A stretch of 43,210 nucleotides of DNA, taken from assembly GCA_937139405.1 (NCBI GenBank), contig CAKZPV010000009.1, positions 1-43,210 on the forward strand, given 5' to 3'. Of this stretch, positions 1 to 43,210 are shown one piece after another. The notes under the pieces are model-generated. The model was not told the DNA's origin. It ran no database searches and saw nothing but the letters and a program-made list of their open reading frames with translations. A program made the translations under genes and the position numbers. Origin of the DNA: an uncultured Nitrospirota bacterium (GTDB lineage Bacteria; Nitrospirota; Nitrospiria; Nitrospirales; UBA8639). Every line of letters begins with the position of its first letter. The stretch's first letter is position 1.

Positions 1-197
1 ACAGGATCCAAGAAGACTGGTTGTACCGCCTTGCATTCTCCTTCAAATATGCGGCGCTGGCGTTTCGTCCGGACGTGGACATCGGCATGAATCTTTCGGC
101 CTGGTCGCCACCTCCCTGAGGCGTCCTCACGGATAGTATGGATTTTCGTTCCTGCCCTTATTTTCGCCTCAAACTCGGCTTTGAATGAAAGTATCAT
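1..197 (-). CDS. Small unknown protein, N-terminal part; gene spans the circular junction
   Basis: The ATG is at 197 and the frame stays open to position 1. It continues at 43133 and ends at 42959, giving a 123-residue protein on the circle. The start MILSFKAEFEAKI is followed by K-I-H-T-I-R-E-D, R-W-x-P-G and a basic R-T-K-R-Q-R-R stretch. The K-I-H-T-I-R pattern loosely recalls ASCH/YqfB-like nucleic-acid-binding domains, but this is a weak inference. The stop codon of the preceding P-loop gene lies one base upstream, so the two are probably translated together at the end of the early operon. No catalytic motif is visible. Confidence 0.8.
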   Translation of the reverse strand, partial: MILSFKAEFEAKIRAGTKIHTIREDASGRWRPGRKIHADVHVRTKRQRRIFEGECKAVQPVFLDP

Positions 198-198
198 A

Positions 199-540
199 TT
201 AGTGAAATGGTTTAGTGAGGCCTTCAAGCCTGAGAGGAATGATATAACTATAGAGTAAGTCTTCAAGCCAACATGGGAACCCTTGACATAAAAAACACAT
301 GGTAATCTCATGGCCACTAAGAATGTAGGCTCTCAATGTATGCCTGACATCTTCATCGAGTATAGTTGCCTCAGAAATAACCAGATATTCAACAGTTTCA
401 TCCTCAATAGCAAGCCTGCTTTTGAGATGTTTATTCTTGGTAGAGTGAGAAATCTCTAGCCTTCTGTCAATTGGTATAAGAGCATCAACTAATGCCTGTT
501 TTCCTGAGGACGGGGGTCCAATTAATAGTATATGATTCAT
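199..540 (-). CDS. Small P-loop NTPase-like protein
   Basis: A 113-residue protein beginning MNHILLIGPPSSGKQ, which puts a Walker A motif (GPPSSGK) at residues 8-14 directly after the first beta strand. A Walker B-like aspartate is not clear; the segment LVISEATILDEDVRH may stand in for it. At this length it is far smaller than a full AAA or kinase domain. The start at 540 is chosen because it gives an ATGA overlap with the stop of the upstream gene (537-827) and places the P-loop at the N terminus. It lies near the distal end of the early operon. Substrate and role are unknown. Confidence 0.65.
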   Translation of the reverse strand: MNHILLIGPPSSGKQALVDALIPIDRRLEISHSTKNKHLKSRLAIEDETVEYLVISEATILDEDVRHTLRAYILSGHEITMCFLCQGFPCWLEDLLYSYIIPLRLEGLTKPFH

Positions 541-827
541 GGTTTTGATTGATTGTTTGATTGCCATTCTGATATGACTGCGCGTTCAACATCCTCCTTT
601 AGCTGTTTATATTCTTCTGCAGGAAGATTATCGACCCACTCCAAGAATGCTTTATTCCTCGCGTTATGCTCATCAATGACCACTTGCCGTGGCCGGTCTC
701 TATGAAATCCTTCAAGGATTTCCATGGCATTATCAGGATCCACTGCCTTTATTCTAAAAGCGTTCTGCTCTGAATGTGCCATCCATTCCTGTAGGCGTTC
801 GCTAAATGATTTTGGGGTTGTGTCCAT
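537..827 (-). CDS. Hypothetical early protein (96 aa)
   Basis: Not recognised. A hydrophilic, probably helical protein with acidic and basic residues interspersed (for example FLEWVDNLPAEEYKQLKED) and no membrane segment, signal peptide or cysteine pair. It overlaps the downstream P-loop gene by four bases and follows the gene at 860-1225 after a 32-base gap, so it belongs to the same early operon. A cytoplasmic host-takeover or replication accessory protein is possible from position only. Confidence 0.6.
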   Translation of the reverse strand: MDTTPKSFSERLQEWMAHSEQNAFRIKAVDPDNAMEILEGFHRDRPRQVVIDEHNARNKAFLEWVDNLPAEEYKQLKEDVERAVISEWQSNNQSKP

Positions 828-859
828 TACTCCTGCTTGATTTTTTCAACCTTGAAAAA

Positions 860-1225
860 CTACCTGTTGAATCTGGGCCCGAAGACTTCTGGACCCAATT
901 CAGGATGGTTGCACAATTCAAACGAATCAAAAATTGCCTTAACAGCTTTTTGCTGACTATCCCCTTCAACATTAACTGAAAGGTAGCTAACAGCCTTTGA
1001 TATTTGATCGATAGCGGGTCCATATATGATAGCAAAACGGCCTGTCTCGAGCATCACTTCATGAGGTTTAAATGTCTTGACTCGCTTTATACCAACAACA
1101 TGCTCGAGCTCCTTCATAAGTGATGTGCGCATGTTTTCCATGAGATGTTCCTCAAAGTAATTAGGGCACACACCCCTTTCAGGGATAGCATTGATTTTGT
1201 ATTGTCTGGATCTGATGTTGATCAT
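860..1225 (-). CDS. Hypothetical early protein (121 aa)
   Basis: Not recognised. It starts MINIRSRQYKINAIPERG and contains a mixed alpha/beta pattern (HEVMLETGRFAIIYGPAIDQ, then KAVSYLSVNVEGD). There is no signal sequence or transmembrane helix. It lies five bases downstream of the gene at 1231-1728, indicating an operon. An alternative frame at 802-1035 overlaps it, but its basic, low-complexity translation does not look like a protein, so this frame is preferred. Confidence 0.6.
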   Translation of the reverse strand: MINIRSRQYKINAIPERGVCPNYFEEHLMENMRTSLMKELEHVVGIKRVKTFKPHEVMLETGRFAIIYGPAIDQISKAVSYLSVNVEGDSQQKAVKAIFDSFELCNHPELGPEVFGPRFNR

Positions 1226-1230
1226 GGTTT

Positions 1231-1728
1231 TTAATTCTTTGGTTTTTGAGGACGACGAAAAGCTTTGAGGAACCTTAAGCGATAGGTTCTGGGTGGGTAC
1301 TCCCCCCTGCTAGAATCTTCTAATTGGTAATCCAGTCGAATAATATTTTCTGGGCTTGAATCGCCTCGTACTTTGACCAATTGCCTCACAAGGGAAGTTC
1401 GTGTTAAACATAGCCGCTTGTCTTGGTATCCTTGGGAATTCTTCTTCTTGTTTTTCAATCGAAGCTGAAAGGCATCTATTGATTTATATGTATCGCGCTG
1501 GAATGTTTGAATAAGAATGTCTTCGGAATCATCCAGCGTTTCGATTGTGAATCCGTCCCCCTCATTAAGGCACATTAGTTCCACTGTTTGAGAGCCGAAA
1601 AGTATTTCTGCGGTTCTTCCATTCTTGGGGATAAAAGCGCCGGAGACATAGATTGTGAGGAGCGGCAACAGAGGATCCCTGTGCTTCCGGACGTCGTATT
1701 GAAATGCTGATTCTGGTGTGATTTTCAT
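1231..1728 (-). CDS. Hypothetical early protein (165 aa)
   Basis: Not recognised. The N-terminal half is beta-rich (LLTIYVSGAFIPK, AEILFGSQTVELMCL) and the C-terminal half is strongly basic (LRLKNKKKNSQGYQDKR, YRLRFLKAFRRPQKPKN). This suggests binding to nucleic acid or to an acidic partner. There is no membrane segment. It sits in the run of small leftward early genes, 42 bases after the gene at 1771-2094, and five bases before the next gene. Confidence 0.6.
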   Translation of the reverse strand: MKITPESAFQYDVRKHRDPLLPLLTIYVSGAFIPKNGRTAEILFGSQTVELMCLNEGDGFTIETLDDSEDILIQTFQRDTYKSIDAFQLRLKNKKKNSQGYQDKRLCLTRTSLVRQLVKVRGDSSPENIIRLDYQLEDSSRGEYPPRTYRLRFLKAFRRPQKPKN

Positions 1729-1770
1729 TGTTACTGAGGTTTAAAGTTTGAATTTATTTACCTGTCATAT

Positions 1771-2094
1771 TCAACCTGTGGCCTTGACAAAATCAATTGC
1801 GGCAAGGAGATCATCTGATCCGCCAACTAAAAGCCGCATTTCTTTATCTGTGTCGAAGTCGTGTCTCATCTTCCATTCTTTTTGAAGTGGATCATAGATG
1901 ACATCAAAGGCTTGCCTTTCTTCATACAATACCCAGAAGCGAGAGTTAACCAATTCAAATCCCAGCCTTCTCAACCATTCTGCAGATGGAGTCCAAACGT
2001 CCTTCTTTGTATAGTTTAAATTGGCAGGATTAGTCTCGGTTTTAGTCTTTGCATCTGTTGCTGGCTCAATGAGATATACTGCTATCTTGAACAC
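1771..2094 (-). CDS. Small unknown protein, paralogue of the gene at 42720-42947
   Basis: A 107-residue protein with the pattern W-T-P-S-A-E-W-L-x-x-L-G-F, then FDVIYDPLQKEWKM, then MRLLVGGSDDLLAAIDFVKA. The gene at 42720-42947 shows the same order: WQPPEDLLFLMGF, IYYTPEIAAWAM, IRLAITGPEDFIEAIAFLRA. The two are therefore members of one family, and the shared end suggests a compact alpha/beta fold. They lie in the same early operon on the circle, about 2.3 kb apart. Function is unknown. The N-terminal part (to about residue 30) is variable and threonine/asparagine-rich. Confidence 0.65.
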   Translation of the reverse strand: MFKIAVYLIEPATDAKTKTETNPANLNYTKKDVWTPSAEWLRRLGFELVNSRFWVLYEERQAFDVIYDPLQKEWKMRHDFDTDKEMRLLVGGSDDLLAAIDFVKATG

Positions 2095-2159
2095 AACATA
2101 TATTATCGCTGCTACTCCTAGTTAATTCCATGTCGTTATCTAGTTAGGGTTGTGGGTGG

Positions 2160-2702
2160 TTAATCTAATTCAGGGAGCGGAAACCATTCATGTATGAAGA
2201 GGTCGCTTCCGCAGGGCTCCTCTGGCCCCCACGTGGATCCCCATCCTCCCCCTTTGTATCTGCCAGAGAAGACCCGGCCTTTCCACGCACCATTATTGGT
2301 GAAGGCTATGAGTTGCTCAGGTGATGGCTGAGAATCTTTGATGTTGAACCAATCACCGAAATAGCATGGGTGTGGAAATGTGATTCTAGCGAAACTATAT
2401 TCATGATGATCAGCTATCACAATAAACAGAAGTTTGTCCCTGTATAGCTGTACATCAATAACTCGATCTTCTGATGCGGTTTTGAGTCCTTTGACAAGCC
2501 AGGTTGTACTGCTATTCCTTGAGACGAAGGATAAGCCTGTGAAAACGTCAGGAGATTCTAAGGCTTTTATAAAATCATATGGATCGCAGATATTGTGGGC
2601 TAAAAATTCCGAATGAAACTTCAGAGCACTGTTTGCTTCTACAGAAAAGTCGGTCATGAAATTAGCTGAGAAGTCGCTGAATTTTGTTGATCCTTTATTC
2701 AT
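2160..2702 (-). CDS. Hypothetical early protein (180 aa)
   Basis: Not recognised. A soluble protein with a beta-rich core (VIDVQLYRDKLLFIVIADHHEYSFARITFP) and a tryptophan/glycine-rich C terminus (GRYKGGGWGSTWGPEEP). The ATG at 2702 is preceded by GCAACAACATT, the same start-region sequence found before three other early genes (3295, 4227 and 5629). This supports the chosen start and suggests a shared translation signal. No catalytic motif is evident. Confidence 0.65.
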   Translation of the reverse strand: MNKGSTKFSDFSANFMTDFSVEANSALKFHSEFLAHNICDPYDFIKALESPDVFTGLSFVSRNSSTTWLVKGLKTASEDRVIDVQLYRDKLLFIVIADHHEYSFARITFPHPCYFGDWFNIKDSQPSPEQLIAFTNNGAWKGRVFSGRYKGGGWGSTWGPEEPCGSDLFIHEWFPLPELD

Positions 2703-2747
2703 AATGTTGTTGCGTTTTGCCCCGCGCCTGAGCGAAGGGATGATTAA

Positions 2748-3056
2748 TTAAAAAGGGAGAAACTGTTCGTTACAATTGGGGCAGCAAGCAGATCGTTGAG
2801 AATAGGCACGCCATGAAACGACGTGGCCGCAATTTTCGCAAACCTGAGGATTGGGTATCACGATCATAGAAGTCGCCTTGGTGCAGTGGTAGCTGTACTT
2901 CCTTTTCCAGTACCTCCATGGCTTGCTCGATCCTTCGACAAACGCCGCTATTGCTGCTGTTCTGGTTCTTCTGAAAGTTGAGTCAACAATAAAACCATGC
3001 TCCGGTTTAGAGGGGTTCTCACGAACAATAACCCAACCGTATTTTTGCGTTTTCAT
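2748..3056 (-). CDS. Small protein with C-terminal zinc ribbon
   Basis: A 102-residue protein. Residues about 70-97 contain C-E-N-C, then A-C-C-P-N-C, an arrangement of two CxxC knuckles typical of a zinc ribbon. The N-terminal part (MKTQKYGWVIVREN) is basic and beta-like. It overlaps the upstream gene (3053-3295) by four bases, so the two are translationally coupled. Zinc ribbons of this size usually contact nucleic acid or another protein; the partner here is unknown. Confidence 0.6.
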   Translation of the reverse strand: MKTQKYGWVIVRENPSKPEHGFIVDSTFRRTRTAAIAAFVEGSSKPWRYWKRKYSYHCTKATSMIVIPNPQVCENCGHVVSWRAYSQRSACCPNCNEQFLPF

Positions 3057-3295
3057 AGTTTTGAGGTTAAGGGGCCAGAACTTGTATGCGGTGGTTTTTC
3101 AAAAGTGCATGGGTGTTCATCGCCTCGTGTTTCCAAGCTGGAGACGTGGAACTCAGGAGAGTACTTTTTATCAAGCCTGTCCCATTCTGCATTTATTTGA
3201 TGCTTTGGTATTCCTGTGACCTTTACAATTGCTAGTGTTTCCCCGAGGAAGCCAGCTGATCTTTTATCAATTACTCTTAATGCTTTGTATTTCAT
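3053..3295 (-). CDS. Hypothetical early protein (80 aa)
   Basis: Not recognised. It starts MKYKALRVIDKRSAGFLGE with a plausible beta-alpha-beta start and ends in a polar tail rich in S, T and P. The ATG is preceded by AGCAAGAACATC, a close variant of the start-region sequence shared with three other early genes, which supports the start. The stop overlaps the start of the zinc-ribbon gene by four bases. Confidence 0.55.
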   Translation of the reverse strand: MKYKALRVIDKRSAGFLGETLAIVKVTGIPKHQINAEWDRLDKKYSPEFHVSSLETRGDEHPCTFEKPPHTSSGPLTSKL

Positions 3296-3345
3296 GATGT
3301 TCTTGCTAATGCTCAGGCTTCAACTGAAGCCTGAGCGAATGTATT

Positions 3346-4227
3346 TTAGTTAAGATTCGTTGCGATTTCAGTGAGGGTGGCTCGCCCATCCATTTCCATG
3401 GCCATTACTTTCTCAAACAGCTTGACATCGATCCTATCAACAATCGCTGATTCAAGAAGGCCATTAAGAGCCTCTGGAGGAAGAGCGTCAACCTCCCAGG
3501 ATTTGTAGCCATATTTCTCCACGTACCACTTGGCTCGGGAGTCTGAAAGCTTAGCTGGGTTGGGTGGTGGATTGTGTTCCTTTATTTGGGACATGGTCAA
3601 AGCAACAGGGATTACAGAAAACAAACCATCCCACTCTCCTTTATGAAACTCTTCAAGCCTGTCCCTGATATCTCGGATCATATCCAAACCGCTCGGGTCA
3701 TGATCACCGAGGTATAATATTAATGCCTTCTTTCCTTCAGAAACCTCAGAGTCAATCCTTAAATATGAATCGTGCATGGCTGATACTGAAGAGTATCCCC
3801 TGTTGACCATGATGCCATATTTATCTGTTACTCTACTAAGGACACCACTAAGAGCATCCTTCTCAACCCATACCTCAATATATGTTTCCTGGCCATCCAT
3901 CCTATCATGGCGAAACTGCGATGCACAGGATTCAATGATGGATGAAACGCTGTTCCAACAGGCAGGCCTCCTTGGGACTCTTAGCCGGTCTTCAATCGCA
4001 GACCAGTCAACAATCCCTGCTAGCCGGCCCTCCTTCAGGAGGTGGGAAAGCTTCTTGTATTCTTTGTCGTCATTGGCTATGACAAGCCGGGTAACAAGCT
4101 GGTAATACAGCTGACGTAAACTTAGGGTGTAGCCTTGATCCTGGTATTCTGCAATGATGCTATTAATCAGGGTTAATCGCTCCAGGTTGGCAGGGCTTAA
4201 TCTGATTTCTCTGTATTTTAATTTCAT
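3346..4227 (-). CDS. Topoisomerase VI-A / Spo11-like TOPRIM protein
   Basis: A 293-residue protein with the two signatures of the Topo VI subunit A/Spo11 family. Near residues 36-44, T-L-S-L-R-Q-L-Y-Y-Q-L resembles the winged-helix (5Y-CAP) motif carrying the DNA-cleaving tyrosine (Tyr41 or Tyr42). A TOPRIM domain follows, with Glu122 in VEKDALSG and Asp175/Asp177 in LGDHDPSG as metal-binding acids. No B-subunit (GHKL ATPase) gene is present in the window, so it resembles the orphan Mini-A type proteins known from mobile elements. It may nick or cleave DNA in replication, recombination or packaging; this is inferred from family. The start at 4227 is chosen over an upstream in-frame ATG because of the shared GCAACAACATT leader. 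Confidence 0.75.
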   Translation of the reverse strand: MKLKYREIRLSPANLERLTLINSIIAEYQDQGYTLSLRQLYYQLVTRLVIANDDKEYKKLSHLLKEGRLAGIVDWSAIEDRLRVPRRPACWNSVSSIIESCASQFRHDRMDGQETYIEVWVEKDALSGVLSRVTDKYGIMVNRGYSSVSAMHDSYLRIDSEVSEGKKALILYLGDHDPSGLDMIRDIRDRLEEFHKGEWDGLFSVIPVALTMSQIKEHNPPPNPAKLSDSRAKWYVEKYGYKSWEVDALPPEALNGLLESAIVDRIDVKLFEKVMAMEMDGRATLTEIATNLN

Positions 4228-4273
4228 AATGTTGTTGCTGATACCCATCCAGTATTAGAGGGGTGATGAAGAA

Positions 4274-4717
4274 TCAAGTAAGGCCTTCGTCCATGCGGGA
4301 TCCAGAAGCGCCAGTATCTGTAAAGAGTTGCCCATTCTCCGGGGCTTCCGCTTCATGGGCACCATCCGCCGGAGCGGCTGTAGGCATGTCCTCGGATGGG
4401 GATTTGACCTGTGCTGGTTCAATTTTGAATCCCTGGAGATTCATGAAGTATGTGTAGTTACTCCAGTAATTCTCTTTGCCATCCTTAAGCTTTGGTCGTG
4501 AAGTGATTTTGGCGCCGATAGTGACTGTGTCATCTACATTAAAATCATCCAAGAGATCTCCTTTTTCATAAATGAAATCGATGGGCACCCATTGCGGTCT
4601 CAGTTCATTTGATTTGTCTTCGATGACAATCCTTCGGGTTTTGAAATTGCCATTGGCACCTCTGGATTCTGTTTGTCCGATGTGAAGAACTTTGCCGGTG
4701 ATCGTTGTTGTACTCAT
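4274..4717 (-). CDS. DUF3127 OB-fold protein, probable single-stranded DNA-binding protein
   Basis: Residues 1-100 follow the DUF3127 pattern common in Bacteroidota: TTITGKVLHIGQTESRG, RRIVIED, WVPIDFIYEKGDLLDDF, DDTVTIGAKI, YFMNLQGFKIE. This is a five-strand OB-fold-like core. The last 45 residues are acidic and low-complexity (PSEDMPTAAPADGAHEAEAPE), as in many SSBs whose tails recruit partners. The position between a TOPRIM protein and the primase-helicase supports an SSB-like role in phage replication. The start codon shares one base with the stop of the upstream gene. Confidence 0.7.
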   Translation of the reverse strand: MSTTTITGKVLHIGQTESRGANGNFKTRRIVIEDKSNELRPQWVPIDFIYEKGDLLDDFNVDDTVTIGAKITSRPKLKDGKENYWSNYTYFMNLQGFKIEPAQVKSPSEDMPTAAPADGAHEAEAPENGQLFTDTGASGSRMDEGLT

Positions 4718-5076
4718 TATGCTATTACTTTAGAAAGTCGAGTTAATTCTTGTGAAATGAATTCGTGTTGTAGGTCGTCACAGTTGTATATCAGTTTGGC
4801 GAAATCGGTAAGAGATTCTAGTCGCTCAAGGCTGGTGTCCTGAAGGATACTGATAGACTCCTTTACATCTGGGCTATGGTGGTTTCCTTTCAAATAGTAT
4901 TGCCGGATCTGGCGTGTGTTTTTTGAAAGACTTGTCAACAGCTTGCGCATTTCAGGGTCGCTTGAAGCGCTTGGCTTTAACGGGCCTCCTTTGCCTGAAG
5001 GCCCGTTAATCAAAAAGTCAAGAACAAGAACCGAGCAGGCTAGGGCTACCTGGTTCTCGGAGATATCGAAGGTCAT
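4717..5076 (-). CDS. Hypothetical early protein (119 aa)
   Basis: Not recognised. A mostly helical, soluble protein (LTSLSKNTRQIRQYYLKG, LERLESLTDFAKLIYNCDD) with no signal peptide. It is linked by short overlaps at both ends: four bases with the gene at 5073-5366 and one base with the DUF3127 gene. This tight packing implies coordinated expression with replication genes, but no function can be read from the sequence. Confidence 0.6.
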   Translation of the reverse strand: MTFDISENQVALACSVLVLDFLINGPSGKGGPLKPSASSDPEMRKLLTSLSKNTRQIRQYYLKGNHHSPDVKESISILQDTSLERLESLTDFAKLIYNCDDLQHEFISQELTRLSKVIA

Positions 5077-5366
5077 GAGCTAAAGGCTTCTTTTAATTTG
5101 CCAATCAGATCTCTAGCCATAGCGTCTGCTGCAGCTTCGCGCAGCACATCATCGGGTGCATGTTTTTTCATTCCATACAGCAATCCAGAGAATATCATTT
5201 TAAGAGATTCATTTTGCTTTGCAGCAACAAGCTTTTTAGGCAGCTCTGAGAAAATATCCCGTAGTTGACTCGGATCAGTTGTCTCTATTTTGATACTTGT
5301 GTCAAGCTGGTCTTTGCCAACTTCGGCACATTGGATGTTAATCGATGTTGTTTTTGGTTCTGACAT
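5073..5366 (-). CDS. Hypothetical early protein (97 aa)
   Basis: Not recognised. The first 30 residues are polar and beta-like (TTSINIQCAEVGKDQLDTSIKIE). The rest is helical (LPKKLVAAKQNESLKMIFSGLLYGMKK, AADAMARDLIGKLKEAF). It overlaps the next gene by four bases. No membrane segment or metal-binding cluster is seen. Confidence 0.6.
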   Translation of the reverse strand: MSEPKTTSINIQCAEVGKDQLDTSIKIETTDPSQLRDIFSELPKKLVAAKQNESLKMIFSGLLYGMKKHAPDDVLREAAADAMARDLIGKLKEAFSS

Positions 5367-5407
5367 TGTTTTTGGGTTAATGATGAATAGAAATGAAATG
5401 GTTTTAG

Positions 5408-5629
5408 TTAAATGAATTTGATGCGACGTAAGAAAAAGAGAAGCCCAAGAATCATGGAGCCTGCAGCAATTGTAGTTGCGAGCTCAGGTGAAATCTTGAT
5501 CTTTCCAGAGGCAATTGGTGCCTGTGTTGCCACCGTCGTGGCTGCATGTTCAAGCCCTGCTGGGCCATAGGCGTTCAGGGCAAAAAACAGCCCTGCTGTG
5601 ACGATTAGAATTGTTAGAAACTTCTTCAT
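5408..5629 (-). CDS. Small secreted or membrane protein (73 aa)
   Basis: The sequence begins MKKFLTILIVTAGLFFALNAYG, a classic signal peptide or N-terminal anchor. It ends with a second hydrophobic helix, TIAAGSMILGLLFFLRR, followed by positive charges. After signal processing it would be a short periplasmic loop with one C-terminal anchor; without processing it would be a two-helix hairpin, a topology also seen in holins. The start at 5629 is supported by the upstream AGCAACAACA leader. It lies in the replication operon rather than with late genes, which argues somewhat against a lysis role. Confidence 0.65.
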   Translation of the reverse strand: MKKFLTILIVTAGLFFALNAYGPAGLEHAATTVATQAPIASGKIKISPELATTIAAGSMILGLLFFLRRIKFI

Positions 5630-5657
5630 TGTTGTTGCTATTAAAATTGAAGATTGG

Positions 5658-6512
5658 TTACGTTGTGAGATTAGTCTGGAGCTGTTGTTCGATTTCCTCC
5701 ATAATGACATAGGTTGGGGTATAGCAGGTCTTTTCGTAGTCGCCATACTTCCCCCCGGCCAGACGCCGGATCGCATTAAGCCATCGCTTTGGTTCTGGCT
5801 TATTCGATACCGTAACATTCATTAATGCTTCTCCTGAATCAGTATGCGTCCTTGGCCAGACATATTTAAACTGTGAGCGCATGTGCCTTTTGGTGCCGGT
5901 GAAAAACATGAGAGCCTGATACCGGTCTTCAGGGCTAATGTGATTGAACTCAGCCATGCGTTTTTCAATAATCGCTGAATTGAATTTTTCGCGGAGATCT
6001 CCAGCAAATCGCTCAGGATCCAATTCATTTATGGTTGGATCAATCGGTCGGCAGATGTAAGCACACATCTTGTTTAACCATAAATCGGCATCCCGATACC
6101 GGTTCTTTCCAGAATACATCCTGCTTACCTCATAACACATGTCGGCAGTCGCAAATTCGATGATCACTGTGTTTCTCATCGCTGGACCAGGTAGGTGATA
6201 CCAGCGGCCATTCACTTTGATCCGCTTCTTAATTGGAGTTATGCAAGGATCCAGAAGCATCCAGCTCAGGCATCCAAATAATAGGCCGAGCTCAGGAGCG
6301 GGGAGCGTCTTTTTTAATCCTTTGGGGAGGGGACGCCACCCGAAGCGCGTCTTGTATTCTCCCAGCAGGAAAACAACGTCCCGATAATAGATGTCTCCAC
6401 CGGCCACAAAGCGAGCGAGTGCTGGCCATTTTGCTGACTGGATTTCTTCCCAACATGATGGAAGGCGGCAATCGTAGTTCCTTAAATCGGTATATATTTC
6501 AACGTGATTCAT
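5658..6512 (-). CDS. Hypothetical protein next to the primase (284 aa)
   Basis: Not recognised. A soluble protein of mixed composition with several cysteines (CRLPSCWEEI, CYEVSRMY, MCAYICRPIDP) and a repeated arginine/tryptophan-rich character. The C-terminal stretch WLNAIRRLAGGKYGDYEKT followed by a helical end resembles small helical modules in other phage proteins, but this is not diagnostic. It starts four bases after the primase stop, so it is probably co-translated with it. It could be a replication or host-takeover factor by position. Confidence 0.6.
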   Translation of the reverse strand: MNHVEIYTDLRNYDCRLPSCWEEIQSAKWPALARFVAGGDIYYRDVVFLLGEYKTRFGWRPLPKGLKKTLPAPELGLLFGCLSWMLLDPCITPIKKRIKVNGRWYHLPGPAMRNTVIIEFATADMCYEVSRMYSGKNRYRDADLWLNKMCAYICRPIDPTINELDPERFAGDLREKFNSAIIEKRMAEFNHISPEDRYQALMFFTGTKRHMRSQFKYVWPRTHTDSGEALMNVTVSNKPEPKRWLNAIRRLAGGKYGDYEKTCYTPTYVIMEEIEQQLQTNLTT

Positions 6513-6516
6513 GATT

Positions 6517-9500
6517 TTATGCTGGTAGGAGTTCAGGTTCTAATTGTTCTGATTTTTCATCGACTTCATAATTGTCTTCATCATTAAACCATTGGACATC
6601 GGGTAAAGCGAAGTCCTCAATGAGGTCTGGGTTGAGAATGAATGTTTTGGAACCGGGAGTATTTCTTGCTGGAGTGCCTGCAGTTCCTGGGGATCCGCCA
6701 ACCATCAAGAGATTTCCTACTTCACCGGTTGTTTTATATCCGATCTGAATTCCGCACTTCATGCCAAGGAAGGCAGGGTGTTGACGAAGGCGTGACTCCA
6801 TATCAGCTTTAGAAATATTCTCAATACCGAAGGTCTGCCCACGCAGATATTCCGTAAAGGCCTTATAGGCTCCTGAAACTGAAATCCTTAGTTGATTTTT
6901 CTTCCTGTACAGCCACACCTGTTGATGGTTGAGCTTCTTCTTTGGGCCATACTCTGCAGCAATGAAGTCAAAGAAGATCGCTAGTACCCCAGACCCAATC
7001 ATGTATTTACTTTGCTGATCGATTTCCTGAGCGGCATAAAAGGTTGCTGTCTCTTGGTCAAAGGAAATGTCAATACATCCTTCTTCCTGAAGGATCATGG
7101 ATGGAGCAAGGAGCATGGCCCAATTTTCGATGCCACGACCAGACACATTCTTTCGCTTACATTTGGCGCGGATCTCAGTGGTTAATTCTGCTATTTTATC
7201 GCGGACTTTAGATTTAACCAGGTCACGATTTGCAAACAGGATTCTGTGGATTCCAGACAATCCTTCATTACACATATCCCTTAGCTCTGCTAGAGCTGCC
7301 GTGTCTTCATCTGTAAACGTTCCAGTACCTTCCATGCGGACGACCACACAGCGCGATACCAATGCCTCCCGCTGCCAGAAGGATTCCTGACCGATAACAA
7401 GGAATGCCGATTCGGGATTAATGTGCACTGACTTCCCTCCTTCATTAAGTTCTCTACCTTCATAATCATAAGCGGCAACCAGATACTCTGGTATCATTGA
7501 CTTAATAACCAGTTGGTTGGAAAGATTAAACTCATTCACTAGCAAAACAGCATCCTTCAAGAGCTGTGTTTTTAGGCCAAATGAAGATCGGGTTACTCCA
7601 GCCCTGAGGTTGGTAGCTGTTAGATTCCCAAAAAAATAGGCCATGGTATTGGCATAGGTAGTCTTTCCAACTTCGGGGGGTGCCTGAATGCTTAAGTGGG
7701 GAAAGTGTTTGACCGTGTCTTTAAATACAGATCTGTAACTGGCAGCGATGACAAATATTAAGCCCATCACTCCAGCCATCCCATGTACCCGGTCCAGCTG
7801 CTTTACCAGCTGAGGATACTCAACAGAGGATTCCTCAAAAAGGAATTGGGACTCTGTGTGGTAGTGCTTTTTGATTTCTTGGGAGGTGATAAAATCGGCA
7901 GCACATGGAAGGAAAAACTTATTACCATCATATTCAAAGACACCGTTCTCATCAGGCTCTTCAAAATTGTCGCCTGGAGTCAATACGCCATTACCAAACA
8001 CATAAAACTTTGACTCCTCATCATTACCAACTACCCCATCTAGGCTTTTGGCTTCCTGTACACCTTTTCGGCATATAGCATGAATTTGCTCGAGGTCTGA
8101 TTTTGTTCCTAAAAAATCGATTGAACCTGGTTGATCGAGAACGGACTTCTTAAACTCGTCCGGACTAATCATTTGGCTATGTTTGAGCCGGGCCGTGGTA
8201 GGCTCACCGGCAAGTGGAATAAACTGTACAAGTACAAACCCGTCTTGCTGTTTGACTTCCAGGAGGTACTTCATTTTGAAGTTTGAGATTGGGCGAGCTC
8301 CCCCACCTTTCATCCTGCTCCAGTAACAGCCACCCTGTTCCCATACAGTGAAAATATCCTGACCAATGTCTTCCTTAACAATGCTATTGTCCCTGGGGTC
8401 ATATTTATACTTGTATTTCCCTAATTGGAATGAGGTACCCAAGGCCTCGAGTCCATGGAAATCAAAAAACTTCCGAGGATCCTGTAGGAAGAAGTGTGCC
8501 TTGAAGGTGTGGGGAGTTCCTCCGGAAATGCTAAACCGAGTTAATTTGTCCTCATCACTTTGAAGGAAAAAATATGGATCTATTTTTTTATCCAACCCTG
8601 ATACAAGCAGGTTGTCGAGCCAGTATAGATCTTTTTTGTTCTTGTTTGATTTGGGTATGATCGCTTCGCTCGGGATTAGCCTAAAGGCTTCCTGAAAGAT
8701 GGACAGGGCTTCTACCATTGATTTGGCATTACCACCAGCATCGTTTGATGCATACGGATCCTTGTTTTCTTCCTTGGTGAATGTTGGGAGATCAAATGCC
8801 ATCCCAGGGATCAGATAATTTACCCTGCTAATTTTATGCTCTCGGATTACTTGGCTAATGAGTTTGTGTGGCGTCCGTTTATTGGGGCGAGTTAAGAAGC
8901 CCTGGGGGCGCAAAAGCCCTATTGCAGGGACGCCGCGTTCACTCAGTATCCACGCAGTCAAGGGACATCCAACAAGGAAGAGCGTGTCACCGGTCAAGTC
9001 ATCACCGGTTCGAAGAGCTGGTGGAATGTATGCTGCATTGATACTATCAGAAGTGCCGAGCCTTACAGAAGCGTCACGCTTTTGGCCACCTGATTCTGTG
9101 ATACGATATGCTGCACCTTTTATGTCCAGGAACCGGACACGGATTTTACCATCGGAAGTACGATCGAAATCAGGATTGTCCTTTAGCCCAAGCTTGTCTC
9201 TTACCTTGGTGTAGTGCCCCCAATTTCGTTGACCTTTTAGTTCCAGAATATCAGGCCGAGGTTCACTTGTAGACTTGGGCTTTTTTGTGGGACTATCACT
9301 ATCGGGCTTTTCGTTACTGGGCGCCAGGTCATTATTTGAAGCTTCTTCAGACTCCAGTTGCACACCATATCTGTCTGTAATCCCTTGGGTGTATGTTTTT
9401 CGTGTGACTTCATCTTCTATTGTGTTTATACATGAGAGGAGCTCCTTTATAATAATGGCTTTGGTACCAGGATCCTCGGACCATGCTGGGTTTTGAGCTT

Positions 9501-10578
9501 CGAGGGTTTCTGCTAGATAAATGAACCAGGGCTTGGGCTGGATATCGGTATAAGCTTCAAGGCCATTGTTTTTAACCAAGTCATCAGGATCTGCCCCTTC
9601 AGGAAGCACCCTGACAGTGACGACCAAGCCTTCTGCAAGGCCGAGCTTGATAGCTTTCAGCCTTCCTTTGTCACCACCGGCATCTGCATCAAAAACAACA
9701 ATAAGCTTTCGGGCGTAGCGAGCTATCAGCTTCATTTGCTGCTTGGTGATCGCTGTTCCACAGGGAGCTACTGCCTTTTTAAATTCGGCTTGCCAAAGGC
9801 TGATAACATCAGTATATCCTTCAACCAGGTCTACTTCTCCTGCCCGGATTATCTCAGTTTTGTTTTGATATAAGCCATAAAGAATGGATGACTTATTATA
9901 AAGGTCGGACTTTGACGAGTTGATATATTTCGCCTGGGATTTCCCTTCAATATCTCTTCCTGCTAAACCAACAAGTGTTCCATTATGGTCTATGATTGGA
10001 AAAATGGCTCGGCCCCGGAAGGAGTCATAAAGCTTGTGGGCTTTTGACTCCTTCACGATTCCGAGCGCCATGAGCATCCCTGACTCAGTTTTTAGGTGGC
10101 TATGAGCTTGATTATTTCCAAAGCCCAGCTGCCAGTTTAATATAGCTGAATGGCCAATTTTTCGGGACTTCCAATAGTTTCCAATCTTAGCCCAATCCTT
10201 ATGATATAATAAAGCCGCATCCTTTACGGCCAGAACCATTTGCTCTTTTACTAGCCGATGTTCCTTCTGGGCGTCCGTTTCAGATTCAATTTCAATGTTT
10301 AGCTCTTTGGCTAACATTCTTAAAGTGTCAGGGTAGCTAAGCCCTTCCATCTCCATGATCAGGCCGATCGCCTTCCCTCCTTTACCTGAACTAAAGTCTT
10401 TCCATGAGTTGGTTTTTGGCCAAACCGTGAAAGATGGTGTTTTTTCCTTTCCAAAAGGAGACAGGCCTTTATATACAATACCGGCCTTTTTAAGGTCGGG
10501 AACGTACTTCGTGGCTATTTTAACCACGTTTAAGGCCTGTAATATTTGGTCAACGATATGATCGGGGATGCGAGGCAT
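6517..10578 (-). CDS. Primase-helicase fusion (DnaG-type primase, TOPRIM, P-loop ATPase)
   Basis: The 1353-residue replication protein has several parts. Residues 35-95 match the DnaG N-terminal zinc-binding module (KGLSPFGKEKTPSF, WKDFSSGKGG), but all zinc ligands are replaced, as in Bacteroidota DnaG proteins. Residues about 245-345 form the TOPRIM catalytic domain, with Glu in VEGYTD and DADAGG. A linker rich in S, K and P is near residue 430. Near residue 965 a Walker A (APPEVGKTT) and near 1010 a Walker B-like LLVNEF indicate a helicase-type ATPase of the DUF927/SF3-like sort. It would unwind the phage DNA and prime synthesis. It heads the replication part of the early operon, downstream of the RHH gene. 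Confidence 0.85.
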   Translation of the reverse strand: MPRIPDHIVDQILQALNVVKIATKYVPDLKKAGIVYKGLSPFGKEKTPSFTVWPKTNSWKDFSSGKGGKAIGLIMEMEGLSYPDTLRMLAKELNIEIESETDAQKEHRLVKEQMVLAVKDAALLYHKDWAKIGNYWKSRKIGHSAILNWQLGFGNNQAHSHLKTESGMLMALGIVKESKAHKLYDSFRGRAIFPIIDHNGTLVGLAGRDIEGKSQAKYINSSKSDLYNKSSILYGLYQNKTEIIRAGEVDLVEGYTDVISLWQAEFKKAVAPCGTAITKQQMKLIARYARKLIVVFDADAGGDKGRLKAIKLGLAEGLVVTVRVLPEGADPDDLVKNNGLEAYTDIQPKPWFIYLAETLEAQNPAWSEDPGTKAIIIKELLSCINTIEDEVTRKTYTQGITDRYGVQLESEEASNNDLAPSNEKPDSDSPTKKPKSTSEPRPDILELKGQRNWGHYTKVRDKLGLKDNPDFDRTSDGKIRVRFLDIKGAAYRITESGGQKRDASVRLGTSDSINAAYIPPALRTGDDLTGDTLFLVGCPLTAWILSERGVPAIGLLRPQGFLTRPNKRTPHKLISQVIREHKISRVNYLIPGMAFDLPTFTKEENKDPYASNDAGGNAKSMVEALSIFQEAFRLIPSEAIIPKSNKNKKDLYWLDNLLVSGLDKKIDPYFFLQSDEDKLTRFSISGGTPHTFKAHFFLQDPRKFFDFHGLEALGTSFQLGKYKYKYDPRDNSIVKEDIGQDIFTVWEQGGCYWSRMKGGGARPISNFKMKYLLEVKQQDGFVLVQFIPLAGEPTTARLKHSQMISPDEFKKSVLDQPGSIDFLGTKSDLEQIHAICRKGVQEAKSLDGVVGNDEESKFYVFGNGVLTPGDNFEEPDENGVFEYDGNKFFLPCAADFITSQEIKKHYHTESQFLFEESSVEYPQLVKQLDRVHGMAGVMGLIFVIAASYRSVFKDTVKHFPHLSIQAPPEVGKTTYANTMAYFFGNLTATNLRAGVTRSSFGLKTQLLKDAVLLVNEFNLSNQLVIKSMIPEYLVAAYDYEGRELNEGGKSVHINPESAFLVIGQESFWQREALVSRCVVVRMEGTGTFTDEDTAALAELRDMCNEGLSGIHRILFANRDLVKSKVRDKIAELTTEIRAKCKRKNVSGRGIENWAMLLAPSMILQEEGCIDISFDQETATFYAAQEIDQQSKYMIGSGVLAIFFDFIAAEYGPKKKLNHQQVWLYRKKNQLRISVSGAYKAFTEYLRGQTFGIENISKADMESRLRQHPAFLGMKCGIQIGYKTTGEVGNLLMVGGSPGTAGTPARNTPGSKTFILNPDLIEDFALPDVQWFNDEDNYEVDEKSEQLEPELLPA

Positions 10579-10661
10579 ATAGATATAATTTTCCCAGGCG
10601 ACTTATGGAAGTAAGCCGCGACAAAGAGTTAGATTTTCTGTTCCGACAAATAGCCGGTTAA

Positions 10662-10676
10662 GAGCCTTTCGGCTCA
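10662..10676 (-). promoter_or_regulatory. Short GAAA-tetraloop hairpin between the RHH gene and the primase
   Basis: Read on the minus strand, GAGCC-GAAA-GGCTC forms a five-pair stem with a GNRA loop in the 123-base gap before the primase. It lacks a U-tract, so a terminator is unlikely. It may stabilise the transcript or mark a processing site. Confidence 0.35.
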
Positions 10677-10701
10677 ATTCCTACATGCAAGGGTTTTGGG
10701 G

Positions 10702-10854
10702 TCAGTCCTTGAGCCCTTTTTCAAGAGCTTCTTCAACAACTGTTGTTCGATCCGAATTCTCCCTTTCCTGTTTTGCTTTTATCATCTCATGAAGATGATC
10801 AGGAAGTCTGACGGTTAGGTGTCTTCGAACTTTCTTTTTTTTTACCTTGCTCAT
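10702..10854 (-). CDS. Ribbon-helix-helix DNA-binding protein (50 aa)
   Basis: The sequence MSKVKKKKVRRH-LTVRLPDHLHEMI...TTVVEEALEKGL has the CopG/Arc layout: a basic N terminus, one beta strand (LTVRLP), then two helices. Such proteins bind DNA as dimers and often repress their own promoter. A longer in-frame start at 10941 would read back through the promoter and add a hydrophobic, non-RHH segment, so ATG 10854 is chosen. The promoter at 10874-10905 carries a GTGTCACAC palindrome in its spacer, a natural autoregulatory operator. It is the first gene of the early operon and may be the lysis-lysogeny or early regulator. Confidence 0.75.
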   Translation of the reverse strand: MSKVKKKKVRRHLTVRLPDHLHEMIKAKQERENSDRTTVVEEALEKGLKD

Positions 10855-10873
10855 GGCTAATTGTTTTGTGTAA

Positions 10874-10905
10874 CAAACATAGCGCGTGTCACACAAATAT
10901 GCAAA
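10874..10905 (-). promoter_or_regulatory. Bacteroidota-type promoter with TGTGTGACAC operator
   Basis: On the minus strand TTTG (10905-10902), 20 bases, TATGTTTG (10881-10874) matches the Bacteroidota -33/-7 consensus exactly. The spacer contains TGTGTGACACGCGC, shared with the promoter at 20115, and a second TTACACAAAAC lies just downstream of the -7 box. It drives the RHH gene and probably the whole early operon. Confidence 0.75.
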
Positions 10906-10942
10906 TAGCACTATAAAAATTTTCAAAAAATGTGCCAACATT

Positions 10943-11296
10943 ATGAATATCTCTGCCTTAAAAGAACTTGGGCCCTATCTCCATCGCTTAATTAAGACTA
11001 CTCCTGGACTCACTCTCGAAGGAGTAAGCGCGGCCAGTGTCAAGAAGCATTACACAAATCTTAGGAGGAAACTCATTGATTCTACCATGAATCTGGAAGA
11101 ATTGGACCTTATCCTAAATGCCGTAGGAGTAAGCGTAACTATTGTGGTCGATGACCAACAGTTCAGCAGTAAAGTGAATCCTGCAGCTGCTGTCGAAAGC
11201 GAGAATACATATCTCAAGCGGATCGATGACCTTCAGCAACAAGTAATCACCCTTCAGGAGCAACTTCTAGCAGCTGCTGTTGCCCCCAAACATTAA
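10943..11296 (+). CDS. Putative regulator with C-terminal coiled coil (117 aa)
   Basis: It is transcribed divergently from the RHH gene. Residues 1-70 are helical with a helix-turn-helix-like run (LTLEGVSAASVKKHYTNLRRKL) and a segment LDLILNAVGVSVTIVV like the end of an XRE-type domain. Residues 85-113 form a coiled coil (YLKRIDDLQQQVITLQEQLL), suggesting a dimer. ATG 10943 is chosen because the upstream frame crosses the shared promoter region. A DNA-binding repressor that acts on the divergent promoter is the best guess, since no other repressor is seen next to the integrase; this is inference from position. Confidence 0.6.
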   Translation: MNISALKELGPYLHRLIKTTPGLTLEGVSAASVKKHYTNLRRKLIDSTMNLEELDLILNAVGVSVTIVVDDQQFSSKVNPAAAVESENTYLKRIDDLQQQVITLQEQLLAAAVAPKH

Positions 11297-11384
11297 TATT
11301 TTTCTACCATAACTCGGGAAAGCCTGGCAATCAACAACTTATGTGAAGGTGGAGAGAACGTCCCGCACCACGAAGAAGCGGCAA

Positions 11385-11403
11385 AAACGCCCTCAGAGCG
11401 TTT
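11385..11403 (+). terminator. Possible weak terminator after the divergent regulator
   Basis: AAACGC, a seven-base loop and GCGTTT form a six-pair hairpin 88 bases after the regulator stop. There is no clear T-tract, so it may also be a regulatory or protein-binding site. Confidence 0.3.
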
Positions 11404-11432
11404 AAATGACTGCCCCTTTACATTTTTTGTTG

Positions 11433-11464
11433 CCCCCTAATTGTCCCGAGAGACAATTAGGGGG
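11433..11464. repeat. Perfect 13-bp inverted repeat upstream of the integrase
   Basis: CCCCCTAATTGTC (11433-11445) and its exact complement (11452-11464) flank a six-base loop. TTGCCCC or TGCCCC also recurs at 11280, 11411, 11430, 11470 and 11482, and GCTGCC-CC-GGCAGC lies at 11480-11493. The cluster covers the 5' side of the integrase and could be an attenuator, an operator or arm-type integrase/excisionase sites. Confidence 0.6.
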
Positions 11465-11503
11465 ATTTGTTGCCCCGGTGCTGCCCCGGCAGCTCAAAAA
11501 AAA

Positions 11504-12745
11504 ATGCTTGAACCTAAAGTTCGCATCCGGCAGGACAGGCCGCGAAAAGACGAGAAATGTTATGTGTACATCCAAATAATCGAGAGCAGAAAGCGCCATC
11601 GCATTAATTTGGACATCTACATTCACCCTGAAGAATGGGATGAAAAAAAATCCAGAGTGAAGCCAAATACCCTGGGAGCAGATGATTTTAATCATAAGAT
11701 CACTGGGGCACTGTCCAGAATTAACCACATCCGATCGGCGTATCACTTCAATCAGAACAGGCTCACCTTTGCCAAACTCATGCGCGAGTATGATAATCCT
11801 GGCACCAAGGAGGATTTTATAGCCTGGTCCCGGGAGGAAATCAAAATTGAATTTCTAAAGGGATCCTTTGGAGAAGCTACCAAGAAGATCCACACAAGAG
11901 CATTCGATGTCATGGAAGAGTTCGCTGATAGCATTGGGCAGGATAGTGTGTTGTTCTCAGAACTGGGGCCTGCATTGATGGCAGATCTTGATTTGTACAT
12001 GGCAGAGATCCAGAGGGCCAAAGGGAACAAAGGGACCGGTGCCAGGCTTAAGCTCCAGTGTAGTATTAAGAAATTCCTTACACTGGCCAAGGAGCAAGGA
12101 ATGAAGTTCTCAGAACCATTCCCCAGGGGAAGTGGTGTAAAACATATTGGGGAAGAACCACTTTGGCTGACAAAGGAGCAGCTTAAGCGTGTATTGCTAC
12201 TGCACCGTGAGCGCCATAAGAATTGGTACTTGATGGAAAAGCCTACGATGCAAATCGCCTTGCTGGACTTTCTTGTGATGTGCTTCACAGGCCTCCGTTT
12301 TTCCGACGCACTTAAAATGAAACGAGAGCATGTGAAAAACAATCGGATTGTTCTCCGGGCAAAGAAGACGTCTAATACCTCCGGTAATATTGTCAGTATT
12401 ACCATCACTCCTATTCTGCGTGAATTGCTCAAAGATGCCAAGGAGTGGCATATCAAGAACAGAAGGAACCGGTATAATGAGCCATGCTTGTTGCCACAAA
12501 TAAGTAATCAGGAGATGAACAGACGGCTCAAGCGAATTGGGAAGATCATAGGATTGAGCCAAGAACTAACTTCCAAAGTAGGCAGGCACACTTTCGCTAC
12601 AACCTTCCTGGAGAATGGCGGAACCATTGATGTGCTGCAGCGAGCACTCGGCCATTCTGATATCCGGAAGACGATGGTCTACACCCACCTGGTCGATAAG
12701 CGTAAGGATGATCAGATGGTTGATGCCTTTTCAGACTTTGAATAA
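11504..12745 (+). CDS. int: Tyrosine-type site-specific integrase
   Basis: A 413-residue recombinase of the Bacteroidota type. Residues about 1-85 form the N-terminal arm-binding domain (VRIRQDRPRKDEKCYVYIQI), about 90-200 the SAM-like core-binding domain, and 215-413 the catalytic domain. Catalytic positions visible are Arg265 (FTGLRFSDAL), Arg361-His362 (KVGRHTFAT, with Lys in place of the first His of HxxR), His384 (LGHSDI) and nucleophile Tyr393 (MVYTHL). It would integrate the circular phage DNA at a host att site. ATG 11504 follows nine adenines and fits the usual family N terminus; the upstream frame runs through the palindrome. A strong terminator follows the stop. Confidence 0.9.
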   Translation: MLEPKVRIRQDRPRKDEKCYVYIQIIESRKRHRINLDIYIHPEEWDEKKSRVKPNTLGADDFNHKITGALSRINHIRSAYHFNQNRLTFAKLMREYDNPGTKEDFIAWSREEIKIEFLKGSFGEATKKIHTRAFDVMEEFADSIGQDSVLFSELGPALMADLDLYMAEIQRAKGNKGTGARLKLQCSIKKFLTLAKEQGMKFSEPFPRGSGVKHIGEEPLWLTKEQLKRVLLLHRERHKNWYLMEKPTMQIALLDFLVMCFTGLRFSDALKMKREHVKNNRIVLRAKKTSNTSGNIVSITITPILRELLKDAKEWHIKNRRNRYNEPCLLPQISNQEMNRRLKRIGKIIGLSQELTSKVGRHTFATTFLENGGTIDVLQRALGHSDIRKTMVYTHLVDKRKDDQMVDAFSDFE

Positions 12746-12779
12746 AAAAAAGCCACACCCTGTGCCGGGGGTGTGACTT
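12746..12779. terminator. Bidirectional terminator between integrase and last late gene
   Basis: AGCCACACCC, a seven-base loop and GGGGTGTGACT form a strong stem. Eight A residues on its left serve as a U-tract for minus-strand transcripts, and TTTCATTT on its right serves the integrase transcript. It insulates two converging units. Confidence 0.8.
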
Positions 12780-12816
12780 TCATTTGCCATGAGTAATGCA
12801 AAACTTTTCGAAAATA

Positions 12817-13068
12817 CTATTTTTTGCCGTTAAGTTGAGCTTTAGCCTCAGCTCTTGCTTCGCTCTTCAGCTTCAGGAATTGCTTCCCTCGGCCATCTTC
12901 GCGATTATAGAGTTCTTCAGCCAAGGAGTCACTCAGGTTCTCAACCTTACAGTCGAAAAATCGATCGCCTTCTTTACTTGGCGTAATGGCAATCCGGCCT
13001 CCTTTCTCAAGCTTGACTTTCCCTAGGGCAGTCAACTCGTATTTTGATAAATTCAGTGTTTTAGACAT
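12817..13068 (-). CDS. Hypothetical small late protein (83 aa)
   Basis: Not recognised. It begins MSKTLNLSKYELTALGKVKLEKGG and is lysine-rich, with a helical C terminus (LKLKSEARAEAKAQL). Two in-frame ATGs lie nine bases apart; 13068 is preferred because the shorter form begins with a typical MSK. It is the last gene of the late region, after the probable tail-tube gene and before the bidirectional terminator. A minor virion or assembly protein is plausible from position. Confidence 0.6.
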   Translation of the reverse strand: MSKTLNLSKYELTALGKVKLEKGGRIAITPSKEGDRFFDCKVENLSDSLAEELYNREDGRGKQFLKLKSEARAEAKAQLNGKK

Positions 13069-13130
13069 GAGAGTCATATTAAAAGTGAAAATGATTCAGG
13101 CAATAACAGTTGTATTCCAGGCTTGCTGGC

Positions 13131-13628
13131 TTACACTGTTGGGATCACTCCTTCATAACTGAATGAAGCGCGACCCTTCTTGGTCATGGTGATAGTGTAA
13201 CCATTCTTGGTACTATCATCACCAGTGGTATAGTCCTTCTTGAACTTCAGTTCAGGCGTGAACTTTACGTGGCCATTCTTGTCAACAAGGATGGTGTCAT
13301 AACGACAGCAACCATTTGACATAAGAGTAAACAGGGTACGTTTCGCTGCAGAATCCTTTGGTACCTGCATGACGAGCTGGATGTCGGTGAGACTATTGTC
13401 ATCATCGTTTTCATCAAGCTTACAAGATCCTTCCAAGAAAGGAATAGCAATCATACCTTCAGTGAGGGCATCAACTAAGGTGAGGTCAGTCGAGATGGTA
13501 TGGGTATCTACGTCTACTGCTGGGAGCGGACGTACAACTCCAGCTTTGCGAATGATATACAGGGTATCTACCCCAGGCTCATTTATTCCGCAATCATCGG
13601 GTAGTTCGGTTACTACTGGGCAACTCAT
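13131..13628 (-). CDS. Probable tail-tube or other major virion protein (165 aa)
   Basis: The N terminus C-G-I-N-E-P-G-V-D-T-L-Y-I-I-R-K-A matches in layout the start of the gene at 16084-17097 (IIPVGGLDPKIYVVRASDV), a form common in structural proteins of Bacteroidota phages. The rest is beta-rich, with a C-terminal block YTITMTKKGRASFSYEGVIP like the closing strands of a tail-tube fold. It follows the major capsid gene, and its start region (ATTAATACCCA just before the ATG) is nearly the same as that of the capsid gene, suggesting equally strong translation. Tail tube is inferred, not proven. Confidence 0.55.
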   Translation of the reverse strand: MSCPVVTELPDDCGINEPGVDTLYIIRKAGVVRPLPAVDVDTHTISTDLTLVDALTEGMIAIPFLEGSCKLDENDDDNSLTDIQLVMQVPKDSAAKRTLFTLMSNGCCRYDTILVDKNGHVKFTPELKFKKDYTTGDDSTKNGYTITMTKKGRASFSYEGVIPTV

Positions 13629-13660
13629 ATTTCTGGGTATTAATGGTGTGTATGGGGAAA

Positions 13661-13690
13661 CAAAAAAATCCGGGAGGCCGAAGCCTCCCG
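13661..13690 (-). terminator. Terminator after the major capsid gene
   Basis: Read leftward, CGGGAGGC-TTCG-GCCTCCCG followed by GATTTTTTTG is a textbook intrinsic terminator with a UUCG loop, 20 bases after the capsid stop. It would also reduce readthrough into the downstream gene, which then needs its own promoter or partial readthrough. Confidence 0.85.
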
Positions 13691-13709
13691 ATGGTGGGTA
13701 TTAATGAGA

Positions 13710-14705
13710 CTAAACCGTCGTGTTCACGATGATGTCATCATAGCGGCGAACAGCGAAGCCTGCGCTCCACTTGAAGCGAACCTTCAATTCTTCCGGGCTA
13801 TTCCCATAGCCAACAATGGCCTGAGGTCCTTTCTGGCCACGCACATCACTTCCCCAGATGAAGTTCTTAGGGCGGGTGATGATCACGGTGTCCGTTACTC
13901 CCATTTCAGGAGTTGGAACCAGAGTGATATTGCTACGGCCACGAAGGCGAGTGCGCTTGTACTTGTTGTTAATGAGCGCGTTAGCTCCAGAGTTTGCAGT
14001 CTGAAAATCCTCATTGTACTCGTCGTAGACATTCAGTGAACACAGAGCGAAAAGCTCAGTATTCAGGTGGCGCAATGGGATTTTCTTACCCATGTCCTCC
14101 AGTTTTTCGAAAACCAAACCAGAGCCTGAAAGGACGCCGGTATTGATTCTTTGAGCTACAGGAATATCATTTGCCGTGATAGCATCAGCTACGATTTTAA
14201 GAATCCCATCTACAGACTTGGACATGTCCTTGTCAAAAGCTGGATCATATACACCCTGAAACATGGCAAACAGCTTGAACTGTTCCATGATCTTGGCGAG
14301 CTGGCCCGTGTAATACCACTTTGCGAAAGGAATATCCTTGGCTGTAATGGTCTGGAAAAACTTGTGGGCTTCCTGACCATCGGGGTGCAGGTTGAGCCAG
14401 GTGTTCAGAAGGCTAACCGTATCAAGGTTAACATCCATTTTGGCGTCGCGCAGCTTGAGGCGATCGCCATCAAATTTGGTCGGTGCAGGTACTGCATCCC
14501 AAGTCACATCATAGGCAGATGCGGTGGCCGTGAATTCTGCACGAGCGAAATCCTGCTCATCGTTGATAAACCAACGATCAAACAGATGTTCGGCCTGAAG
14601 GGCCTCGCCCGTCCCAGTGTACATAGACTGGGTGTAGATCTCACGGTAGTGAGCGGTACGTGCATAGTCGCCAAGCTCTGCCTTTAGGGCGGTTACATTA
14701 TACAT
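13710..14705 (-). CDS. Major capsid protein, HK97-like
   Basis: A 331-residue soluble protein directly downstream of the protease-scaffold gene. It has the expected late-gene features: no cleavable signal, a long helix-rich middle (AKWYYTGQLAKIMEQFKLFAMFQGVYDP) and a C-terminal end SAGFAVRRYDDIIVNTTV, the beta-rich P-domain tail seen in many HK97-fold capsid proteins of Bacteroidota phages. It shares with the gene at 13131 an upstream leader ACACACxATTAATACCCA next to the ATG, fitting high expression, and ends at a strong UUCG terminator. The assignment comes from position and fold pattern. Confidence 0.75.
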   Translation of the reverse strand: MYNVTALKAELGDYARTAHYREIYTQSMYTGTGEALQAEHLFDRWFINDEQDFARAEFTATASAYDVTWDAVPAPTKFDGDRLKLRDAKMDVNLDTVSLLNTWLNLHPDGQEAHKFFQTITAKDIPFAKWYYTGQLAKIMEQFKLFAMFQGVYDPAFDKDMSKSVDGILKIVADAITANDIPVAQRINTGVLSGSGLVFEKLEDMGKKIPLRHLNTELFALCSLNVYDEYNEDFQTANSGANALINNKYKRTRLRGRSNITLVPTPEMGVTDTVIITRPKNFIWGSDVRGQKGPQAIVGYGNSPEELKVRFKWSAGFAVRRYDDIIVNTTV

Positions 14706-14772
14706 GTTTCGTGGGTATTAATAGTGTGTCGTTAATGGGGTATAGTTGGTGCTGGAATAGGGTGGTGAAATC

Positions 14773-16038
14773 CTATGCTTGCGCTTTCATTTTGTCTTGG
14801 CGAATCTTTTCTGAATAACTCAAGCCTCCAGGGGTGCCATCAGTAGCATTGGCTGCATCTTCTGCAGGTGCAGCAAGTGTTGCTTCAGGGTCAGCTGCAG
14901 GCATGGCCTGGAGCTCAGCGTTTTCCGCTTTCAGGTCTTTGTTCTCAGCTTCCAGGGATGCTACACGAGCTTCCAGGGCAGTTGCCCAGGCTGGCTTTTC
15001 AGTAGCTGCTGGAGCTGGTGTCTCTGCTGCAGGTTCTACTGCAGCTGCCTCAACTGCTGATGTGGCAGGAGTTGCTGGAGTAGCAGTTGCTTCAGGTTGA
15101 GCAGCTGCAGGCGTGGTGGTAGCCACGGCTTCAGGAGAAGTCGATTCCATAGTTTTTGAAGTATTGGGTTTTGATTGTGTCCGGTTTGTTACCCCAGCCA
15201 TATCGAGGGCTAGAAGCGTTGCGTCATGGAATGAACCAATTGAGTCTGCTAGGTTTAGATCTAGTGCCGGATCTGTGTAATAGACATTACCCTTGAGTGC
15301 TGATTCTTGCACGTCTCGGTGGTTCAGTACATGGGTTTTGAAATTGGCGTGAAGGGGATCCAGGCGCTCCTTCGCAAAAGCTTTAAGTTCCTTTTTAGTA
15401 GGATTTTGAAGGTGGTGCTTAAGCTTGTCAGGGCTGGTAGTTGCAGCGACATAAACATCACGTAGCTTCATATCTTCCAGCATTCCGGTGAAGTCCAGGT
15501 AGTTGTATAAAACACCTACTGAGCCAATCATGGCATTTTTACCTGAAAGCATAATATGGCTGGATCCAGAAGCCACGTAGTAGCCTAAACTGCACATGCT
15601 TTCACCCCAAAAAATGATAGGCTTCTTTTCGCTGACCTCTGCAACGGCATCGGCAAACTCTTCTCCGCCACTTACCTGTCCACCTGGAGTCGTCGTCCGG
15701 ACGACCATCGCTGGAGTTGAGCTTTGGCCAAAGGATCGTACCTGTTGGGCACGAGTAATGGATCCTGTACTACCGCAAAAGTGGTCATGTCGAAACATGG
15801 GGCCGTCGATACTCATTACTCCGAGCTTGTGCTCGCGAGTAGAATCGTCTGGGTCACGAACAATAACTTCACGGTAGCCATCTTCGAGAATCGGCTCACC
15901 GCCACCACCTAAGAAGGCAGCAAAGTCCTGTTGGCGGCCTTGAATCTGCAAAAAAGCCATTGCCGCCAATGTTCTGGCGTAAGGCAATGTTATTGCATAA
16001 GTGCCTGAGAAGGCTTCTGTAAAATGCTTGTGGTTCAC
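14773..16038 (-). CDS. Head maturation protease (S49/SppA-like) fused to a scaffold-like tail
   Basis: Residues 50-290 carry the S49 peptidase fold: LGVMSIDGPMFRHD, TTPGGQVSGG, then ESMCSLGYYVAS with probable nucleophile Ser150, and DKLKHHL with Lys205 or Lys207 as the general base, a spacing similar to SppA. Residues 310-370 are an Ala/Pro/Thr linker. Residues 355-385 form a coiled coil (LEARVASLEAENKDLKAE). The C terminus is a short basic tail. This protease-scaffold arrangement would guide capsid assembly and then cleave the scaffold. The start is GTG at 16038, fixed by the late promoter 34 bases upstream. It is upstream of the major capsid gene. Confidence 0.8.
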   Translation of the reverse strand: MNHKHFTEAFSGTYAITLPYARTLAAMAFLQIQGRQQDFAAFLGGGGEPILEDGYREVIVRDPDDSTREHKLGVMSIDGPMFRHDHFCGSTGSITRAQQVRSFGQSSTPAMVVRTTTPGGQVSGGEEFADAVAEVSEKKPIIFWGESMCSLGYYVASGSSHIMLSGKNAMIGSVGVLYNYLDFTGMLEDMKLRDVYVAATTSPDKLKHHLQNPTKKELKAFAKERLDPLHANFKTHVLNHRDVQESALKGNVYYTDPALDLNLADSIGSFHDATLLALDMAGVTNRTQSKPNTSKTMESTSPEAVATTTPAAAQPEATATPATPATSAVEAAAVEPAAETPAPAATEKPAWATALEARVASLEAENKDLKAENAELQAMPAADPEATLAAPAEDAANATDGTPGGLSYSEKIRQDKMKAQA

Positions 16039-16068
16039 GTTGGCAAAAAGCTGGAATGCCCTTCGCGT

Positions 16069-16080
16069 ACAAAGGATAGC
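16069..16080 (-). promoter_or_regulatory. Late promoter element before the protease-scaffold gene
   Basis: GCTATCCTTTG on the minus strand, starting 34 bases before the GTG start. The leader downstream has a GGCA/TGCC hairpin around ATTCCAGCTTTT and is almost identical to the leader at 24671-24712. Confidence 0.65.
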
Positions 16081-16083
16081 CCC

Positions 16084-17097
16084 CTAGGTTCGGGAGAGCG
16101 AAACTGTCGTCAGCGTGCTTATCATATTCTGATAAGTTACTGTTCCTTCAAGTTGCCAAATGGGGCGAATGATAAAGCCGCCCTGGTTGCCAGCGAAATA
16201 TTGCGCAAGGCCCATCTGGTCAAAGTACCCATCGGTGATCATGTCATTCTCCATGGCCTGGTATCCAACTAATAATCCCCTGTTCTGAGTAGGGTCATCA
16301 GCAAAGCGGCTTTCATAGGTTGGGGTATGAATAGGGTTAAAAGGATAAAGCCAGTTATAGGTTGGAACAACAGGACCGGTTCCGCCTTGCCAGGTGATTT
16401 CAACAACCGGGATCCTCGTGCCACCCAAAGGATGCCAGAAGATAAGTTTCGTGCTGAAAGCAGCAGCAGTATTGGATGATAATCCATTTGCCAGGAGCAC
16501 GGATCCTTCATCTCCAAATTTGTATAATACCGGTGCCTGGACTACCGTATTCAGACCACGGATAGGAACAGCGTTCTCATCCACATTCGGGATCTGCTCA
16601 AGTGTAGACATAGGGCAAGGTGGCGCGAGAAGCCTACCAGTAAACTTGATGTCAAGGCCATTAAAGTCGCCTGGAGCTTTGCCCCAGTCAAGCCCGCCAC
16701 CAAAACGCATGGGAGCCTCAATGCTGCCCATTAACCAGGGAAAGCCATTAGCATCTTTATACACGACCACATAGCCGCCTCTGGTAAGCTTACAGGCCTC
16801 TGCCCTGCTAAGTGAGTCGACTAGCTTTCGGCGTCCGGAGAAACGAGTGAGCCAACGAGGGCCATCAGCTGTAGTTTGCTTTGTGGATGTAACCTTGATG
16901 GTCTCTGCAGCCAAGGTATATTCTGCCATGAATACTCCTTGCTTCAGGAGCAACGGCTCTGCGATGGGATCTCCATCACAACAACAACTTGGCACAGCCA
17001 CCACATCGGAGGCACGTACCACGTAGATTTTTGGATCAAGTCCACCAACAGGAATAATGTCAGGGCATAACAGGTTGTTCAGCGCAGGAATAGCCAT
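16084..17097 (-). CDS. Virion structural protein with tail-tube-like N terminus (337 aa)
   Basis: It begins MAIPALNNLLCPDIIPVGGLDPKIYVVRASDVVAVP, then a cysteine cluster (SCCCDGD). The start resembles the gene at 13131-13628 and other Bacteroidota phage structural proteins. The remainder is beta-rich with many aromatic residues (GGYVVVYKDANGFPWLMGSIEAP, NWLYPFNPIHTPTYESRF), consistent with a virion surface, tail or head-decoration protein. No enzyme motif is visible. It has its own late promoter element 34 bases upstream and is followed 46 bases later by the protease-scaffold gene with another such element. Confidence 0.55.
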   Translation of the reverse strand: MAIPALNNLLCPDIIPVGGLDPKIYVVRASDVVAVPSCCCDGDPIAEPLLLKQGVFMAEYTLAAETIKVTSTKQTTADGPRWLTRFSGRRKLVDSLSRAEACKLTRGGYVVVYKDANGFPWLMGSIEAPMRFGGGLDWGKAPGDFNGLDIKFTGRLLAPPCPMSTLEQIPNVDENAVPIRGLNTVVQAPVLYKFGDEGSVLLANGLSSNTAAAFSTKLIFWHPLGGTRIPVVEITWQGGTGPVVPTYNWLYPFNPIHTPTYESRFADDPTQNRGLLVGYQAMENDMITDGYFDQMGLAQYFAGNQGGFIIRPIWQLEGTVTYQNMISTLTTVSLSRT

Positions 17098-17128
17098 GCG
17101 GTAAAACTGGCTGGATTATGACCCGCAT

Positions 17129-17140
17129 TGAAGGATAGCC
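17129..17140 (-). promoter_or_regulatory. Late promoter element before the gene at 16084-17097
   Basis: GGCTATCCTTCA on the minus strand, 34 bases from the ATG. The leader contains GCGG...CCGC arms around AATCCAGC, echoing the ATTCCAGC core of two other late leaders. The element begins two bases from the stop of the upstream gene (17142). Confidence 0.65.
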
Positions 17141-17141
17141 A

Positions 17142-17432
17142 CTACCGGAAGCTTGGCTTACGGACGATCAATTGCTGTTTTAGCTGGGCCATATTGGCAT
17201 CGTATGAAAGCTCGCGTAAGTCGTGATGTTTATCCATGTCCACTAGCATCAAGGATGCGAGCGGATATTGATTACGGAAGGGTTCTCCATTCGTATTACA
17301 CCACTCCACCACTGCAACTTTGGTGGTTAATTCTGTAATAGTCATGCGTGGGCCAAAACCATTAAGCTCCACGACGGATCCGATTTGGAAATCCAAGGAC
17401 TCGGGCTTGCTTGTGTTTGTTTTTTCGGGCAT
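17142..17432 (-). CDS. DUF2158 (YodC-like) small protein (96 aa)
   Basis: The core IGSVVELNGFGPRMTITELTTKVAVVEWCN followed by FRNQYPLASLMLV matches the DUF2158 pattern (GdvVxLxSGGPxMTV...VxCxW), a small beta-barrel of unknown function common in phages and their hosts. ATG 17432 gives a short polar lead-in to the conserved core. This makes a 71-base overlap with the gene at 17362-17880, which is large; a start inside the core would destroy the family motif, so the overlap is probably real. Confidence 0.65.
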   Translation of the reverse strand: MPEKTNTSKPESLDFQIGSVVELNGFGPRMTITELTTKVAVVEWCNTNGEPFRNQYPLASLMLVDMDKHHDLRELSYDANMAQLKQQLIVRKPSFR

Positions 17433-17880
17433 TGTAAAATGAATAATAGCGGTAAAGAGATTCAAACTGGCACACCTGCTCATCATCAAGATTGTAACGC
17501 TTCATGAACTCCCAGATGGCCGTCCGCCGGTTATACTTTCGGGGAAGATCGACTTCGCTTTCACGGAGTTCATTGAATGACTCCAGGCGCCCATCCACTT
17601 CGGTATAAAAGGTGTTAAAAAACTGATAGCAGTAAAAGCATCCCCTATTAAAGATGTGCTCGTGTTCATCAAAATATTTCTTTAACCGGTCCGAGGATCC
17701 TAATGAAATATTTAGCCGCTCAATTGCCACTGGTGCTGGATATAAGCGTGCATAAATATGCGTACACAAGAAGCTGACAGTCAAAGGGTGATGATGGTGA
17801 TAGCTCAAATCATAAGGGCCCGTGCCGAATTGCGCTTCAATGAAGCGTTTTATGTAACCGGTGACGGGTATTTGCTGCAT
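17362..17880 (-). CDS. Hypothetical protein (172 aa)
   Basis: Not recognised. It has unusual aromatic and histidine-rich composition: YDLSYHHHHPLTVSFLCTHIYARLY, then RGCFYCYQFFNTFYTEVDG with a C-x-x-C pair. Helical regions follow, ending in a basic tail (NARKNKHKQARVLGFPNRIRRG). The histidine run and the cysteine pair could bind metal. It begins the transcription unit directly left of the palindromic AT-rich region and overlaps the DUF2158 gene at its 3' end. Confidence 0.6.
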   Translation of the reverse strand: MQQIPVTGYIKRFIEAQFGTGPYDLSYHHHHPLTVSFLCTHIYARLYPAPVAIERLNISLGSSDRLKKYFDEHEHIFNRGCFYCYQFFNTFYTEVDGRLESFNELRESEVDLPRKYNRRTAIWEFMKRYNLDDEQVCQFESLYRYYSFYNARKNKHKQARVLGFPNRIRRGA

Positions 17881-18433
17881 GACTTATATAGTGAAAATTA
17901 CAACAAATAATGTACCATTCGCTCATTTATGTATTTTTTGTGCATTTGGTAGCCATTTTGTAAAAAAAATTACCAAAAATGGCCGCATTACTATTCTGTC
18001 CGAGTCCGAGGGTTGCATGTCTACCCTATATAGGTGTCGAAAAATCAGAGAATCAGAGATTTTTTGTATAAAAAGCTAATAATCAGGTCTTTACGCCAAA
18101 TCAAATCAGAGAAAAAAAAGAGAAAAATCAGAGATTTTTGAAAATCACCCTTATTATTCTCTTTTATAGAGAAAAATATATATAACAGATAATTGTCTTT
18201 TTCGTGCAAATGAGGCTGTTTTTTCGCCTTTTCTCGGAAAATCTCTTGTTTTCTCCATTTTTCTCGAAAAATCTCTGATTTTGTCCGAGCCTTATTTATT
18301 GATAGTCAGGGAGTTACATAAAAAAATCTCTGATTCTCTGATTTTTCAGACACATCGGGTGTCCAGAGTGAAAGCTCGGACAGAATTTTCTAACAGTGTT
18401 AAGTGTGTAATCAAACGAGATTGAGCTGAGCAC
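17881..18433. other. Gene-free AT-rich region, candidate replication origin
   Basis: No credible gene is present on either strand from 17881 to 18493. The stretch is markedly AT-rich. A 27-bp perfect inverted repeat lies at 18039-18065 and 18321-18347, extended by GTGTC/GACAC at its outer ends. Inside it are two further palindromic units, AAAAATC-AGA-GATTTTT (18123-18139) and AAAAATC-TCT-GATTTT (18266-18281). TGTCCGAG occurs at 17998 (doubled) and 18282 and inverted at 18374; GCCATTTT/AAAATGGC arms lie at 17952-17983; CCTATATAGG lies at 18025-18034. Repeated palindromes in AT-rich DNA are typical of origins or clustered operators. Confidence 0.5.
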
Positions 18434-18467
18434 AAAAAAAAGCCCCCTACCCCGTCGGGCAGGAGGC
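18434..18467 (-). terminator. Terminator after the membrane-protein gene at 18494
   Basis: Read leftward, GCCTCCTGCCC-GACG-GGGTAGGGGGC followed by eight T residues is a strong GC-rich intrinsic terminator closing the 19.45-kb cassette. Confidence 0.85.
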
Positions 18468-18493
18468 TCTCATTTTCATAAAGAACGCCGAAA

Positions 18494-19021
18494 TCAATTC
18501 TTAATATCCATCTGGGCCTGTTTATAGGCCAAGGCATATATTTTCTGAAAGGTTTTATCAGGGATGTATTCGTCCTCATGATGGCTATGCCATTCAGCTC
18601 CTAAAAGATCATCAACAGTTATCTCAGAAAGCTCGGGCCTTTCTTTAAACCGTTGAGTCAAATCCTTACGAATGATTGGTTTCCATATTAAGAGCCTCAT
18701 GGCCCTGAATGCTCGTACTGGTATCCAGAGCCATTTCCCGTTTTGGTATTTATGATACTGCCCAATGGCGTAAGGGATCAGTATCAAAGGCATTACAATT
18801 GCACAAACCGGAATCGAGAAGGCAATTATAAAATCCACGTATGTTGCTTCCATACATGCTGTAACCAGTGCTGTAGCTGCTTTGTAAATTAGGAACCCGG
18901 CGGCCCCTACTACACTCATGCTGATTAGTATCAGCGTCGTTGCCACGTTCAAAACACTATCTGTGTTTCGATGATAGACGCCTGCTGGACAAATGCAGTC
19001 GTCATATTCCTCCTGGCTCAC
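18494..19021 (-). CDS. Membrane protein (175 aa)
   Basis: A short N-terminal part with cysteines (YDDCICPAGVYHR) is followed by two hydrophobic helices, at about residues 27-52 (TLILISMSVVGAAGFLIYKAATAL) and 62-88 (FIIAFSIPVCAIVMPLILIPYAIG). A basic segment (VRAFRAMRLLIWKPIIRKDL) and a charged soluble C-terminal domain follow. The topology suggests an inner-membrane protein with a cytoplasmic tail, such as a superinfection-exclusion or other lysogenic-conversion product. It overlaps the upstream small gene by four bases and shares its promoter and terminator in a self-contained cassette. Confidence 0.65.
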   Translation of the reverse strand: MSQEEYDDCICPAGVYHRNTDSVLNVATTLILISMSVVGAAGFLIYKAATALVTACMEATYVDFIIAFSIPVCAIVMPLILIPYAIGQYHKYQNGKWLWIPVRAFRAMRLLIWKPIIRKDLTQRFKERPELSEITVDDLLGAEWHSHHEDEYIPDKTFQKIYALAYKQAQMDIKN

Positions 19022-19278
19022 TTGGTTGTGGCCTTTTGGATGGCGAAGGCCTCCAGGCTGTTGTGTACAGCAAGGAGATGGTCACTCATTTCGATCCTGT
19101 CCCCTTCTGTCCCGAAGGGGCTGGCCAGGATGGCCCTCGTGGCAGGAAGGAGTTGCTTGGCCAGGCCCAAGGCGCCGGAGCGATCGTCGCCCCACAGGTC
19201 ATCGAAATACTGAGATAAGGGATGGTCCAGATGGTTAGCATCCTGGACATGGTCAGAGTTTTGTTTTTTGTTACTCAT
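19018..19278 (-). CDS. Hypothetical protein under a structured leader (86 aa)
   Basis: Not recognised. It begins MSNKKQNSDHVQDANHLDHP and is acidic and helical (LWGDDRSGALGLAKQLLPATRAIL, MSDHLLAVHNSLEAFAIQ). No membrane segment is present. An in-frame start at 19374 would add 32 residues, but that stretch spans the leader hairpins, so ATG 19278 is chosen. The bases just before this ATG (TTTCTCCGCCAA) are copy C of the repeated leader element. A 16-codon upstream frame (19321-19271) starts in the GCAA hairpin and its stop overlaps this start. It precedes the membrane protein with a four-base overlap. Confidence 0.55.
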   Translation of the reverse strand: MSNKKQNSDHVQDANHLDHPLSQYFDDLWGDDRSGALGLAKQLLPATRAILASPFGTEGDRIEMSDHLLAVHNSLEAFAIQKATTK

Positions 19279-19442
19279 TTGGCGGAGAAAGTATATTGTT
19301 AAACAAAGAAAAAGGGGGCATTGCTGCCCTTTCTCCGCCAAAGAGTTACCCACCCGGAAGGTAGGAGACAACAAGCCCCCTCTCGGGTTTAATTAAAAAT
19401 GTAGTTGGGATTTTATCCCGGTTGAGTTCTTTGGCGGAGAAA
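19278..19442 (-). promoter_or_regulatory. 5' leader with three repeated elements forming alternative hairpins
   Basis: In transcript order (minus strand) the leader has A = TTTCTCCGCCAAAGA (19442-19428), B = its exact complement (19344-19330), and C = TTTCTCCGCCAAA (19290-19278), which runs into the ATG. B can pair with A (15 bp) or with C (13 bp), but not both. Between B and C lies GGGCA-GCAA-UGCCC followed by CCUUUUUC, a terminator-like GNRA hairpin. B:C pairing would bury the start codon, and A:B pairing would free it. The structure is inferred from sequence. Confidence 0.6.
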
Positions 19443-19448
19443 CTGATG

Positions 19449-19480
19449 TAAAAGTAGGTAGCGTGTAACAAAAAAGCAAA
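19449..19480 (-). promoter_or_regulatory. Bacteroidota-type promoter with TGTTACAC operator
   Basis: TTTG (19480-19477), 20 bases, TACTTTTA (19456-19449), with TGTTACACGC in the spacer at the same place as in the promoters at 10874 and 20115. Its -33 box lies within the stem of the preceding terminator. Transcription would begin about at leader copy A. Confidence 0.65.
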
Positions 19481-19502
19481 CCCCCAATGAAAGGGGCTTG
19501 CT
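19469..19502 (-). terminator. Terminator after the membrane-protein gene at 19578
   Basis: Read leftward, AGCAAGCCCC, a seven-base loop, GGGGGTTTGCT and then TTTTTTG form a strong intrinsic terminator. It overlaps the next promoter, a compact cassette boundary. Confidence 0.8.
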
Positions 19503-19577
19503 CTCTTTAACCATGAACAGGATCTATGAAAATCCGAACTAATGATCAGTATATGTGTACTGGATTGGAAGGAAAGC

Positions 19578-20090
19578 TTATTCTGAATCGTTTTCCTCAT
19601 CTTGCATTTTTTTTCCCAGCCATAGGGCATCCTCTGCCTCGGAAATTTCCCTCCCTCGCTTTCTCCACCTTCTTAACCCAACAATGCTTAACACCCCAAA
19701 CGATCCAATAGAAGTCCCAAAAATAACCTTAAGTGCAACGCTGTTATAAATAACATAAGCAAGGTTCAATAGAGTGAAGGAGAGGGCTAATAAAGAAAAA
19801 AAGGCATATAACACCGAAACCAGAAATGTTCGATTATTGCGTACCTCTTCATGGATAATAAACAATTGCGTCATTATTTGATTATGCTGATGGTTTTTTA
19901 TTTGTTCAGCTGCGTCCGATATTTTCGCATTTTGCAGACTGAGTTTCTCCCTTCTCGCTTCGTTCCTTTCCGCCTTCCGTTTATCAAGAAAACGCATTGC
20001 GTAATTAGCTAACAGGTTCATTGAGAATCCTACGAAAATGGCTGTAAGCCACCATGTTGGATTTGATAATGCTTCAGTAAGGTCATTCAT
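19578..20090 (-). CDS. Membrane protein with cytoplasmic coiled segment (170 aa)
   Basis: An N-terminal hydrophobic helix (about residues 13-32, WWLTAIFVGFSMNLLANYAM) is followed by a highly charged helical segment (LDKRKAERNEARREKLSL). Two more hydrophobic helices follow at about 90-112 (FLVSVLYAFFSLLALSFTLL) and 115-138, then a basic-acidic tail. It has its own promoter with the TGTAACAC operator and its own terminator, the definition of a phage moron. A membrane-based exclusion or host-modifying function is plausible, but the family is not recognised. Confidence 0.7.
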   Translation of the reverse strand: MNDLTEALSNPTWWLTAIFVGFSMNLLANYAMRFLDKRKAERNEARREKLSLQNAKISDAAEQIKNHQHNQIMTQLFIIHEEVRNNRTFLVSVLYAFFSLLALSFTLLNLAYVIYNSVALKVIFGTSIGSFGVLSIVGLRRWRKRGREISEAEDALWLGKKMQDEENDSE

Positions 20091-20114
20091 GGGTGGTTGC
20101 TTTTTTGTGTGGAA

Positions 20115-20146
20115 TAAAACTAGCGCGTGTTACACAAAAAAGCAAA
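20115..20146 (-). promoter_or_regulatory. Bacteroidota-type promoter with TGTGTAACAC operator
   Basis: TTTG (20146-20143), 20 bases, TAGTTTTA (20122-20115). The spacer sequence TGTGTAACACGCGC differs by one base from that of the early promoter at 10874, so the two very likely share a repressor. Confidence 0.7.
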
Positions 20147-20174
20147 AAGCCACTCCCCTTTTGAGGGAGTGGCT
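20144..20174 (-). terminator. Terminator after the Acb2/Tad1-domain gene
   Basis: Read leftward, AGCCACTCCC, a seven-base loop, GGGAGTGGCT and then TTTTTGC form a ten-pair stem. Its T-tract overlaps the -33 box of the next promoter. Confidence 0.85.
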
Positions 20175-20273
20175 GCCTACGAGGTTGATCGCCGCGTTTA
20201 TGTAGGCTCGTCGTCGTCAGTCCGTAATCGGGCTCTGCTTGTGAAAATGTATGAGGTTATGGAAGTTCTACTA

Positions 20274-20591
20274 TTAAGGTTTTTGGGTGTCAAGAACGCC
20301 TCGGTTCTTGCGATCGTTGGTTCGTTTGTTAAGCCACATTAGTGCTTCTTCGAGTTTTGTAATGGTACAAGCATTTTCCTTGCAGGAGAGCTTTTCTCTC
20401 TGAAGGTACTGCAGCCTGGAGATGAGCATTTCCAGGACTTCCTCATTGGTCGTTCCATTTTGGACCGTCTCATATCTGGCTTCATCATCAGCCGCTGGTT
20501 CTTTCTTTATAAACTTCAGCTGCTGCGTTGGAGCGCAATCCAAGTCAAGATTCTCGAGTTCGTAGGTGTAGCCTTCATCAATGATTTTCAT
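20274..20591 (-). CDS. Acb2/Tad1 hairpin-domain protein, putative anti-CBASS or anti-Thoeris factor
   Basis: A 105-residue protein. The first 45 residues (MKIIDEGYTYELENLD, QLKFIKKEP) form a beta-like lead-in, then GTTNEEVLEMLISRLQYLQ and CKENACTITKLEEALMWLNKRTNDRKNRGV form two helices. The second block is the signature I associate with the Acb2/Tad1 hairpin domain. Known members are phage sponges that bind cyclic oligonucleotides (Acb2, blocking CBASS) or gcADPR (Tad1, blocking Thoeris). The start at 20591 overlaps the upstream gene and fits the usual MKIIxEGYxYE beginning. The domain is recognised by pattern; which signal it binds is unknown. Confidence 0.7.
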   Translation of the reverse strand: MKIIDEGYTYELENLDLDCAPTQQLKFIKKEPAADDEARYETVQNGTTNEEVLEMLISRLQYLQREKLSCKENACTITKLEEALMWLNKRTNDRKNRGVLDTQKP

Positions 20592-20913
20592 GAGTAGGAT
20601 GTTTTTGGGTAATATTTGTTTCGACAATTTTTAATTGACCGTTGCCATATTGGCCAATCGCATATTGATCACCTGATAGGCCAAGCATTGGTATCACTGT
20701 AATGTTTTGGGTAATTGGGAGCGCAAACCCTTGTAAGGGACTGTTTTCTTTTGGATACTCAGGGGATAATTGATTTTTGAACTTTTCATAACTCTCCATT
20801 GATAGCATCACTTGAACATCACTTTTGGTTGGCATTGAAATTTCAAACCACTCCTTTTTTAATAGTGACTTTCCATCTTTCCTATAAAATGAATTAGCAG
20901 AATCGGTATCCAT
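20578..20913 (-). CDS. Hypothetical protein upstream of the Acb2-like gene (111 aa)
   Basis: Not recognised. It begins MDTDSANSFYRKDGKSLLKKEWFEISMP and has a central part KSDVQVMLSMESYEKFKNQLSPEYP and beta-like segments (FALPITQNITVIPMLGLSG). No signal or membrane segment is seen. It overlaps the Acb2-like gene by 14 bases, so the two are co-translated. A cognate role in anti-defence is possible from linkage alone. Confidence 0.6.
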   Translation of the reverse strand: MDTDSANSFYRKDGKSLLKKEWFEISMPTKSDVQVMLSMESYEKFKNQLSPEYPKENSPLQGFALPITQNITVIPMLGLSGDQYAIGQYGNGQLKIVETNITQKHPTHENH

Positions 20914-20928
20914 AAAAAGTAGCTTAAA

Positions 20929-20962
20929 ATAAAAATACCACTCCCCCGTCAGAGAGTGGCGT
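20929..20962 (-). terminator. Terminator after the portal-connector operon
   Basis: Read leftward, GCCACTCTCTGACGGGGGAGTGGT (two arms of a hairpin) is followed by ATTTTTATTTTA. The stem closes the operon that ends with the membrane protein at 20992. Confidence 0.7.
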
Positions 20963-20991
20963 TTCTAACAGAATGTCGCGGCAACCGGTGG

Positions 20992-21324
20992 TCAGCGACC
21001 GTACCGGTATGCTTTGTTTATGAAAAGAACGAAGATATAGGCTGTGATAGCTGTACCAACAAGGGAGATTCCACCCCATGGTCCGAGCCATTCGTAATCA
21101 CTGGCATTCTCTCCAGATAGGAGAAAGATGATCATCCAAAAGATGAAGGGGACGAAGATAGCCAGCACGTTGGCCAGGCCGTGATTCTCATTTACCCAGT
21201 AGTAAAACCACTTTTTAGGTTGAGCGCTTCGGTTCATGTTGCCCTGGTTGCGTTTCCGTTCAGAGATAAACAAACCAAGAGCAAGGGAAAAAATGAGTCC
21301 AAACTGGAGAAGGTCAATAATCAT
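20992..21324 (-). CDS. Membrane protein, possible holin (110 aa)
   Basis: Three hydrophobic segments are visible: residues 1-20 (MIIDLLQFGLIFSLALGLFI), about 50-70 (ANVLAIFVPFIFWMIIFLL) and about 84-104 (GISLVGTAITAYIFVLFI), with a basic loop after the first. Size and three-helix topology fit class I holins, but many small phage membrane proteins look alike. It is the last gene of the late portal operon, next to a small N-anchored coiled-coil protein, which weakly favours a lysis role. No endolysin is adjacent. Confidence 0.6.
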   Translation of the reverse strand: MIIDLLQFGLIFSLALGLFISERKRNQGNMNRSAQPKKWFYYWVNENHGLANVLAIFVPFIFWMIIFLLSGENASDYEWLGPWGGISLVGTAITAYIFVLFINKAYRYGR

Positions 21325-21335
21325 GGCATTTGATA

Positions 21336-21731
21336 TTAAACTGGATAGAAGTGAACGTCGAAGTCTGTAGCTACAGGGGCCATCAGCATGTGAATGACAT
21401 CAGGCGGAATGTAGGCGCTTCGAGATATCGTTTGTGAGGTGCTAAGGTCTAACAATCGGCCCTGTTTGAGAAGGATAGCCTCGTAGGCATCATGGAAATG
21501 AGCGCCCAGAATAGCACCGGCATCCATGGTTGTATAGAAGCTTAATCTACCGGTTCCTTCAAGCCTGGTACTTTTCACACCTTCTGCCAGCTGGACTGTT
21601 GCACCATAGGGAATTCGCTGCAGGGTGGCATAATCCACCACCTGGCCTTTGGAAAAATAATCGGAGAGGTCTTCGAATATGGCCTCAACCCTTCTCTCAA
21701 GCGTCGATATTTGTTTCGTTAATGTCACCAT
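21336..21731 (-). CDS. Cupin-like protein (131 aa)
   Basis: Residues 1-60 form a helical lead-in (LTKQISTLERRVEAIFEDLSDYF). The C-terminal 75 residues look like a cupin barrel: GAILGAHFHDAYEAILLKQGRLLDL with H-F-H-D-x-x-E, then AYIPPDVIHMLMAP with a further His. These are the metal-ligand positions of the two cupin motifs. Role is unknown; cupins in phages can be structural or modify small molecules. The start at 21731 limits the overlap with the upstream gene to 35 bases; 21752 is also possible. Confidence 0.5.
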   Translation of the reverse strand: MVTLTKQISTLERRVEAIFEDLSDYFSKGQVVDYATLQRIPYGATVQLAEGVKSTRLEGTGRLSFYTTMDAGAILGAHFHDAYEAILLKQGRLLDLSTSQTISRSAYIPPDVIHMLMAPVATDFDVHFYPV

Positions 21732-21984
21732 AAAGCTCTTTGTATTTGGCATTTTCGACCGTTAACTGATAGTGGATCACTTCCAGTGTAGTTAGGCTTT
21801 CAGCGAGTGTCGCAACCCGTGTGGACATGGACATGATTGTTTCATTTTGGTTGTCAATGGCGTTCGTCTCGGCATCGGTGGTTTCGGCATTATTCTTCCG
21901 TCTTGATCGGTAAATCCGATAAAGCTCGCCAAGTCCCCCGCCCCCTACCAGGCCAATAAGTCCTACAACAACCTCTGTTTTCAT
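21697..21984 (-). CDS. Small N-anchored coiled-coil protein (95 aa)
   Basis: A short hydrophobic glycine-rich helix at the N terminus (EVVVGLIGLVGGGGLGELY) is followed by a basic stop-transfer (RIYRSRRKNN) and a coiled coil (MSTRVATLAESLTTLEVIHYQLTVENAKY). The layout recalls i-spanins or membrane-anchored accessory proteins, but no lipobox or proline-rich partner overlaps it. It overlaps its upstream neighbour by four bases. Spanin or holin function would be inference only. Confidence 0.55.
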   Translation of the reverse strand: MKTEVVVGLIGLVGGGGLGELYRIYRSRRKNNAETTDAETNAIDNQNETIMSMSTRVATLAESLTTLEVIHYQLTVENAKYKELYGDINETNIDA

Positions 21985-22970
21985 GTTCGATAACTTTTTG
22001 CGTCTCGTGTGTTTCTGCCTGGCCTCCAGGCGAGTGTTGAATCTGATTCCTCAGGTGTGTAATCCGGGAAGTCGGCAGCGTTGGCTTCCAAGTGTTCAAT
22101 CATGCGTGCTTTCAGGCCTTCGACATCGGTCTTCAAGGTATCCATGTATTTTCCCAGCGCTTCAGCATTTGCAGTCATGAGTTGCTTGGGTCCATCCAGG
22201 AAGGTGCGGATCCAAACACCTCCTTTGCCGATCTCCACTGTTAGTTTTGGCAATGCCCGGAGTAAAGCATACCTGGACATGTACCGCCTGATATGTCCAA
22301 GTGCTTTTTTCTCTGCAGCTGAAAGGGAGTTTGCCGACTGGTGATCAAGCAAAGTATCAAGGAGCGCATCTCCAATTTGTGGCCGCAAGTACACTTCCTG
22401 GACATCAAGCAGGTCAGCCCTGAGCATAAGTAATGTCCGCATGCTTTTTGGAAGCAGTGTGTACTGCCCTATCATTTCAGAATTGTAAATCAAGCAGCTC
22501 ATGAGTGATTCATATTCAGAGCTGTCACTCCAGTCACTAAAGACCACCAGATTCTTCTCCATAATGGCGAGCGCCCTTTCCATGTAGCCATCAGCTTTTT
22601 TAGCAAACAGGTTCTTTACATCCGAGATTGAGTGATAAGATGCCGGTCCCATCGTGCTATCGTCACTTGTCCGCGTTTGAGTTACACCTGCAGCGCTCAG
22701 GTTGACACGCTCGGTTGTATATAGCTCCAATGCGGTATAATGTGCGATCGCATATCGAAGTTGGCGCACCACGAGCTTTCGGGCGTTATCGCTGTAGTTT
22801 CCGTCTTCCCATTCGGCCTGCAACTCATCATACTCATCCTGCCCAATGAACGGAATGATATGCTCCATGATGATTTGCTCAATCTTGGGCTTCAGCTCCT
22901 CCTTGAAATTGTATTGCTTGTGAATCTCGGGGACGAGTGTTTTAAAATCGGGACTGTCAATGATAATCAT
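21981..22970 (-). CDS. Head completion/connector-like protein, DUF6712 type
   Basis: A 329-residue helical protein starting MIIIDSPDFKTLVPEIHKQY and including FIGQDEYDELQAEWEDG, a repeated leucine/alanine helical pattern (LVVRQLRYAIAHYTALELY) and a conserved-looking ERALAIMEKNLVVF stretch. The position directly after the portal gene (six-base gap) and the N-terminal pattern fit the DUF6712 family found after portals in Bacteroidota phages. It is probably a neck or connector component. The start at 22970 excludes a frame running back into the portal gene. Confidence 0.5.
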   Translation of the reverse strand: MIIIDSPDFKTLVPEIHKQYNFKEELKPKIEQIIMEHIIPFIGQDEYDELQAEWEDGNYSDNARKLVVRQLRYAIAHYTALELYTTERVNLSAAGVTQTRTSDDSTMGPASYHSISDVKNLFAKKADGYMERALAIMEKNLVVFSDWSDSSEYESLMSCLIYNSEMIGQYTLLPKSMRTLLMLRADLLDVQEVYLRPQIGDALLDTLLDHQSANSLSAAEKKALGHIRRYMSRYALLRALPKLTVEIGKGGVWIRTFLDGPKQLMTANAEALGKYMDTLKTDVEGLKARMIEHLEANAADFPDYTPEESDSTLAWRPGRNTRDAKSYRT

Positions 22971-22974
22971 GGGG

Positions 22975-24345
22975 CTAGATGGTTTCTGATTGGATGTTGG
23001 CCTTGACGCCTGATTTGTCTTCAGACAGCGCCACGATGTTTCGGTTGACGAAGCCGAACTTAAGATCCGGGATCTCAAATCCTACCACGCCTTGGCTATG
23101 GTTAACCCGGTAGGCATCCATGAGTGGTTTTACCATGAGTTCCCGGGCAGCTTGCACCTTGAGTGCTATGTGCATCTGATAGGCGATTCTGAGCTCGGAT
23201 CCCGAGACGGCAAACTTGCCTTCGCTAGGGATGTTGGCCAGCGCGGGGTTCACGTTGAAGGCGCTGGTCATAGCGCCCTGGGTTGTTTTGTAAGTGTCGA
23301 GCCAGGCCTTGTCGTAAATCTCCTGCTTGAGTGGTTTGATTACCCACTCTGCCCCTTCTCCAGTTCCCTGGATCGGATTGGCCATTTTACGCCTGGTATA
23401 AAATGCCTTGCCGGCATTTTCTTCACCGGCCAGGAAGTCATCCATCTCTTTAAACACCCGGTCCTTCTCATCTTCGATTTGCTTCTCGGATTTACCGGCC
23501 ATGTAATCGAAATAGTTCTCTGGCCATTCGACGAGCCAGCGGATGCTGTATGAGTTTGAAATGTTCGCATCCATCCAGACAGGGATCTTGTTGGCAAATA
23601 CGATCCACTTCTTAGCTGCATGCCATGGCTGGATCCCATAGAACTTTTGACCTGGCCAGTACAGCTTGCTGTGATGAAGCGACTGCTTCCATTTGAAAGG
23701 GTCAGTCTTTCTCCAGGCATTGAAACGCAGGACATTATTCTTCTCTTGGGAAACAACCGGCATTCGCCAGTCATCACAGATATAATGGAAGTCGACCTTG
23801 CGGCTTTTATTCCCGAATGTTCCAGATCTCCAATCAAGCGAATCAACATGCTGGACATACGCGATGCCATGCCGGTCTGGGTTTCTCGCCGGGATCATGT
23901 TTGCGATCATGTTCCCACTGAAATAGTAATCGGTAGCTCGCTTGCGCATGAGCTCCATCCCGTCCATGTTATTCAACCAGGAAGTTACCTGGGGGACATC
24001 AACCTTTTGAGGCATGATGTCATATTGCCCGGGAGCAACTTCCTTCATGACTTCGATGTAGGGAAACATCCCCTCACCTACTGCAAAATCAGATAGTGTA
24101 GTAAGCAACTGAGGAGTGATGTTGCTGTTGGCCATCATATTGAGAAGCTCCAGTGGCTTCAGGTTATACCTTCCCCAGGGAGCTATTTCATAACCATCTT
24201 GGGAAATCGGCTGAATAGGTGGATTGCTCCAGTCGTCGTCATAGGGGCTTGTTCGTCCGGACTTGACTTCCTGGAAGTTCTCAGATGCATATACTGCTCC
24301 TGTTCGCTTGCTGTAATAGGTGTTACTTCCGACCTTTTTTATCAT
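22975..24345 (-). CDS. Portal protein
   Basis: A 456-residue protein with the expected portal layout: an alpha/beta N-terminal wing (NLKPLELLNMMANSNITPQLL), a beta-rich segment (VDSLDWRSGTFGNKSRKVDFHY), a long stem helix region (EKQIEDEKDRVFKEMDDFLAGEE) and a C-terminal clip/crown (LKVQAARELMVKPLMDAY, VVGFEIPDLKFGFVN). It would form the dodecameric channel at the capsid vertex through which the terminase pumps DNA. It is co-transcribed with the 115-residue gene before it (23-base overlap) and the connector gene after it. Confidence 0.75.
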   Translation of the reverse strand: MIKKVGSNTYYSKRTGAVYASENFQEVKSGRTSPYDDDWSNPPIQPISQDGYEIAPWGRYNLKPLELLNMMANSNITPQLLTTLSDFAVGEGMFPYIEVMKEVAPGQYDIMPQKVDVPQVTSWLNNMDGMELMRKRATDYYFSGNMIANMIPARNPDRHGIAYVQHVDSLDWRSGTFGNKSRKVDFHYICDDWRMPVVSQEKNNVLRFNAWRKTDPFKWKQSLHHSKLYWPGQKFYGIQPWHAAKKWIVFANKIPVWMDANISNSYSIRWLVEWPENYFDYMAGKSEKQIEDEKDRVFKEMDDFLAGEENAGKAFYTRRKMANPIQGTGEGAEWVIKPLKQEIYDKAWLDTYKTTQGAMTSAFNVNPALANIPSEGKFAVSGSELRIAYQMHIALKVQAARELMVKPLMDAYRVNHSQGVVGFEIPDLKFGFVNRNIVALSEDKSGVKANIQSETI

Positions 24346-24670
24346 CGCGATTGACCTTGATTAGGTTGTTCATATCACCATCTGGATGATAGGCCAGAAT
24401 CCCATAAATGAATAAGTCTTTTGCTTGTCCCATATCACTGTGGTCAATGATTGGGAAAAGCCCATTCTTTTTCATGTGTGGTGTATTCCTGGAGCGGCCA
24501 CTCCCCTGCCCAGTCCTCTTGGGCTTTTGCTTTGGCCGGCGTTTTGAGACGCGCCGGTGAGTAAGGTCTCCCTCCAGAGAACAATACTTAATACCCGGGA
24601 TCCTGCCTTCGTCATCAAAAGCGGTAGCGTCCAGATCAGCCAATACAGTGTGCAGATGGATGGTTTTCAC
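24323..24670 (-). CDS. Small basic protein preceding the portal gene (115 aa)
   Basis: Not recognised. The centre is very basic (HRRVSKRRPKQKPKRTGQGSGRSRN), which suggests binding to DNA or to an acidic partner during head assembly. The C terminus is LFIYGILAYHPDGDMNNLIKVNRDDKKG. The start is GTG at 24670, fixed by the late promoter 34 bases upstream; the GTG and its leader are nearly identical to those of the protease-scaffold gene at 16038. The end overlaps the portal start by 23 bases. Confidence 0.6.
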   Translation of the reverse strand: MKTIHLHTVLADLDATAFDDEGRIPGIKYCSLEGDLTHRRVSKRRPKQKPKRTGQGSGRSRNTPHMKKNGLFPIIDHSDMGQAKDLFIYGILAYHPDGDMNNLIKVNRDDKKGRK

Positions 24671-24701
24671 GCAAGCAAAAAGCTGGAATGGCCCTCAGGT
24701 A

Positions 24702-24713
24702 CAAAGGATAGCC
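24702..24713 (-). promoter_or_regulatory. Late promoter element before the portal operon
   Basis: GGCTATCCTTTG on the minus strand, 34 bases from the GTG at 24670. Upstream, GTTACGTAACAC is a palindrome related to the TGTnACAC operator sites. Confidence 0.65.
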
Positions 24714-24857
24714 GCGTGTTTGCAAAGGTTGTGTTACGTAACGTACTGGCGTGCAGGACAATAACTGGTCAAACCCTGCCAAAAATTGAAAATGGACGCA
24801 CGGTGAAGCCCATGCGCCCATTGGCGTTATTGGATGCCATTAATGGCAATTATTGGT

Positions 24858-26042
24858 TTATATGGCAATTAGATCCTTGTCCTTATTCTTTCGCTGTTGG
24901 TCGTGATATGCATACCTGCAGTCAGAAGAACAGAATGACATTTCCCCTGGATTAGGCTTCCTTTTATGCAAAGCCTGAGTTCCGCAATGCGTGCAGGTTA
25001 TAGCGAACCCCTGTCCATTGAGGTGTGTATGCTTCGCAATGGCCTCACGCGCCGCGTGCAGGGCTCCCACGCGCCCCGTGGGGCGTAAGGATATAACTCT
25101 TCCACCTGCCCCTGGCTTAGGGGTGCCATTACGCTTCGATTTTCTTCTTGGTATCGATGGATTGGCCAGCGTTTTAGATCGCTTTGATCCTGGGCCAGGT
25201 GGAGCTGGGGGAGCAGGTATTGGGCTAGTTCCATTATACTGGGCAGCAACAGTTGCACCGAAGTGGTGTGACCAATACGTGAATGCAATGAAGAACAGAT
25301 AGAACACTGCCTGGAGCCATTTCAGCCTCAGTGTTTTGCTTTTTAGGTCTGCATCATGAGCATCAACGGCTGTTTGAAATCGCGTTCCAGCAGCGGTTAA
25401 TTGGTTAGATTTTTTAAGCCTGAGGTTGGCCACCTCTGTCTCTTTGTTATCCCTCAGCTTACCAAGTCTCAAGAGTTCCCGCGATCCGAACTTGGTTATG
25501 TTTCCCATCCAATGCGATGACCCACCTCTAACCTTGAATCCATTACCTTTAGCTTTTTCAAGCCTGAGGATCTGACCATCGAGGCGTGTCTTCTCTAGCT
25601 CAGCTGGTCCAATTAGATTATCGAAACTGGAATTAACCAATGGAGTCTCCAGATCAGTAGGGGAGGGCATCATTTGTTTAGTGAGCTCTGGTATGCCCCA
25701 TACATTAGCAGCTACATCCCCACATAACAATAAGGCCCAGAACACAGGAAGAATCCAGTGCATCTCGTCCTTGGCATGGACAGCTTTGAATATGACATTT
25801 CCTATAATGACAACAGCTACAGCATACAGCCCAGTGGTAATACCACCAGCCCAGGCTGCATCGAGCCATTCAGCTTTGCCAGCAAACAAACTCTCCCAGA
25901 ATTTGTAGCTGGCAATGGCTAAACATAGGGCAATAAAAATGGATAGGATCTGGAATAAATAATAGGCGGCAAGGTACCTATCCAGATAACTTTTCGGACT
26001 GTAGTCCTTTTGGAACTTTCTCTCTAATGCTTTTGCAAACAT
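24858..26042 (-). CDS. Multi-pass membrane protein with C-terminal zinc finger (394 aa)
   Basis: The N-terminal 135 residues hold three hydrophobic helices (LAAYYLFQILSIFIALCLAI; GGITTGLYAVAVVIIGNVIF; ILPVFWALLLCGDVAANV). A charged helical middle (about residues 160-245) and a fourth helix (LQAVFYLFFIAFTYW) follow. A Pro/Gly-rich then basic linker (APPAPPGPGSKRSK) leads to a C-terminal C-T-H-C ... F-C-S-S-D-C-R-Y-A-Y-H zinc finger. The combination is unusual; the finger would face the cytoplasm and might bind nucleic acid near the membrane. The start is ATG 26042, overlapping the upstream gene by 65 bases. Family unknown. Confidence 0.6.
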   Translation of the reverse strand: MFAKALERKFQKDYSPKSYLDRYLAAYYLFQILSIFIALCLAIASYKFWESLFAGKAEWLDAAWAGGITTGLYAVAVVIIGNVIFKAVHAKDEMHWILPVFWALLLCGDVAANVWGIPELTKQMMPSPTDLETPLVNSSFDNLIGPAELEKTRLDGQILRLEKAKGNGFKVRGGSSHWMGNITKFGSRELLRLGKLRDNKETEVANLRLKKSNQLTAAGTRFQTAVDAHDADLKSKTLRLKWLQAVFYLFFIAFTYWSHHFGATVAAQYNGTSPIPAPPAPPGPGSKRSKTLANPSIPRRKSKRNGTPKPGAGGRVISLRPTGRVGALHAAREAIAKHTHLNGQGFAITCTHCGTQALHKRKPNPGEMSFCSSDCRYAYHDQQRKNKDKDLIAI

Positions 26043-26304
26043 GACAATTACTGTTAGAATGTAGAAACGATAGGGGAGAGAATCCTGGCCCCCCATGACC
26101 AGGGATTTCGGGAATGATTACATCCGCATTAGCGTCCCTTAGCAGATGGTAAATAGTGTTACCCAGGGCTTGTGCTCTGGATAGTTTTTTCTTGCTCATT
26201 TGGCTTTGGCAGGCCAAGAGTTGAGCAGTTAACAATCGAACTGATTCCTGAAGTGTTACAACCTCTTGATCAAGCTCCTTCTGGTGAATGGAAGTAGAGT
26301 GCAT
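25978..26304 (-). CDS. Hypothetical protein with coiled coil (108 aa)
   Basis: Not recognised. Residues 1-35 form a helix with heptad character (LDQEVVTLQESVRLLTAQLLACQSQ), then a basic stretch (MSKKKLSRAQALGN), and a C-terminal C-H-V-C pair. The last 20 codons overlap the N terminus of the membrane/zinc-finger gene, so either this ends as shown or the neighbouring start is further downstream. It begins the unit after the hairpin at 26337-26368. Confidence 0.45.
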   Translation of the reverse strand: MHSTSIHQKELDQEVVTLQESVRLLTAQLLACQSQMSKKKLSRAQALGNTIYHLLRDANADVIIPEIPGHGGPGFSPLSFLHSNSNCHVCKSIREKVPKGLQSEKLSG

Positions 26305-26336
26305 AGTTTGAGTTTGTTAAATAGTACCATTTCTCA

Positions 26337-26368
26337 AACAAAAATTATTCCTATCGGAGTAATTTTTG
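26337..26368 (-). terminator. Hairpin between membrane-protein genes, possible attenuator
   Basis: CAAAAATTA-x-TCC-TATC-GGA-x-TAATTTTTG forms a stem of about 13 pairs including one G-U. On the minus strand TTTTTG follows, giving a weak intrinsic terminator for the gene at 26443. Confidence 0.45.
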
Positions 26369-26442
26369 AGCTTTACAAGGGGGTAAAAAGATTTGCATTG
26401 TTAGACGTAAAAACACTTTCTGGATCAACATTTTTTTTGAAA

Positions 26443-26820
26443 TTAAGTCATCCAAAAAATGACTGCGCCTAGAATAACGGCCTTAACAACCAATTGTGAC
26501 AGGAAATTTGGGAATATTGAATCAAGGAAAGCGGTGGACCCTTTATGGGTTAATCCCCATCCCATCAAAAGATTGAGCAGCGGATCAAAGAGGATCCAGA
26601 ATACAATTCCCTGCAGAATGATAAGCTGAAGGATAAATTCCCACTGAAATCCGTCAAAGTCAACAGCCCAAACTGCGTTAAAAGACATCACTGCACCACG
26701 GAGCATCACGCTAAAATAGTGGGGGACACTACCTACGCGTCCCTTCTTTTTAAGATAGAAGAAATCAAGAATCAAATTAGCGAGCAATATGCCTGCGAAG
26801 AGTAGCCAAAAATCAGCCAT
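26443..26820 (-). CDS. Membrane protein (125 aa)
   Basis: Four hydrophobic stretches: residues 1-23 (MADFWLLFAGILLANLILDF), about 38-55 (VMLRGAVMSFNAVWAV), about 61-85 (FILQLIILQGIVFWILF) and 105-124 (LVVKAVILGAVIFWM). Short basic loops (LKKKGR) separate them. Its promoter at 26849-26880 has the TGTAACAC operator also found before the early operon and the two cassettes near 19-20 kb, so it is probably regulated with them, apart from the late genes around it. A moron-type membrane protein is a fair guess. Confidence 0.65.
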   Translation of the reverse strand: MADFWLLFAGILLANLILDFFYLKKKGRVGSVPHYFSVMLRGAVMSFNAVWAVDFDGFQWEFILQLIILQGIVFWILFDPLLNLLMGWGLTHKGSTAFLDSIFPNFLSQLVVKAVILGAVIFWMT

Positions 26821-26848
26821 AAGAATAAAATTTATGCGTTTTGTGTTA

Positions 26849-26880
26849 CAAATATGCGAATTGTGTTACATTTTTTCAAA
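26849..26880 (-). promoter_or_regulatory. Bacteroidota-type promoter with repeated TGTAACAC operator
   Basis: TTTG (26880-26877), 20 bases, CATATTTG (26856-26849). TGTAACACAA occurs twice 20 bases apart, in the spacer and just after the -7 box, so two repressor units could bind on the same face of the DNA. Confidence 0.55.
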
Positions 26881-26889
26881 CGAAATATG

Positions 26890-28431
26890 TTACAAGCGCC
26901 GTTTTCCTATTCGTGCCCTGGAGTCTGATGACCCATTAATACTGTTCATTATGAGCGGATATAAGAAGTACATCATTAGATAATCAAAGGCATCACTTAG
27001 GTGGGTCGCTGTTTGTTGTGGCCTGTTTTTCTGCTTCTCTGAGCCTTTATCCTTGCCACCGTCTTTGCCCATTGGGGCATTTTTCATGGATGTCAGCAGA
27101 TTTGGGCAATTGACATAGTTAATCCGGACGTATGGCATCCGTGGGGTTTCTTCAGAAAGAATATCATTGATGAATTCATGTCTGATTCTAGGGACAGGGT
27201 AGGCGCGTCCCAACATATCGAAATGGACCTTCCAGCCTTGATCTCTGAGCTTGTTATTGACCTTGTCAAAGAGACTAAGCACTTCCATGTGCTCCATTTT
27301 GTTACCGGCAGGATCCCCAACCACAAAAATGTCTTTTGTGGGATGATCCTCATAAAATTTACAAAACGGAGTGATGATCCTCTGAAGGAGTTGATTACTG
27401 GATTCGAAAAACTCCTTGATAACACGAAGTTCTCCAGTCTTTGGATGGAATTGAGAAACCAATAAACTATTGAATTTGGTCCCAAAGTCCATGGTTATGA
27501 TCAAGGGTAGGGAAGGATCTCGATCGGTGTCCTTCTTCTTAACATAGATTCCAAATTCGTTTTTCTCATGATACCCATATTCAGTCGATCTGATATAGGT
27601 ATGGCGTGGCCTGTCAAATCGCTCATAATAAGCATGATCGACTAAAGCGATCCGCTTGGACATGATCTCGATGTCGTAGGTAACTTTTGGCAAGGTTCGT
27701 TTCCATCTCTTGATGGTGTTCTTGCCCAGAATCTTAACATTATCCCAGCTGGTTCCCCGGAGGAACATTGCATCTGAATCCAACAGCGGGTTTCCTTCCT
27801 GGTCAGTTACCAGGTTGCCATCATCATCCCTGAGGTATTTGAGATCCTCGACATAGTAGCCATCAGCTGTCCAGGACTGCGAGCTTACATAAAAGAAAGA
27901 ATGGTGATAGGGGGAGTTCCTGAAATAACGCCTGTTCCCTCGGATCGAAGGGACCGCTTTGGCATCATGGAGCTCCTGGGGGAAATATACAGCTTCATCA
28001 AAAATGGCATAATCAAAGGATCCACCGGCCATCAGGTCTGGCCGGTCAGCCGAAATAAACTCCAGGCCTGAGCCATTAAAGAAGGTCAGTGAGTTTTCCC
28101 ACCGTAATACTTCATTGTGAGGTCGTTTGAAGTAGGGTGGGGGCTGGCGCCCAATGACGAAGTGCCCAGGCTGACCTGGCCGGTCCTGGACATATCCCAT
28201 GGCCCGGAGTTGCTTCGTCGCACTTGGCAATACCTTGGTTAGGATCTGTGTATAGGTTAGTCCCCAGAGAGATCCCCAGCTTCGAGGCATCTTCCTGGCA
28301 CATAGATCATACCGAGCTCCAACTGCAGTAGACTTTGAAAAACCACGACCACCCAATAGAATGGTGGTCTGCTTTTTACTCTCGACTGCTCTCTTCGCTT
28401 TGGGGTTCAGGTAAAGCTCTTTGTCCTTCAT
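26890..28431 (-). CDS. terL: Terminase large subunit
   Basis: A 513-residue packaging motor. Residues 27-35 are an adapted Walker A (GGRGFSKST), residues about 138-147 are Walker B (FDYAIFDEAV), and a coupling motif VSSQSW follows. The nuclease domain shows ITMDFGTKFN (about residue 318), VVGDPAGN (about 375) and a C-terminal acidic site in THLSDAFDYLM (about 480), matching an RNase H-like fold. It cuts concatemeric DNA and pumps it into the prohead through the portal. It overlaps the small-subunit gene by 56 bases, so the two are translationally linked. Confidence 0.9.
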   Translation of the reverse strand: MKDKELYLNPKAKRAVESKKQTTILLGGRGFSKSTAVGARYDLCARKMPRSWGSLWGLTYTQILTKVLPSATKQLRAMGYVQDRPGQPGHFVIGRQPPPYFKRPHNEVLRWENSLTFFNGSGLEFISADRPDLMAGGSFDYAIFDEAVYFPQELHDAKAVPSIRGNRRYFRNSPYHHSFFYVSSQSWTADGYYVEDLKYLRDDDGNLVTDQEGNPLLDSDAMFLRGTSWDNVKILGKNTIKRWKRTLPKVTYDIEIMSKRIALVDHAYYERFDRPRHTYIRSTEYGYHEKNEFGIYVKKKDTDRDPSLPLIITMDFGTKFNSLLVSQFHPKTGELRVIKEFFESSNQLLQRIITPFCKFYEDHPTKDIFVVGDPAGNKMEHMEVLSLFDKVNNKLRDQGWKVHFDMLGRAYPVPRIRHEFINDILSEETPRMPYVRINYVNCPNLLTSMKNAPMGKDGGKDKGSEKQKNRPQQTATHLSDAFDYLMMYFLYPLIMNSINGSSDSRARIGKRRL

Positions 28432-28960
28432 GGGTTACGTCTTCAAATTCGCCTTCTTCCATACCAGCAGCCCTTGGGTCTGATGTGTATGTTACATTCG
28501 GCATCATGAGCTTTTCATAGAGGTTGATAAGGCTAGCATCTTTGGCATATTCCCCCAGTATCTTGGCGTACTCTTTAGCAGCAGCCAGCATCGTGAGTGG
28601 ATCCTTTTGGGTCTTGGCCATGCGGTAGCTCTCCAGGAACATGTTCGCAGCGATTGCCTGATCCCCTTTGCGGGTGGCTTCGAATAGATCAATCCCGAAA
28701 AGTTGGCGGCATTTGCCTATTACCACATAGGCGTTTCGTTGGCTACAGATGCCCTCTTTGACCATGTGATCAACAACTTCTGCCCGGCTAAATCCGCCAC
28801 AATGAAGCGTCCATATAGCTCGCATGTTTTTAGCCAATTTCACCAGCCTGTCAGACCGCAATTGCTTCCCCTCCAGAAAATGGAGGCGAAGCTTATCGAA
28901 GTCATCGGGTTTGGGATCCGACAATCGTTTTGCGGGTCTGGTACTTTTTTGGCGAGGCAT
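28376..28960 (-). CDS. terS: Terminase small subunit (probable)
   Basis: A 194-residue protein directly before the large subunit. The basic N terminus (PRQKSTRPAKRLSD) leads to a helix-turn-helix-like segment (HCGGFSRAEVVDHMVKEGICSQRNAYVVIGKCRQLFG), then an oligomerisation helix region (AANMFLESYRMAKTQKDPLTMLAAAKEYAKILG) and an acidic tail (MEEGEFEDVTHEGQ). This matches the usual small-subunit order of DNA binding, ring-forming helices and a motor-contacting tail. It overlaps the preceding stop by one base. The assignment comes from layout and position. Confidence 0.7.
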   Translation of the reverse strand: MPRQKSTRPAKRLSDPKPDDFDKLRLHFLEGKQLRSDRLVKLAKNMRAIWTLHCGGFSRAEVVDHMVKEGICSQRNAYVVIGKCRQLFGIDLFEATRKGDQAIAANMFLESYRMAKTQKDPLTMLAAAKEYAKILGEYAKDASLINLYEKLMMPNVTYTSDPRAAGMEEGEFEDVTHEGQRALPEPQSEESSRE

Positions 28961-29754
28961 TAGCTTCGCTGTTTTTTGTTCAGGATCTTGGCCAATTCAT
29001 CCAGGCGATCTTGGGCCTTTTTTAGGTTTGTATCATGGTATTGGACCTTGACCTGGTCGTCTCGTTCTGTCCAGTTTTTGACAGCCTTTTTGCATCGGCT
29101 CCGGACGCGGAGTTGTTCTTTCCATTCAGCCTCGAGACGCTCGCGTTCTTCCTCGGATAGTTCTGGGGCTGGCAACTCGCCAGTCTCTCTCCATTTTTCG
29201 AGATCTGAAGTGATACGCATTACGACCTCGTGCGCTTCCTTTTGGGTGATCATCAACTCAGATCGTTGTTCTTTGGATAAGTTTCCAGCTTCATCCCCGA
29301 GTATTTGTCCAGCTTGCTCCCTGCGATTGATTGCAGCTGACCTTGCTTGAATCATAAGCTGAACCTCCATTGGCAAATCCCCCGGATCAAGACCTGACAT
29401 GATTTCGCCCAAGGTTTCATCAGGCCCAGTCTCTTCGATGGCTTCCGCCTCTAATGAATCAGGTCTAGTCTCTTCGGTGACTTCCGCTTCTAATGAATCA
29501 GGGTCCACTGGATCTTGTGGCGGAACTTCCCCAGGGGCCAGTTCCTGAGTCTGTGGTTCTGGTCCGGAGGCTGCAATTCTACCTTCTAATAGTTTTAGCT
29601 CTCCAATGAGGCGCCGTCTCATGGCGCTATTTTCAGTCATGGATGCAGCTGTTCGCTTCACCCCAGCATTTTTACCATACTTATTGTACAGATCGCGCAG
29701 CTCTGCGAATGATAGGTCCTCTTTGGCCAGGACACTGCGAATTTCGTTTTCCAT
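28960..29754 (-). CDS. Charged helical protein preceding the terminase (264 aa)
   Basis: Not recognised. It is strongly charged and helical almost throughout (NEIRSVLAKEDLSFAELRDLYNKYG; EERERLEAEWKEQLRVRSRCKKAVKNW), with an acidic central repeat: PDSLEAEVTEETRPD is followed by PDSLEAEAIEETGPD, a direct 15-residue duplication. It has a late promoter 35 bases before ATG 29754, which decides that start over a TTG at 29763. Its stop shares one base with the small-terminase start. It may be a packaging or scaffold accessory; this is inference from position. Confidence 0.6.
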   Translation of the reverse strand: MENEIRSVLAKEDLSFAELRDLYNKYGKNAGVKRTAASMTENSAMRRRLIGELKLLEGRIAASGPEPQTQELAPGEVPPQDPVDPDSLEAEVTEETRPDSLEAEAIEETGPDETLGEIMSGLDPGDLPMEVQLMIQARSAAINRREQAGQILGDEAGNLSKEQRSELMITQKEAHEVVMRITSDLEKWRETGELPAPELSEEERERLEAEWKEQLRVRSRCKKAVKNWTERDDQVKVQYHDTNLKKAQDRLDELAKILNKKQRS

Positions 29755-29763
29755 GCTGCCCAA

Positions 29764-29797
29764 ATTGCCAGCTTTGGCAATCAGGCGGAAGGATAGC
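29764..29797 (-). promoter_or_regulatory. Late promoter element with leader palindrome before the packaging operon
   Basis: GGCTATCCTTCC (29798-29787 on the minus strand) lies 35 bases from ATG 29754. The leader contains ATTGCCA-AAGC-TGGCAAT, a perfect seven-pair hairpin whose core TGCCA-N4-TGGCA recurs before the methylase gene. Confidence 0.65.
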
Positions 29798-29807
29798 CTT
29801 ATCCAGT

Positions 29808-29912
29808 ATAAAAAAAGCCAAACTGCCTATGTAAGACAGTTTGGCCGTCATGCCAAAACAAAGCAACGATTGACGATGCTATGTTGGCTAATGAAGCTCA
29901 TTTGTGCTATTC
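29808..29912 (-). ncRNA. Candidate small RNA or orphan leader between promoter and terminator
   Basis: A late promoter element (29917-29925) and an intrinsic terminator (29810-29845) enclose about 100 bases with no convincing gene. At the invariant 34-35-nt position the codon is ATA, not a start; an eight-codon frame MNSTNELH and a 17-codon frame lie nearby. AATGA-GCT-TCATT forms a small hairpin. It could be a phage small RNA or the remains of a lost late gene. Confidence 0.4.
29810..29845 (-). terminator. Terminator after the methylase unit
   Basis: Read leftward, GCCAAACTG, an 11-base loop, CAGTTTGGC and then TTTTTTTATA form a perfect nine-pair stem with U-tract. It separates the methylase/small-RNA unit from the packaging operon. 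Confidence 0.9.
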
Positions 29913-29915
29913 ATC

Positions 29916-29926
29916 GAAGGATAGCT
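29916..29926 (-). promoter_or_regulatory. Late promoter element at the end of the methylase gene
   Basis: AGCTATCCTTCG on the minus strand, overlapping the last codon of the methylase gene. It is the only copy of the spaced late motif not followed by a start codon at 34-35 bases. Confidence 0.5.
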
Positions 29927-30719
29927 ATGCGGCAAGTTGAAAGTTAGCAGTGAGCACCTCAATTTTCTTCTTTCGTTTAGTGCCAGGCCTGCTATTTACA
30001 ACAACCTGGTCCTCGTGCTGGATGCTTTCCCAACCAAATTCTTTAATGGCTTCTCGGAGTGGGGGAGAGGGGTATGAACTCAACAGGAATTTGCCTTTAA
30101 GTGATCCGAGCTCCTGCAGGAGCTGCTCAAAGTCTTGTTTATTATATCCACCATAATGGCCACAATCTGAATTATGGTAAGGCGGATCACAGTAGAGTAG
30201 GGTAGTGGTTGAGTCCCTGCGCTTGATGACCTTTAATGCGTCTGTACATTCTATTTGAACATGCTGTAGCCTTTCAGCGAAATGGTCACTAAACTCTCTA
30301 ACTCGCGTCCGGATCTTTCTGGTGCTACTGCTACTTTTTACTCCATATCCCCAACTGTCACCAAGCTGGCTGGCAAAGCTCATATTGGCCAGTACCCAAA
30401 CAGCCCATGCTCGCCTGATTGGATCGAACATATCAGGATTGTGATAAACAACACGAGCTTGGCGATGGAGATCCCGGGAATGAAGGGTCAGTGAAAGAAG
30501 GCGCTCCAGCTGGCGAGAGCTATGTTTTAGAACCTTATAAAAGTTGATGAGCTCACGGTTCATGTCATTGATGACTTCGACCTTGCTAGGCTCCTTCTTG
30601 AAGAAGACAGCCAGCCCGCCGGCAAAGGGTTCTACATAGGAATGGTGGTCAGGAAGCAGCGCCACGATTCGACTGGACATCTTCTGCTTTCCTCCATAAT
30701 AGCTAATAGGTGGTTTCAT
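29925..30719 (-). CDS. dam: DNA adenine methyltransferase (Dam, D12 class)
   Basis: A 264-residue N6-adenine methylase. It has the start MKPPISYYGGKQKM (AdoMet-site lead-in), EPFAGG at residues 31-36 (motif I, FxGxG-type) and DPPY at 178-181 (catalytic motif IV), in the D12/Dam order. The likely target is GATC, which is inferred from family. ATG 30719 is set by the late promoter 35 bases upstream and by the conserved KPPISYYGGK beginning; the TTG start at 30740 lies inside an operator palindrome. Modification may protect phage DNA from host restriction or time packaging. It is a single-gene late unit between two terminators. Confidence 0.85.
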   Translation of the reverse strand: MKPPISYYGGKQKMSSRIVALLPDHHSYVEPFAGGLAVFFKKEPSKVEVINDMNRELINFYKVLKHSSRQLERLLSLTLHSRDLHRQARVVYHNPDMFDPIRRAWAVWVLANMSFASQLGDSWGYGVKSSSSTRKIRTRVREFSDHFAERLQHVQIECTDALKVIKRRDSTTTLLYCDPPYHNSDCGHYGGYNKQDFEQLLQELGSLKGKFLLSSYPSPPLREAIKEFGWESIQHEDQVVVNSRPGTKRKKKIEVLTANFQLAA

Positions 30720-30732
30720 GAAAGCAAGCTGC

Positions 30733-30762
30733 ACTGCCAATGTTGGCAGTGCGAAGGATAGC
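30733..30762 (-). promoter_or_regulatory. Late promoter element and palindrome before the methylase
   Basis: GCTATCCTTCG (30762-30752) lies 35 bases before ATG 30719. CACTGCCAA-TG-TTGGCAGTG (30733-30752) is a perfect nine-pair palindrome just downstream, close to the transcription start, suited to an operator or a 5' stabilising hairpin. Confidence 0.65.
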
Positions 30763-30789
30763 TGGCTTCCATTCTCTACTGAAGGTCAT

Positions 30790-30823
30790 AAAAAAGGCCC
30801 AACCAGAAGGCGGGCCTTTTTTA
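30790..30823 (-). terminator. Terminator after the tail-region secreted protein
   Basis: AAAAAAGGCCC, an 11-base loop and GGGCCTTTTTT form an 11-pair stem with T-tracts on both strands, so it can terminate in both directions. It closes the long tail operon. Confidence 0.9.
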
Positions 30824-30836
30824 TTTATAGTTGGAT

Positions 30837-31358
30837 TTAGAGAACTAGCTTAAGAGCATTTTGGAAGACCAAAGCTTTTGGTTCTTTGACCTTTCCTTCG
30901 TGGTATCCACTTGCTGTATAAATCCGGATTTTTTCAACAAGGGTCGACTGGAGCTTTGCTAGGTCTGCATTGGAGATCGAATAATATACCTCAATTCCCA
31001 TGGCATTTGAACCAGAAAACCCAGTAGCGCCACATCCTCTGCAGGTTACTTCTGAAGAGTTGGCAGTGGCCTTGATGACTTCGCCATTGGTTAGTTTTAA
31101 CATGATCTCCTGATTCTCGTGGATAGAGAACACCTTTCCTGTGCCCACAGTCATTTTGAGCTTAAAAGCGACGACACTATCGCGTCTTACCCAGGAGATT
31201 TTTGCACCGAACTTCATGCTTGCCTGTAGGGGGCACCAAGAAGTTTCTTTTTTATTAGTACCTGTGAATTCATCGACTTCATCCATCTTAAGTGTTTGGG
31301 CCTGAAGAGATGTGGCAATCAAAATCGTTAAGAATGCGGGGATTAGGGCTTTAATCAT
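30837..31358 (-). CDS. Secreted protein after the tape measure (173 aa)
   Basis: It begins MIKALIPAFLTILIATSLQAQ, a signal peptide with an AxA-like cleavage site (SLQAQ-TLKM). The mature part is beta-rich (VVAFKLKMTVGTGKVFSIHE, EIMLKLTNGEVIKATAN) with a C-R-G-C pair near the middle. The fold is unknown and it resembles Bacteroidota periplasmic proteins more than virion parts, so it may be a host-derived gene acting in the envelope after infection. A perfect GTTACAC-N5-GTGTAAC palindrome lies 37 bases upstream, suggesting separate control. Confidence 0.65.
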   Translation of the reverse strand: MIKALIPAFLTILIATSLQAQTLKMDEVDEFTGTNKKETSWCPLQASMKFGAKISWVRRDSVVAFKLKMTVGTGKVFSIHENQEIMLKLTNGEVIKATANSSEVTCRGCGATGFSGSNAMGIEVYYSISNADLAKLQSTLVEKIRIYTASGYHEGKVKEPKALVFQNALKLVL

Positions 31359-31394
31359 TGTGAAAGTATTAAGGGTGAATAATTCAATTACGAA

Positions 31395-31413
31395 GTTACA
31401 CAATTAGTGTAAC
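31395..31413. promoter_or_regulatory. GTTACAC-N5-GTGTAAC palindromic operator
   Basis: A perfect inverted repeat with a five-base spacer between the tape-measure stop and the secreted-protein gene. Its half sites match the TGTnACAC boxes in four host-type promoters, so the same repressor could bind here. Confidence 0.5.
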
Positions 31414-31418
31414 ACGAT

Positions 31419-34400
31419 TTATCCAGCTCTCCGAATTCTGTCCCGCTCTACCTGAGCACCTAAATTCTGCAGCATTTCATACTCCCGCTCTGTGAGCAGA
31501 ATAATTTTCCCTGCTCGATATGCTGCCTCCAAGCGATCCATCCTGGTGATAAGTTCCGACATCAACTCTCCGGAGGCGCTCGTTTGTGTTTGAGCCTCTT
31601 CTCCTGGAGAAGTAACCGGCGCGTTCAGTACACCGCCATCTTCGAATTTTGGCCTACGTTCCTTGGCTTCTACCAGCCGCTCAATTTGCACAGGATCCAT
31701 GGCCGCCATTTCAGTCTGGCTGTACATGTCCCGAACGATAGGTGCGCCGCCACGATTGAGTGAGGAATCCATGAGCCTGTCGACAACCTCCCGGTTGTTT
31801 TTGTACGTGTCCTTTGAAAGAATAAAGATTGGCTCTTCACCTTCCATTTCCCCCAGCACAGCACCATTGCGGCCATCAACGAGAAGGATCCCGCCCTCTG
31901 CATGGCTAGGACCTGTAGGTACTCCACCTTTGCTATTGAGCATTCCTCCTTTACTGAATTTCTGAGCGTTTATGGTGGCTAATTGAATAGCTCCTTGGAC
32001 AGTCGCAAAAAGGATGGCTGGTAAGTTTGCAGGAAAAGGTGCTGATGCGAGAGCTTTAGCTACACCAACAGCCGTTTCAATGACGGTCCGGACGCGAGCA
32101 ACGCTTTGTTCAGATTTTGCTCTCCGTTTTTGAATATCTTCTTCCTTTTTGGCATACTTCTCTTCTATTTGCTCCCTGAGAGCAGCATTGTCGCCCGCAG
32201 CCTCGAGCTCGCGCTGTTTAGCTTCTTCAAGCGCTTCAGCTTCTTCATCAAACCTTCGATTAGCGTTGGCGGCCACCAAGTCAGTGATGCCATTTAGGAG
32301 CTGAGCCGCCTGCTGAGCAATAGCCACTCGTTTCTGCCACTTTTCGCGGTAGGCTTGTAAGTCCGCTTCGTCTTTTGCTTTCGCCTGGTCAAGTTCCAAC
32401 TCGGCTATTTCCTCGTCGGTTTGAGTAGTATCAACGCCAAGCTCTTCTTCGATTGCCTTTTTCTTTTCAAGGAAGTCCCTTTGTTGCTCGAGGAGCTTTT
32501 CCTTAAGCGTTTTATCTACGTCAGCAGATTTTGCCCCGGCTTCAATTTCTTCAGCTGCAGATTGTACCGCTTCAATTTTCGCCTGGTCATAATAAGCCTT
32601 CAGTGCATCCAGGCGCTCTTTATATTTTTCGACAACGATTTTGGCAGCATTTGTATCACCAACAGATTCAACTGCTGCCAGCTGAGCCTCTCCTCGGGTC
32701 TTCACCTTTCTGATGGCCTCAATCCTGCGCTCCTCGATTTCCAGGCGCTTATTCGTCGATTCCTCTCCTGAGGTGGTAACGGTAGCCAGCTCCTTTTGCG
32801 CCTGTTCATCGATGATGTCCAGCTGGCGCGAGATGGAGTCATTTATAATCTGTTCAGTCCTGACGGTTGATTGCGCTAGGATCTGTTCCTTTCGCTCTGT
32901 GGTAAGCTGCTGAGTCTCTTCCAGACGTTTGATCTCATCTGTTGCGCGGCGCTGTTCTTCCTGGATTGATTTTTCAGTGAGCTTTGCATCAGTTTCGATG
33001 GATGTTTGAATCAATTGCTCCCGGATGAGGCGTTCGAGCTCGAGCCGTTTCTCTCCAGTAACTTTTAGCTCATCAATTTCCCGCTCAGCTTTTTGCTTAA
33101 GAATAAGCAGGCGCTTCTCTGTGCTCTCCTCCATGAGCTCCGTTTTGAGCTCTTCAATTTTTTTAGCTGCCTTGACCTCGAGCTCGTACTTTTTGTTCCG
33201 CTCTTCGGTGGTCAGTTTATTAAGCTGCTCCTGGCGCCTTTTTTCTTCTTGCAATGCCTGAAGCCGCTTGGCGGCTGCCTCACGGCCTTGTGCCTCCAGT
33301 GCCTTCTGGCGTTGACCTTCCTCATATTCCTGGCGATCCTGAGCGACTTCGTTTTGTAGCCGGTCCTGGGCCTTTATCAGACTTTCGACATCAGGTTCGA
33401 TTAGATCAATTTCCAGCCTCCTTTCGGATCCAAGCGCTTCAAGAACTGCATTAATAGGTGTGGCTATTTTGTTAAGGAAGCTAATCCCTTTATTGGCAAA
33501 CTCCTGGATGTCTACTTTGGCTTGCGCCCAAGCCACCGCATTTACCTCTGGGAAATACCGGATAAGATTGACAAGCTCTGCCAGAAACGTATAAAATCCG
33601 GCCTTCAGTGTTCCAGTCACTTTGTCGAAAGTGAATCCAGTACCGTCCAGGGATTGTGTGAGTTTGGCCTGTGCAAGTGTAGCTTCTTCTTCCAGCGCCA
33701 GTAGCTCCTGCTTTTGCCGGTAGTAGACATTGGTAGTATCAATAACGGTATCAAGCGAATCTCCTACCTGCAGATAAGCTTCTATAGCTTTGGTGGTTCC
33801 ATCTTCTCCAGCCCCTCCAAAGATCTCACTGACAGCTTTTTGAGCAGCTGCAGACTTTCCGCCAAGCCCAACGATTCGCTCTCCAATCTCATCCAGAGCT
33901 TCAGCACCTGTTTTGCTCCCGGTTTCAACAGCCTCAACTAGATTGTCTACATACTCTGCTCCAAATAAGCTCTGCAGGGTTTCCTTCTGGCCTTTTGAAA
34001 GGTTTTTGATTCGAAGGTCAAATTCTTTAACGCTATCGATAAGCTTATCTGTTGGGATCCCTTTATTGATACCAGCCACAATCAGATTGAAGAACCGGTC
34101 CATGCTTAGTCCAGCTTTTTGGGCCTGTACGCTGTACTCTCCAATTTGCTCCAGAAACTCATCACCTTTCCCGTCAAGCGATGCGAGCCTGGCGCCAATA
34201 CCGGTCAACGCTTCATCATAAACATCGCCAAGCTCTTCACCATCCTCCTTAAATGCATTGGATGCAGCGTTGGCTGCATCGATACCAGAAGCCACATCCA
34301 CTCCAAATACATTTGCCAAGGCCTCTGCTTTAGCTGTAGCATTTGCCAGGGCATCGCCGGTCAGGCCTGTGACCTGGTTGGTTCGTTCCATGGTCTTTTG

Positions 34401-34784
34401 AATGCGCTGAGTGGTGTCAAATACGGACTTGCCAAACTCTATTATTTTAAGAATCAAGGCTGCAATAGCACCAAGAATAGTTGTCTTCAACAGATTGTCA
34501 AAGTTGAATACCTCTTCTCCAAGGAAAAAGAAACTCTTACCCCCTTCTTTTGCTGCAGCCCCAATCCCTCGAATTTTATCGCGATGATCTCTGAGAACGC
34601 CATCCAACCGGCGAAGCTCAGCTACTTTTTTATTGTATTCATCCTGAGTTAGGTTTCCAGCTTCAACCTGCCGGTTGAGTAACCGGCGTTGCTTTCGCAC
34701 CTCCTTGATACTATCGACCCGCTTCTTCTCGCCATTTACGACGATTTCAAACTGCAGCCTGGTTGTTTCTACGCGCTTTGCCAT
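31419..34784 (-). CDS. Tail tape measure protein
   Basis: A 1121-residue, largely helical protein. Residues 95-125 are hydrophobic (TTILGAIAALILKIIEF) and are followed by the tape-measure-type segment with TGLTGDALANATAKAEALANVFG and repeated LxxxI heptads. Residues about 480-830 are a long charged coiled coil (EERNKKYELEVKAAKKIEELKTEL and similar). Residues about 900-960 again include hydrophobic stretches (VARVRTVIETAVGVAKALASAPF). A protein of this size in a Bacteroidota siphovirus implies a tail of about 150-170 nm if each residue adds about 0.15 nm; this is a rough estimate. It is co-transcribed with tail genes on both sides. Confidence 0.9.
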   Translation of the reverse strand: MAKRVETTRLQFEIVVNGEKKRVDSIKEVRKQRRLLNRQVEAGNLTQDEYNKKVAELRRLDGVLRDHRDKIRGIGAAAKEGGKSFFFLGEEVFNFDNLLKTTILGAIAALILKIIEFGKSVFDTTQRIQKTMERTNQVTGLTGDALANATAKAEALANVFGVDVASGIDAANAASNAFKEDGEELGDVYDEALTGIGARLASLDGKGDEFLEQIGEYSVQAQKAGLSMDRFFNLIVAGINKGIPTDKLIDSVKEFDLRIKNLSKGQKETLQSLFGAEYVDNLVEAVETGSKTGAEALDEIGERIVGLGGKSAAAQKAVSEIFGGAGEDGTTKAIEAYLQVGDSLDTVIDTTNVYYRQKQELLALEEEATLAQAKLTQSLDGTGFTFDKVTGTLKAGFYTFLAELVNLIRYFPEVNAVAWAQAKVDIQEFANKGISFLNKIATPINAVLEALGSERRLEIDLIEPDVESLIKAQDRLQNEVAQDRQEYEEGQRQKALEAQGREAAAKRLQALQEEKRRQEQLNKLTTEERNKKYELEVKAAKKIEELKTELMEESTEKRLLILKQKAEREIDELKVTGEKRLELERLIREQLIQTSIETDAKLTEKSIQEEQRRATDEIKRLEETQQLTTERKEQILAQSTVRTEQIINDSISRQLDIIDEQAQKELATVTTSGEESTNKRLEIEERRIEAIRKVKTRGEAQLAAVESVGDTNAAKIVVEKYKERLDALKAYYDQAKIEAVQSAAEEIEAGAKSADVDKTLKEKLLEQQRDFLEKKKAIEEELGVDTTQTDEEIAELELDQAKAKDEADLQAYREKWQKRVAIAQQAAQLLNGITDLVAANANRRFDEEAEALEEAKQRELEAAGDNAALREQIEEKYAKKEEDIQKRRAKSEQSVARVRTVIETAVGVAKALASAPFPANLPAILFATVQGAIQLATINAQKFSKGGMLNSKGGVPTGPSHAEGGILLVDGRNGAVLGEMEGEEPIFILSKDTYKNNREVVDRLMDSSLNRGGAPIVRDMYSQTEMAAMDPVQIERLVEAKERRPKFEDGGVLNAPVTSPGEEAQTQTSASGELMSELITRMDRLEAAYRAGKIILLTEREYEMLQNLGAQVERDRIRRAG

Positions 34785-35359
34785 TATATCAGGATGTTAG
34801 AATATGTCTGTATAAGTTCCGACTGGTGAGCCTCCTTCAGGAAGTCCGCCTGGCGGGTTTGGAAATTTTCGATGAGCTTGCCGAAGAAGGCATAAAAGGT
34901 CCTGTTCAACCAGGAAGAGAGGGATTGTTGTTTTCTGGTTTTTTGGATTCCCCTTGCCCGGGAGAATGAGATAGCATCGGCAATTCGCTCTATTTGCTTC
35001 GCTTCGGAAAGTTTGGTTGGAGCGTCGCCATATCCGGGGACATGCGCAAATTTGGATAAGCCTTGTTCCTTCACCCATTCCCTCATGGCCTCAAGATTTG
35101 TGGGCTTACCTTCTCGTAGTCTGCGCATGTCAACATGGCGGCCACTATCCTGAAACCATAGCTCGTAGGCTCCGGCAATGTTGTTTGCATTTGCTGCGAT
35201 AACCCGGTCTGACAAATTCTGCAGCGTGACGTTTGGGACGTGAGGAGATTTAGCACCAAGGTTCTCCTTCAGCGCAGCGTATAGCTGCTCGGCAAATCGT
35301 CGAAGGACCAGGTTAAATACTGCTGCCTGGTCTTCAGGTGTAAGTTTATTTGGTGTCAT
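34784..35359 (-). CDS. Tail assembly protein preceding the tape measure (191 aa)
   Basis: Not recognised by family. It is a soluble helical protein (DQAAVFNLVLRRFAEQLYAALKENLG; LSEAKQIERIADAISFSRARG) with a basic middle (RKQQSLSSWLNRTFYAFFGKL). Its end shares one base with the tape-measure start, and its start overlaps the tail protein at 35356 by four bases. In siphovirus gene order this place is held by tail assembly or tail-completion proteins, which is the best guess. Confidence 0.55.
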   Translation of the reverse strand: MTPNKLTPEDQAAVFNLVLRRFAEQLYAALKENLGAKSPHVPNVTLQNLSDRVIAANANNIAGAYELWFQDSGRHVDMRRLREGKPTNLEAMREWVKEQGLSKFAHVPGYGDAPTKLSEAKQIERIADAISFSRARGIQKTRKQQSLSSWLNRTFYAFFGKLIENFQTRQADFLKEAHQSELIQTYSNILI

Positions 35360-37272
35360 ATTACAGCAAACTTTACTCGTGCCGGTTCAATACCGGTTGT
35401 GCTCATATCAACAGCGATATCGATAAGAATCCCCTTTACCCATCCCTCGCGAGCTCGGACCAGGTAGGGCGCGAAATATTCAATTTGGGCGATGTCTGCT
35501 ACGTCAAGAAGGATAGCGATATCAAGATCCTTTGCTGTGAGTGTTTCGAGCCAGGCTTCCCACCACGTTTTAACTAGGCCATCTGCTCCATCCCATTTCA
35601 AGGACCAGGATCCTACGGAGGCGCCAAGAATATCAAGCGTGCCAAACCCACTCATCGGGTAGAGATCCACACCATTCTGGGCACTCTGCATCCCTCTATT
35701 AAAAAAGAGGCGTGAACTGCTTGGCTCAGCAATTCCGAATGCAGATGAAATACCTGGTTGATTGAGGCTGGCCACCAACCAGTTTATTTTGGAAATGGGA
35801 TTGGCTCCCCTGTGTTCAAATAAAGGTGCCCACCGGGCTTCCTTCTTTTCCTTTCCATCGCCAATCACTAAATCTTGATGAGAAGCATTCTCTACCCATT
35901 CAGCATCATTTTCATCTTTCTTCCAGATAAAGGAATGGCCTTCGCGGCCAGTCTTTGGGATTAGTTGGTAGGACCTGGTGGTCATTTCCCGCCAATCAAC
36001 AAGCGGTTCAGTGAGCGCACTTGCCCGGGGAATGAGTGACACTGTTTTTGTGATGGGATCCACATGTAGAACAACATTGAGCGCTTCTTCCAGGGCCCTA
36101 AAAAAGTCTGACACCGTAGCCTCCTGGTCCACATGATCAGATAGGTTAAAGCCTCCATCAAGCCAAGCTACTTTCCCAAAGAAGCTATTGAATTCCCGGG
36201 CCAGGCTTTCGCTTTCAGATTGCTCAACAGCCTTCGCATTATAAATCTGCAGCTGCCCAAAATCTGTAGTTTGGGTAAACGAGCTACCATCACGATATCC
36301 ATAGTGTGCAAGGATCCTTTCAAAAAGGTAACCCACTTTAATAAAAGGGATGCAGGTTGTTCTCCAGCTTTCGCCGGTGATCATGTTGTTGCCTACATAT
36401 CCTTGGCCTGGTTCATATAAATTAATGTACCCCGACCATGTATCGTTTTGGCCTTGGTAGAATCCCAGATTAAAGACAGGTGGAAAACTGTAACCATAAC
36501 TCGATGGATTCGCTGCCACATCGTCCATGTGTAATAGCATTGCGGCCTGGCTTATTTCACCACTAGTCTTCAGGTCAGTGATGGTATAATTGAGCAGCCC
36601 GGATCCCGTAGTAACTATAATATCAAATGGCTGAATCGCACCTGCAGTATTCGAAGTAATCGTGACCCGTTCATCCCCAGCGGAGCCAGTCTGGGTCGCT
36701 GAAAGGCCAGTCAGGATAGAAATGCTATTAAGGTTGCCAATCAGGCGATTAGTGAATGACAAAACAGTATCTGTATCTCTCCATTCTTCAGAAAGGGGGA
36801 TGCCGTTCAGGGTCATTGAGAGAGGGATTTTTTTCCCTTGAGGTGGCACCCCGAGGAAGCTCAGCTCAAGCAACGCGGTGTCTGCAGAAGGCAGCACTAA
36901 GTCGCCGCCCAGATCAATTTCTTTGAGCAAGGTTTCTGCGAATAGCACTTCCAGCGATGATGAGTCTGGAAGGAACCGAGTACTCCAGTCACCTTCTGGG
37001 CTTGCCTTCAATACCTGCAGTGTTCCACTACGAAGTGGAGTATGGTCAATAAGAAGAGTGATATTATCGTGGATATCTTCCAGCCCTACAGCCTGGGGAC
37101 TCGCCTGATCTCCCAGGACCTCTTGATTCCGAGGCGTATCCGGAATAGGAAAACTCAAGGAGTGACTATTGTCTTTTTTTTCCTTAGAAAATAGCGGATT
37201 TATAAGCCGTAGCGAGATTCTGCTATCGGGCTTCATGTCTAGTTGTTTTCCTTGTTTACTCAATCCTATCAT
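35356..37272 (-). CDS. Tail tip/virion protein (638 aa)
   Basis: A large soluble beta-rich protein with the form of distal-tail proteins in Bacteroidota phages. The N terminus is MIGLSKQGKQLDMKPDSRISLRLINPLFSKEK, then SFPIPDTPRN. A middle region of strands (LLELSFLGVPPQGKKIPLSM; FDIIVTTGSGLLNYTITDL) and a C-terminal part with many tryptophans (YYLWKW-like clusters, GSWSLKWDGADGLVKTWWEAW) follow. It is linked by four-base overlaps to its neighbours. The exact place in the tail tip (distal tail or hub) cannot be read from the sequence. Confidence 0.6.
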   Translation of the reverse strand: MIGLSKQGKQLDMKPDSRISLRLINPLFSKEKKDNSHSLSFPIPDTPRNQEVLGDQASPQAVGLEDIHDNITLLIDHTPLRSGTLQVLKASPEGDWSTRFLPDSSSLEVLFAETLLKEIDLGGDLVLPSADTALLELSFLGVPPQGKKIPLSMTLNGIPLSEEWRDTDTVLSFTNRLIGNLNSISILTGLSATQTGSAGDERVTITSNTAGAIQPFDIIVTTGSGLLNYTITDLKTSGEISQAAMLLHMDDVAANPSSYGYSFPPVFNLGFYQGQNDTWSGYINLYEPGQGYVGNNMITGESWRTTCIPFIKVGYLFERILAHYGYRDGSSFTQTTDFGQLQIYNAKAVEQSESESLAREFNSFFGKVAWLDGGFNLSDHVDQEATVSDFFRALEEALNVVLHVDPITKTVSLIPRASALTEPLVDWREMTTRSYQLIPKTGREGHSFIWKKDENDAEWVENASHQDLVIGDGKEKKEARWAPLFEHRGANPISKINWLVASLNQPGISSAFGIAEPSSSRLFFNRGMQSAQNGVDLYPMSGFGTLDILGASVGSWSLKWDGADGLVKTWWEAWLETLTAKDLDIAILLDVADIAQIEYFAPYLVRAREGWVKGILIDIAVDMSTTGIEPARVKFAVI

Positions 37273-38438
37273 AATGGAAGGCCTTGGCTAAGTGATGCAT
37301 TGGTATAATTGATGGGGATCCCATTCATGTCCGCTTCATCCTGAAGGATCCTTGCTTTTTGCCGAATGATCTTTATTGGAACCCGCTGACCATCAGCGGT
37401 TAAGTTCGGGTTGACTCCCCCGATCCGGTAGGCCTGCTTGCTCATGAGTAGGTCCCCGACCCACCTTGCTTCGTCTTTGGACAATGGGCCGGTGTTAACT
37501 GACCCTTCCATTTGGGCCATGATGTCAGTATCGATAAGCACGTGCTTGCCAGATCCATATACCGGATCCTCGGCCACGTAGGCCTCGTTGGATTGAATAC
37601 TGAGGTTTGTTGAATGCCGGCCAGTAGTTCGAAGCGTGTCCCACCCACCGAGGGTGTTCTCCAGGATAAAATAGCGGTCAAGCGGGGTGCAGGCACATGA
37701 TAGCTCGTACCGCATCACCTCACTTATCGGTGAACTTTGCCCAGCCTGTCTGATTTCCACTTCCCATTTAATGATGTTTGAAGCCAGGCTTAACTGCTGA
37801 AACCCTAGAGGGATCTCAATCACATCGTGTTTTTGACCAGGCAGGGACATGGTCACAGTGGTAGTGTTGCCAGTATCTGTTGTTGCTGTAACTACCGCAT
37901 CCATGGCAAAATCGGCGTGGCGAATGTAATACAGCCACTCAGGTTGGAACTCGGTAACCTGCTTTGTCCTGGGAGCATGTGTCAAGAAAGTCCTGTCAAT
38001 TTCAAATGCCCAGAGATATTGACCAACTTCATTATTAAAGCCGGTGCGCATTACATGGCGTGGCGAATCAACGATGGTGTCACTGGGGCTGACTGCACCG
38101 CTGTGATATTCTTCAATCGTCACGCGGTAGCGAGCATTCATTGTACCCTGGATCAGGCGGGGTTGATTACTCGCTGGCCATGCTGGTGGATCGGCTGTGA
38201 TAAGCTTCCTGAGGGGCCTGCGGAAATTCAATAACGCGATCGCCTGGCTGTCTGGCCAGGCCTTATAATATTGAGGACTTCCCCAGGTATTGCTCCTGTA
38301 GCTATCTTCTTTCTCCAGAACAAAAATAAGGTGGTAATCAGACAAAGCTGCCCAATTGGGATCCACTTCAACACGGTACACAACTTCATTGTATAACGCG
38401 CTTATTTCTTGAGGGCCTTGCAGGATATTAATTGCCAT
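37269..38438 (-). CDS. Virion/tail-associated protein (389 aa)
   Basis: Not recognised by family. The start MAINILQGPQEISALYNEVVYRVEVDPN is a common beginning of tail-fibre-associated proteins in Bacteroidota phages. The body is beta-rich with repeated aromatic patterns (YLWAFEIDRTFLTHAPRT; WEVEIRQAGQSSPISEV). A C-x-C pair near residue 255 (LSCACTPLDRYFIL) is present. The start follows the previous stop by two bases, so the unit is translationally linked. It is probably a distal tail or fibre-network component. Confidence 0.55.
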   Translation of the reverse strand: MAINILQGPQEISALYNEVVYRVEVDPNWAALSDYHLIFVLEKEDSYRSNTWGSPQYYKAWPDSQAIALLNFRRPLRKLITADPPAWPASNQPRLIQGTMNARYRVTIEEYHSGAVSPSDTIVDSPRHVMRTGFNNEVGQYLWAFEIDRTFLTHAPRTKQVTEFQPEWLYYIRHADFAMDAVVTATTDTGNTTTVTMSLPGQKHDVIEIPLGFQQLSLASNIIKWEVEIRQAGQSSPISEVMRYELSCACTPLDRYFILENTLGGWDTLRTTGRHSTNLSIQSNEAYVAEDPVYGSGKHVLIDTDIMAQMEGSVNTGPLSKDEARWVGDLLMSKQAYRIGGVNPNLTADGQRVPIKIIRQKARILQDEADMNGIPINYTNASLSQGLPL

Positions 38439-38440
38439 AA

Positions 38441-39169
38441 TTAAGAATAGAATTGCCATCCATGCCCTTCACTATCACCAATGAGTACAGGAGTGGATGG
38501 GGTGGAACCAACAAGAATGAGGTCGTTTAGAAATACATGGGCTGTTACCCCATGGGTATCAGTATCAGCATTGATTTGTGCTTCAAACTTCCCAAGGATT
38601 CGTTCAGGTGGATCCTCGGCTCCCCACTGCACGGTGTAGGATTCGGTATTGATATTAAGCCCATGGAGGAGTGTCTCCTTTCCTGAAGGAGGACTTGCAA
38701 ACACGACCTTAACATCCCCAGAAGGCTCATAGCAGTATTCCCGGGGGACTTCCAGGGTTATTCCAATTCCCCAACCGAACAGGTTATCTCCTTGCCAGTT
38801 TTTTATAGGAAAAGCCTCAGATAGGCCCGTAAGCGTTCCATTCGTTTCCTTCCGTAAAAAATCAAGGTATGCGATTAGAACATCCATCTCCCCCTCGAGG
38901 GCAGTAAGTACATCATCCTGAGAAGCCCAATCATCTGGCGAAGCCGGAGAAAGGACCGCCACCACAGTGTCATACACTTTCGTATGGCGCCCGCCTCGCT
39001 CTATACTTGGCCTCCAGGTAGGAGTGTCCATTTGGAGTTGGGGGTAACCAGAAAGCGCAGGCTCTCGCACCAAGGTGCGTGAGTCTGCGCTCATTGAGAA
39101 GGCAACTATGCCGTTGCTTGGTTGCATGACATAGCTGTATAAATTGCGTTTGAGCTCGGCGAAATCCAT
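38441..39169 (-). CDS. Tail protein (242 aa), first gene of a late tail unit
   Basis: Not recognised by family. It starts MDFAELKRNLYSYVMQPSNG and is beta-rich with an alternating pattern in the second half (LHGLNINTESYTVQWGAEDPP, KFEAQINADTDTHGVTAHVFLND). No membrane segment is seen. A late promoter element lies 34 bases upstream of the ATG, and no terminator separates it from the tail genes that follow down to the tape measure, so it heads the tail-tip operon. Confidence 0.55.
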   Translation of the reverse strand: MDFAELKRNLYSYVMQPSNGIVAFSMSADSRTLVREPALSGYPQLQMDTPTWRPSIERGGRHTKVYDTVVAVLSPASPDDWASQDDVLTALEGEMDVLIAYLDFLRKETNGTLTGLSEAFPIKNWQGDNLFGWGIGITLEVPREYCYEPSGDVKVVFASPPSGKETLLHGLNINTESYTVQWGAEDPPERILGKFEAQINADTDTHGVTAHVFLNDLILVGSTPSTPVLIGDSEGHGWQFYS

Positions 39170-39199
39170 AGTCCAAAACTCAAACAGTTAGTGTGCTAG

Positions 39200-39210
39200 T
39201 CAAAGGATAG
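39200..39210 (-). promoter_or_regulatory. Late promoter element before the tail-tip operon
   Basis: ACCTATCCTTTG on the minus strand, 34 bases from ATG 39169. The leader holds only a short AACT/AGTT hairpin. Confidence 0.6.
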
Positions 39211-39211
39211 G

Positions 39212-39676
39212 TCAAGGAGGCCGTCTCATAGTTACGGGCTGATATCCATTGGCTGCGAAGGTGTTTACCATCCAGCGAGCATTCAGGCTGTCGAGTTGTA
39301 CAATTACCTGGTTGCGCCAAATAGAGTCATTGGGCCAAAAATTATTTCGCAGGGCTAGGCCGTGATTGGCATCGCCATTTGCGTCATAACTGAGGCGTTG
39401 CCATCGCCATTTATATTTTACAGCCTGGCCTTTATTGAAGGCAAAAAGAGAGTCTTGAGTGATGACTACACTGTCTGCATACCAATAAAACCAGGGCACC
39501 TGAGCATCGGCATGTTTAGGAATCCAGGAGCCGAGCAGCTGCTGTTCAACGCATGCTGTGTCCAGGGATTGAGGAACGCACGATATGGCCTGAGGCCCAA
39601 CCGGTGGTCCGCAGGAAGACTGGATGCACGCGAACAGTAGCAGCGTAAATGACAAAATCAAAGCAAGTCGCTTCAT
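39212..39676 (-). CDS. Lipoprotein (154 aa)
   Basis: The sequence MKRLALILSFTLLLFACIQSSC has a lipobox LLFAC, so Cys17 would be lipidated and the protein anchored in the host envelope. The mature part has a W-rich, beta-like body (YWYADSVVITQDSLFAFNKGQAVKYKWRWQRLS; WRNQVIVQLDSLNARWMVN) resembling small lipocalin-like or META-like Bacteroidota lipoproteins. It lies between tail-fibre and tail-tip genes. Phage lipoproteins commonly block receptors or second infections, which is a possible but unproven role here. Confidence 0.7.
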   Translation of the reverse strand: MKRLALILSFTLLLFACIQSSCGPPVGPQAISCVPQSLDTACVEQQLLGSWIPKHADAQVPWFYWYADSVVITQDSLFAFNKGQAVKYKWRWQRLSYDANGDANHGLALRNNFWPNDSIWRNQVIVQLDSLNARWMVNTFAANGYQPVTMRRPP

Positions 39677-39710
39677 AATGATTTGGGTTGTAGTGAAAAA
39701 AAATACCCGG

Positions 39711-40289
39711 CTATGGCCGGAATAAGGTATCGGTAATGGTAGTCGTAGGCTGGCCAGGACGTACTACCCGGCGCTGAATCAATAGCGTATCGAAAAGTTG
39801 CCCCGCATGTACTGCCCACTTTCTATAAATAAACCCGCCATTCCAGCATGAATCATATACAGGAGCCAGGGCTGACTGGCGACGGCACATTACTGGATAA
39901 TAGGCAGTATCTGGGCTGTAGCCATCCTGGTTATTAGCAAAGGCTCCCTGAAGGCTATATACAAAGCCATCGCCCAGAAGGAGTTGTTCCTGGCATGAGT
40001 AGGGATGTGGGTTAAACCGAATGTGAGTTGATGGATGATTCCAAAGCCGCCCTCCGGATACGTTCCAAAAGCGCCTACGCATCATTCGTTCTGTTCCACA
40101 TAACCCCGGAATAGCTGTAGCTGGGACACTATCAACAATAGATGCCCATAATAGCTCTGAGATTTGCTTATACTCGGTATCCTCCAAGGTGTCTGTGGTT
40201 TGGCCGATTCTCAGGGGCCTTTCATCGGGGTGTATAGGGCTGCATGTTGATAAAATGCAGCTAAGAATAATGAAAATGGTGAGTTTCAT
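39711..40289 (-). CDS. Lipoprotein (192 aa)
   Basis: MKLTIFIILSCILSTCSPIHPDERP has a lipobox LSTC, with Cys16 as the lipidated residue. The mature part contains several cysteines (GLCGTERMM, SCQEQLLLGDGF, VMCRRQSA, YDSCWNGGF) that could form disulfides in the periplasm, and ends TTTITDTLFRP. The chosen ATG 40289 gives a proper signal; the longer frame starts inside the tail-fibre gene. It lies five bases after the tail fibre and before a second lipoprotein, so the two are probably expressed with the late genes and act in the host envelope. Confidence 0.7.
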   Translation of the reverse strand: MKLTIFIILSCILSTCSPIHPDERPLRIGQTTDTLEDTEYKQISELLWASIVDSVPATAIPGLCGTERMMRRRFWNVSGGRLWNHPSTHIRFNPHPYSCQEQLLLGDGFVYSLQGAFANNQDGYSPDTAYYPVMCRRQSALAPVYDSCWNGGFIYRKWAVHAGQLFDTLLIQRRVVRPGQPTTTITDTLFRP

Positions 40290-40293
40290 AAGT

Positions 40294-42111
40294 TTAAGCT
40301 GAAGGGTTGATGTCAAATCCGAATTCAACAGATCTTGCTGTGCCGCTATAGGTGCCCAAGAATGACATGACTCCAGCTGAGGTTATCCTTACAGCATTAG
40401 ATACAGCTCCAGCCCCACTGATGTCGATGGAGTGTTTGAAGACCAGATCATCTGGACGGGCTTCAACAGGTAGTGTGCAAAAGATTAAGCTTGACCCCGA
40501 GTTTCTTTGAATGTGGCCACGGATCTCAACCCACCCATCATCGCCTACTTTGTATTGTAGATCTCTTCCTCCGGAGGATGTTCCAAAGTTGTTACTGTAG
40601 CTTAATAGTGTCCATGTTCCGGCATCAAACTCTCCAGGATCTCCTTTTTCTCCAATACCATCCGATTGCTTGATATAAAGCCTGGTAGTAGCTGAAATCA
40701 GCGTTCCTGTTTTTGTGCTTGCTACAATGGCTTGTGCTGTTGCCTTGAATTTATCTCCGGAGGCGACATTCAAAGGCGTTGTTAAAATATTAGCACCACT
40801 CACATGGGGAGAGGTCCCCCGGGAAGTGTAGCCCTGTGTTTCATCTATAAGGTCCCAGGTAGCACCATTCCATTTCCATAACTTAATGAGCAACGTTAAT
40901 CTCTCATCGCCATCAGCGTGAACACGAACTTCAAAGTCCTGCCAACCATCCTGGTTGATCGTGATCTCTTCGTTATTAGTGCCCCCAACAGCATAAATGG
41001 AATCCGTATGGACGCTGTCTGCCCACTCCAGGTCCACATCAACATTCTTAATTGATGTGCCCGTCGTAATGGAACATGCCCGGATTGCACGCTTAGCGGG
41101 AGTTCCCGCTGGAGCCTCTTCAAAAAGCTTTACGATATAAAGCTTCCAGATCGCTCCATCGAGCTCTGCCCAATAACGGTACCGGCCACGATCTGATGCT
41201 GCGAAAGTATGCATACTGGCAACAGTTACATTGCCTCCCGGGTATTCGTGGATCTCAGAGTTAATAGGGGCGCCGGCAAGCGAAATGTCGGCACTGCTTG
41301 GCGCCAGGCTCAAATCAATTTCGAAACGAGCGCCCAATGTGCCGGTATGAATAATGTTGGCACTCGTAGAGCCGTTTGATGGCGCCTGAAAGCCTTCTAG
41401 GAATGAAGAGTTACTGTCAGCTGGCACTTTGTACATGTCCGGCATGCGGTTCACGTTCAGATTGCCAGAAACGATGTCTGCCGCATCATGCGTGTGACTA
41501 TCTTCAGCTTTAGCATCAAGGGCTGGCTGAAGACCAGTTACATCGCCAATCACATGGGTATGGCTATCATTGGCTTTATCATCAAGTGCTGTCTGAAGCC
41601 CTGCAACATCGCCAATCACATGTGTATGGCTATCATCGGCTTTATCATCAAGTGCTGTCTGAAGCCCAGTTACGTCGGAAATCGAGTGCGTATGTACAGA
41701 TGGCGAAAAAGCAAGTGGTACGTTCTGGAGATCGGTCCAATCAACAAATACGTATATGATGCCATCTTCTGCAGGATTCACTTTCGCAAATTTGCCTGCA
41801 GATCCGATTTTGTTTACCGGAGTGTCTGATAGCTCATCAAAAACACTAACCCCACCAGCTTCATCCTCCCAGGCTACATCATGATCTGCATTTGATTGCT
41901 TTTTGGGCACCTGTCCGGTTGTGCCTCCAGGAGGAACGCCAGGACCAGGGTCACCAGGATCTCCTTTAGGACCCGGGGTGCTGTCATCAATTACAAGATC
42001 AATAACTTCGGTAGCATCGATGACTTCGATATTAATATCTGGAGAACTGTCAATGACCGTCAGATTAATGATCTGTTCGGCGTCGTCAATATGGATGTGG
42101 ATCTCTTCCAT
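40294..42111 (-). CDS. Tail fibre with collagen-like segment and histidine-rich repeats
   Basis: A 605-residue fibre. The N terminus (MEEIHIHIDDAEQIINLTV) probably attaches to the tail. Residues about 45-65 are a collagen-like GPKGDPGDPGPG stretch, followed by a linker. Residues about 138-208 hold repeats of the form HTHVIGDVxGLQxALDDKADDS (22 residues each), a trimeric coiled or beta-spiral shaft common in phage fibres. A further GEKGDPGEF occurs near residue 495, and the C-terminal domain is beta-rich (SSGGRDLQYKVGDDGWVEI) and probably binds the receptor. It is the first large late gene after the adaptor. Confidence 0.75.
   Translation of the reverse strand: MEEIHIHIDDAEQIINLTVIDSSPDINIEVIDATEVIDLVIDDSTPGPKGDPGDPGPGVPPGGTTGQVPKKQSNADHDVAWEDEAGGVSVFDELSDTPVNKIGSAGKFAKVNPAEDGIIYVFVDWTDLQNVPLAFSPSVHTHSISDVTGLQTALDDKADDSHTHVIGDVAGLQTALDDKANDSHTHVIGDVTGLQPALDAKAEDSHTHDAADIVSGNLNVNRMPDMYKVPADSNSSFLEGFQAPSNGSTSANIIHTGTLGARFEIDLSLAPSSADISLAGAPINSEIHEYPGGNVTVASMHTFAASDRGRYRYWAELDGAIWKLYIVKLFEEAPAGTPAKRAIRACSITTGTSIKNVDVDLEWADSVHTDSIYAVGGTNNEEITINQDGWQDFEVRVHADGDERLTLLIKLWKWNGATWDLIDETQGYTSRGTSPHVSGANILTTPLNVASGDKFKATAQAIVASTKTGTLISATTRLYIKQSDGIGEKGDPGEFDAGTWTLLSYSNNFGTSSGGRDLQYKVGDDGWVEIRGHIQRNSGSSLIFCTLPVEARPDDLVFKHSIDISGAGAVSNAVRITSAGVMSFLGTYSGTARSVEFGFDINPSA
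41488..41698 (-). repeat. Tandem 66-bp repeat in the tail-fibre gene
   Basis: Near-identical 66-bp units code for the 22-residue histidine-aspartate shaft repeat. Two central copies (about 41545-41675) differ at only a few bases and outer copies are more diverged, a pattern of recent unit duplication. Confidence 0.75.
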
Positions 42112-42534
42112 TTACGAAGCTTTACTTGCGTCATTGGTAACCTCAAGCTTCACTCTTGAGAATGTTTTGTGGTCACCATCTGGCTTTGTGACTTCGAAGT
42201 CAATCACGTAGGCTTTATCACCACCTGTTTTAGCATTAAGATTTTGCATCAACTGGTGCGGAATTATCCATGGGACGTAGAGCTCTTCGCCACTTTGAAG
42301 AATACTTAGGCTTGTTTCTATGACAGGAGATCCACCAGGGACGGTAATCGTGCACTCTGTTGCAGTCCAATCAAAAGTGAGGAACACCACGCCATCGATC
42401 TGATCGCGGAGTTCGGCAAACACTGTCGATCCTGTCCAATCATAGCCGGTGCGGGTGTGACGAATTGCCTTTCGCATAGTGTCGCCTCGATAAGCACAAA
42501 GCTTTTGTTCCTTCGGTAGAGCGTTTTCTGACAT
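42112..42534 (-). CDS. Fibre adaptor / baseplate-like beta-sandwich protein (140 aa)
   Basis: The N terminus MSENALPKEQKLCAYRGDTMRKAIRH with YDWTGSTVFAELRDQIDGVVFLTFDW is the layout of small BppU/fibre-attachment beta-sandwich domains found just upstream of tail fibres. The rest is beta-rich (ITVPGGSPVIETSLSIL, VIDFEVTKPDGDHKTFSRVKLEV). It would link the tail fibre to the tail tip. A late promoter element lies 34 bases before the ATG, making this the first gene of the tail region, and its stop abuts the fibre start. Confidence 0.6.
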   Translation of the reverse strand: MSENALPKEQKLCAYRGDTMRKAIRHTRTGYDWTGSTVFAELRDQIDGVVFLTFDWTATECTITVPGGSPVIETSLSILQSGEELYVPWIIPHQLMQNLNAKTGGDKAYVIDFEVTKPDGDHKTFSRVKLEVTNDASKAS

Positions 42535-42565
42535 GCTCCAAAATTCACATCATGAGTAGCCAGGA

Positions 42566-42576
42566 CAAAGGATAGC
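42566..42576 (-). promoter_or_regulatory. Late promoter element opening the tail-fibre operon
   Basis: AGCTATCCTTTG on the minus strand, 34 bases from ATG 42534; the first of the late promoters in the direction of transcription. Confidence 0.65.
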
Positions 42577-42611
42577 TGGAAGGTGTATATTTGCCGCGAC
42601 GTCAGAATTTC

Positions 42612-42623
42612 TGATGTTGTTGC
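42612..42623 (-). other. Orphan AGCAACAACATC start-region sequence
   Basis: The sequence found directly before four early genes occurs here with no start codon after it, between the early-operon terminator and the first late promoter. It may be the remnant of an early gene. Confidence 0.35.
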
Positions 42624-42625
42624 TA

Positions 42626-42656
42626 AAGCCATGCCTCCTGGAGGTGTGGCTTTTTT
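42626..42656 (+). terminator. Hairpin with plus-strand T-tract
   Basis: AAGCCA-TG-CCTCC-T-GGAGG-TG-TGGCTT followed by TTTTTT can terminate plus-strand transcription. No plus-strand gene enters it, so it may act as an insulator or as a second leftward hairpin after the main terminator. Confidence 0.5.
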
Positions 42657-42662
42657 AGTATA

Positions 42663-42697
42663 AAAAATGCCCCCGCCAGCTTGCGCCGGTCGGGAGC
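42663..42697 (-). terminator. Strong terminator at the end of the early operon
   Basis: Read leftward, GCTCCCG-A-CCGGC-GCAA-GCTGG-CGGGGGC followed by ATTTTTTATA is a long GC-rich stem with GCAA loop and U-tract, 22 bases after the last early gene. Confidence 0.85.
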
Positions 42698-42719
42698 TCC
42701 TTCACCCATGAAGGGAATT

Positions 42720-42947
42720 TTAGGCTCGTAAAAAAGCTATCGCCTCTATAAAGTCTTCTGGGCCAGTGATTGCTAACCGAATACTTTTGTCTTTGATTGC
42801 ATCCACCATTGCCCATGCGGCTATTTCTGGGGTGTAATAAATAAGTTGATCAGGAGCGACGCCCAGCGAAAAAACGTGATCGTTGACCTTAACAAACCCC
42901 ATTAGAAAAAGCAGGTCTTCAGGTGGTTGCCATATTTTAATTTCCAT
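42720..42947 (-). CDS. Small unknown protein, paralogue of the gene at 1771-2094
   Basis: A 75-residue protein MEIKIWQPPEDLLFLMGFVKVNDHVFSLG with IYYTPEIAAWAM and C-terminal IRLAITGPEDFIEAIAFLRA. The W-x-P start, the GF segment, the I-Y-x-x-P-x-x-x-x-W-x-M box and the (I/M)RLxxxGxxDxxxAIxF end are shared with the gene at 1771-2094. The start at 42947 places the W-x-P motif at the N terminus as in the paralogue. It is the last gene of the early operon, 22 bases before the terminator. Function is unknown. Confidence 0.65.
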   Translation of the reverse strand: MEIKIWQPPEDLLFLMGFVKVNDHVFSLGVAPDQLIYYTPEIAAWAMVDAIKDKSIRLAITGPEDFIEAIAFLRA

Positions 42948-42958
42948 GTGTTTTTTGA

Positions 42959-43210
42959 TTAATAAGTGAAGCCTGTCCAATGAATGAGCTTGCCTCTAAA
43001 GGGTTTGTCAAACCAAGCCCAAAAATCATCAAGCGATGCAAAGCCATCATTCTGCGCCAGCTGAAGTTGTGTAAATGGCGACTGGATAAAAGATTTTTCA
43101 AGCCCGTCTTTTGCGATCAATATTGTTCTCGTTACAGGATCCAAGAAGACTGGTTGTACCGCCTTGCATTCTCCTTCAAATATGCGGCGCTGGCGTTTCG
43201 TCCGGACGTG
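42959..43210 (-). CDS. Small unknown protein, C-terminal part; gene continues across the junction
   Basis: The coding frame enters from the end of the window (43210 equals 77 on the circle) and runs to the stop at 42959. It includes C-K-A-V-Q-P-V-F-L-D-P-V-T-R-T-I, then DGFASLDDFWAWFDKPFRGKLIHWTG. The C-terminal DDFWAWF...GKLIHWT pattern (Asp/aromatic then KLIHWT) is frequent in small ASCH-like phage proteins, a tentative link. A TTG at 43144 would give an N-terminally truncated form; the full start is the ATG at 197. It ends 11 bases before the next gene start. Confidence 0.75.
   Translation of the reverse strand, partial: HVRTKRQRRIFEGECKAVQPVFLDPVTRTILIAKDGLEKSFIQSPFTQLQLAQNDGFASLDDFWAWFDKPFRGKLIHWTGFTY
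43134..43210. repeat. Terminal direct repeat, identical to 1-77
   Basis: The last 77 bases equal the first 77 bases. Because a gene reads through the join, this is the assembly overlap of a circular or circularly permuted genome of 43133 bp, rather than a true short terminal repeat; a genuine terminal redundancy cannot be fully excluded. Confidence 0.9.

Follow-up and report, generated by a model that had tools for sequence, protein, structure and literature searches.

The predicted 5′ leader of a two-gene phage cassette carries three identical copies of one segment, arranged so that the middle, inverted copy (B) can pair either with the first copy (A), just behind the promoter, or with the last (C), which ends on the start codon. 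Folding calculations give two alternative helices, of which A:B leaves the start accessible and B:C hides it. The leader is interpreted here, tentatively and with somewhat less than even confidence, as a cis-acting translational start-codon mask that would be gated by A and on by default.

All elements lie on the minus strand, in the order promoter, A, B, hairpin (19329-19316) with its U-run, C, and AUG (19278-19276), followed by the cassette:

19449-19480, minus strand: Bacteroidota-type promoter TTTG-N20-TACTTTTA, a pattern match with predicted +1 at A19444
19428-19442, minus strand: segment A, 15 nt, +3 to +17 of the predicted transcript, exact complement of B
19345-19427, minus strand: A-B interior, 83 nt, with weak hairpins at 19407-19419 and 19352-19388
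19330-19344, minus strand: segment B, 15 nt, +101 to +115, able to pair with A or C
19308-19329, minus strand: GGGCA-GCAA-UGCCC hairpin plus CCUUUUUC, a weak terminator-like site with a 5-pair stem
19271-19321, minus strand: 16-codon upstream frame, starting in the hairpin, crossing C, and ending over the AUG as ATGAGTAA
19278-19290, minus strand: segment C, +155 to +167, direct repeat of A, its final base the A of AUG
19018-19278, minus strand: 86-aa orphan gene, coding signal +25 log2 odds from ATG 19278
18494-19021, minus strand: 175-aa orphan gene, its product membrane-like on account of hydrophobic stretches, with a GTGA overlap with the preceding gene
18438-18471, minus strand: strong predicted intrinsic terminator of 15 pairs, closing the cassette

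Phage, promoter, and cassette

The window, that is, the whole stretch of DNA analysed (43,210 nucleotides), is a circular molecule of 43133 bp, with bases 1-77 identical to 43134-43210. These 77-bp identical contig ends indicate a circular phage molecule that was assembled separately from the chromosome of its host; it is contig 9 of the 51-contig, 4.46 Mb assembly that was searched for repeats. The phage encodes a tyrosine integrase with arm and SAM-like domains of Bacteroidota type, and its terminase search returned distant relatives only, the nearest (23-28% identity) including phages of Polaribacter, Flavobacterium, and Bacteroides. From integrase and terminase, the window is read as the genome of a temperate phage with a Bacteroidota host; no close relative of it was found in the collections searched. 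An AT-rich cluster of AAAATCAGAGATTTTT repeats in both orientations occupies 18039-18347, its ends being 27-nt perfect inverted arms (18039-18065 and 18321-18347), and may be a replication origin or partition site.

The promoter fits the Bacteroidota consensus TTTG-N19/21-TAnnTTTG except for the last base (A for G), and its elements are positioned as in sigma-A promoters of this phylum, with TTTG at -33 and TAnnTTTG at -7. The pattern TTTG-N19/21-TANNTTTR has three matches in the window, against 0.9 expected. Since the flavobacterial -7 box occupies -12 to -5 (PMC9723704), we infer that transcription starts at the A of 19444, which gives a predicted leader of 166 nt, with the AUG beginning at +167. 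Two sister promoters of the same type have predicted leaders of 15 nt (early operon, +1 at 10869) and 20 nt (neighbouring gene, +1 at 20110), beside which the 166-nt predicted leader is an exception.

A palindromic motif, GTGTNACACG, is found at 10885-10894 (minus), 20126-20135 (minus), and 31407-31416 (plus), with a degenerate copy at 19462-19471 (minus). These sites lie in the promoter spacers of the early operon and of two neighbouring cassettes, and directly 5′ of the 31357 gene. The motif has 11 one-mismatch matches against 3.6 expected, and a longer form, TTTGTGTNACACGCG, has just two exact occurrences genome-wide, both in the phage. The motif resembles an operator for a phage regulator.

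In the cassette, the stop of the 86-aa gene overlaps the GTG start of the 175-aa gene. An N-terminal extension of the 86-aa frame from TTG 19374 was rejected, the in-frame upstream stretch having no coding signal (-8.1 log2 odds). A single-sequence model of the 86-aa protein consists of three helices (pLDDT 77) and gave no significant structural match in Foldseek; that of the 175-aa protein (pLDDT 57) was too poor for use. An earlier reading of the sequence alone (the sequence-only reading) had placed the promoter at 19449-19480 and the leader before a cassette of an unknown and a membrane protein; the promoter is plausible as a prediction from the Bacteroidota pattern, as are the cassette and the terminator behind it.

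Beside the cassettes, a 117-aa protein (20274-20627, minus) matches solved proteins of Tad1 (Thoeris anti-defence 1) in its C-terminal half, with a best E of 1.6e-13, and weakly matches the Pfam Acb2/Tad1 hairpin. Its gene is likely an anti-defence gene. Kinship of the 86-aa protein with this Tad1-like protein was considered and none was found.

Uniqueness and origin of the repeats

A and B are 100% complementary over 15 nt and exactly 83 nt apart, B and C pair perfectly over 14 nt (19278-19291 with 19329-19342) at a distance of 37 nt, and A and C are 13-bp direct repeats; all three copies are identical. The geometry first described, with A and B as exact complements about 83 nt apart and C touching the AUG at 19278, holds in all its coordinates. 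Exact copies of the 13-mer number three in the 4.46 Mb genome, all of them in the leader, and its one-mismatch matches are at background (11, where the reversed pattern has 10 matches in total). Exact 10-mer or 11-mer triples within 250 bp were absent from 20 Markov-3 random genomes, and 9-mer triples arose at 0.25 per genome (n=20); the window contains only the leader 13-mer triple and the AT-rich repeat cluster at 18.0-18.35 kb. The A/B/C triple is not due to chance.

Relatives of the leader DNA were sought in sequence collections that included the host and 50 relatives, and only the window itself or unrelated matches were returned. The same was true of the A-gap-B pattern in viral and genome contigs and of searches with the 331-aa ORF (13710-14705) and the operator pattern, and the searched collections held no relatives of the 86-aa and 175-aa proteins. 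A covariance model run over 396 Bacteroidota genomes found no leader copy beyond weak chance-like matches; the best other match (E 0.0012 for one genome) was rejected, the pairing there being that of an unrelated repeat of ACTCTGCG type.

Lying near a promoter and in both orientations, the three copies might also be DNA operators, at which a regulator would bind at promoter, leader, and gene start and act on transcription, perhaps by looping; the 13-mer is moreover a partial palindrome (TTTnnCnGnnAAA, 4/6 positions). This is decidedly unlikely, given that neither phage nor host contains a further copy of the 13-mer, that the phage promoters have a different operator-like motif, GTGTNACACG, and that an operator would not need the strict placement of C on the AUG.

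The simplest history suggested by the repeats would be an insertion or duplication within a short 5′ UTR that left copies at the promoter and at the AUG, with B inverted inside. Such a history would fit a later use of the repeats as a switch, and would fit just as well their having no use. In the latter case, a 13-bp 5′ UTR (TTTCTCCGCCAAA) would have been split by a 139-bp insert and duplicated as A and C, B would be an inverted copy made by template switching or a small element, and the pairing would be a by-product without regulatory role. A and C being direct repeats, their collapse would take out 152 bp and yield a 14-nt leader, AG-TTTCTCCGCCAA-ATG, similar in length to the 15- and 20-nt sister leaders, which makes this origin a serious rival. 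The lack of structure in the A-B interior (below) also agrees with it. Against it, nothing similar to the insert was found in the host or 50 relatives, clear mobile-element ends were not seen, and the three copies are still identical; a relic without function is judged somewhat unlikely.

Predicted folding and a candidate start-codon mask

In the full-length leader RNA, A:B forms with a probability of 0.96-0.99 and B:C with 0.01, the start accessibility being 0.70 and the B:C alternative lying about 5 kcal/mol above the A:B fold. Folding of successive prefixes shows A:B complete at about 110-120 nt, long before C is transcribed. Without A, B:C rises to 0.98 and start accessibility falls to 0.27. 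Trimming of the 5′ end reveals a sharp threshold, P(B:C) being 0.09 after the loss of 4 nt, 0.53 after 5 nt, and 0.95 after 6 nt. The B-to-C stretch folds with z -5.1 relative to shuffles.

These values were compared with 48 plausible minus-strand phage gene starts, in which each upstream 15-nt block was held unpaired in turn. The drop in start accessibility was 0.46 for the leader, the largest of the 48, the next being 0.27, and no dinucleotide shuffle of the leader, out of 200, reached its drop. Several results count against the start-mask reading: RNA reading through from upstream also contains A and folds mostly as A:B (0.88), in an energy scan of imperfect duplexes, bulged pairings included, the leader start ranks only 5th of 48, and the A-B interior lacks structure (below). 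In thermodynamic prediction, the two helices exclude each other and B:C hides the start, as in translational attenuators, and the proposal that B pairs with A or C, with B:C masking the start and A:B freeing it, is borne out in silico.

A temperature-dependent switch (RNA thermometer) was rejected, since the modelled start shows no change from 10 to 45 C. A more general scheme in which promoter spacers complementary to start regions would mask the starts in readthrough RNA was also rejected: exact complementarity between spacer and start extends over 14 nt in the neighbouring cassette and 11 nt in the leader, and is also found at the early promoter, but the duplex energies are unremarkable (ranks 2, 10, and 35 of 48). 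The 14-nt inverted repeat of the neighbouring cassette (20097-20110 and 20133-20146) joins its promoter (TTGCTTTTTTGTGT) to the first predicted transcript bases (ACACAAAAAAGCAA); in readthrough RNA that start would therefore be hidden, its modelled accessibility there being 0.26-0.30, versus 0.68, with energies unremarkable relative to other starts.

Bacteroidota start translation without Shine-Dalgarno pairing, and mRNA structure at the start codon therefore has unusual importance in them. In Prevotella bryantii, expression fell fivefold when a structure of only -5.2 kcal/mol covered the ribosome site, and a strong structure 20 bp upstream was not inhibitory (PMC3155529). Translation in Bacteroidota is sensitive to start-region structure (PMC3155529; PMC6847099). 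By the P. bryantii result, B:C should matter if formed, and A:B should be harmless.

For transcription of the leader, its use in the cell, the coupling of the two genes, and the trigger, we infer the following course. The 166-nt leader would control translation of the 86-aa gene through masking of its start codon, and the 175-aa membrane-protein gene would be controlled too, via the stop/start overlap. A would capture B as soon as B is made, so that C and the AUG stay open and the default is on; with A lost or occupied, B would pair with C, bury the AUG, and turn translation off. A might be lost through 5′ trimming of about 6 nt or initiation downstream of about +6, or be occupied by an RNA or protein on the first 17 nt, and some transcripts may also be lost at the terminator-like hairpin that separates B from C. 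No antisense promoter of TAnnTTTG type was found on the plus strand. In a fuller version, which is unlikely as a whole, the first 17 nt would be the safety catch of the start-codon mask: a transcript that loses or hides its 5′ end would silence itself, by a three-segment switch without leader peptide or small-molecule aptamer that was possibly born by insertion into a short 5′ UTR.

The A-B interior folds like its shuffles on both strands (z -0.74 and -0.13), so the structural signal stems from the three repeats. The logic of a riboswitch had been seen in the leader, and a long leader with a platform-like choice of pairings would suit one. This reading is unsupported, and a ligand-binding riboswitch is scarcely credible: the leader matches no Rfam family, any similarities lying far below threshold, neither strand of the interior shows more structure than its shuffles do, and the 396 Bacteroidota genomes hold no copy beyond the weak model matches. 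As a conserved structured aptamer was not found, the leader cannot be filed as a riboswitch.

The hairpin with its U-run was rightly placed between B and C, but it is not beyond chance, as short-stem terminators are near chance level and its folding is close to that of shuffles (z -0.28). That the promoter would yield a short noncoding RNA of about 135 nt, made of the A:B hairpin and this terminator, with the gene expressed by readthrough, is highly improbable. Promoter, stable hairpin, and U-run do follow in order, and 24 nt across the hairpin are similar to an unannotated site of a Microcystis phage, with a chance-level E of 0.9; the terminator stem, however, has only 5 pairs and is near chance expectation.

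The 16-codon frame from hairpin to AUG is likewise present, though without coding signal (log2 odds -2.0). It would be the candidate for a leader peptide of the ermC/tetQ type, and it lies downstream of B, so that it is unable to choose between A:B and B:C before C is made. An attenuator coupled to this frame, whose ribosomes would free C, or stall on it, and then pass on to the AUG, would fit its course from the hairpin across C to ATGAGTAA, but is very unlikely, given the position of the frame 3′ of B, the missing coding signal, and a start codon of its own partly within a stem. The translation coupling through this frame proposed in the sequence-only reading found no positive evidence.

Comparison with known systems

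Few RNA switches have, to our knowledge, been described in Bacteroidota phages. If the start-codon mask is real, it would show how about 160 nt, without any protein, can gate an accessory gene cassette of a phage, which would be on only while the 5′ end is intact.

In the hok/sok-type toxin mRNAs, 5′ elements have alternative pairings, loss of an end alters translatability, and a leader frame overlaps the gene. By prediction, the leader resembles them in all three respects; it differs in that no small toxin is encoded and loss of the end would close the start. In the pyrC start-site switching of enterics, masking of the start by a hairpin depends on a few 5′-terminal nucleotides, as predicted here, but the masked RNA is the longer one in pyrC and the shorter one in the leader, and the CTP-dependent start is a pyrC feature.

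The leader is also comparable to the 5′ leader of IS200 tnpA, where a stable 5′ stem-loop sequesters the ribosome-binding region (PMC12594629), except that here the competing segment A would open the start in the full-length RNA, and no transposase is involved. The ermC (Staphylococcus) and tetQ (Bacteroides) genes have translational attenuators, in which hiding of the start region depends on leader pairings that exclude each other (PMC5418344), and by prediction the phage leader likewise has exclusive pairings that decide start masking. In those systems the choice is made by a ribosome on the leader peptide, whereas here no frame lies over A and the default fold is open. As leader-peptide control is only hypothetical here, the leader cannot be classed as an ermC-type attenuator. 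By analogy, it would nevertheless work most like the ermC and tetQ attenuators, with a dependence on its 5′ nucleotides like that of pyrC.
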